Below, one piece after another: positions 1-34,315 of a stretch of 34,315 nt of DNA. The stretch covers positions 1-34,315 of IMG/VR virus record IMGVR_UViG_3300006810_000173; one strand, given 5' to 3'. The stretch is from a virus. The translations under genes were made by a program, and so were the position numbers. Every line of letters begins with the position of its first letter. Within the stretch, counting starts at the first letter, position 1. The notes below the pieces were generated by a model. The model saw only the letters and a program-made list of their open reading frames with translations. It was not told the DNA's origin and made no database searches.

Positions 1-1
1 G

Positions 2-139
2 CACCGAGGGGAACTCGGGTTATTGCCCCCCATTGGCAAGGGAGGCCGACCGCCACCTTCATTCTACCACAGACTTTCAGAAACCCGCAAGGAGGCCGGG
101 GGTTCTGGGGGGGTTGGGGGTTGGGGCGTGATATCCTGA
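2..139 (+). CDS. possible 3' end of an upstream gene, frame uncertain
   Basis: All three plus frames are open at the left edge, so the frame is not certain. Frame 2 reads to a TGA at 137-139 and ends in a Gly-rich tail (GGSGGVGGWG) encoded by the G-run. Gly-rich C-termini occur in phage tail proteins, but this similarity is only compositional. Frames 1 and 3 also stay open, to about 189 and 130. The stop would fall inside the promoter of the next gene. No function can be given. Confidence 0.25.
   Translation, partial: HRGELGLLPPIGKGGRPPPSFYHRLSETRKEAGGSGGVGGWGVIS
98..126 (+). other. G-quadruplex-forming sequence
   Basis: Four G-runs of 5, 7, 5 and 4 bases are separated by loops of 4, 2 and 2 bases (98-102, 107-113, 116-120, 123-126). 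This satisfies the usual intramolecular G-quadruplex pattern on the non-template strand. It ends six bases before a TATCCT -10-like hexamer, so it occupies the place of a -35 box. Folding in vivo is inferred. Confidence 0.6.
129..137 (+). promoter_or_regulatory. extended -10 promoter of the first small gene
   Basis: TGA followed by TATCCT (132-137) makes an extended -10 element. The same TATCCT hexamer is used in the promoters at 16897 and 18918. No good -35 box is visible; the G-run lies there instead. The GTG start at 144 begins six bases after the hexamer, so the transcript would be leaderless or nearly so. Confidence 0.5.
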
Positions 140-143
140 AAGG

Positions 144-419
144 GTGTTTTCCGACGAAGAAGCCCGAGCATCCCGAAGGCCCCGACTAACCACTAGGGTC
201 AAAAAGCGCCGCCACCGACAGGTTGAAGAGGTCCTCTTTCGGAAGTGGGGTGCCTTTGGGTACCTCCTCCCAGAGGACCGGCAGGGAACCCCTCGACCTC
301 CCCACCCCCTTCAGCGTCTGGTTAGAGAAGACAAGAGGAGGAGGGAAATTCGGTGGTGTTCCAATGGCCCTGTCAGGGATGTCACCGAAGAGGTTAGAAA
401 AAAACTCCTCAGGCTTTGA
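144..419 (+). CDS. small basic protein, probably leaderless
   Basis: This 91-residue protein is not recognised. It is very basic (TRVKKRRHRQ, DKRRREIR) and looks soluble, with an amphipathic, charged C-terminal stretch. The GTG start is chosen because it sits six bases after the TATCCT hexamer at 132-137, the same spacing as at 10916 and 23766. A competing frame (223-441) has a poorer composition and no promoter. A basic small protein at the head of a transcription unit could bind nucleic acid, but that is a guess. It lies 31 bases before the methyltransferase gene and is probably co-transcribed with it. Confidence 0.45.
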   Translation: MFSDEEARASRRPRLTTRVKKRRHRQVEEVLFRKWGAFGYLLPEDRQGTPRPPHPLQRLVREDKRRREIRWCSNGPVRDVTEEVRKKLLRL

Positions 420-450
420 TATCTTTTCGGGGATGAAGTAAAAGAGACCA

Positions 451-1617
451 ATGATGGTTTATGGAAGCATTTGCTCCGGGATTGAAGCCGCCTCGGTGGC
501 CTGGTCTCCGCTGGGATTCAAGCCAGCGTTTTTCTCCGAGATTGAAGCCTTCCCCCGAGGAGTCTTGTCTCATCACTACCCATCAGTTCCCCTCAGAGGG
601 GATTTCCGGGAGATAGAAGGGAAGGAACATGGATCAATTGACATTCTCGTTGGTGGAACCCCCTGTCAGTCATTCTCAATTGCAGGAAAGCGAAAAGGAC
701 TGGATGACCCGAGGGGTGAACTTGCCCTTGAATATATCCGATTGGTTAAAAGAACAGTTCCCCGGTGGCTTGTCTGGGAAAACGTGCCCGGAGTCCTCAA
801 CAGTGGGGGAGGCCGAGATTTTGGTGCCTTCGTCGGGGCGTTGGCTCAGTGCGGGTATGGGTGGGCCTATCGAATTCTTGACGCTCAATTTTGCAGAGTG
901 GACGGGTTTCCCTATGCCGTGCCCCAGCGGAGGCGTCGTGTCTTCCTTGTTGGACATTCTGGAGGAGATTGGAGACGTGCCGCATCGGTACTATTTGACT
1001 CCGAAGGCGGCGGGGGGAATCCTCCGACGCGCCGAAGCCCGGGGGAAGAAACTGCCGGAATTCCTGAAGACTGTCCTTCTTCAGACAACCGAAGAGGTCT
1101 AGAAGGCACGGGGTTGGCAATTCATCAAAGTCAAGAAGGTTCCGTTAGATTGTCCCCCGTTAGCTATTGCCTTAAAACTGGCGGGGGCACAGTGGGGCAA
1201 GGCTATCAAGCCACTATTGAAGAGTTGGATAGGAAGGTCTCTCATGACCCAGCCTGTACAATTTTAGCAAACCAAGCCAAAGGCACACCTCGACCAGAGT
1301 CTTCCCACAACACCGTTGTTGTTGAAGCCTTCAACACTAGACAGGACCCTTTGATTTACGGGGAAATTTCTGGACCCCTAGACTTCCACCCTACTGGGAG
1401 TGTTGGGGTGTTCAGGGATCAAAGGGTTAGGCGGTTGACGCCGAAAGAATGCGAGCGTTTGCAGGGTTTTCCTGATGAATACACCCAAATTCCTTGGAAA
1501 GGGAAGCCCCCCCACCTGTGCCCTGATGGGCCAAGACTTCGCGCAATCGGTAACTCAATGGCTGTCAATGTTGTCAGGTGGATTGGGCAAAGAATCCAAA
1601 TGGTTGACCGACTGTGA
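451..1617 (+). CDS. DNA (cytosine-5-)-methyltransferase
   Basis: This enzyme transfers a methyl group from S-adenosylmethionine to carbon 5 of cytosine in a specific DNA sequence. All main C5-MTase motifs are visible: SICSGIEAA near residue 6 (motif I, phage variant), GGTPCQSFS at 68-76 with catalytic Cys72 (IV), ENVPG at 110 (VI), QRRRRVF at 149 (VIII), RLTPKECERLQGFP at 328 (IX) and GNSMAVNVV at 367 (X). The region 160-320 is the target recognition domain. The length (388) is normal and nothing is missing. It has no restriction partner nearby, so it probably protects phage DNA or alters expression. A second gene is nested in the +1 frame at 629-1102. Its last four bases (GTGA) hold the start of the glycosyltransferase. 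ATG at 454 is an equally possible start. Confidence 0.95.
   Translation: MMVYGSICSGIEAASVAWSPLGFKPAFFSEIEAFPRGVLSHHYPSVPLRGDFREIEGKEHGSIDILVGGTPCQSFSIAGKRKGLDDPRGELALEYIRLVKRTVPRWLVWENVPGVLNSGGGRDFGAFVGALAQCGYGWAYRILDAQFCRVDGFPYAVPQRRRRVFLVGHSGGDWRRAASVLFDSEGGGGNPPTRRSPGEETAGIPEDCPSSDNRRGLEGTGLAIHQSQEGSVRLSPVSYCLKTGGGTVGQGYQATIEELDRKVSHDPACTILANQAKGTPRPESSHNTVVVEAFNTRQDPLIYGEISGPLDFHPTGSVGVFRDQRVRRLTPKECERLQGFPDEYTQIPWKGKPPHLCPDGPRLRAIGNSMAVNVVRWIGQRIQMVDRL
629..1102 (+). CDS. protein encoded out of frame inside the methyltransferase gene
   Basis: This 157-residue frame lies wholly within the methyltransferase gene, shifted by +1. It begins with ATG preceded by a strong Shine-Dalgarno stretch (AAGGGAAGGA at 617-626). 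The product has protein-like composition: an N-terminal part with VEPPVSHSQLQESEKDWMTR, a middle with LVPSSGRWLSAGMGG and a C-terminal part with GDVPHRYYLTPKAAGGILRR. From memory, proteins with these blocks (KDWMTR, SGMGSPTE, GDVP.R.FLS.KA..GILRRAE.RGK.LP) recur in phages beside or inside Dcm-type genes; I cannot verify this here. The C-terminal basic helix suggests nucleic acid or protein binding. Function is unknown; an anti-restriction or methyltransferase-partner role is speculation. The dual coding covers MTase residues 60-217, including motifs IV to VIII. Confidence 0.7.
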   Translation: MDQLTFSLVEPPVSHSQLQESEKDWMTRGVNLPLNISDWLKEQFPGGLSGKTCPESSTVGEAEILVPSSGRWLSAGMGGPIEFLTLNFAEWTGFPMPCPSGGVVSSLLDILEEIGDVPHRYYLTPKAAGGILRRAEARGKKLPEFLKTVLLQTTEEV

Positions 1618-2633
1618 GAATTCACTGGGTTCTTCCCTCTGGGGGTGGTGAGAAGGGAAACTCTCTGGGGTATGCCCATTCATCAAGAATGATTGAGGCC
1701 AGCCTTCGGAGTCTTGGGCATTCGGTCTCATACGCAGAAGGGGAGGTTGCTCTTCACTATGGAGCCCCGTGGCTCTACCGAAGAGTTCCCGACAAGCCCA
1801 ATGTCCTTTTCACTATGTATGAAAGCCCAGCCCTTCGCGAAGACTTCCCAGATTACCTAAGAGACCCGGACCTCTTGATTGCGCCCTCTTCTTGGTGCGC
1901 TGATATCTTCCAAACGTTCTCCAAGGCAGAGGTCCAGGTGGTCCCTCTAGGGGTGGACTCTCAGGTTTTCCGATTCAAAAAACGCAATCCCCCCAAAAGC
2001 CCGTTTCTTTGGCTTTATGTCGGCGCCCCAAACTTCAGGAAGTTCACGGTTCTCCCTCAAATCTATCAAGCCTTCATCTCCCGCACCGAGCATTGCCACC
2101 TCTACCTCAAACTTACCGGCGCCGACACCTCCGGGGTTCCTTCGATGCTAGAAGACCCGCGAGTGGTCGAGGTTGAAGAGAACCTCTGGGAAGGCCCCAA
2201 CTGTACGGTTGACAACCGATTTATTTCCCCAGAGAAGCTCTCGGAGATATACCACAAGGCCGATGGCTTCCTCTTCCTTCACTGTGGAGAGGGTTTCGGC
2301 CTCACGGGCCTTGAGGCCATGGCTACAGGGTTGGCCCCTGTTCTGACTGATTACTCTGGGGTTTCGGAATACTCCGACCCGAAGGGTTGCCGATTGGTCA
2401 GTTGCAATGTGGGGGCAAGAGACGCCAAGGACCCAAACACCGGAGAGGTGGTTTCTCAGGTTGTTGGGTGGCCTAGTATAGTCAGTGCGATAGATGCAAT
2501 GACGGAGGCCATGACTGAACCACACCCGGTCAGACTGGAACGGTCGAGGATTGCCTCTAGGATTGCAAGGGGCTTTACATGGGACAGGACTGCAAGGGGG
2601 GTTGTTGCCTCCCTCGAAGGGGTGGTTGAATGA
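1614..2633 (+). CDS. GT-B fold glycosyltransferase (GT1/GT4-like)
   Basis: This 339-residue protein probably transfers a sugar from a nucleotide-sugar donor. The C-terminal half is a typical GT4-type donor domain: FLWLYVGAPNFRK near 131, then EGFGLTGLE at 226-234 with the E-x7-E pair that contacts the donor. PLGVD at 111 marks the domain hinge. The acceptor is not predictable. GTG at 1614 overlaps the methyltransferase stop, so translation is coupled. It resembles the second GT-B enzyme at 9076 in several blocks (LFTM.E, VGAPN.RK, GEGFGL..LEA), indicating paralogues. No membrane segment or signal is visible, so it acts in the cytoplasm. Confidence 0.88.
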   Translation: MRIHWVLPSGGGEKGNSLGYAHSSRMIEASLRSLGHSVSYAEGEVALHYGAPWLYRRVPDKPNVLFTMYESPALREDFPDYLRDPDLLIAPSSWCADIFQTFSKAEVQVVPLGVDSQVFRFKKRNPPKSPFLWLYVGAPNFRKFTVLPQIYQAFISRTEHCHLYLKLTGADTSGVPSMLEDPRVVEVEENLWEGPNCTVDNRFISPEKLSEIYHKADGFLFLHCGEGFGLTGLEAMATGLAPVLTDYSGVSEYSDPKGCRLVSCNVGARDAKDPNTGEVVSQVVGWPSIVSAIDAMTEAMTEPHPVRLERSRIASRIARGFTWDRTARGVVASLEGVVE

Positions 2634-3016
2634 TGAGAAGTCTTTTGGGTTTCCTCTTTGGAGAAGGGGTCACCGCTGATAAGCCCTTCGCCTATCGAGT
2701 GAGCGTCATTATCCCCGAGGAGGTTCTTATCTACATCCAAGAAGAGGTTGTTGGTTCTCTGGCGGAGGGGTTGCCTGTCAGCATGGCAGAGAAAGCCCTA
2801 TTGGAGATTTGCGAAGCCGCCGAGGATGGGGAGCCAGAGGTCAGGCTTGAACTTGTGACCCTAGATGAAACTATAAGAGTCCCCGGAAGAATTCTTGACA
2901 AACTGAGAAATGAAGACCTGACCTTCTTTTCAGATGGCGGGGAGTTCCTAGACCCTGCCCTCTGTTCTCTTTTTGGGATTCCTGAATCAACCCTGATTGT
3001 CGAGGGGGAAGAGTAG
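2630..3016 (+). CDS. hypothetical acidic protein
   Basis: Not recognised. The 128-residue product is acidic and soluble-looking, with a hydrophobic N-terminus (MMRSLLGFLFGEG) that is too short for a signal peptide. The middle holds alternating helical segments (SMAEKALLEICEAAEDG) and the tail ends in EGEE. The ATG overlaps the glycosyltransferase stop in an ATGATGA arrangement, so it is translated in series with it. The next gene starts within its stop codon. It belongs to a run of small genes between the modification enzymes and the portal, a position where phages carry variable accessory genes. Confidence 0.75.
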   Translation: MMRSLLGFLFGEGVTADKPFAYRVSVIIPEEVLIYIQEEVVGSLAEGLPVSMAEKALLEICEAAEDGEPEVRLELVTLDETIRVPGRILDKLRNEDLTFFSDGGEFLDPALCSLFGIPESTLIVEGEE

Positions 3017-3282
3017 TGGACAGGACTGAAAAGGCCCGCATTGAAGCGGCAAAGCACCGCATTGCAATTGTAGGCGCCGAGGTTGAAGCCCTCCTTGAAG
3101 AGGTCTGCTGTGGGAACGCAAACTTGCAGATGTGGCAAGATCTTCAACACGCTAGGTTTGACCTAGAGACTGCCGTTGATATATTTGAACGCCTCTCTGG
3201 GGAAATCTTCGACCTTCCCGAAGACTTGAAGTTTAGAGACACCTCGGTTCCCTACCCAACGCACAGCCTAAAGGAGTTTTGA
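3016..3282 (+). CDS. hypothetical helical protein
   Basis: Not recognised. An 88-residue, mostly helical protein with a charged first half (TEKARIEAAKHRI, AEVEALLEEV) and two adjacent cysteines near residue 31. The GTG start shares one base with the preceding stop codon (TAGTG), and no better start lies downstream. The last codons contain the Shine-Dalgarno sequence AAAGGAG for the small membrane gene at 3282. No domain assignment is possible. Confidence 0.7.
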   Translation: MDRTEKARIEAAKHRIAIVGAEVEALLEEVCCGNANLQMWQDLQHARFDLETAVDIFERLSGEIFDLPEDLKFRDTSVPYPTHSLKEF

Positions 3283-3431
3283 TGTTCCAGTCAGACCCTA
3301 GACAAATGACAAGGAAGAGGCCCGGCACCTGGGCCAAGATTCTAGCGTTCTCCAGTCTCCTAATGCTTCCCTTCGGACTGTGGAAGGTTGCCGAACTCTT
3401 GAGGGAATCCATTTCTGGTTTCTGCCCATGA
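3282..3431 (+). CDS. 49-residue single-pass membrane protein
   Basis: This short gene begins with ATG six bases after AAAGGAG and ends in an ATGA overlap with the next gene, a strong context for translation. The product has a basic N-terminus (RQMTRKRPGTWAK), then one hydrophobic segment (ILAFSSLLMLPFGLWKV), then a short polar tail with a Cys. By the positive-inside rule the N-terminus would face the cytoplasm. Small phage membrane proteins of this kind include holin-like and superinfection-exclusion proteins, but there is no lysis gene beside it, so no function is claimed. Confidence 0.65.
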   Translation: MFQSDPRQMTRKRPGTWAKILAFSSLLMLPFGLWKVAELLRESISGFCP

Positions 3432-3736
3432 AATATCGGGCCTGGGTCGAAACCGAGAATAAAGTTAGGAATGACCTCCACCACCTAGAGTCTCTGGGAA
3501 TCCCAGCGTGGAGTTTCTTGGTCAACCCCGAGAAGTATGCCCCAAGGTTGCCTTTCACCAGTTTCCTCTTTCGACACTATGGGTTGATTTCAAACCTTTA
3601 CAGGAAGTCAATTCGGGAGAGTCATGGTGAAGACTTTGAAAATGTGGTCAAGACCCTAACCGCTGCAATTGTCTCGATCGATGTTTCTGCGGTCTTGTCC
3701 TGTATGGCCCGGAGTGCCTCGGACCCTTCCCTTTGA
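3428..3736 (+). CDS. hypothetical protein
   Basis: Not recognised. The 102-residue product starts at the ATG that overlaps the preceding stop (ATGA); an ATG 48 bases upstream in the same frame lies inside the membrane gene and lacks a ribosome site. The sequence is mixed helix, with an aromatic N-terminus (MKYRAWVETENKVR) and a hydrophobic C-terminal stretch around VKTLTAAIVSIDVSAVLSCM that could be a buried helix rather than a membrane span. It is the last gene before a short gap with a promoter-like element. Confidence 0.65.
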   Translation: MKYRAWVETENKVRNDLHHLESLGIPAWSFLVNPEKYAPRLPFTSFLFRHYGLISNLYRKSIRESHGEDFENVVKTLTAAIVSIDVSAVLSCMARSASDPSL

Positions 3737-3740
3737 AATG

Positions 3741-3749
3741 TGATAGACT
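3741..3749 (+). promoter_or_regulatory. candidate extended -10 element
   Basis: TGA followed by TAGACT (3744-3749) resembles the TGA-TACAAT element at 23751. It lies 12 bases before the ATG at 3762, in the 25-base gap between two genes. No clear -35 box is visible. The assignment rests on resemblance to other elements in the window. Confidence 0.35.
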
Positions 3750-3761
3750 GAGGCAAGGGTC

Positions 3762-4097
3762 ATGGGTCAGGTTATCGACTTCCTAGAGGCTAGGGATGCC
3801 CTCCTCAGAAAGATTGACCCAGCAGTCAACACAGAATTTGTTTTGACTCTGGTGATTTCCCGAGTCCCCTTGATCGACGTTGACGCGGGCCTCTTTGGTC
3901 ATGGCGTTTTTCGTCTCGATACCGAAGAAATGGGCCAAATGGGTGGCTTTCTTGATAAATGTGAATCCAGGGGGTGGGGGCGCCGGTATCGGTGGAGTTC
4001 TGTCCACAAAACTCACAAGTACCTTACCCCAGAGGAGCGTTACCTCTTGCAGATTGCAAAAGTCCATATTCCAGAAGAGGAAAAAGTTTGCCGTTGA
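3762..4097 (+). CDS. hypothetical protein
   Basis: Not recognised. A 111-residue protein with a hydrophobic middle (NTEFVLTLVISRVPLIDVD) and a basic C-terminal part (GWGRRYRWSSVHKTHKYLTPEERYLL). It follows a candidate promoter and has AAGGG as a weak ribosome site. Overlapping frames on both strands (3783-4103 minus, 3880-4149 plus) are open, but they lack start signals and have low-complexity composition, so this frame is preferred. It closes the first block of genes; a terminator follows about 110 bases later. Confidence 0.6.
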   Translation: MGQVIDFLEARDALLRKIDPAVNTEFVLTLVISRVPLIDVDAGLFGHGVFRLDTEEMGQMGGFLDKCESRGWGRRYRWSSVHKTHKYLTPEERYLLQIAKVHIPEEEKVCR

Positions 4098-4205
4098 CTT
4101 CATGGGCCTCGCTAGCTACAAAGACTCTGCCGGGGTTCTTTGGGTTTAACTCTTCGTTTGCCACCCAAAGGGCTTGCTTGTCTTCCCTTTAAGATCGGCG
4201 CAATG

Positions 4206-4236
4206 AAACCCCCGGGGGATGGTCCCTCGGGGGTTT
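4206..4236 (+). terminator. rho-independent terminator ahead of the portal gene
   Basis: The arms AAACCCCCGGGGGA (4206-4219) and TCCCTCGGGGGTTT (4223-4236) form a 14-pair stem with one G-U pair and a 3-base loop. It is followed by CTTGCATTTTT. It separates the first gene block from the portal transcript, whose promoter begins about 15 bases later. The 4098-4205 stretch holds no gene I can support. Confidence 0.75.
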
Positions 4237-4251
4237 CTTGCATTTTTGGTG

Positions 4252-4276
4252 TATAATCAACAGAAAGCCCCTGTTG
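4252..4276 (+). promoter_or_regulatory. TATAAT promoter with palindrome over the start point
   Basis: A perfect TATAAT lies at 4252-4257, preceded by GTG, without a good -35 box at 17 bases. Directly after it, CAACAG (4258-4263) and CTGTTG (4271-4276) form an inverted repeat with a 7-base spacer that spans the expected transcription start. It may be an operator or a 5' hairpin of the portal mRNA. The ribosome site GGAG follows at 4281. Confidence 0.5.
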
Positions 4277-4292
4277 GCTGTGGAGATTCTTA

Positions 4293-6920
4293 TTGCCGAG
4301 AAAAACAACCCCAAAGACAGGGGAAGCCGCATCTAAGCGCCCCGCCCCTGTAGGGGTAAAGAAGACTGCTTCAAAGAAGGCGGCTTCTAGGAAGATTGCC
4401 TCAAAGAAGACCGCCTTGGTGGGTGCGAAGAAGGAGAGGTCTGCTTCTGCTCACATCTCGGCAATTCTTGCGGGGATGGGCGGCGCCACCGGCCAAACGG
4501 TCGAGGTAACCAATCCTTATCTTCAGAACCCGGCAGTCTTCCGGGGAATTCAGATCATCGGCCAGCAACTATCACAGGCACCGCTTAGAGTTTACAAGGC
4601 TGGAGTTGCACAACCCAACTCACCCCTCCAGGTTCTCCTTGACCGACCCAACAACCTCCAAAGACAATCCCAGTTTGTGAAGACTATTTCGGCCCATCAA
4701 ATCCTCCACGGGAACGCTTACGTCTTCATTGATAGCCCCAACTCCCTCGGATATCCCCGCGCCCTCTTGCCTCTCTACCCCTCGACCATGGCGCCGGTCT
4801 TCGGGGATAGTGGTGGTTATGACTTGACCGGGTGGAGATATTCCCCCGAAGGCAGTGACAAGGCCAAGATCATTCCCCGAAACAGAATCCTCCATTTCCC
4901 CTATGGGGTAAACCCGGCTTCAGCCATCTTGGGGGTCTCCCCCTTGCGGGTTGTGAGTATGGCTTTGGACACAGACCTTGCAGCGTCCATCTACAACAAG
5001 AACGTCCTAGCCAACGCCGGGGTTCCTTCGGGAGTTCTCAGGTGGACGGGAGACGGGCCTTTTGATGAGGTTGACGCGGAAATTGTCCGGCAACAGTGGT
5101 TGAATACTTATGGCGGCGCCGGAACCTCCCCCGAAGGGGTTGCCGTTCTCTCTTCTAACTTCCAGTATGACTCCCTTGGAATCTCGGCCCGAGATATCCA
5201 ATGGAGTGAAGCAAGGAAGATCAACCTTCAGGAGATCGCACGGGCTTTGAATGTGCCTCTCATGGTTCTCAATGAATATGAGAACTCCGGTCTGTCAGAT
5301 GCGGGCCTCAAGGTTCAGTGGAAACTTTTACACGCCACAAACATTGGACCCAATGCGATTGACATTCAGGAGGTCTTGACGGAAGGGTTGACCTCGGTTT
5401 CTCAATTTGACATTGAAGTCAAATTTGATTTCTCAGCGGTTGACTCCTTGCAAGACTCCTTTTCCGAGAAGATCGACAATGCGCAAGGCTATATCAACCT
5501 TGGATATACCCGGAATGAGGTGAACCTCAAGTTTGATCTCGGGATGGAGAACACCCCCGAAGGGGACGTTAGACTTGTCCCTTCCGGCTTGATCCCCGAG
5601 AAGGCAGTCATTGACGCATGGAACACCGAAGAGACCCCCGAGGAGGTCACCCTTCCAGAGGCCCCCGAGGAAGAAGACCCAGAAGAAGAGTCCTTTGGGA
5701 GAGAAGAAGAGCATGACCCCGCAAGGGTCATTGCGGTCCTAGACCGAATCGGAAAGGGGATCACAACATCACAGGCTCGGGTTCTTCTCAAGAACATCGG
5801 CATTGAGCCTGAAGACGTTGAGATCCTCCTTTCGGACTATGACGTTGACCCGATTGTTCAGGCACCAGGTTTCTCTTCATCCCTACCAGAGGAAGAAGAC
5901 CGGGGGCTTCACCTTCATAGCGTAGACTTCAAGAGTTCCAAGTGGGACCTGGAGGATGCAAAGCGGTGGTGTTTGGACAATCAAATCAGAGGGGGAGAGT
6001 TCAAGGAAGAGGATGGGGTTCTCTCTTCGGTTGTCTGCTCTAAGGAAGAGTTTGTTTCTGGGTCCCTCAGAGTCTTTGACATTGCCGATGGGGTCTCGGT
6101 GTTGAAGGGACGGCTTCGGTCTGACTACATCGGGCAAGATGGAGAGTGGCAACTTCCCGAGTGGAGGGCAGAACTGTCCCGAGAGATGGAAGAGGCCCTT
6201 TACCCGCTAGAGAGCAAGCTCTTCAAGGCAATTCGAGGGTTCCACTACAAACTTCTCAACAAGATTGTCAAGTCCCTTGCCAGTTCTCCGGGGGCTAGGG
6301 CATTGGAAGACCAGACCCTCACAGACGAAGACCTTAAAGAAGTGGATAAGATTCTTGCCTCTGTCGTTCTTGCCTCTGCTGTTAGCTCAATAGTCATTGG
6401 GGGCTATGAGTCTGGTTATCAACTTGGCACGTCAATTGCAGTTGCTGCCGGATATCCAAACCCGAAGAACGCCAAGAGGCTTCCTCTTCTCTCTGATGCT
6501 TTTTACCGTTCCCGAGTCCCTTATTGGGACATCATCTCGGAATCGGTCAAAAAGTCCGTAATGGACTCAATGGTTGCTTCCTATACTGCTGGGAGCAACC
6601 TAGCGGACTCTATTTCAAGAGTGAAGAAGGCTTTTTCGGGCACTATCTCAACCGGGAGGTCGAGGGTGATTGCCCGCACCGAGTCAGGCATTGCTGCAAG
6701 CCTCTCCCAGATTGAAGCCTTTGAAGATGCCGGGGTTTCTCAGATTGAATGGCTCTCGGCTGGGGACGCAAGAGTTAGGAGAACCCATCAAATCGACGGG
6801 GAGGTTGTTTCGATAGGAGAGACCTTCTCAAATGGGTTACGGGGTCCCTTAGACGCTGGCGGCAAGCCAGAAGAAATCATCAACTGTCGGTGCTCCACCC
6901 GACCTGTGCGAAGGAGTTAA
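4293..6920 (+). CDS. portal protein fused to Mu F-like head morphogenesis domain
   Basis: This 875-residue protein combines two head proteins usually encoded separately. Residues 50-430 are an HK97-type portal (VTNPYLQNPAVFRGIQIIGQQLSQAPLRVY near the start), the ring through which DNA is packaged. Residues about 770-870 match the Mu gpF-like minor head domain, ending with the typical NCRC at 864-867. Between them lies an acidic linker (EEVTLPEAPEEEDPEEE) and a small domain beginning SSKWDLEDAKRWC, like one seen in other phage head proteins. Residues 1-50 form a Lys-Ala-rich, histone H1-like tail that may bind DNA. The TTG start is chosen because GGAG lies 8 bases upstream and no later start fits the tail. 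It is followed directly by the protease gene. Confidence 0.9.
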   Translation: MPRKTTPKTGEAASKRPAPVGVKKTASKKAASRKIASKKTALVGAKKERSASAHISAILAGMGGATGQTVEVTNPYLQNPAVFRGIQIIGQQLSQAPLRVYKAGVAQPNSPLQVLLDRPNNLQRQSQFVKTISAHQILHGNAYVFIDSPNSLGYPRALLPLYPSTMAPVFGDSGGYDLTGWRYSPEGSDKAKIIPRNRILHFPYGVNPASAILGVSPLRVVSMALDTDLAASIYNKNVLANAGVPSGVLRWTGDGPFDEVDAEIVRQQWLNTYGGAGTSPEGVAVLSSNFQYDSLGISARDIQWSEARKINLQEIARALNVPLMVLNEYENSGLSDAGLKVQWKLLHATNIGPNAIDIQEVLTEGLTSVSQFDIEVKFDFSAVDSLQDSFSEKIDNAQGYINLGYTRNEVNLKFDLGMENTPEGDVRLVPSGLIPEKAVIDAWNTEETPEEVTLPEAPEEEDPEEESFGREEEHDPARVIAVLDRIGKGITTSQARVLLKNIGIEPEDVEILLSDYDVDPIVQAPGFSSSLPEEEDRGLHLHSVDFKSSKWDLEDAKRWCLDNQIRGGEFKEEDGVLSSVVCSKEEFVSGSLRVFDIADGVSVLKGRLRSDYIGQDGEWQLPEWRAELSREMEEALYPLESKLFKAIRGFHYKLLNKIVKSLASSPGARALEDQTLTDEDLKEVDKILASVVLASAVSSIVIGGYESGYQLGTSIAVAAGYPNPKNAKRLPLLSDAFYRSRVPYWDIISESVKKSVMDSMVASYTAGSNLADSISRVKKAFSGTISTGRSRVIARTESGIAASLSQIEAFEDAGVSQIEWLSAGDARVRRTHQIDGEVVSIGETFSNGLRGPLDAGGKPEEIINCRCSTRPVRRS

Positions 6921-6921
6921 C

Positions 6922-8745
6922 ATGGACAACAACAGAACAACCAAGCCCAGTGGCAACCTCTCCCAAGACCTGGAAGATGGGCGCCCCGTCCTTATCCGCA
7001 GGAGCAACCTCGGAAGTGTTAGAGAGGTGGAAGAAGGAGAGAGCCGCCGGGTGCGGTTTGTTGCGTCCACCGATGGAATCAAGAGAGATGGCAACAAGGT
7101 CAGAAATGACGGTTGGCAACTTGACAACTTCCTCAAAAACCCTCGGTTTCTTTGGTCCCATGACAGTGGGCCTGAAAGCATCCCGGCAATTGGCTCAGTC
7201 AGGAACATTGACTTTGAGAAGATTGAAGACGGGGGGAGCGCAATGATTATTGATGTTGAGTTTGCCTCCCATCCCTTCGCGGACATGATTTATACCCTTT
7301 ACAAGGAGGACCATCTCTCAGCGGTCTCGATTGGGTGGACACCCCTGAGAGCGGAGCCTCTCCTTAATGAAGACGGCAACCAAATTGGATGGGACTTCAT
7401 TGAGAGCGAGCTCCTTGAAGTTTCGGCTGTCAATATTCCCGCCGACCCTGACGCCTTGATGGTTGCAGCCCAGAGGGGGTTGATTCCCTATGAGAAGATT
7501 GGAGATTTCGATGCCCGGGCGATTGAGAGCAACTCCCGGGGCATTGCTTACGTCCTCGACCACGGGTCTTCTAGGGATTTGGCAAAGGTCAATTCGGAAC
7601 TTCGGGCTAGGTACAAAGGAGTTGAGATCGACACAAAGCCCACCAAGGCAATGGCCGAAGAGGCCGAGCGGGGCCTTGAATGGAGATCAGAAACCGGCAA
7701 GGGCGGAACCGAAGTGGGTGTTGCTCGGGCCAGAGACTTGAAGAATCGGGTGAATCTCTCTCTTGATACCGTCAAGAGAATGGCGTCCTACTTTGCGCGA
7801 CATGAAGCAGACAAGGGCGCTGAAGGGTTCAACGTAGGGGAAGACGGATATCCCAGCGCCGGGCGCATTGCTTGGGCTCTCTGGGGAGGAGATCCCGGTC
7901 AGAGATGGGCCGGAGAAATTGTGGAGCGAATGAAAAGGATTGACGAAGAGGAGCGAGAAGCCCCCGAGATGGTCGAGACGGTCGAGACGGTCGAGACGGT
8001 CGAGACGGTCGAGGAGGTCAAGGCGGTTGAAACTGCCGAAGCCCCAGAGGCGCATGGCAGGGATGAACATGAAGAAGAGCCAGAGGATGACCTCCCAGAA
8101 GAAGATTCAGACATGGGCTTTGTTGAGGATCTCGGGCGGTTGCTTCAATCCCTTATGGGCTATTACTCCCAACTTTCGGAAATGATGGAAGAGTCCGAGG
8201 TTACCGAGGAAGATGAGGAGACAGAAGCGGTTGACCATTCGGAGCATATCCGAGAGATCTGCAAAGAGATTGTGATGGTTGCTGATGCAGTCTCGGCCAT
8301 GTGCATGGGTTACGGAGAAGAGGAAGAAGAAGATCAGACCGCAGAGGCCCCTGAAGAGGAATCCCGAAGTCAGGACCTGGAGGAAGCCCCCGAGGAGGAG
8401 ACTCTTGAAAGGGTTGGAAAGAAGATCTCAAAGGGCAGGGCCGAGAGAATCAAAGAGGTTTACAAACTCCTTGGGGACTGCCGAGAATTGACAAAAGGCA
8501 TTCTTGATGAGGGGGACGGAAGAGCCGAAGAGGCCCCCGAGGCCGAAGAGGCCGTTGAAATTGTGAAGAGAGAAGCCCCCGAGGCCATCGAGGTTGAGGA
8601 GGCCCCTGAAGCGACTGAGGAGGCCCCTGAAGCGACTGAGGAAATTGAGGGCACCGAAAACGTCGAGGGGGAAGAGGATGATATCCTTGAGCGAGTAGCA
8701 GAGGAACTTGAAGCCGGGTACTTGCTGGCCCTGTTCAAGAAGTAA
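6922..8745 (+). CDS. HK97-type prohead protease fused to a scaffold-like tail
   Basis: Residues 40-180 match the S78 prohead protease family: WSHD with His80, SAVSIGW with the likely nucleophile Ser136, and ESELLEVSAVNIPADPDA. The enzyme matures the capsid by cleaving scaffold and capsid N-termini. Residues about 230-345 hold a conserved phage domain (KPTKAMAEEAERGLEW, SLDTVKRMASYFARHE, YPSAGRIAWALWGGD). The rest, to 607, is extremely acidic, rich in Glu, Pro and Val, and predicted helical or disordered, typical of a scaffold. It holds VET repeats at 7972 and a 21-base duplication at 8599. No separate scaffold gene is seen nearby, so the tail may do that job, with self-cleavage releasing it. 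The stop is followed by a terminator. Confidence 0.9.
   Translation: MDNNRTTKPSGNLSQDLEDGRPVLIRRSNLGSVREVEEGESRRVRFVASTDGIKRDGNKVRNDGWQLDNFLKNPRFLWSHDSGPESIPAIGSVRNIDFEKIEDGGSAMIIDVEFASHPFADMIYTLYKEDHLSAVSIGWTPLRAEPLLNEDGNQIGWDFIESELLEVSAVNIPADPDALMVAAQRGLIPYEKIGDFDARAIESNSRGIAYVLDHGSSRDLAKVNSELRARYKGVEIDTKPTKAMAEEAERGLEWRSETGKGGTEVGVARARDLKNRVNLSLDTVKRMASYFARHEADKGAEGFNVGEDGYPSAGRIAWALWGGDPGQRWAGEIVERMKRIDEEEREAPEMVETVETVETVETVEEVKAVETAEAPEAHGRDEHEEEPEDDLPEEDSDMGFVEDLGRLLQSLMGYYSQLSEMMEESEVTEEDEETEAVDHSEHIREICKEIVMVADAVSAMCMGYGEEEEEDQTAEAPEEESRSQDLEEAPEEETLERVGKKISKGRAERIKEVYKLLGDCRELTKGILDEGDGRAEEAPEAEEAVEIVKREAPEAIEVEEAPEATEEAPEATEEIEGTENVEGEEDDILERVAEELEAGYLLALFKK
7972..8014 (+). repeat. 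9-base tandem repeat (VET)
   Basis: GTCGAGACG occurs four times in perfect tandem (7972-8007) with a partial fifth copy. It encodes Val-Glu-Thr repeats at the start of the acidic scaffold-like region. Copy number change would stay in frame. Confidence 0.95.
8599..8640 (+). repeat. 21-base direct duplication
   Basis: Two identical adjacent 21-base copies (8599-8619 and 8620-8640) encode EAPEATE twice in the acidic tail of the protease-scaffold protein. The identity suggests a recent slippage event. Confidence 0.95.
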
Positions 8746-8782
8746 CAACGCAAAAGAGAGACGCGCCTTTCGGCGTAACATC

Positions 8783-8811
8783 AGAGGCGCCCTTTGCGGG
8801 GCGCCTCTTTT
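8783..8811 (+). terminator. rho-independent terminator after the protease
   Basis: AGAGGCGCCC (8783-8792) pairs with GGGCGCCTCT (8799-8808) around a 6-base loop and is followed by TTTTGTGTT. A smaller hairpin, CGCC-TTTC-GGCG, lies just upstream (8764-8775). It closes the portal-protease transcript. Confidence 0.85.
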
Positions 8812-8841
8812 GTGTTAAGTCCCTAAAAGGAGGGAAATATC

Positions 8842-9075
8842 ATGATGAAGAGCAATTTTGGGAGGATTGGGCAAAGGATCAAACTCTTGGGACCCTGCCC
8901 GATCATTGGAAGAGGAATCCTTCGGACTGGCTCGGTTGTAGAAGTTAGCCACATCGAAGCCCGGCAATTGATCGATTGGGGCAAGGCTGAGTTGGCAACT
9001 GGGGAGCCCCTCACCTCCACCGAACCTCCCCTACAACCTGCCAACGGTCTTGGTTATGTGGTGCGGGGATTTTGA
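8842..9075 (+). CDS. small phage structural-type protein, unassigned
   Basis: A 77-residue protein with a good ribosome site (AGGAGGG, 8 bases before the ATG). The middle (TGSVVEVSHIEARQLIDWGKAELA) resembles short phage head-region proteins in which a valine-rich strand precedes a helix ending in GKAE. The family cannot be named. The C-terminus ends seven residues after a PLQPANG turn. It follows a terminator, so it begins a new transcript, though no promoter is evident; the next gene starts directly after its stop. Confidence 0.7.
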   Translation: MMKSNFGRIGQRIKLLGPCPIIGRGILRTGSVVEVSHIEARQLIDWGKAELATGEPLTSTEPPLQPANGLGYVVRGF

Positions 9076-10068
9076 TTGAGGCTAGACTTCCGAGGATACC
9101 GAGAAGTTAGCCTCTTTGGGAACGCTCTTGGTTACCAGTATGCGTCTTCTTCCCTTTTCAAGGCACTAGAGAAGGACCCGGAAGTCACTCTCACCGAAGA
9201 CGCAGAGGTTGCAATTCATTTCTGCAACCCACAAGTCTTCAAGCCGGTCCCAAGCAAAAGGAATTTCCTCTTTACAATGTGCGAAACAGACCCAGCCCCT
9301 TCCTACCATGAAGACCCTTTCATCTATGGCGGCGCCTCTGGTCAGATTGTTCCTTCTAGGTTCTGTGATCGAATCCTTGCCCCGGTTGCGGCAAGGTGGG
9401 ACGTTCCAACCGCTATTTCTCCCCTTGGCTTTGACCCGGCCAAGCATCCCATAACCCCCCGGAGTTTTGACCCCCGAGAGAAGTTCAGGTTTCTCTGGGT
9501 AGGAGCCCCAAACGGAAGGAAGGGGGCAAGTCCCGTCATTCGGGCTTGGGATTTGGCTTTTCAGGGTCAAGACTGGTGCCACCTGACCATCAAGACAACA
9601 GACCCGAAGGGCGAGGGGAAGGTTTCTCAACTGTCCAATTCTGTGACCTTTGACTCTCGTTTTCTCCCTGCCGAGGAAATGTCTGCTTTGGTTGGAGAGA
9701 GCCATTGCGCCGTTCTCCCTTCTTTCGGGGAAGGCTTTGGACTCTGCCACCTGGAGGCCCTTGCCTCTGGCCTCCCGGTCATAACAATACAACACTCAGC
9801 ACCACCAGAGTTCCTCAAGGATGATGCCCTTTACTCTGATTTTGAGATGGTCGAGACAAAATCCTCAGACGGGGAAATCTTCCATGCTGCTCTTGCTGAC
9901 AGGGTAGACCTAGCCCGATCAATGGCACAGGTTGTGAAGGCTTATCCGAAGTGGAGCAAGAGAGCACTAAGGGGGGCGCGGCGCGTTCATTCTTCGATGA
10001 CCTGGACCGATGCCTCCAACAACCTCAAGGAAGCCATTGAGCTCCTGACCCAACGCCTCGATGATTGA
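9076..10068 (+). CDS. GT-B fold glycosyltransferase (GT1/GT4-like), second copy
   Basis: This 330-residue protein is a paralogue of the glycosyltransferase at 1614. It has FLWVGAPNGRK near 129, a stretch HLTIKTTD, and SFGEGFGLCHLEALASGLPVI with the E-x7-E donor pair at 219 and 227. The TTG start directly follows the preceding stop (TGATTG) and gives a family-like beginning (GYREVSLFGNALGYQYAS). It lacks membrane segments. It overlaps the GT-A enzyme that follows, so both are probably made together and may build the same glycan. The position between head genes and surface-protein genes suggests that the acceptor is a virion or exported protein, but nothing in the sequence proves it. Confidence 0.88.
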   Translation: MRLDFRGYREVSLFGNALGYQYASSSLFKALEKDPEVTLTEDAEVAIHFCNPQVFKPVPSKRNFLFTMCETDPAPSYHEDPFIYGGASGQIVPSRFCDRILAPVAARWDVPTAISPLGFDPAKHPITPRSFDPREKFRFLWVGAPNGRKGASPVIRAWDLAFQGQDWCHLTIKTTDPKGEGKVSQLSNSVTFDSRFLPAEEMSALVGESHCAVLPSFGEGFGLCHLEALASGLPVITIQHSAPPEFLKDDALYSDFEMVETKSSDGEIFHAALADRVDLARSMAQVVKAYPKWSKRALRGARRVHSSMTWTDASNNLKEAIELLTQRLDD

Positions 10069-10897
10069 GACCTCTATCATAGTTCCGGTTTTTGGAAGAG
10101 TTGACCTTTTGACAGGTTGTCTGAAGTCGGTAAGGGAGACAGTCCCCCCGGGGGTGGAGGTTATTGTCTCCGACGATGGCTCCCGAGAAGCGGAGGAGAT
10201 CCGGTCAGTTTCTGAGGAGTTCGGGGCGCGTGTTTTGCGGTCTCCCCTAAACAAGGGGTTCAGTGTATCTTGCAACTCTGCAATTGTTCAGGCTCAGGGT
10301 GAGAAGATTGTTCTCTTGAACTCCGACACGGTGGTCTTAGGGGATTGGCTCAGTCCCCTTCTCAAGTGGCTGGAGTGGGATTCTATCGGGCTTGTTGGCA
10401 ACCTTCAGTTGAAGCAAGACGGCACCACAGTTGACCACCTTGGAGTCTTCCCTAAGAAATATGAAGGGGCTGGAGGGCCAGCCTTCTCCCTTCAACATCT
10501 TTACCAAGGAGTTCAAATCTCCGAAGTCCCCGATGTTGCTCTTCGGGCGAAGATTGTTCCGGCAGTAACCGGAGCTTGCCTTGCCATGAGAAGAGACATG
10601 AGGCTTCTCTTCGATACTCGTTACCGCAACGGATATGAAGACATTGACCTTTGTTACCGGGTAAGATCGGAACATCGAAGACAGGTGGTCATTGAACCCG
10701 CTTCCAGAATTCTTCACCTCGGGAGTCAATCAGAAGGGCGTTTTGACCATGAAGCGGCAAACAGGGTGAAGTTTGGCGGGGATTGGTGGGAATTTGTGGA
10801 CAAGGACCCCAGCCTACAGGATGCAGTCAAGGCAGACCGCAACGGAGAACCCCGGCCAGTTCCCCCCACCTTCCCTCGATCAAGGTTTTCCCTCTAA
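10061..10897 (+). CDS. GT-A fold glycosyltransferase family 2
   Basis: This 278-residue enzyme has the marks of the GT2 family: the N-terminal strand TSIIVPVFGR, VSDDGS at 36-41, the metal-binding-like NSDT at 87-90 and GYEDIDLCYR at 191-200, a motif of rhamnosyl- and galactofuranosyltransferase-like members. It transfers a sugar from a nucleotide donor with inversion. No membrane anchor is present. Its ATG overlaps the stop of the GT-B gene by 8 bases. The last four codons end just before the promoter of the next gene, so this is the end of the small operon. Confidence 0.9.
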   Translation: MIETSIIVPVFGRVDLLTGCLKSVRETVPPGVEVIVSDDGSREAEEIRSVSEEFGARVLRSPLNKGFSVSCNSAIVQAQGEKIVLLNSDTVVLGDWLSPLLKWLEWDSIGLVGNLQLKQDGTTVDHLGVFPKKYEGAGGPAFSLQHLYQGVQISEVPDVALRAKIVPAVTGACLAMRRDMRLLFDTRYRNGYEDIDLCYRVRSEHRRQVVIEPASRILHLGSQSEGRFDHEAANRVKFGGDWWEFVDKDPSLQDAVKADRNGEPRPVPPTFPRSRFSL

Positions 10898-10900
10898 CTA

Positions 10901-10909
10901 TGCGATAAT
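10901..10909 (+). promoter_or_regulatory. extended -10 promoter, leaderless arrangement
   Basis: TGC followed by GATAAT (10904-10909) is an extended -10 element. The GTG start at 10916 lies exactly six bases after it. No -35 box and no Shine-Dalgarno sequence are visible. The arrangement matches those at 132 and 23754. Confidence 0.6.
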
Positions 10910-10915
10910 GTAGGG

Positions 10916-11545
10916 GTGCCCGTTGCCACCCCTTCTTTTGAAACCTCGGAGCTCCTTGACCACCACCCGAGTTTTGCCCTTGATTTGTCCACCTTTCCAG
11001 CCCTGGATTCGGTTGAGTTGGACTTCTTGCGGCGGGGCTACGGATATTCTGCGGCGCCCTCTACCTCCTCCCCCACCTCAGACACTCTTGAGAGGTCAAC
11101 AGCGGACCTCTACCTCGGGGCGGGCCTTCGCGGGAGGTTTGATGATTTCAACACCCCAGAAACCCTCTCTAGGGAGGAGACCCCGGACATGATCCTTGGT
11201 GCAACCATTTCCTCAATTGGAAGTTCTCAAACCATGTACTTGGGAACCTTCGAGGACAAGACAGATGCAAAGGTCTCAATTCCCGTCCCCGAGGGGCGAG
11301 CGGTCGAGTTAAACGTCAGGGCAACAGCAGCGCCGGGGACCGGGGAGTCCTTTGTTTATGACATCATCAGGAATGGGGTTGTTTCTGGACTTTCGATCAC
11401 GGTCTCGGGGACTTCTCAGGATGGGAGCACATCAACCGACCCCGTTACTTGTAGCACCGGGGACCGCCTCTCTCTCAGACTCCAGACTTCTTCTGGGGCC
11501 GCAACCGCCCACCATCGCTACTCGCTGCGATACGTTTTGACCTAA
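10916..11545 (+). CDS. beta-rich virion surface or fibre-like protein
   Basis: This 209-residue protein is not assigned to a family. The N-terminal half is variable and Ser/Thr-rich. The C-terminal 110 residues look like a beta-sandwich: VSIPVPEGRAVELNV, then ESFVYDIIRNGVVSG, SITVSGTSQDG and STGDRLSLRLQ. A similar pattern (NG turn, later GD before the last strands) ends the proteins at 11584 and 12293. Unlike those, it has no signal peptide and only one Cys. It starts at a GTG with a leaderless promoter. The context, after glycosyltransferases and before fibre-like proteins, suggests a capsid decoration or tail fibre protein. Confidence 0.7.
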   Translation: MPVATPSFETSELLDHHPSFALDLSTFPALDSVELDFLRRGYGYSAAPSTSSPTSDTLERSTADLYLGAGLRGRFDDFNTPETLSREETPDMILGATISSIGSSQTMYLGTFEDKTDAKVSIPVPEGRAVELNVRATAAPGTGESFVYDIIRNGVVSGLSITVSGTSQDGSTSTDPVTCSTGDRLSLRLQTSSGAATAHHRYSLRYVLT

Positions 11546-11583
11546 GCCCAGACAATCCAACACCCCAAGGAGGGGGGAAATCA

Positions 11584-12276
11584 ATGAAGAGATTAAACAG
11601 CATTATCCAATCCCTAGCCATCATTATTGTTGGCAGTTCGATTGCTTGGGCAATTGAGGGATCGACTAATATTGACGTATCAAATGGCGTCATTTCACTC
11701 ACCGGGACTGTCCCTGTTGCCAATGGCGGAACCAATGTAACAGCGGCAACTGACACCTATGTTCTTGTTGGCAATGGAACCACCTGGGTGGCTACAGATG
11801 TTCCCAACTGTAACGGGGCCAATGAAGCCTTGAACTTTTCCGATGGAAGCCCCAACACCTTCAGTTGCGCCACGATTTCAGCGGGAAGCACCATCAACCC
11901 AGAGATTACCTTTTCTACCGAGACCGCCATTGACCTAGACAGTGGGGGAACCAGTGAGATCTTCATTGGACTAAACGGGAAGGTCTCGACCACCGATGAT
12001 AATGTCATGGTTCCCATGGGTGCGGGGTCATATAGTAATTTTCGGTGTATCTCTTCAACCGCTGCTGGCAACATTACCGTTGAGGTTGGAGTTGGAACCT
12101 GTGGAAGCGCCCTCACCTATGGAACCCTTGCCCAGATAGTTAATGGGACAACCGCTCCGAGTGTAGACACAGATTCTCAGTCAGTGACTGCTGGTCAGTG
12201 CGTTGCCGTCAGAGCTTCAACAGCTATCAACCCGACCTCGACTCACATCTCCTGTTCCTTCCAGAAAACAGCCTGA
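11584..12276 (+). CDS. secreted fibre-like protein with Sec signal peptide
   Basis: This 230-residue protein starts with a clear Sec signal: positive KR, hydrophobic SLAIIIVGSSIA and AWA before the likely cut near residue 23. The ribosome site AGGAGGGG lies just upstream. After it comes a stretch typical of tail-fibre repeats (PVANGGTNVTAATDTYVLVGNGTTW). The C-terminal domain ends with SVTAGQCVAVRAS and resembles the ends of the neighbours at 10916 and 12293. Six cysteines are present, fitting disulphides in an oxidising compartment. A signal peptide on a fibre-like phage protein is unusual, since virion parts normally assemble in the cytoplasm. Role unknown. Confidence 0.75.
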   Translation: MKRLNSIIQSLAIIIVGSSIAWAIEGSTNIDVSNGVISLTGTVPVANGGTNVTAATDTYVLVGNGTTWVATDVPNCNGANEALNFSDGSPNTFSCATISAGSTINPEITFSTETAIDLDSGGTSEIFIGLNGKVSTTDDNVMVPMGAGSYSNFRCISSTAAGNITVEVGVGTCGSALTYGTLAQIVNGTTAPSVDTDSQSVTAGQCVAVRASTAINPTSTHISCSFQKTA

Positions 12277-12292
12277 TAGGGGCAAGGTTGCT

Positions 12293-13171
12293 GTGATCTC
12301 CCTCTTCTTCCTCCTCCTACTTATTCCCAGCCAGGCTCTGGCCCTGGACTGGGAGAATAGCGGCGCCACAGTTGCGGTCCCGAGTGGTCAGACATTGAAC
12401 GCCACGGGGACAGGGGAGATCACAGCAACATCCATCAACGGGACAGCAAGCGATGGGTCGAGGTACATTGACCTTCAGCAGAATACCACTACCCCAAGCG
12501 CCCCCGCCGACGATTTTACAAGGTTCCATTGCGACAAGGACTTTATCACCACAGGCATTGACGCTTGCTTCGAGTACACCAACGGCACCACATCCCCCGG
12601 CCCAAGGACAATCACAGAGGATCAAGATGAAGGGATGTATGTCACTCTGATGGCAACTCCTCCCTCGACTGCTGGACCTAGTGGGTATACCAAGATTTAT
12701 GCGAAGAGCAGTGACTCAAAACTCTATCACTACCCCAACGGGGGGTCTGAGGAGTTGATTTGCTCTGGAAGTTGCTCCAGCGGTTATCTGGCTTACGCTG
12801 CAAGCAGTATAGGCACTAACAATGATTACTATCAGAACTGGAGAGCCATTTCAGGTGATGGTGGACACGTTAGTAGCAGCACGTCAAACCACAGTACGAT
12901 TCTCCCTCACGCTATAACCGTGACCGATCTTGACTGTGCGATCTCTGCTGCTTTTGCTACCGCTCCTAATGGAAGGACCGTGTACATACAAAAGAACGGG
13001 GCTGATTCTTCTTGTGCTATTGATTACAAAGACGGTTCTTCATCTCCAAAGAACGCTGGGGGATGTAGTGTTATCTTTTCGGCTGGTGATACGATACAAC
13101 TACATTGGGACGAGACTGGCAGTGCAGGGAGTAGGGAGGTTTCATGCGTCATTACCTATACCCAGCCTTGA
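12293..13171 (+). CDS. secreted Cys-rich beta protein
   Basis: An earlier start (12203) is possible, but GTG at 12293 is preferred: it follows AGGGGCAAGG and gives a normal signal peptide (MISLFFLLLLIPSQALA, likely cut after ALA). The mature part is Ser/Thr/Gly-rich, with eight cysteines, and its C-terminal 80 residues contain GRTVYIQKNG, a turn, then SVIFSAGDTIQLHWDE, like the ends of the two preceding proteins. That last pattern is common in phage fibre tips. The gene follows the previous stop by 16 bases. Function is unknown. Confidence 0.72.
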   Translation: MISLFFLLLLIPSQALALDWENSGATVAVPSGQTLNATGTGEITATSINGTASDGSRYIDLQQNTTTPSAPADDFTRFHCDKDFITTGIDACFEYTNGTTSPGPRTITEDQDEGMYVTLMATPPSTAGPSGYTKIYAKSSDSKLYHYPNGGSEELICSGSCSSGYLAYAASSIGTNNDYYQNWRAISGDGGHVSSSTSNHSTILPHAITVTDLDCAISAAFATAPNGRTVYIQKNGADSSCAIDYKDGSSSPKNAGGCSVIFSAGDTIQLHWDETGSAGSREVSCVITYTQP

Positions 13172-13992
13172 TCCTTCTAGTTGCCTTGTCTGGCAACGCC
13201 AGAGCGATGGTTGCTGACGGCATTGTTGCCGATGGGATCTTCTTCACCCCCGCTGTCACTGAGTCCTTGCCTGACTGGAGCCAATGCCCCGGGCTGGTGG
13301 CCTACTGGACGATGGACAGCGCGAGTGGCCTTGAGGCTTCCGCTGGCTCTTGCGCGTCGGGCACTGACTGTGACCTTAGCGACCCCGGCAGTGCTGGTTA
13401 TACAACTGGAATCAGGGGCAATGCGAAGGCCATGACTCTTGGGCAGGAGCTAACCTGTGGGGTGAGTTCTTCCTGCTTCCCTTCTGGGGATATATCAATT
13501 GTCGGCTGGGAAAGGGAGGGGTCTGGTGGGTTTCAGGTTGCTTTCTTGTCGGGGAACACCACATCAAATATCTTTGTCAACTCTAATGGCTCATCGGGAG
13601 TGAACGGAGATCAGGTCGGATTCGGTTCGATAGAATCCGCGACTGTCTTTGGGTTTCTATCCATTTCCTATGATGACGCTGGGAACACCCTGAAAGGTTG
13701 CGGTAGCGATCCGGGGGAATTGGGGTGGCTATGTCAGACAGTTAGTGCAACCGCTGGCAACCCCGGTGGTAACAGTGGATTTTGCTGGCCTCTAACTAAT
13801 GGGTCGGCTTGCGATGAAGTGGCTGTTTTTGATGTCGCGCTTACGGAAGAAGAACTATGCCAAATCTGCTCTTGCTGGCTAGATGGTTCCAACTGCACAA
13901 GACTAGGAACTCACTGGGTGGACACGGGATACAATCGCAGCAATTGCGGGAACTGCAAACTGCCCTCCGACCCATCCGCGGCTTGCTTTTAA
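13144..13992 (+). CDS. secreted LamG/concanavalin-like Cys-rich protein
   Basis: The 282-residue product has a signal peptide (MRHYLYPALILLVALSGNARA) ending near residue 21. The mature part resembles a LamG-type jelly roll: GLVAYWTMDSASG near the start and DEVAVFDVALTEEELCQI near residue 230 are typical first and last strands of this carbohydrate- or protein-binding fold. Sixteen cysteines, an even number, are crowded at the C-terminus (CQICSCW, NCGNCK), suggesting disulphides or a small extra domain. It overlaps the previous gene by 28 bases. A binding role at a cell surface is inferred. Confidence 0.75.
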   Translation: MRHYLYPALILLVALSGNARAMVADGIVADGIFFTPAVTESLPDWSQCPGLVAYWTMDSASGLEASAGSCASGTDCDLSDPGSAGYTTGIRGNAKAMTLGQELTCGVSSSCFPSGDISIVGWEREGSGGFQVAFLSGNTTSNIFVNSNGSSGVNGDQVGFGSIESATVFGFLSISYDDAGNTLKGCGSDPGELGWLCQTVSATAGNPGGNSGFCWPLTNGSACDEVAVFDVALTEEELCQICSCWLDGSNCTRLGTHWVDTGYNRSNCGNCKLPSDPSAACF

Positions 13993-14003
13993 TAGGGGAG
14001 AAG

Positions 14004-14381
14004 ATGAAGCCAAACCTGACAACAAAGGCCCTCATTGCGGCGGCGGCAATCTTGGGCCTCTCTTTTAGCCCAGCCCAGGCGCAGGGGATCGGCCTGGCTG
14101 AAGCTAACCAGATCAAGTTTTCGGTCTACAGGGATTCAAGAGGGAAACCTTATCTTGAGGTTGCATATAAGCGACGTTACGAAGAGGCCGGGGAGTTTAT
14201 CGCTAACCGTGAAGTGAAGACGGTCTACACCGAAGAAAAGGCTCTCAAGGCGGGTTACACTCAAGAACAAGTGGACATGATTTTAGGTGTCTTGGATTTC
14301 ATTGAAGCCAGTGTCTACACCGCCAACAACCTACCTCGACCCACCCCGACCCCCACCCCCACCCCCACGGGCACGCCATGA
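14004..14381 (+). CDS. secreted protein with Pro-Thr tail
   Basis: ATG at 14004 is chosen because AGGGGAGAAG precedes it and a signal peptide follows (MKPNLTTKALIAAAAILGLS, then FSPAQAQG with a cut near residue 28). The 125-residue product has a mixed helix-strand body (KFSVYRDSRGKPYLEVAYKRR) and a C-terminal (PT)n run of about five repeats, a typical extended stalk or glycosylated linker. The C-rich DNA coding for that run (14340-14367) could form a G-quadruplex on the opposite strand. It is the fourth secreted protein in a row. Longer upstream starts lie inside the previous gene. Confidence 0.72.
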   Translation: MKPNLTTKALIAAAAILGLSFSPAQAQGIGLAEANQIKFSVYRDSRGKPYLEVAYKRRYEEAGEFIANREVKTVYTEEKALKAGYTQEQVDMILGVLDFIEASVYTANNLPRPTPTPTPTPTGTP

Positions 14382-14758
14382 GTGAAAACTTTTACTTAGA
14401 GAGACTTACTCAAACCGAGCAAACAAGCCTTCAGAATACCGAAGACCTGAAAGAACTGAAGATTGAACTTGACTCCTTTGAGGCAAGGGTTTCCCCCGAG
14501 GTTGCGAAGATCGGAAAGGTTGACACCACCCAACTCATTGCGGTTGTGGGGTCCATTGTCTTTGCGATCACTACAACCGGCGCCCTTTTCATCCAACCTG
14601 TCAACGTGAGCCTAGACGCTCTCGGCGCCGACCTGGAGGAGCACAAACAGTTGACCGACACAACCCAGGTGGCCGACAGGCTTAGAGGTTTAGAGATCAA
14701 AGTTGAGAGGCTAGCCACATTGATGGACTGCAAGGAAGAAGAGAATGTCAACCGCTAG
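14378..14758 (+). CDS. single-pass membrane protein with coiled coils
   Basis: A 126-residue protein with an N-terminal charged helix (LTQTEQTSLQNTEDLKELKIEL), one hydrophobic segment at about 50-72 (TQLIAVVGSIVFAITTTGAL), and a C-terminal helix (ADRLRGLEIKVERLATLMD). This layout resembles some holins and other small phage membrane proteins, but it cannot be assigned. The ATG overlaps the stop of the secreted gene (ATGA), so it is coupled to the secreted cassette and might anchor or release it. It overlaps the next gene by 14 bases. Confidence 0.7.
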   Translation: MSENFYLERLTQTEQTSLQNTEDLKELKIELDSFEARVSPEVAKIGKVDTTQLIAVVGSIVFAITTTGALFIQPVNVSLDALGADLEEHKQLTDTTQVADRLRGLEIKVERLATLMDCKEEENVNR

Positions 14759-15713
14759 ATACCCGGCTGGTTCGAGTGCCGTTTACTCTGCGACCCTTAG
14801 AAACGCAGACGGCACCGCCATTGTCTATGACTCTCTTGGGGTAGCCACCCCAAGGATCTTGACCCTGACCCTTTCTTTGGTCGATGAAATCTCAGGGACC
14901 TCTGTAAACTCCCGGACTGGTAACAGCCACCTCAACACAAACAATGTGACAGTGAACTCTTCTGGGGTCCTGACTTGGCAGATTCAGCCCGCAGACACCA
15001 CCATTGTCAACACCTCGGGGGAAGAAGAGCCGAGCCTTGAAGAGCACAAGGCAACCTTTGTTGCGACCTACATAGACACAGACGGGGATACGAAGACGCT
15101 CACTCATGAGCACATTCTCGGGGTAAGGAACAATCTTCCCCTCTGCCGGTTTGAAGATGTACAACTCCAAATCCCCGGAGTGGAGAACCTAGACCGGCAA
15201 TTTATCGAAAACATCATTGACGCGGTTTCGGCGCGGTGTGAGTCCCATTGCAAGCGGAAGTTTATGAAGGCAACCCGCACCGAATATCACTCCATCGACA
15301 AGAACCAGAGAAACCTCTTCCTCAAGCGTTACCCTATCCAATCAGTCACGGGGATATGGGAAGACTGGACAGGTGGGTTTTCTGAAGATGTACAGCCCAC
15401 CAACACCGATGATTATGACGCGGTTACCCTTTCAGAAAAGGGGATTGTCCGGGCTAGGTATCGGCCTTGGAACCGAGGGGTTGGGACCGTGAAGGTTACC
15501 TATGTCGGGGGGCTTGCCAGAAATGTTGGCGGCTTGCCGCATGACTTGAGGCACAGCGTAGCAAGACAAGCGGCTTTTGTTTACACGCGCCGGGCCTCCC
15601 TCGGTATTCTCGGGGAGTCTATCGCGGGAACCTCTGTCTCTCTCAATGAGTCCGACCTTCTTGAGGATGTGCGAAAGGTCTGGGCCAGCTACACCCGAAA
15701 TTACCTCCCATGA
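14745..15713 (+). CDS. head-tail connector with N-terminal Ig-like domain
   Basis: The 322-residue product has two parts. Residues 1-130 resemble the BppU/Ig-like domain of phage structural proteins (VYSATLRNADGTAI, LTLTLSLVDEISG, ..EHKATFVATY). Residues 133-322 resemble head-tail connector proteins of the HK97 gp6 type: LCRFEDVQLQIPGV, ENIIDAVSARCESHC, RYPIQSVTGIWED and LRHSVARQAAFVYTRR. That type forms a ring beneath the portal. The ATG overlaps the previous gene by 14 bases. The fusion is uncommon and may place a beta-domain on the outside of the neck. It is the first of three coupled neck genes. Confidence 0.75.
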   Translation: MSTARYPAGSSAVYSATLRNADGTAIVYDSLGVATPRILTLTLSLVDEISGTSVNSRTGNSHLNTNNVTVNSSGVLTWQIQPADTTIVNTSGEEEPSLEEHKATFVATYIDTDGDTKTLTHEHILGVRNNLPLCRFEDVQLQIPGVENLDRQFIENIIDAVSARCESHCKRKFMKATRTEYHSIDKNQRNLFLKRYPIQSVTGIWEDWTGGFSEDVQPTNTDDYDAVTLSEKGIVRARYRPWNRGVGTVKVTYVGGLARNVGGLPHDLRHSVARQAAFVYTRRASLGILGESIAGTSVSLNESDLLEDVRKVWASYTRNYLP

Positions 15714-16300
15714 GTGCCGTTGTGGACTTCCCTGCAAGGGAGATGTTGGAAGACCTTAGAAAGAACTCAGACAGAGTTTTTGCCGCCCTAAATGACGCTT
15801 TAGTTGATATAGGGGCCGAGATAACCAACAGGGCAATTGGCGGCGCCCCTATCTCCACCGGGGAGCTAAGGAGAAATATAGCCTTCAAGGTGAAGTTCTC
15901 TGGAGACTCTGGGTGGGTTGAGGCAGGGGTGGGAGTTGGGAACACAAAACCTTTGATATATGCTGAGATTCAAGACGTGGGCGGGGTTATTCGACCGAAG
16001 AAGGCCCAGAAGCTAGCAATCCCAGTTTCCGAAAGACTGAAGACGGCATCTGGTGTCGGTGGGATAACGGCAAGGGATGTCATCTCCCGGCCCGAAGAGT
16101 TCGGCTTCAAGTCAACCTTCACAACCGCCACCGCAATTCTCGGCAAGAAGGCTGACGGGAGTGTCGAGGTTCTCTTTGCAAGGAAGAGCTCAGTGAAGAT
16201 CCCGGGGACGGGGTACCTCTCCCGACCCTCGATGGATATGGAAAGTGGGGGCGCGGCAAGGATCATCAAAGAGCGACTGAAGGAAGCGGCTAGAAAATGA
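15710..16300 (+). CDS. HK97 gp10-like neck/tail completion protein
   Basis: A 196-residue protein with the family landmarks APISTGELRRNIAFKV near residue 45 and YAEIQDVGGVIRPKKAQKLAIP near 83-105. Proteins of this family join the tail to the head-tail connector in siphoviruses. The C-terminus (TGYLSRPSMD) is also typical. It begins with ATGA overlapping the connector gene and is coupled to the tail-terminator-like gene by another ATG overlap, which is the usual order connector, gp10, terminator. Confidence 0.85.
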   Translation: MSAVVDFPAREMLEDLRKNSDRVFAALNDALVDIGAEITNRAIGGAPISTGELRRNIAFKVKFSGDSGWVEAGVGVGNTKPLIYAEIQDVGGVIRPKKAQKLAIPVSERLKTASGVGGITARDVISRPEEFGFKSTFTTATAILGKKADGSVEVLFARKSSVKIPGTGYLSRPSMDMESGGAARIIKERLKEAARK

Positions 16301-16818
16301 GCATGACCCCGAGCATTCGGAGCAAGATTGTGGACGGGGTGATTGCTCGCCTCGGGAACATCACAAAGGCCAATGGGTACAACACTCAGGTTGGAACCTC
16401 TCGGGTCTATCCCTTTGAGCGGACCCCCACTCGACTGCCCAACAACTCAATTGTGGTTTATTGGAGTGGGGAAATTATCCGGGGGCCGGTGGCTAATGAC
16501 CGTTATGAAGTGGAGGCTTCGGTTTCGGTGGGGTTCTATGTCTCGGACTCTTCTAGAGACCCGACCGGCGCTGGAGAAGCCCTCCTCTCTGACATTCAGG
16601 CTTGCATGGGCAATGGACTCAACAACCCTGATGACCTCCGGCTCACAGTGTCGGTTCAGAACTACGGAAGCGGAGTCTCTGGAGACCAAAAGGTTGAGAT
16701 CCTTGAAATCAGCAACTCCCTAAATCCAGGGGGAGACTCTGCGCGAGGGGTTGTGGTGGGGCAAGTGGATTATCTGGTCAGATACTACAGGAACGCGCAC
16801 CGCCCAGATAAGTCCTAG
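16297..16818 (+). CDS. tail terminator-like protein
   Basis: The position directly after the gp10-like gene and the length (173) fit the tail terminator that caps the tube and meets the head. Sequence support is moderate: a leading helix (PSIRSKIVDGVIARLGN), then strands (SIVVYWSGEIIRG, YEVEASVSVGFYVS) and a late strand pair (VVVGQVDYLVRYYRN) as in the lambda gpU/HK97 gp10-neighbour fold. It is the last structural gene before the DNA metabolism block and is followed by a promoter-like element and a terminator. Confidence 0.65.
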   Translation: MSMTPSIRSKIVDGVIARLGNITKANGYNTQVGTSRVYPFERTPTRLPNNSIVVYWSGEIIRGPVANDRYEVEASVSVGFYVSDSSRDPTGAGEALLSDIQACMGNGLNNPDDLRLTVSVQNYGSGVSGDQKVEILEISNSLNPGGDSARGVVVGQVDYLVRYYRNAHRPDKS

Positions 16819-16822
16819 ACTG

Positions 16823-16831
16823 TGTTAGAAT
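16823..16831 (+). promoter_or_regulatory. extended -10 element just before a terminator
   Basis: TGT followed by TAGAAT (16826-16831) is a good extended -10, and nearly the same element (TGGTAGAAT) precedes the capsid gene at 26457. Here a terminator starts only about 15 bases later. The transcript would be about 45-50 bases long. It may be a chance match. Confidence 0.35.
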
Positions 16832-16845
16832 AGGGAAGGAGCAAG

Positions 16846-16886
16846 CAAGCCCTCACCCCCTCAAGGGGTGTGGGCTTGTTTTTTTT
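16846..16886 (+). terminator. rho-independent terminator after the neck genes
   Basis: CAAGCCC-T-CACCCC (16846-16859) pairs with GGGGTG-T-GGGCTTG (16865-16878) with a single T-T mismatch and a 5-base loop, followed by eight T. It separates structural and DNA metabolism genes. Confidence 0.9.
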
Positions 16887-16896
16887 GACTGAGGCG

Positions 16897-16925
16897 TTGA
16901 CCCGGGTTCCTTCGGATGGTATCCT
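16897..16925 (+). promoter_or_regulatory. promoter of the recombination genes
   Basis: TTGACC (16897-16902), a 17-base spacer and TATCCT (16920-16925). It closely matches the promoter at 18918. The leader then has AAATGAGCC-GAAA-GGC, a small hairpin near the 5' end, and the ribosome site AAGGAG at 16959. A 16-codon frame at 16939 overlaps the next start and is not supported as a gene. Confidence 0.75.
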
Positions 16926-16972
16926 TGAAAGATCACAAATGAGCCGAAAGGCGCAACAAGGAGAAAAGAAAA

Positions 16973-17764
16973 GTGAAGAAAACGAGTGAAATGAGTGTTT
17001 CCGAGTTGAAGGAACTAGCCGAGACTCTGGTCGAGAGTGGGCTCCTCCCTCAGACCGTCAATTCTCCAGCAAAGGCTTTTGCTATCATTCTGGCGGGTGG
17101 AGAACTCGGGCTTGAGCCGATGGCGGCTCTTCGCAACCTTCAAGTGGTCCGGGGCAAGGTCATTGAAGCCGCCGATTCTCAACTCGGGCGGTTCAAGGTG
17201 GCGGGCGGGTCTGCGACCTTCGAGGTTCTGACCGATACAGAGGCAAGGCTTGTCCTTGTCCACCCCAACGGCAAGGACACTCACACCGAAGAGTTTTCCG
17301 TTGCTGATGCCAAGCGGGCGGGGCTCGGGGGCAATGTCTGGAAGTCCTACCCTCGGGCAATGCTTCGGTCCCGGTGCATCACCGCCGGTCTCAAGAGTGT
17401 TGGATTCCTCGGCGCCGCTGGGATGTATGACCCCAATGAGGCTAAGGAGTTCCTCCCTGACGTTGAGGTCCCCTCCCCCTCTGGGGAAGAAGCCGAGAAC
17501 TCCGAAGGGCAAAGCGAGAGGCACTGGTCAGAGAACGCCTCCCCCAAGCGGAAGGCAACCGTCGAAGAGACCTCTGAAGAGGGCGAAGACAAGAGTGTCA
17601 GGGAACGCTTCTTTGCCGCAGTCAAGGCAAAGGGCATGAAGGCACCACAGGCCAAGAAGTTGATTCTGGAGGTGACTGGGAGTGAGGAGAAGAGCAAGGA
17701 CTCCAAACTCCTCACCGAGGAAGACCTCGGACTTATTCTCGACCACCTCGAAGGGGTCTCCTAA
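16973..17764 (+). CDS. RecT-like single-strand annealing protein
   Basis: The 263-residue product matches the RecT-type family of phage recombination proteins in the block AFAIILAGGELGLEPMAALRNLQVVRGK (positions 36-63) and in ADAKRAGLGGNVWKSYPRAMLRSRCI, GMYDPNE near 150. These proteins coat single-stranded DNA and anneal complementary strands. The C-terminal 80 residues are acidic and then helical (SVRERFFAAVKAKGMKAPQAKKL). The GTG start has AAGGAG nine bases upstream; ATG at 16991 is possible but has no ribosome site. A nuclease two genes later is its likely partner, like RecE with RecT. Confidence 0.8.
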   Translation: MKKTSEMSVSELKELAETLVESGLLPQTVNSPAKAFAIILAGGELGLEPMAALRNLQVVRGKVIEAADSQLGRFKVAGGSATFEVLTDTEARLVLVHPNGKDTHTEEFSVADAKRAGLGGNVWKSYPRAMLRSRCITAGLKSVGFLGAAGMYDPNEAKEFLPDVEVPSPSGEEAENSEGQSERHWSENASPKRKATVEETSEEGEDKSVRERFFAAVKAKGMKAPQAKKLILEVTGSEEKSKDSKLLTEEDLGLILDHLEGVS

Positions 17765-17934
17765 TGGAGGCCCCGAAGGGTCAGAGTGATTGCAGACACT
17801 CAGGGAAAATGACCTACTGTGGGATTTCCTTTGGGGCTTCGGTTCCGGGTGCAACCTGTGCGTTCTCTCAGGTTTACAGGTGCGCCCAATGTGGCTGTGA
17901 AATCAGGCTAGATGAGTTGACCGAAAGGAGTTGA
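17764..17934 (+). CDS. 56-residue zinc-ribbon-like protein
   Basis: This short gene begins in a TAATG overlap with the annealing protein gene. The product has potential metal ligands: SDCRH, then TYC, later GATC and CAQCGC. The pairs C..H and CxxCxC suggest one zinc-binding site. It lies between the annealing protein and nuclease and would be co-translated with them. It ends in a region with AAAGGAG that can serve the next small gene. Function unknown. Confidence 0.6.
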   Translation: MEAPKGQSDCRHSGKMTYCGISFGASVPGATCAFSQVYRCAQCGCEIRLDELTERS

Positions 17935-17939
17935 GTTTC

Positions 17940-18074
17940 TTGAGTGAATGGTTTGTTTTGTTGGGGTTTGTTGTTTGCTGGATCTTCTTTATCTGTCTCT
18001 TGGAGTTCCTGACTTATCCTCGCATCATCTCGCAGAGGCGCCCCCCGAGGTGGGTTCAATGCCGAAAAAGATAA
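17940..18074 (+). CDS. 44-residue membrane protein, TTG start
   Basis: From TTG at 17940, ten bases after AAAGGAG, the frame encodes a peptide with one long hydrophobic segment (WFVLLGFVVCWIFFICLLEF) followed by a basic tail (QRRPPRWVQCRKR). It overlaps the start of the nuclease gene by 16 bases. The alternative frame (17948) gives a Cys-rich extension of the nuclease without a ribosome site and is less likely. A basic C-terminus suggests the tail is cytoplasmic. Role unknown. Confidence 0.5.
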   Translation: MSEWFVLLGFVVCWIFFICLLEFLTYPRIISQRRPPRWVQCRKR

Positions 18075-18691
18075 TCACGGGGAATGCCCTTGTTCCCAAC
18101 CTGGATTTTGACAGGGAGCTTCATTCTTACGCCATAGCCGGAAAGCCTTTCTACAGCGTCTCTGACACTATCGCTCTCTTTGGCTTTGGTGGGAAGTCTT
18201 ATGAGGGAATCCCAGCATGGGCACTGAGGGTGGGGACTCTACGCCATGAGATTACTGAATTGGATGATCTCGGAGAACTAGACGAGGAGAGTGTTCACCC
18301 AAAACTTCTCCCAGCCTTAGAGGGATGGAGGCAGTGGCGGGCCGACAATCCCAAAGCGGAACTTGTCGCAATCGAGGCCATGGTTTGCAGTCAGACCCTC
18401 GGGTTGGCTGGGACCATTGACAGGGTTTTCTCGGTCGAGGGGCAAACCTGGGTTGTGGACATAAAGGGCGGGACCAACTCGAAGAGTTACCCTCTACAAC
18501 TGACCTCCTATGCCATGATGTGGGAAGAGCTCACTGGTCAGAGGGTGGACCGACTTGTCACAGTCCACCTTGGAAGCAAGCCGACCTACAAAGAGAGAGA
18601 CCAACCCCGCCATGATCAAGAATGGACAAGGATTGCAGAGGTTGCCTCGATGATGAGAAGGGGATTGTTCGGATACAAGGGAGATGGGTGA
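18059..18691 (+). CDS. PD-(D/E)XK nuclease
   Basis: This 210-residue protein is a phage exonuclease-type member of the PD-(D/E)XK superfamily. The active site is visible: Glu in VAIEAMV near 104, Asp in GTIDRVF near 120, VVDIKGG at 132-138 (D-x-K), and LQLTSYA with the Gln typical of Cas4/RecB-like members. ATG at 18059 is chosen over 17948 because the family starts with a fold like DFDRELHSYAI, and the extension is Cys-rich and lacks a ribosome site. With the annealing protein upstream it forms a RecE/RecT-like pair. The next gene overlaps its stop (TGATG). Confidence 0.85.
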   Translation: MPKKIITGNALVPNLDFDRELHSYAIAGKPFYSVSDTIALFGFGGKSYEGIPAWALRVGTLRHEITELDDLGELDEESVHPKLLPALEGWRQWRADNPKAELVAIEAMVCSQTLGLAGTIDRVFSVEGQTWVVDIKGGTNSKSYPLQLTSYAMMWEELTGQRVDRLVTVHLGSKPTYKERDQPRHDQEWTRIAEVASMMRRGLFGYKGDG

Positions 18692-18921
18692 TGGCTGGGA
18701 AGAGGAAACTAAGCAAGACCGCCCGGGCATCGACAAGGGGCAAGAGGACAAGAGAGTTCCGGCACGTTTCAAGGGGAGGGGTAGAAGTGGAGCGGGTACT
18801 CTGGGTGACCTCGACCGGGAAGAAGGAGTTGAGGTGGGCGTCTAGGGATTCACTGCTCTTGGATGTGCCCGTTTTCTTCAGGAACTCTGAGGTTTTTGTC
18901 GAAAAACTCCCCGAAGGTTGA
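18691..18921 (+). CDS. hypothetical basic protein
   Basis: Not recognised. The 76-residue product has a very basic N-terminal tail (MAGKRKLSKTARASTRGKRT) followed by a compact strand-rich part (VERVLWVTSTGKKELRWAS). It starts in a one-base overlap with the nuclease stop. The -35 box of the following promoter overlaps its stop codon. A basic tail next to nuclease and SSB genes is consistent with DNA binding, but this is only inference. Confidence 0.6.
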   Translation: MAGKRKLSKTARASTRGKRTREFRHVSRGGVEVERVLWVTSTGKKELRWASRDSLLLDVPVFFRNSEVFVEKLPEG

Positions 18922-18947
18922 CCCAGCGTTTCCCGATGTGGTATCCT
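18918..18947 (+). promoter_or_regulatory. promoter of the SSB-replication genes
   Basis: TTGACC (18918-18923), an 18-base spacer and TATCCT (18942-18947). The leader begins similarly to the one at 16926: AACGAGCC then a hairpin, here CCACC-CC-GGTGG. The 75-base leader ends with AAGGAGACAAGGAAC before the SSB ATG. No coding sequence is seen between 18922 and 19025. Confidence 0.75.
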
Positions 18948-19025
18948 GTAAGGACCGAATAACGAGCCACCCCGGTGGCCTAGCAAGTCCTCCCGAGCAG
19001 TCGAGGAGGCAAGGAGACAAGGAAC

Positions 19026-19376
19026 ATGGATCTTTTCAATGCAACGGTTGTGGGGCGCGTCGGGAGTGACATTCGACGCTTTGGGGACGAAGAGCAACAC
19101 GCCTCCTTTTCCTTCGCAACCACGGGGTGGGTCAAGGGCGAGAAGACCACCACATGGTTGGAGGCTACCATCTTCAACTTCTCCCGAATCCCTGAGTGGA
19201 AACAGGAGACGGTTCTAAAGGGTAGTGCCCTCGCAATCGCTGGGGAGGTGACAACCCGCGAATACGAGACCAAGGACGGGAACAAGGGGCGGGCCTTGAA
19301 CTTCAAGGTCAACACCTTTACTCCGGTTGGCGGGAAGAAGGGTGAGGGCGAGAATGGGGGAGAAGTTCCCTTCTAG
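19026..19376 (+). CDS. ssb: single-stranded DNA-binding protein
   Basis: The 116-residue product is a small OB-fold protein. The opening (MDLFNATVVGRVGSDIRRFG) and the block KTTTWLEATIFN fit bacterial-type SSB, as does AIAGEVTTREYETKDGNKGRAL. It ends with an acidic and hydrophobic tip (GGEVPF), the kind that recruits replication proteins. It has its own promoter and is followed by a strong terminator, so it can be made at high level apart from the helicase. It coats single-stranded DNA during phage replication and recombination. Confidence 0.9.
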   Translation: MDLFNATVVGRVGSDIRRFGDEEQHASFSFATTGWVKGEKTTTWLEATIFNFSRIPEWKQETVLKGSALAIAGEVTTREYETKDGNKGRALNFKVNTFTPVGGKKGEGENGGEVPF

Positions 19377-19403
19377 TCTGGGCTAGAAGCAGCGGTCTCT
19401 GAA

Positions 19404-19436
19404 AGAGGGACCCTTTCGGGGGTCCCTCTTTTTTTT
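19404..19436 (+). terminator. rho-independent terminator after SSB
   Basis: AGAGGGACCC (19404-19413) pairs with GGGTCCCTCT (19420-19429) around TTTCGG, followed by eight T. It is ideal in form. The primase-helicase start lies only 12 bases later, so that gene needs read-through or another promoter. Confidence 0.93.
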
Positions 19437-19447
19437 GGTGGGGTGGG

Positions 19448-21421
19448 GTGGGGAGTAAAGACAGGGCAGAGTTCGGGGAATACAACAAGGCTTGCGTCAA
19501 AACCTTGGCGGCATCGATAGACCACGATGGTTGGTCCAGGTGGCGGGGTGGGGATTGGGTTGAGTTGGTCTGTCCTGAATGTGGAAGTGAACCGGGGAAG
19601 CGGACTCTTCACCTCAATATTCCAGACGGGGCGGGGCAATGTTGGAGAAAAAACAAATGTGGCTGGAGTGGCACTGTGACTGAGTTAGCGGAGAGGCATG
19701 GAGTGATTTTGCCGGACATGAAGAGAGAGGACCTCTCTTCTAGGCTTAGGGAGGTCCAGGCCCCCAAGTACCAACCCGAGAAGGCAGAGGCCGAAGAAGG
19801 GAGCGTTGAAACAACCTCAGTCTCGATTGACTGGCGCGATAAATGCCGGGCCTTGCAAAGCAACAGGGCAAGACTCCTTGACCTCGAAAGAAGGGGCATC
19901 TCTGGGCAGACTGCCGAGAAGTACCGGGTGGGCTTGAAGGGTGAAAGCCTTTGTTTCCCCTACTTCAACTCTTCCGGGGACTTGGATGTCTACAAGATCA
20001 AGACAAGAGACAAGCGTTTCACAACAGAACCACCGGGAGTCTTGACCGATTCCCTCTTCGGTTCTCACCTGATTTCAGACCGAAGCCTTGTCTTTGTTAC
20101 CGAAGGAGAAGAAGACGCCATGTCTCTCTTTGACCTTCTCGGGGGGCAGTTCGGAGTTGTTTCGGTTCGGGCTGGGGCGGCTTCTGCCTCTGCCTCTGCC
20201 TCTGCCTTGCGTCGGTTCAGGGAGATTGTCCTTGTCTTCGATAACGACAAGGCGGGAGTTGATGGCTCAGAGAAGTTGGCATTGCTTTTGCAGGGGAAGG
20301 CTAGGGTGGCTCACCTTCCATTGCTCCCGAGTGGGGAGAAAGACGTTTGTGATTTTGTGGGCAGTGGTCGAGGGGCCGAAGTGGTGGCGGCTATTCGAGG
20401 GGCCGAGCGTTACACGCTAAAGGCCCCGGACAGCCTCCACAACCTCGGGAGTTTGCGAGGATTCAATGCCGCAATGGGGGCCTTGAATGACTCAGAGGCC
20501 AAGGGGGTTCAGACTCACCTGTCTTCTCTCAATGAGTTGATGGGAGGTTTGCGACCCGGGGAGATCACCGGAGTCACAGCACATACCGGGGCCGGAAAAT
20601 CAGCGTTCACCACCAACCTTTGCTACCGGCTTTCTAGGGATAGCAAGGTCCCCACCTTAATCATGTCCCTAGAACTCTTGGAGGAAGACGTTTGGGGCAG
20701 GATATACCAACAGGAGACGGGAAAGTTTCTCCATGAGCGCAATGATGACCTCGGGGGCCTGGAGTACAAAGCCACCCGTGAGGATGTTCTCAGGGCTACA
20801 AAGACAATGGAACAAGTCCCTCTTCAGTTCCTCTCTTCGGAGCGTTTGGGAATTGAGGACATCTTCACCTTGATTGACGCCTCCATTGAGAGCAACGGGA
20901 CTGAGGTTGTGGTTCTTGACCACCTCCATTTTCTCCGTCAATCTGCCGACGATGGCCTTACCTCCCACGAGAAACTTTCAGACCTCATGTTTCAGTTGAA
21001 GGCATTTGTCATGTCCAGACAGGTTCATTTGATCCTTGTTGCTCACATCTCCCGCGCCGCTAGGGATAAGGAGATGCCAAGCCTTCGGGACTTCTCGGGG
21101 TCTTCGAGTATCGAGCAGATTATTGACAACGGCCTTGTCTTGCGAAGAGTCCGGGAAGAAGACCGCTTTGATGGAGGAGTGACAGAGATAAGCCTACAGA
21201 AACTCCGGCGGGCTTCATTCGGGAGGCTTGGGGAGCGGCGCCTCCTTTACAGTATCGCCTTTGAGTCTTTCGAGGACCTCCCGGACCCAGAAGGTGAGGT
21301 TGTTGTTACCCCTGCCCCTGCCGTGAAGAGGTTGACTGACTTGAGGCTTTTGCCTTCTCCAATACCACCCGAGACAGAGGAGTTGAATGAAGAAGAAGAC
21401 TTTGATGAGTGGGACTTCTGA
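19448..21421 (+). CDS. primase-helicase (zinc ribbon, TOPRIM, DnaB-type helicase)
   Basis: The 657-residue product has T7 gp4-like order. Residues 41-70 carry a zinc ribbon (CPECG ... CWRKNKCGW). TOPRIM follows, with FVTEGEEDAMS near 215 and VFDNDKAG near 262, the metal sites for primer synthesis. The helicase domain has Walker A (TAHTGAGKS, about 378), Walker B (VVVLDHLHF, about 485), VAHISR and an arginine-finger-like end. A (Ser-Ala)4 run at about 246-253, coded by 6-base repeats, sits inside TOPRIM. The only in-frame start is GTG at 19448, inside a G-rich run (GGTGGGGTGGGGTGGGG) that may form a quadruplex and must also act as ribosome site. A terminator lies immediately upstream. Confidence 0.92.
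   Translation: MGSKDRAEFGEYNKACVKTLAASIDHDGWSRWRGGDWVELVCPECGSEPGKRTLHLNIPDGAGQCWRKNKCGWSGTVTELAERHGVILPDMKREDLSSRLREVQAPKYQPEKAEAEEGSVETTSVSIDWRDKCRALQSNRARLLDLERRGISGQTAEKYRVGLKGESLCFPYFNSSGDLDVYKIKTRDKRFTTEPPGVLTDSLFGSHLISDRSLVFVTEGEEDAMSLFDLLGGQFGVVSVRAGAASASASASALRRFREIVLVFDNDKAGVDGSEKLALLLQGKARVAHLPLLPSGEKDVCDFVGSGRGAEVVAAIRGAERYTLKAPDSLHNLGSLRGFNAAMGALNDSEAKGVQTHLSSLNELMGGLRPGEITGVTAHTGAGKSAFTTNLCYRLSRDSKVPTLIMSLELLEEDVWGRIYQQETGKFLHERNDDLGGLEYKATREDVLRATKTMEQVPLQFLSSERLGIEDIFTLIDASIESNGTEVVVLDHLHFLRQSADDGLTSHEKLSDLMFQLKAFVMSRQVHLILVAHISRAARDKEMPSLRDFSGSSSIEQIIDNGLVLRRVREEDRFDGGVTEISLQKLRRASFGRLGERRLLYSIAFESFEDLPDPEGEVVVTPAPAVKRLTDLRLLPSPIPPETEELNEEEDFDEWDF
20183..20206 (+). repeat. 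6-base tandem repeat in the primase-helicase
   Basis: TCTGCC repeats four times in tandem and encodes Ser-Ala repeats between the two conserved TOPRIM strands. Being a multiple of three, copy changes alter only loop length. Confidence 0.95.
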
Positions 21422-21948
21422 TGAGGGTCTTGAAGGAACGCCGGGGCGTGAAGAAGGTTACCGCCTTTCCTTCCCAGAAGGCTTCTCTCTATGTCACAAA
21501 GACGGTAAGTGGGGCTAGAGAGTTCTGCCGGGTAAGCAGTCAGGGGCCTTGGGGGGTTGTCAGTCAGAGTGTACTGAGCAAGGCCGACGGGCTAGGCAAG
21601 GACGGGGGTTCGGTGGTGCTTAGGGACCTCGACCTCTTGGCCTACTCAATTGGTGGGGTGGTGGTCGAGGATGTGGGAGTCTTCCGAGAGGGAGAAGAAT
21701 TCATCATTCCTGACAACAAGACAAAGGGCTTGCCTGTGACCCTGACAGAAGAGGAAAAGAGGAATCTGACCAAGGAAGAGAAAGAGTCCATGGTTGTTGC
21801 AGAACTACGGGGAGGCCCCCGAACAGTGGTTGAGATATCGAAAGGAACTGGATTGTCACAGGCCCAGGTGAGAAGTCTGCTTCTCGGGATGGACGTTGAG
21901 AAGGTCCGGGGGGCTTGGTCCCTTCAGACCTCGGGGAGGTTGCTTTGA
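21421..21948 (+). CDS. hypothetical protein with winged-helix-like C-terminus
   Basis: The 175-residue product is not recognised as a whole. Its N-terminal part is strand-rich (KKVTAFPSQKASLYVTKTV). The last 60 residues look like a helix-turn-helix: ESMVVAELRGGPRTVVEIS, then GLSQAQVRSLLLGM and a basic wing (VRGAWSLQT). The ATG shares one base with the helicase stop; an earlier GTG at 21409 lies within the helicase. Location next to primase-helicase suggests DNA binding in replication or regulation. Confidence 0.7.
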   Translation: MRVLKERRGVKKVTAFPSQKASLYVTKTVSGAREFCRVSSQGPWGVVSQSVLSKADGLGKDGGSVVLRDLDLLAYSIGGVVVEDVGVFREGEEFIIPDNKTKGLPVTLTEEEKRNLTKEEKESMVVAELRGGPRTVVEISKGTGLSQAQVRSLLLGMDVEKVRGAWSLQTSGRLL

Positions 21949-22082
21949 CCTCTCACGATAAACTTGTTGATTTGGTCAAGAACCTCCTTAGAGTTCTTGA
22001 CCCTGATTTTATCAGTGCTGGGGATGCTGTAAGCCAATCGGCTTGGGATCAACTCTTGAAGTTGAAGGAGGGCTTGAAGTGA
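21945..22082 (+). CDS. 45-residue hypothetical protein, TTG start
   Basis: The TTG overlaps the previous stop (TTTGA) and the frame ends in a GTGA overlap with the next gene, filling the gap exactly. The product is helical (HDKLVDLVKNLLRVLDPDF, then SAWDQLLKLKEGL) and amphipathic, without cysteines or membrane segment. The tight coupling on both sides supports it as a gene. Function unknown. Confidence 0.55.
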   Translation: MTSHDKLVDLVKNLLRVLDPDFISAGDAVSQSAWDQLLKLKEGLK

Positions 22083-22750
22083 GGTTTGTGGTAGGAATGC
22101 CCTTCAGTGGCACCTTGTATTGCTCAAAGTTCCTGACCGGGTGCGGTTTTGACGCAAGGCATGAAGTCATGTTCTTTCACACCGACCGGGGACCCGATGC
22201 TTTTGGAGATGAGTTCAAGGGGGAGAGGGTTGAAGTGTCAAACTTCGCCCTTGGCTACTCACCCGCAATCAGGGAGAGAACTTCGGGGCCTGTGATTCGG
22301 CTAGTCAGAGAACCTCTCCGGGTCTTTCGAGCAATCTTGAGCGCAAGAGGGCACCGGCCTTGGGTTGATTGGGTCAAGGGGCGTCTCGGGGGCGATTGGG
22401 GAAAGGTGCCAGGTTCAGATGGCGTGACCCCTTCCCCCCTAGATGTTGTTAGGTTCATGGAAGAATGGAACTCTAGAGCCAAAGAACTGGAAGCCCAAGA
22501 GCACGCAACCGAAGCCATGACTTCGGTTGCTCTTGCCTTGGGTTGCGACCGTTTGAGAGTTGTTGAGGAGTTCAAAGGAGTACACGCGAAGCCCCGGCGG
22601 TTTGACTACATCACCCTTGACAACCTAGAGGCATCTTTCGGCCCCGAAGTTTCGGATAGCATTAGCAAGCAAACCGAAGAATGGGGTAAGATCTACGCAA
22701 GAAGGGCAATCGAGAGAACCCTACTTCAGATGTCCCAAAACTTCAGGTGA
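22079..22750 (+). CDS. sulfotransferase-like protein
   Basis: This 223-residue protein resembles PAPS-dependent sulfotransferases in two places. The N-terminal strand and loop FVVGMPFSGTLYCSKFL (residues 3-19) matches the phosphosulphate-binding loop, with GMPFSGT for the usual G.PRSGT. Residues about 66-82 (GPVIRLVREPLRVFRAILS) match the 3'-phosphate-binding strand-helix (V.RLVRdP). The middle and C-terminus fit the helical part loosely (EWN.RAKELE, LRVVEEF). Start: GTG at 22079 overlaps the preceding stop (GTGA) and opens on the loop; an upstream start at 22043 adds an unrelated tail. The substrate is unknown. It could modify a sugar or protein made by the phage's glycosyltransferases. Assignment is tentative. 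Confidence 0.6.
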   Translation: MRFVVGMPFSGTLYCSKFLTGCGFDARHEVMFFHTDRGPDAFGDEFKGERVEVSNFALGYSPAIRERTSGPVIRLVREPLRVFRAILSARGHRPWVDWVKGRLGGDWGKVPGSDGVTPSPLDVVRFMEEWNSRAKELEAQEHATEAMTSVALALGCDRLRVVEEFKGVHAKPRRFDYITLDNLEASFGPEVSDSISKQTEEWGKIYARRAIERTLLQMSQNFR

Positions 22751-22754
22751 GGAA

Positions 22755-23471
22755 ATGGATAGAGTTAGAGACAAGTTGACAGGGTTGATGAACGCATCCC
22801 TTGAAGTGGGGGCAACCAATGTGAGGTTAGCAGTAGGCGCCGCCGATGAAGAGATTGAAACTTCCATTGCCTTGGCCGTCATGGTTGCTGGGAACACCAT
22901 GGACGGGGTTATCAATCTGGCACCTATTGGGGAGAAGGACTCTGCCGAGCATCAGTCTTCTCAGATTGCGGGGGTTGCTAGGACTAGGATTCTGGCCGAG
23001 AAATGGGGAGAGGAGTTGGTCCTCCTAACCCATGAGATAGGCAAAGCCTCGGATGAAGAAAGCAGAAGGGAACGGATTGCTAGGATTGGCGAAATCGGGA
23101 AACAGATGGAGTTTGCCCTTACTCTAGATGAAGATTCACCTACCCGCAGAATCCGAAGGTGGACCGGGGATCCCATCAGGACGCCCGAGGAACTCTCAGA
23201 GGTTGTGAGGCTTTCAGGGGAGAACCTGTCTCCCGATCAAGTCTCGGTCACCATTGTCACCGGCCTCAGTAGGGGAAAGGAACCCTTGGGGGAGTATGTG
23301 AAGCGCTTGACCGAAGTGACGGATGACCTTGTTTTCATATATGTCACAGACGCCCAGGCCATGCGCCTAGCCGCAGAACTGGCAAAGGATAGATTGGGGT
23401 TTGCAACCGAAGAAGAAGAAGAAGAAGGAACCCTTGAGACCATGCCTTCTCCGAGTAAGTGGAGACATTGA
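22755..23471 (+). CDS. hypothetical protein
   Basis: Not recognised. The 238-residue product has an acidic, largely helical first half (DKLTGLMNASLEVGATNVRL, ESRRERIARIGEIGKQMEF), a middle strand-like segment (VSVTIVTGLSRGKEPLGEYV) and a poly-Glu tail (ATEEEEEEG). It starts with ATG 4 bases after the sulfotransferase-like gene, and a ribosome site GAGG is near. It sits at the end of the replication operon. No catalytic motif is visible. Confidence 0.7.
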   Translation: MDRVRDKLTGLMNASLEVGATNVRLAVGAADEEIETSIALAVMVAGNTMDGVINLAPIGEKDSAEHQSSQIAGVARTRILAEKWGEELVLLTHEIGKASDEESRRERIARIGEIGKQMEFALTLDEDSPTRRIRRWTGDPIRTPEELSEVVRLSGENLSPDQVSVTIVTGLSRGKEPLGEYVKRLTEVTDDLVFIYVTDAQAMRLAAELAKDRLGFATEEEEEEGTLETMPSPSKWRH

Positions 23472-23473
23472 AG

Positions 23474-23725
23474 ATGAGCAGCAAAGACCCCCAGGTTCAC
23501 AGCCCGAAGCATTACAACGAAGAGGACATTGAAGCAATTGACGCAATCAAGGCGGCGCTAGGCGTCGGCTTCCCTGCCTATTGCCGGGGCAATGCCCTCA
23601 AATACATCTGGCGGGCACTGTACAAGGGGCAGGAACGGCAGGACATAGAAAAAGCCATTTGGTATCTCAGGATTAGCATTGGGGACGACCCGAGGAATGA
23701 TGAACTGATCTCTCCCGGTCCCTGA
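23474..23725 (+). CDS. DUF3310-like protein
   Basis: The 83-residue product matches the small phage family DUF3310: HYNEEDIEAIDAIKAALG, then AYCRGNALKYIWR and DIEKAIWYLR. These blocks are the family signature; the function is not established. ATG at 23474 follows GGAG by about 9 bases; GTG at 23459 is an alternative. The position at the end of a replication operon is common for it. A 40-base gap and a new promoter follow. Confidence 0.88.
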   Translation: MSSKDPQVHSPKHYNEEDIEAIDAIKAALGVGFPAYCRGNALKYIWRALYKGQERQDIEKAIWYLRISIGDDPRNDELISPGP

Positions 23726-23750
23726 ATTCCCGCTGTTTTCGGTGTTAGTG

Positions 23751-23759
23751 TGATACAAT
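23751..23759 (+). promoter_or_regulatory. extended -10 promoter of the RRM gene, leaderless arrangement
   Basis: TGA followed by TACAAT (23754-23759, five of six matches to TATAAT). GTG at 23766 lies six bases later, with no Shine-Dalgarno sequence. This gives the same spacing as at 132 and 10904. Confidence 0.6.
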
Positions 23760-23765
23760 TAACCT

Positions 23766-24065
23766 GTGAAAACCCCTCGACCAACAAGCCCTTCCTCTTT
23801 TGTTGAGGTCACCCTCTTCATCGGCAACCTCCCATTTGACCTAGAAGGAGAGGAGCTCAGGGATCTCCTTATGTCAAAGGGAATGCGGGTTAGTGTTGTC
23901 AAGATACCCAAGACCTCCGAGGGGCAAAGCAAAGGGTTCGGGTTCGCAACTATTCTCACTGAAGACCCCGGCGCCGAAGTGATGGCCTTATATGGCACGA
24001 TTATTGATGGGCGCCCAGTGCGGGTTGACCTCTCCAAAGAATCAAGAGAAGCACTAGGAAGATGA
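23766..24065 (+). CDS. RRM RNA-binding protein
   Basis: The 99-residue product is a single RNA recognition motif. Both ribonucleoprotein motifs are visible: RNP2 LFIGNLPF at 17-24 and RNP1 KGFGFATI near 55-62, with the aromatic residues that stack on RNA bases. The rest fits the beta-alpha-beta-beta-alpha-beta order. RRM proteins are widespread in eukaryotes and occur in some bacteria, mainly as small cold- or stress-linked proteins, but are rare in phages. It has its own leaderless promoter and leads into the terminase genes. It may bind phage or host mRNA. Confidence 0.85.
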   Translation: MKTPRPTSPSSFVEVTLFIGNLPFDLEGEELRDLLMSKGMRVSVVKIPKTSEGQSKGFGFATILTEDPGAEVMALYGTIIDGRPVRVDLSKESREALGR

Positions 24066-24193
24066 CCGCGAAGGAAAACGCCCTTGCCGCCAAGATTAGG
24101 AAACTGAACAAAGAAAACGTGACTCTGAAGAGAAGAATCTCCAAACTCCTTGAGAAGATTGAAAGACTGGAGGGGAGGACACCGGGGGCATGA
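24062..24193 (+). CDS. 43-residue coiled-coil peptide
   Basis: This short frame starts with ATGA overlapping the RRM gene and ends with ATGA overlapping the small terminase gene, so it bridges the two exactly. The product is a basic coiled coil (IRKLNKENVTLKRRISKLLE, then KIERLEGR) with heptad leucines and isoleucines. It could oligomerise or act as a partner of the RRM protein or terminase. Function unknown. Confidence 0.6.
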   Translation: MTAKENALAAKIRKLNKENVTLKRRISKLLEKIERLEGRTPGA

Positions 24194-24723
24194 GGAGGAA
24201 CATAGGGGCCGAAGCGTGGCTTGATGAGGATGGGCAACCGAGGGAAAATGTCAGGGTCTCAATGGATGACGTTATTGATGTCGAAGTTGAAGAGTTGCAA
24301 CCCCGAAAGCCGAAGGTTCCAGCGGTAAGGACAGAAGACGCTCGGGGCATCCTCATTGACCCCTTTGTGGTGAGGAGGATGGCTTCTCGGGGGGCGCCAA
24401 TGGCAGAAGTTGCCAACATTCTGGGAATTAGTCCAGAAAGGCTCCGGGCAGACCCTGCCCTTGTTGAGAACTGGAAGCGGGGCCGGGATGAAGGGCGCCT
24501 TTCTCTCAGGGAAGCCCTTTTTAGAAACGCGGTGGATAACGATAACGTCCAGGCCCAGATTCACCTTGCCAAACAACAAAGTTGGCTAGGCCATAGCGAC
24601 CGAAAAGAAATCACCGGGGCAGAGGGAGCCCCCATCACCTTCGCGGCTCTCGCAGCCGAAGCGGTCGAGGTCATAGACGTTCAAGTCTCTCCTGCCAAAG
24701 AAGATGACCCAGAAACAGACTAG
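24190..24723 (+). CDS. terS: terminase small subunit
   Basis: The 177-residue product binds the packaging site on phage DNA. The central part has a helix-turn-helix (MASRGAPMAEVANILGISPERL) followed by an oligomerisation-type helical segment (ENWKRGRDEGRLSLREALFR and AQIHLAKQQSWLGHSDR), a pattern common in small terminases. N-terminal residues 1-50 are acidic. It overlaps the large subunit gene by 20 bases, the expected order. Confidence 0.82.
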   Translation: MRRNIGAEAWLDEDGQPRENVRVSMDDVIDVEVEELQPRKPKVPAVRTEDARGILIDPFVVRRMASRGAPMAEVANILGISPERLRADPALVENWKRGRDEGRLSLREALFRNAVDNDNVQAQIHLAKQQSWLGHSDRKEITGAEGAPITFAALAAEAVEVIDVQVSPAKEDDPETD

Positions 24724-26152
24724 GGAGCAAGAAGCCCGCAATGTCGGGGAGATCCTCCGCAGAGGGCGCAAAGATCCTGTCTGGTTCATCGAGAATGTCC
24801 TTCAGTCAAAACTTTGGAAACGACAAGCCGACGTTGTTAAGGCAGTCTTTGACCATCCCAGAACCGCAGTCAAAGCCGCCCACAGTGTAGGGAAGACCTA
24901 CACAGCGGCGCGGCTCTCCATGGCTTACCTTCTGGTATATCCGGGGTCTAGAGTCATCACAACCGCCCCCACCTTCGCCCAGGTTCAGAGGCTTCTGTGG
25001 TCTGAGATTCATAGCGCATACAATTCCTGCAAGATCCCTCTCGGGGGAGAGCTTTTGAATACAGAGTTGAAACTTCGCAACGACTGGTTTGCGGTGGGAC
25101 TCTCGACCGATAGCCCCGACAGATTCCAGGGACATCATGCGGAACACATCCTTATTGTTCTCGATGAAGCCACCGGGGTGGATGCGTCCATCTGGCTTGC
25201 CGCCGAAGCCAACCGGGCGGGTGGTGACGCTAGGATTCTAGCCATCGGAAACCTAACAAGCCCTTCGGGGCCTTTTCACTCTTGCTTTACCACCTCCCGA
25301 GAGCTTTGGCACTGCATGACAATCTCAGCCTTTGACTCCCCCAACCTAGCTGGCTTGAGTCCCGAGGACTTGATTGAAATGTCACAGGAAGACCTTGATT
25401 TCTCCGAGGTGCCCGGACTGACAACCCGGTCATGGGTGCGGGACCGACTGATTGAGTGGGGAATTGACTCCCCCCTTTGGCAGTCCCGGGTTCTGGGAGA
25501 TTTCCCTTCCCAATCCGATGACGTCTTTGTCCCTTTGCACCTCATCGAGGAGGCTTGCAATAGATACCAGACCCTTCCATCTGAGGATTCTGCAAGTGAC
25601 CTTGTGGCGGGGGTAGATCTTGCGGGGCCGGGGAAGGATGAAACCGTCATTGTGGTCAGACGGGGCAACAGGGTTATTGACATTGGGACTTGCCATGATG
25701 CCGACCCCCGAGGGTGGTTGGTTAGGAGGCTTATGAGCTACCCAAAGAATGACCTCCAGATTCTGGCTGACGAAGTTGGGATTGGGTACCATGCAATTTC
25801 CCACCTGAAGGATCAGGGGTGGAAGGTGCGCGGGGTGAACGTCGGGAAGGCTTCCTCTGACCCTAAGCGTTTCTTCAACCTCCGGGCGGAACTCCTCTGG
25901 AATCTTGGGCAGGAGTTCAAAAAGGGGGCGGTCGAGTTGCCACGGGATGACCTATTGATCTCCCAGTTGGCGGGGCTTCGGTACAGCATCACCCCGAAGG
26001 GGCAGATTCAAGCAGAGTCAAAGCAAGTTGCGGCGCGGCGCGGGGTGAAGAGTCCAGACAGGGCGGATGCCCTAATGCTCGCATGGGGCGCCGCCTCTTC
26101 TCTCCTTGTGCGCCCCTCTTCTCGGGGGCGCCGAAACGGAATCATTCTCTGA
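24704..26152 (+). CDS. terL: terminase large subunit
   Basis: This 482-residue motor translocates and cuts phage DNA. The ATPase has Walker A (KAAHSVGKTYTAA, near 59-67) and Walker B (ILIVLDEATG, about 150-157, with the catalytic Glu). The RNase H-like nuclease has acidic residues at GVDLAGPGKDET (about 303), ADEVGIG (about 355) and SPDRADALMLAWG (about 450). Nothing is missing. It starts inside the small subunit gene. Its stop is adjacent to the stop of the minus-strand gene, so the two meet head to head without a terminator. Confidence 0.95.
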   Translation: MTQKQTREQEARNVGEILRRGRKDPVWFIENVLQSKLWKRQADVVKAVFDHPRTAVKAAHSVGKTYTAARLSMAYLLVYPGSRVITTAPTFAQVQRLLWSEIHSAYNSCKIPLGGELLNTELKLRNDWFAVGLSTDSPDRFQGHHAEHILIVLDEATGVDASIWLAAEANRAGGDARILAIGNLTSPSGPFHSCFTTSRELWHCMTISAFDSPNLAGLSPEDLIEMSQEDLDFSEVPGLTTRSWVRDRLIEWGIDSPLWQSRVLGDFPSQSDDVFVPLHLIEEACNRYQTLPSEDSASDLVAGVDLAGPGKDETVIVVRRGNRVIDIGTCHDADPRGWLVRRLMSYPKNDLQILADEVGIGYHAISHLKDQGWKVRGVNVGKASSDPKRFFNLRAELLWNLGQEFKKGAVELPRDDLLISQLAGLRYSITPKGQIQAESKQVAARRGVKSPDRADALMLAWGAASSLLVRPSSRGRRNGIIL

Positions 26153-26395
26153 TTAGCGTCCTTGCCGGGCGTGATAAAGAGCCACCATCCGATCAAACTC
26201 TTCCCCCTCTTGGCCCTCATAATCCTCTTCTTCCCGAGGAAGAACCCCGGCCTCATAAAGAGAAGGTGCCTGAAGGGCCGAAGGGCAGGAGTGATCAGAA
26301 CCCATCTCAAGCCGATGTCGAGAGCAACCGCAAGGAAGGTTGCCTTCTTGCCAGATGAAAAAAGCGTGTTTTGCGGTTTCAGAAGTGTTTGCCAT
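26153..26395 (-). CDS. minus-strand small acidic protein, leaderless
   Basis: The only gene on the minus strand. The 80-residue product (start ANTSETAKHAFFIWQEGNLP) has a cysteine-histidine cluster (LPCGCSRHRLEMGSDHSC) that may bind metal, and a highly acidic second half (REEEDYEGQEGEEFDRM). It is not recognised. The ATG lies seven bases after a TAGAAC hexamer, with TTGACA 17 bases further upstream, a strong promoter. The competing plus frame (26162-26473) has no start signal. It converges on the large terminase gene and diverges from the capsid promoter, a location expected for a regulator, but that is inference. Confidence 0.6.
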   Translation of the reverse strand: MANTSETAKHAFFIWQEGNLPCGCSRHRLEMGSDHSCPSALQAPSLYEAGVLPREEEDYEGQEGEEFDRMVALYHARQGR

Positions 26396-26402
26396 GACTA
26401 TT

Positions 26403-26431
26403 GTTCTACCTCGACCCCCCACCCTTGTCAA
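26403..26431 (-). promoter_or_regulatory. minus-strand promoter TTGACA-17-TAGAAC
   Basis: On the minus strand TTGACA (26431-26426), a 17-base spacer and TAGAAC (26408-26403) form the best -35/-10 pair in the window. The start codon at 26395 follows seven bases later. The element faces away from the capsid promoter 30 bases upstream. Confidence 0.75.
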
Positions 26432-26456
26432 GAGGCAGGGGTTTGTTTTCTTTTTG

Positions 26457-26465
26457 TGGTAGAAT
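26457..26465 (+). promoter_or_regulatory. extended -10 promoter of the capsid gene
   Basis: TGG followed by TAGAAT (26460-26465) is an extended -10. No convincing -35 box is found 17 bases upstream. A 110-base leader follows, ending in AGGAG at 26562-26566. Confidence 0.55.
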
Positions 26466-26470
26466 GGGGG

Positions 26471-26523
26471 TAGGGCTACCTCGGGACCCTAGAGGTCAAC
26501 CGATCAAGGCCAAAACGCTAGGG
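26471..26523 (+). promoter_or_regulatory. structured capsid mRNA leader, candidate pseudoknot
   Basis: ACCTC (26478-26482) can pair with GAGGT (26492-26496). CCCTA in the loop (26487-26491) can pair with TAGGG downstream (26519-26523), forming an H-type pseudoknot. The same CCCTA can also pair with TAGGG at 26471-26475. The stems are only five pairs long, so the structure is suggestive only. Confidence 0.35.
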
Positions 26524-26575
26524 ATTAGTTCCAAAAAACACAGAACAAACCTCTTTTTATAGGAGAACCACAGCA

Positions 26576-27781
26576 ATGGCTGAGATTGTAAACAAGGGGG
26601 GCAACCTTCACCGCGTCATGGATGCGGTCAAGGAGACGCTCTCTAAGGTCGAGGAAAACGCCAAGGCTACCAACACGGTTGCCGAAGCACAGGATGAAAT
26701 TCACCAGAGGCTTAAAGAGATCAATGATAGGTGTGACGCCCTAGATAAGATCTTGCCGCAAGGTGACAAGGACTACACCCCCGCCGGGACCACCGACCGC
26801 CAGAAGGCAATTCGGAACTATGGCGGTGCCTTCACTCAGGCTTGGAGGAAGAATCAGGGTCTGCCCCTCGATGACGCCTACCAGCGTGTTTCTCAAAATG
26901 AGGGTGTGGAGTCCCAAGGTGGCGTTCTTGTTCCCGATGAAGTCCTCCCGGACGTAATCCGCATCATTGAAGAGAAGAGCATTGCTCGACAGATTTGCCG
27001 AGTGATTCCCATGGCTCGGGATAAGATGGACATTCCGACCCGCTCGGCTGGCCCAGCAACCGCTTGGTTCACTGAGGACAGTGCTATTACCGAAGACGTT
27101 TCGGTGGTCACCTTCGGAACACCTCAGTTGGACTCCGAAACTCTGGTCTGCCTGGATTCGATCTCCAAGGACCTCAACGCCGACAGCATTATTGCCCTTG
27201 AGCCGGTCCTTGCGGAGCTCTTCGCGGAGGCTATGGCCCGAGAGGAAAACGCCCAGTGCTTCAGCGCAACCACCCCCTTCACTGGCGCGGTTCAGGATGC
27301 TTCTTTCTCCACCACCATTGCCGCCACCCACTACAGTGCCGTTACTTTCGATGAACTTATTGAGCTCAAGTTCAAGGTAGACAGCAATGTTATTGGAATG
27401 GGAACCTGGGTCTTTCATCCCACCGTTTTTCAATACATTGTGGCGTTGAAGGACAGCAACAATCACCCGATCTATGCTTCCAACTGGTCGAGTGGCATGG
27501 GTGATTGGGCAATGCCTAACGTCCCACAGGCTCTCCCCGGTAGCCTTCTCGGCTCTCCGGTCTACCTGTCAACCACCATGCCGAGCACCAACGCAACCGG
27601 GTTGAAGTTTGGCGTGTATGGTGATTTTTCCAAGCGTGTATTCGGAGACCGTCAGCAGTTCAAGGTTGAGGTTGATGATAGCGTCTACTTTGCAAAGCGT
27701 AAGCGGGCCATTCTGGCGTCTGAGCGGTTCGCTCAGGTGACGGCCCTGGCCGACGCTTTTGCAACCATCGTTGTGGGCTAA
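26576..27781 (+). CDS. major capsid protein, HK97 fold
   Basis: The 401-residue product builds the head shell. The N-terminal 100 residues are a helical delta domain (MAEIVNKGGNLHRVMDAVKE, then KEINDRCDALDKIL) that acts as internal scaffold and is removed by the prohead protease. The rest has HK97 landmarks: SQNEGVESQGGVLVPDEV at the start of the mature part, IPTRSAGPATAWFTEDSAIT, MAREENAQCF, PQALPGSLLGSPVYLSTTMP and a closing beta-strand (FAKRKRAIL). AGGAG precedes the ATG. It has its own promoter and ends before a terminator, so it can be made at high level. Confidence 0.93.
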   Translation: MAEIVNKGGNLHRVMDAVKETLSKVEENAKATNTVAEAQDEIHQRLKEINDRCDALDKILPQGDKDYTPAGTTDRQKAIRNYGGAFTQAWRKNQGLPLDDAYQRVSQNEGVESQGGVLVPDEVLPDVIRIIEEKSIARQICRVIPMARDKMDIPTRSAGPATAWFTEDSAITEDVSVVTFGTPQLDSETLVCLDSISKDLNADSIIALEPVLAELFAEAMAREENAQCFSATTPFTGAVQDASFSTTIAATHYSAVTFDELIELKFKVDSNVIGMGTWVFHPTVFQYIVALKDSNNHPIYASNWSSGMGDWAMPNVPQALPGSLLGSPVYLSTTMPSTNATGLKFGVYGDFSKRVFGDRQQFKVEVDDSVYFAKRKRAILASERFAQVTALADAFATIVVG

Positions 27782-27844
27782 GTCTAAGCCTTACAGCGGA
27801 GGAAATTACCACCCTAGAGGTGAGCATTCTCAATGAATGAAACG

Positions 27845-27884
27845 GAAGCCCCCGGACAGTGAAAACTTCCGGGGGCTTCTTGTT
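27845..27884 (+). terminator. rho-independent terminator after the capsid gene
   Basis: GAAGCCCCCGGA (27845-27856) pairs with TCCGGGGGCTTC (27868-27879) around CAGTGAAAACT, followed by TTGTT. A tiny nine-codon frame at 27832 overlaps the left arm and is not supported. Confidence 0.85.
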
Positions 27885-27916
27885 AGCCACCAAAGAAACC
27901 GAGGAGAAACCAAACA

Positions 27917-28897
27917 ATGGCTGTGAATCTATCGCGCCGGACAGTTGTGACGGCAAAAAGCGAATCTGCTTATGGAACCGACCCCACGCCCACCCTTGCC
28001 GATGACGCCCTTCTTGTCTTTGGAGATGGCGCCGCCGTCTTCACTCAGAACATCACGGTTGTTGACCAACCCGCCCTTCGAGCATCCCTCACACCTCAGC
28101 AAGCTCTTATTGGGAAGAGCATGGCAACGGTTAACCTCGGGACCGTCTTGATGACGGCTTCCAAGGCATCTGACACGGCAGGGGAAACTTCTAGCCGCCC
28201 GTTCTATGCCGACCTTCTCAAAGCCTGTGGCCTGACCGAAGCAATTGGGACCGATGGGTCCTCTTCTTCGACCGTCTACACCCCTGTTACCGATGATCCC
28301 ACCTCGGCAACGGTCTATGTGTACGCAGACAACCAACTCCACAAGGTTAAGGGTTGTTATGGGAGTTACACCCTGACAATGAATGCAGGGGCGCAGCCTG
28401 ATCTTCAGTTTAACCTTCAGGGTCTTTATGAGGCGCCGACCGCAAGCGGGGGGACTTCCGGGGTTGTATACCCCACAGATGACAAGACGCTTGTCGAAAA
28501 TGAACTTATCACCATCGGGAGTTTTACCCCCAAGGTTAGAAGCCTAACTCTCAATTGGGCCACCACCATGGCTGAGAGAAATGATGCCAACGCCGACAAG
28601 GGGTTTTGCGGGTTCTATCTGACCGAGAGGGCACCCACCCTGAATGTCGTCATCGAAGAAGACGACATTGGGACCTACAACCCATGGGGTGACCTCTATG
28701 CGGCGCCGAGTGACAGTATTGTCTTCACCCATGCGACTTCGGCAACCGAGAAGATCCTTCTCACCGTGACCAACCCCCAACTCACCAATATTGCCCGATC
28801 TTCCGACGCTGGCCTCAACACCCTTTCTCTGGACTTCCGACTCTGGAGCAATACCGATGAGGGGGAAATGTCCCTTGTCTTCAAAAAGCAAGCCTAA
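27917..28897 (+). CDS. major tail tube protein
   Basis: The 326-residue product is the likely tail tube subunit. The opening TVVTAKSESAYGTDPTPT fits the start of the SPP1/lambda-type tube family. The central part has repeated strand blocks (SYTLTMNAGAQPDLQFNLQG, then SLTLNWATTMAER). The position between capsid and tail chaperones is as expected. A ribosome site GAGGAG precedes the ATG. No signal for export or proteolysis is seen. After its stop comes a perfect 15-pair hairpin (28914-28955). Confidence 0.85.
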   Translation: MAVNLSRRTVVTAKSESAYGTDPTPTLADDALLVFGDGAAVFTQNITVVDQPALRASLTPQQALIGKSMATVNLGTVLMTASKASDTAGETSSRPFYADLLKACGLTEAIGTDGSSSSTVYTPVTDDPTSATVYVYADNQLHKVKGCYGSYTLTMNAGAQPDLQFNLQGLYEAPTASGGTSGVVYPTDDKTLVENELITIGSFTPKVRSLTLNWATTMAERNDANADKGFCGFYLTERAPTLNVVIEEDDIGTYNPWGDLYAAPSDSIVFTHATSATEKILLTVTNPQLTNIARSSDAGLNTLSLDFRLWSNTDEGEMSLVFKKQA

Positions 28898-28913
28898 GCA
28901 CTGACCTCTGAAC

Positions 28914-28955
28914 GCTACAGACCCCGAAGGCAATAAGGTTTTCGGGGTCTGTAGC
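28914..28955 (+). other. 15-pair perfect hairpin without U-tract
   Basis: GCTACAGACCCCGAA (28914-28928) pairs exactly with TTCGGGGTCTGTAGC (28941-28955) around a 12-base loop. No T-run follows, so it is not a standard terminator. It could protect or process the tail-tube mRNA end and lower expression of the downstream chaperone genes. Confidence 0.7.
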
Positions 28956-28981
28956 CATAGCCCAAACAGTAAGGAGAACAA

Positions 28982-29449
28982 ATGTCCATTTTGCCCGAGG
29001 GTCTATCCTTCCGAGAAGTGAAGGAGCCCTTGAAACTCAGACTGGTCAAGTCTGAATCTGCGGGGCCATGGTTCACTGTCTTCATCAACCGCCTCGGAGT
29101 TGAAGACTTCAGACGCCTCACAAGCCGAATGAAACGCCCGGCAGGAGTCCGAGAAGGCTCAAAAGCAGAGCGTGAGTATGAGGCCAAGTTTACCGAGGCT
29201 TTGGTCGAGAAGGCAATTGCCGGGTGGGAGGGTTGCACACCTTCCAACCTTCAAGCCCTTCTTCCTCCCAAGTTCAAGATTGAAGACTCTGAAGACCGGC
29301 CCGAAGGGTTTGAGATCCCCTTCTCCCATGAGTTGGCGGTCTGGATTCACAACCACGCATTTGGAGACCAATGGTCAGAAAGGGTAATGTCTGCCCTTCG
29401 CGAAGGGTCCGAGGAAGACCTCGATGAGGAGGAAGAAACAAAGGAGTAA
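28982..29449 (+). CDS. tail assembly chaperone, first frame
   Basis: The 155-residue product lies between the tail tube and tape measure genes, where siphoviruses encode the lambda gpG-type chaperone. It is an acidic helical protein with a Glu-rich end (EEDLDEEEETKE). It has a good ribosome site (AAGGAG) and normal ATG. Frame 1 is open from just before its stop and carries another protein-like sequence without any usual start, the layout of a programmed -1 frameshift. Both forms would chaperone the tape measure protein during tail assembly. Confidence 0.8.
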   Translation: MSILPEGLSFREVKEPLKLRLVKSESAGPWFTVFINRLGVEDFRRLTSRMKRPAGVREGSKAEREYEAKFTEALVEKAIAGWEGCTPSNLQALLPPKFKIEDSEDRPEGFEIPFSHELAVWIHNHAFGDQWSERVMSALREGSEEDLDEEEETKE

Positions 29450-29901
29450 TTTCAACCTTTGTTCGCTCGGTCTTCGTTCAGGGTGCTCCCAGTGACTGTG
29501 ACGAATGCCGAGAGGCGCAACGGTTCCGAGAAGATCAAGAAGAGTGTTGGTTTCGGACTTGCCCCTTCTCGGAATTTGAAAACCACCCGGTTGCGCCAAC
29601 CCTCTTTGGATTCCTTCGCATGACTCTTGAGTCAACTACCGGGTACGAAGATGAAGGGAGAACGCAGAGAACGGTTTTCTTTGTTGATGCGGCAAAGTTT
29701 CAGATGGCTTGTGATATGTTCTGGATTCCCAATGGGTTTGAAAGTTACTACTCACCCAGAATCCCTCTGGTTAGGGACAAGTTGCACGCCTGGAGCCTAG
29801 CCAATTGGCTTGGGGCCGAGATGAACGCGGCGCCGAGTTCTAGGAGGCCAGCCCATCAAAAGAGTTCCCTCTCTGGTGGAGGATGGACAAAGGTTGTTTA
29901 G
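29446..29901 (+). CDS. tail assembly chaperone extension reached by -1 frameshift
   Basis: From about 29428 frame 1 stays open to the TAG at 29899-29901. The 151-residue extension is protein-like (FVRSVFVQGAPSDCDECREA, FRTCPFSEFENHPVAP) and continues through ATG 29620. Upstream of that ATG, at least 55 codons look coding yet have no ATG, GTG or TTG. This is the expected structure of the lambda G-T frameshift product, here with a shift from frame 2 to frame 1. The most likely slip site is A-AAG-GAG at 29440-29446, next to the TAA; it is not a perfect X-XXY-YYZ heptamer. An alternative is initiation at ATT 29449. Cysteine pairs (CDEC, ECWFRTC) may bind metal. Confidence 0.65.
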   Translation, partial: VISTFVRSVFVQGAPSDCDECREAQRFREDQEECWFRTCPFSEFENHPVAPTLFGFLRMTLESTTGYEDEGRTQRTVFFVDAAKFQMACDMFWIPNGFESYYSPRIPLVRDKLHAWSLANWLGAEMNAAPSSRRPAHQKSSLSGGGWTKVV

Positions 29902-29903
29902 GC

Positions 29904-29936
29904 AAGACCCCCACCCCACAAAGGTGGGGGTCTTTT
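29904..29936 (+). terminator. rho-independent terminator before the tape measure gene
   Basis: GACCCCCACC (29906-29915) pairs with GGTGGGGGTC (29923-29932), extended by A-T pairs, with loop CCACAAA, followed by TTTTGTTTT. It divides chaperone and tape measure transcripts. Confidence 0.88.
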
Positions 29937-29939
29937 GTT

Positions 29940-29969
29940 TTGGCACGTTTTTTGCCTCAACGTGATAAT
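29940..29969 (+). promoter_or_regulatory. promoter of the tape measure gene
   Basis: TTGGCA (29940-29945), an 18-base spacer and GATAAT (29964-29969). The ATG at 29977 lies seven bases after it with no Shine-Dalgarno sequence, so the mRNA would be leaderless. Confidence 0.65.
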
Positions 29970-29976
29970 ATAGAAT

Positions 29977-32900
29977 ATGGCTCAGGTCTCTTCGTATTCC
30001 ATCAAGATTGACGTTGACGGCAAAGCCGCAATCAAGGCTTTTGACTCCCTCGGCAATGAACTCAACAAGCTAGAAGGGGAGTCAGAAGGGGCAAAGGGTG
30101 GCCTTGAGAGTGTCGGGAAGGCTTCCAAGAAAGCCGCAAAGGACACCTCTAAGGCCGGTCAGGAGATCTCTGAAGTTGTCAAAAGCCTTGCGGGGTTTGC
30201 CGCTGGCTTTCTTGCCATCAAGGGGACCCTTGCCCTTGTTTCTGGATTCTTCGGCAGTCTTGCGGAGAATCTAAACCAAACCGCCAACCTCTACAGACAA
30301 GCCACCTTGTATGGGCTCGACCCTGGATGGTTGGCCCAGATGACCTCCCTTGCCAAAGCCGCCGGTAAGGAGATGGATGACGTTCTTGATTTGGTGAGGG
30401 ACGTTAGGGAGAGGGTTGGTGAGGCTTTCAGGGAACTTGAAGCCGGGAACATTGCCAACACCTTCGTTGTGGCCTTTGGAGAACTTGGCAAGCAAGTTGA
30501 GGGCTTCAACCTTCGCGAGTCCCTCATGCGGTGGCGCACCAACACCGAAGAGGCGGTTGAGTTTGTAATTGAACGCCTCGGGGCGGCAGGGAAAGAAGGA
30601 GCAACCTTGCAAATGACCTTGCAAGAGATTGCCTCTGCTGGCTTTGAGAAGTTTGGACCGATCATCTCCGCTTTGGGAACCGATGGGGTGGCCGGTGCCC
30701 TCAAGACAATCAAGGCCATGGGGGTTGGGGCCAATGAAGAGCTCCTCCGCATGAACCATGAGGTTGCCTTTGAGTTTGGCCTTATTGGTCAGATGGGGGA
30801 GCAACTACAGAAAAGCGTTCTTGCGGGTCTTCTGCCCCTCCTCAGTAGCCTCACCGGAAAGGCTCTTGAGTTCATTGACAAGTTTGGTCCCCGAGGTTCT
30901 GAGAATATGCAGACCTTCGCCCGGAATATGTCTGGGACCATCCTGAATGTTCTTGAGGGCATGATTAAAGCCCTCTATGACGTTCTTAAAGCAGTCAATG
31001 ACAAAGGGGTCTGGGGAGCGTTCACAAGCGGTGCAGCTAACGCATGGGAGACCGTCAAGGGTTACGGGAAGGCGGCAATTCTCTCCATCTCAGCAATGTT
31101 GGTCGAGAACATCGGGGAAGCCCTTGCCAAGGCAACTGGGAAGTTCGGGGGACTCTTTATTGATGAAGAAGGGACGCGAAAAGCCGCCGAAGACCTAGCC
31201 AACAAAGCCGCCGCCGCAGAAAAAGCCGCCGCCGAAGCCGCCTCAAAGCCTATCGGCCAGGGGCAGTTGAAAGGGACTCTTGCCAACCTGAAAGACGGAA
31301 TGACACTCATTCGAGATGTCAGGAAGGAGGTGGAGGCTTACACTGGGGAGACGGACAAAAACACCGAGGCTCAGGGGAGAAACGCCAAAGCGCAAGAAGA
31401 AGTGAACGAGAGACGCGGGTTTTCGGCCCAGTATCTCCTTGAACTTGAAATGGCTTTCAAGGAAGAGACAAAAGCGGTCACCGCTTCAATTGTGGTGATG
31501 CAAGCCGAAAGAGATGCCCTTGCCGCCGCCGCAAGAGAGGGGATGAATCAAGCCCAGGCTCTCAAGGCTATTGAGTTGGGAACCATTGCCGCCAATGAAG
31601 CCGAAAAGAAGAGACTTGGGCTCTCTGATGATTCCCTCAAGATTTACAGGGACCAACAAGAGCAGATTAGAAACCTCAGAATCGAGACCGCCGCACTGAG
31701 GGAAGAGAACGAGATTGCCGACTCAATCCAATTCAGCGAAGAGAAGATTGAGTTTCTGGAATACGCCCGAGAAAACGCTCTCTCGATGGTCGAGATTACC
31801 AGAGAGTTGGCGGTCCTAGATGAAACCCGTTCCCTGACCTTGCAGGGGATCGGGGAAGAGCAAGCCCGGCAACTAGCCGAGCAGAAGATCGGGGCACAAC
31901 AGCTAGAGCAGGACTTCAAAGATTCTCTCTCTTCGATTGAGAAGTCCTTTGAGAAGACCTTTGACGGGTCACATTTTGCTTCGGCCTTCGATTCGATAGT
32001 TGACGCGGTGCTTGACGGAACCCTTGACATTGACAAGGCTTTCAGGAACCTCGGGCTATCGGTTGCAAAGGACTTTGTGAAGTCTTGGATGTCGGCAACC
32101 GATGACGCAGAGTCCATCTGGAACAAGTCAATCAAGGACATGGCTTCCGGGCTGGTTGACACTCTCAAGGGAGCCTTTGAAGGGATCGGGAGTTTCTTCA
32201 CAAAGATTTTCGATGGGGGCGGGGAGTCTCTGACAGATTCAGTCGATGGGGCGGTTGATATGGTAAAAGCCGCCTCGGGGGCAACTGAAGAAGGGGGTGG
32301 AATGATTGACTCCCTTATTGGTGGCTTCTCTGGAGTGATGGACATGGGCCTCGGTGGTCTCATGGAAATCGGGACTATGCTGTTTAGTATCGGCTCGATG
32401 CTTGCAGACGTGATTAGCTCCCTCCATAAACCAACCCGAGGGACAGAGTTGCGGCGCCAAATCTCCGAGGACCTCGGAGAAGACTCGGGCTTCAGAAGGG
32501 CTGGGGTAGAGTTTGACCCTCATCTTTCGGGCGAGATCGCTGCCGGTAGGTTCACTGGGGACCCTCAAGAATACCTGGGAACGCATGTTTTCACTGGGGG
32601 GAGACTTGGCTCAGATAAAGCCTCCCGAAGAAACCTCAACATTGGAATAGGCAAGGAATCAGCAATTACCACTGCCGAGAGAAGGGGAATGGGAGGGTCT
32701 GAGGCCCGCCAAATCTATGGCGCCACCGCCGCAATTGCGCCCTTCAGCCATGACTTTGACCCGGACAAGGCTGGGGATTTGTACCTTGTCGGGGAATCCG
32801 CAGGTCTTCTTTGGACAGAAGGATTTTCTGATGCGGTAGCCTCGGGCAATATGGACCCAGAAGAGGCATACCAGAAGGCTATGGAGATGGCGCGAGAACA

Positions 32901-34315
32901 AGCCGAAGTCGCTGGGGTTACCCTTGCCGATGCTTTAGGGGGGCTCAACAAACAGTTTGACTCTTATATTGATTACGTCAGGCAATCTGACGCCGCAAAT
33001 AAACACAATGAAGCCGAAATCATGAAGATCGGAGGGCAGGAGTTCGGAGACAGAACAGCGGGAATCATTGCCCTCCTCGGGAATGAGACGGGAATGCAAG
33101 CCTCCCTGCAAGTCCTCAAGTCCTTCACCAAGGAAGTAAATGGGGAAATCATCCCGGCATTTAAGGAGATCGGCCCAGAGTTTGAAAGGGCAATCCTTGA
33201 GATGGACTTTGACGCTCTCTCGGAATTGATCGGTGCCCAGTTTGAGGCTGGCTTTGACCTCGACCCAGAGCTCATCAAGGCCAAGATTGCCGCCATGACC
33301 GCGAGCATTGAGACAATCGGGCCAGTCTTCACAGACTCTATCAAGCAAGGGAACGACACCCTTCAAACCACCGCAAACATTCTTGACGCTGTAAAAACCC
33401 AACTCCTCGACGCTTTCGGGAATGAGGTGACGGCATCAATGATGAACGCAACCAACATTGCCGGTTCATTCTCCGATGCCTTCGAGTTGATCGGGAACAT
33501 GGGGGACTTTGATTTTACCTCGGGCGGCAATGCTGAGTTCATGGTCCTAATGGATGAAGCCATTGCCTCCGGTAAGGCTAACCTTGAAGAGTACGCGCCG
33601 CAGATCAGACTGGCTCAACAGCACATGGAAGAAATGAAAAGGTTGGTCGAGGAGGCTCTTGCCCCGAGTCCCCTTGAAGAGTTCTTCTTGATGATGGAGG
33701 AGAAGGTCAAAGGGATTGAGGACGCCTTCTCTTCCTCCATGAAAACCGCTTTTGCCGACGCAATCGCAAACTCCGAAACAGAAGATGAAGCAATTGACGC
33801 TTTCACCGCTTCTTTCAATCAGTCTCTCGAAAAGGCAACCTTTGACGCTATTGTCAACGGTGCCATGAACGCGGCGGTCCAGGGCGCCGCCCTCGCGCCC
33901 CTCTTGGCCGAATTGGAAATGATGACTGCCGCCGCAATGGCAGACGGCCAGGTCTCCGAGTCCGAAAGGGCGCAACTGGCCGAGTTGATGAAAAGCATCA
34001 ACACTCAAGGCGCCAAAGTAACGGAGATGATGGCACCGATCATCTCAGACGCAAAAGCCCTGTCTGACCAAAACAAGGCCATTGCCGCCGAGGCTCAGGA
34101 GGTTGGCAGAAGTAGGACAGAGGAAAGAATGCGAAGGAGAGGGGAACCGTTCCCGGAAGACAGACAAGGCCCATTTGGTCGAAGAGCAACCCCTTCTAGA
34201 GAGTTCGCTTCTTCGTTGGATAATACAGCTGAAACGATCAGTTCTGGGGTTGCCAATGAGGAGCTAGCTTCTTCGTTGGTTGATATGGTCGAAGCGATTA
34301 ACTCCGACTCGACAA
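29977..34315 (+). CDS. tape measure protein, truncated by the window edge
   Basis: The frame is open for 1446 codons and runs off the right edge, so the full length is not known. The start (ATG 29977) gives an N-terminus with a charged helix (SYSIKIDVDGKAAIKAFDSL). Hydrophobic helices occur at about 70-100 (SLAGFAAGFLAIKGTLALV) and near 780-800 (GLMEIGTMLFSIGSMLADVI). The rest is long helical, Ala- and Glu-rich coiled coil (AANKAAAAEKAAAEAAS). Length, helicity and location after the chaperones identify it. It sets tail length and helps eject DNA. The right end has degenerate repeats (ASSL..TAETISS, ASSL..MVEAINS). It is transcribed from its own promoter. Confidence 0.88.
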   Translation, partial: MAQVSSYSIKIDVDGKAAIKAFDSLGNELNKLEGESEGAKGGLESVGKASKKAAKDTSKAGQEISEVVKSLAGFAAGFLAIKGTLALVSGFFGSLAENLNQTANLYRQATLYGLDPGWLAQMTSLAKAAGKEMDDVLDLVRDVRERVGEAFRELEAGNIANTFVVAFGELGKQVEGFNLRESLMRWRTNTEEAVEFVIERLGAAGKEGATLQMTLQEIASAGFEKFGPIISALGTDGVAGALKTIKAMGVGANEELLRMNHEVAFEFGLIGQMGEQLQKSVLAGLLPLLSSLTGKALEFIDKFGPRGSENMQTFARNMSGTILNVLEGMIKALYDVLKAVNDKGVWGAFTSGAANAWETVKGYGKAAILSISAMLVENIGEALAKATGKFGGLFIDEEGTRKAAEDLANKAAAAEKAAAEAASKPIGQGQLKGTLANLKDGMTLIRDVRKEVEAYTGETDKNTEAQGRNAKAQEEVNERRGFSAQYLLELEMAFKEETKAVTASIVVMQAERDALAAAAREGMNQAQALKAIELGTIAANEAEKKRLGLSDDSLKIYRDQQEQIRNLRIETAALREENEIADSIQFSEEKIEFLEYARENALSMVEITRELAVLDETRSLTLQGIGEEQARQLAEQKIGAQQLEQDFKDSLSSIEKSFEKTFDGSHFASAFDSIVDAVLDGTLDIDKAFRNLGLSVAKDFVKSWMSATDDAESIWNKSIKDMASGLVDTLKGAFEGIGSFFTKIFDGGGESLTDSVDGAVDMVKAASGATEEGGGMIDSLIGGFSGVMDMGLGGLMEIGTMLFSIGSMLADVISSLHKPTRGTELRRQISEDLGEDSGFRRAGVEFDPHLSGEIAAGRFTGDPQEYLGTHVFTGGRLGSDKASRRNLNIGIGKESAITTAERRGMGGSEARQIYGATAAIAPFSHDFDPDKAGDLYLVGESAGLLWTEGFSDAVASGNMDPEEAYQKAMEMAREQAEVAGVTLADALGGLNKQFDSYIDYVRQSDAANKHNEAEIMKIGGQEFGDRTAGIIALLGNETGMQASLQVLKSFTKEVNGEIIPAFKEIGPEFERAILEMDFDALSELIGAQFEAGFDLDPELIKAKIAAMTASIETIGPVFTDSIKQGNDTLQTTANILDAVKTQLLDAFGNEVTASMMNATNIAGSFSDAFELIGNMGDFDFTSGGNAEFMVLMDEAIASGKANLEEYAPQIRLAQQHMEEMKRLVEEALAPSPLEEFFLMMEEKVKGIEDAFSSSMKTAFADAIANSETEDEAIDAFTASFNQSLEKATFDAIVNGAMNAAVQGAALAPLLAELEMMTAAAMADGQVSESERAQLAELMKSINTQGAKVTEMMAPIISDAKALSDQNKAIAAEAQEVGRSRTEERMRRRGEPFPEDRQGPFGRRATPSREFASSLDNTAETISSGVANEELASSLVDMVEAINSDST
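34201..34307 (+). repeat. degenerate 63-base repeats in the tape measure gene
   Basis: GCTTCTTCGTTGG occurs at about 34207 and 34267, and the following segments are alike (AATACAGCTGAAACGATCA versus GATATGGTCGAAGCGATTA). The encoded units EFASSLDNTAETIS and ELASSLVDMVEAIN are 20-21 residues apart. Only two units fit before the edge. Confidence 0.65.

Follow-up and report, generated by a model that had tools for sequence, protein, structure and literature searches.

At positions 629-1102 of the DNA analysed here, a second gene is almost certainly overprinted in the +1 frame of a phage C5-cytosine DNA methyltransferase gene, as judged from synonymous constraint, stop avoidance and a conserved start in homologous loci. 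The stretch analysed, referred to below as the window, is a virus record of 34,315 bases (positions 1-34,315). One stretch of DNA thus specifies two conserved proteins, and the arrangement is common to phages of very different bacteria, including P1. The hidden gene overlaps the catalytic motifs of an enzyme family that has been widely used in restriction biology, and P1 dmt contains it too. Annotation retains a single frame for each stretch of DNA, and nested genes therefore easily escape notice. Furthermore, methyltransferase genes of the nested type that were cloned or mutated also carried or damaged the hidden protein, and earlier results may therefore need re-examination.

Results

The host methyltransferase gene occupies 451..1617 on the plus strand, in frame 0, and encodes 388 amino acids (PF00145, E 2e-48; phrog_116, E 7.6e-85). 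The nested gene, on the same strand and wholly within it, encodes 157 amino acids from an ATG at 629 to a TAG at 1100-1102. A Shine-Dalgarno-like stretch, AAGGGAAGGA, is found at 617..626, and a +1 in-frame stop (TAG, 614..616) lies just 5' of that stretch, upstream of the nested start. The overlap spans motif IV, with the catalytic cysteine in PCQ at 661..669, as well as ENV and motif VIII (about 919-945) of the methyltransferase. The preliminary description had placed a 157-codon +1 frame wholly within the catalytic part of the enzyme, had given it its own ATG with a Shine-Dalgarno stretch and had quoted its C-terminal sequence, all of which proved accurate.

The methyltransferase gene is followed directly by a glycosyltransferase gene (1614-2633), with a 4-base overlap. 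Two further glycosyltransferase genes are found at 9076-10068 and 10061-10897, and the domains of the three genes are Glycos_transf_1 twice (with GT4-conflict similarity) and Glycos_transf_2. These genes may indicate that the phage DNA is modified and glycosylated. Elsewhere in the window (4293-6920), an 875-codon open reading frame encodes a portal protein (PF04860) fused to a Mu F-like domain (PF04233).

The length of the nested frame was rejected as evidence of coding, since an equally long +1 run arises in 13.5% of synonymous shuffles (n=200) of the window methyltransferase. This gene is prone to open +1 frames, so that length proves nothing in one gene and comparative tests are needed. 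For the window clade, 80 viral loci were gathered by the methyltransferase protein alone and 12 more by the nested protein. Nearly all of these loci, about 90 homologues, have a +1 frame of at least 155 codons at the matching place, and the block [FY][FY]LSxxACxGILRR is common to the +1 frames of about 90 related phage methyltransferases; most of the loci have only a short +2 frame. The column of the window ATG holds ATG, TTG or GTG in 72 of 89 homologues, compared with a background of 8%. A Shine-Dalgarno core, often AAGGAG, is located upstream of the nested start in 73/89 homologues, many of which also have a +1 stop 4-7 codons 5' of that start.

Synonymous sites of the methyltransferase are constrained over the nested span. 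In an alignment of 68 sequences with a mean identity of 59%, codon agreement relative to within-gene shuffles was 1.5-2.75 at codons 61-225 and 1.0-1.25 elsewhere. With methyltransferase-selected loci only, the codon-identity ratio was 2.09 inside the nested span and 1.16 outside; the shuffle null ignores ancestry, and the internal control is provided by the flanking parts of these genes. In these loci the constraint rises at codons 59-64 and is near background by codon 221. Two additional clades, relatives of phage P1 Dmt (the P1 clade) and of ORF13 of Streptococcus phage MM1 (the MM1 clade), were gathered by the methyltransferase protein only, and both show a block of constraint from near the nested start to the nested stop. 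The aligned +1 span is free of stops in 79/81 P1-clade and 62/70 MM1-clade copies, and most of the MM1-clade copies with stops are interrupted only past the conserved block.

Frame-0 third-position divergence inside and outside the span was 0.222 and 0.510 in the window clade, 0.052 and 0.176 in the P1 clade, and 0.273 and 0.503 in the MM1 clade. The least reduced divergence was at frame-0 first positions, which are the third positions of the nested frame, and this is the pattern expected of +1 coding. Inside the span, synonymous changes at fourfold sites that would lead to a +1 stop numbered 0 in the window clade against 261 expected, 0 against 18 in the P1 clade and 1 against 187 in the MM1 clade, in counts where pairs of sequences are not independent. 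Outside the span such changes were seen 414, 297 and 494 times in the window, P1 and MM1 clades, where 436, 254 and 425 were expected, respectively. Stops in the +2 frame were not avoided inside the span in the window clade (205 versus 157 expected). Fourfold changes in the window clade were also biased toward conservative +1 amino-acid changes inside the span (difference 0.27 ± 0.02) and not outside it (−0.02). This bias occurs outside the span as well in the P1 (0.14) and MM1 (0.13) clades, and the stop test therefore carries the weight in those two clades.

A profile of the nested protein matched 256 loci in viral contigs and bacterial genomes. All 259 matches overlap a methyltransferase in the +1 relation, with no free-standing copy among them, and the catalytic motifs of the overlapped enzymes are intact in most cases. 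The hosts include Alphaproteobacteria, Acidobacteria, Nitrospirae, Betaproteobacteria, Lentisphaerae and Clostridia; nested copies are found in phages of Mycobacterium, Vibrio, Streptococcus, Caulobacter and E. coli, and the frame is present in hundreds of records of P1-like plasmids of E. coli. The nested gene is ancient and common; its carriers are phages as well as prophages of Proteobacteria, Acidobacteria, Firmicutes and Actinobacteria. The preliminary description had suggested a conserved dual-coding locus, had named a stop-free nested frame in homologues and lowered synonymous change over 629-1102 as the support to look for, and had stated that matching blocks recur near or inside Dcm-type genes of phages. 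The comparisons agree with it on each of these points: the frame is open in nearly all window-clade loci, synonymous change is reduced over exactly 629-1102 relative to the flanks, and the profile matches lie over methyltransferases in many phages.

Several individual loci depart from the simple arrangement. In phage Thibault (L489:1320-3121) the methyltransferase gene is interrupted by an HNH-endonuclease open reading frame, and gp104, annotated as a gene of its own, is the nested C-terminus. The first methyltransferase open reading frame of phage Bombitas (L490:1333-3216) is 475 amino acids long, possibly owing to an intein or other insertion. An MM1-clade methyltransferase (L418) contains a long insertion through which its own frame stays open while the nested frame is broken, and the conserved nested C-terminus is still present 3' of the insertion. 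In L096:2691-3807 and L009-L011 the methyltransferase is split into a catalytic open reading frame followed by one with motifs IX-X, and the nested frame is intact. Finally, one P1-clade copy, in a P1-like element (L276), has a nonsense codon in the GILRR block of the nested frame with the methyltransferase frame open, which makes it a candidate for a natural nested-null.

A further large class of phage C5-methyltransferases (L495-L574), with GAPHRRDR at motif VIII, has a longer +1 frame that contains the blocks QLTLF..SPA..S, WPRSGTMRNG, PTPTASD and NPEWVEWLMGFPxGWT. The WPRSGTMRNG...PTPTASD family, which we take to be a 'hypothetical protein' family of the databases, was considered as a free-standing relative and rejected, as it is the +1 frame of this methyltransferase class and overlaps the enzyme in 80/80 loci. 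The class was gathered with the +1 peptide itself, which biases constraint within the query region; the EWLMGFP block, which lies outside the query, is also under synonymous constraint.

A methyltransferase tree was built on the segment up to motif VIII, with 41 ordinary methyltransferases included. The window, P1 and GAPHRRDR types form one clade without a non-nested member (SH-aLRT 99), and the MM1 types form a separate clade. The ordinary methyltransferases fall outside the nested clades, except for one long-branch row beside MM1. This topology fits one or two origins of the nested arrangement.

The C-terminal part of the nested protein (residues 107-157, encoded at 947..1099) is predicted to form three helices. 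In the AlphaFold2 model residues 121-157 have a pLDDT of about 92-97, the C-terminal domain modelled alone has a mean pLDDT of 81.5, and the N-terminal two thirds of the protein are predicted with low confidence. Neither the whole model nor the C-terminal domain matched a fold in the PDB at E<=0.001, the methyltransferase fold included, and profile searches of solved structures gave nothing convincing. Among viral models only a protein of mycobacteriophage Thibault, which is the nested C-terminus itself, and one methyltransferase entry were matched. Searches of Pfam, NCBIfam and PADLOC returned no relatives of the nested protein's own and no anti-restriction or defence family, the sole PADLOC match being a methyltransferase profile. 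By Pfam match and catalytic motifs the nested protein does not qualify as a C5-methyltransferase (PF00145), and likeness to methyltransferase profiles was seen only in a hinge-like segment of the MM1 clade.

This hinge-like motif reads SLLDILEEIGDVPHRYYLT in the window (941..1000, +1 frame) and is clearest in the MM1 types, CSLSDILEEEVDEKYFLSE. Many ordinary C5-methyltransferases carry a similar segment in frame, 26-29 residues past motif VIII, for example RDILEPEVDEKYTLSD, where it sits between motif VIII and the target-recognition domain; the frame-0 chains of the nested-type enzymes lack it. PADLOC methyltransferase profiles match MM1-type nested C-termini at the hinge position (best E 1.1e-5). 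A small profile of the ordinary segment was used to score real +1 products and products of synonymous shuffling. Median scores of the real products were 21, 7 and 5 bits for the MM1, window and P1 clades, and the 99th percentiles of the shuffled products were 10, 2 and 1 bits. Since real products score far above shuffled ones in each clade, the frame-0 protein does not force the likeness. On these scores it is strong only in the MM1 clade and weak in the window clade and P1. Both homology after a change of frame (a frame-swap by deletion) and convergence were considered as its source, and the data fit the two alike, since the DNA under the start of the block also encodes motif VIII.

Some copies of the nested gene are already in the databases. 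The MM1 copy was deposited as ORF14, 'putative methyltransferase' (CAC48080.1; Streptococcus pneumoniae phage MM1), and the copy of S. thermophilus phage P0092 is gp45, annotated 'DNA methyltransferase'. No feature is annotated at the nested frame in phage P1 (AF234172), Roseobacter phage CRP-821 or Caulobacter phage DMCA. The profile of phrog_16143 ('DNA methyltransferase') matches MM1 ORF14 (E 5.3e-82) and a window-clade copy, L016 (E 5.9e-9), and gives a weak match to the window protein (E 0.0081). Judged by these profile matches, PHROG 16143 is probably the family of the nested protein. The methyltransferase label seems to be borrowed from the overlapped gene, because the nested protein has no methyltransferase domain.

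Discussion

What the nested protein does can be proposed only tentatively. It may well be an accessory subunit or regulator of the same methyltransferase that docks by way of its hinge-like C-terminus. Its translation would begin at a separate start within the methyltransferase mRNA, and one mRNA would thus yield both proteins together. The nested protein would then dock on the catalytic core beside the recognition domain and could tune the activity, folding or specificity of the enzyme. The preliminary description had offered an anti-restriction factor or a specificity partner as possible products, and the likeness of the C-terminus to a methyltransferase segment mildly favours a partner. The strict linkage to methyltransferase genes follows from the physical overlap and need not imply a shared job.

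The main rival, possible but rather unlikely in our estimate, is that the nested product is an independent effector, for instance in anti-restriction or anti-defence, whose only tie to the methyltransferase is a common mRNA and DNA. Phage methyltransferases counter restriction, and a second counter-defence protein on an early methyltransferase transcript would make sense. In phage SpSL1 the methyltransferases are part of an early operon (PMC6755750). Additionally, nested copies are retained in loci with an interrupted or split methyltransferase. Against an independent effector stand the lack of a free-standing copy among the 259 profile matches, the lack of a match to known anti-restriction or defence families, and a C-terminus that resembles methyltransferase sequence.

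A stronger form of the partnership, which we regard as improbable, is that phage C5-methyltransferases of the nested type are two-polypeptide enzymes encoded in two frames, in which the nested protein would supply the missing hinge in trans. Very unlikely is a programmed frameshift from the methyltransferase, which would make a shortened catalytic core that ends in a hinge-like tail, with no separate start. The hinge-like block does lie at motif VIII, the very place for a +1 shift to add it to the enzyme, but in all three clades constraint extends from at or near the nested start, about 100 codons 5' of the hinge block, and the nested start codon and its Shine-Dalgarno stretch are conserved. 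We give next to no weight to the idea that RNA structure, a DNA signal or codon usage in the methyltransferase causes the constraint and leaves the open frame as a by-product, for although the +1 frames of the window methyltransferase are often open by composition, the selection is frame-specific, with +1 stops avoided and +2 stops not, and in the window clade fourfold changes favour conservative +1 replacements inside the span and not outside it.

In the open full-text literature we found no earlier account of a nested gene that is conserved in methyltransferases of phages; the MM1 genome paper lay outside that scope and might hold a remark. The nested arrangement has been overlooked or mislabelled in phages, including the classic E. 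coli phage P1.

The closest known relatives are MM1 ORF14, P0092 gp45 and the members of phrog_16143, which have the position and frame of the window gene inside a C5-methyltransferase gene and share its C-terminal block, SLSDILE...[RK]YFLS. Unlike the window gene, they are labelled 'methyltransferase', their conserved nesting seemingly unrecognised, and the streptococcal copies are shorter than the window's past the motif. In contrast to the streptococcal copies, the proteobacterial phage copies that we looked at and the P1 copy are unannotated. Phage P1 dmt similarly contains a 157-codon +1 frame that begins at an ATG within its cytosine-methyltransferase part, with a matching C-terminal block and synonymous constraint. 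It differs in the position of the nested start (about 66,728 in AF234172, L257:3387), which is deeper within the gene, and in its middle part, and P1 Dmt has an additional adenine-methyltransferase part, unlike the window enzyme.

Nested and overlapping gene pairs are known from other systems. The lysis spanin gene Rz1 of phage lambda is nested in Rz in the +1 frame, and the two products act together. As in the window pair, a +1 nested phage gene shares the mRNA of its host gene; the proteins are unrelated, and in the window the host gene is that of an enzyme whose catalytic motifs lie within the overlap. In E. coli, the C5-methyltransferase gene dcm overlaps a second gene, the endonuclease gene vsr, in the +1 frame. 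Unlike the window pair, dcm and vsr overlap by only a few codons at the 3' end, and vsr lies mostly outside dcm.
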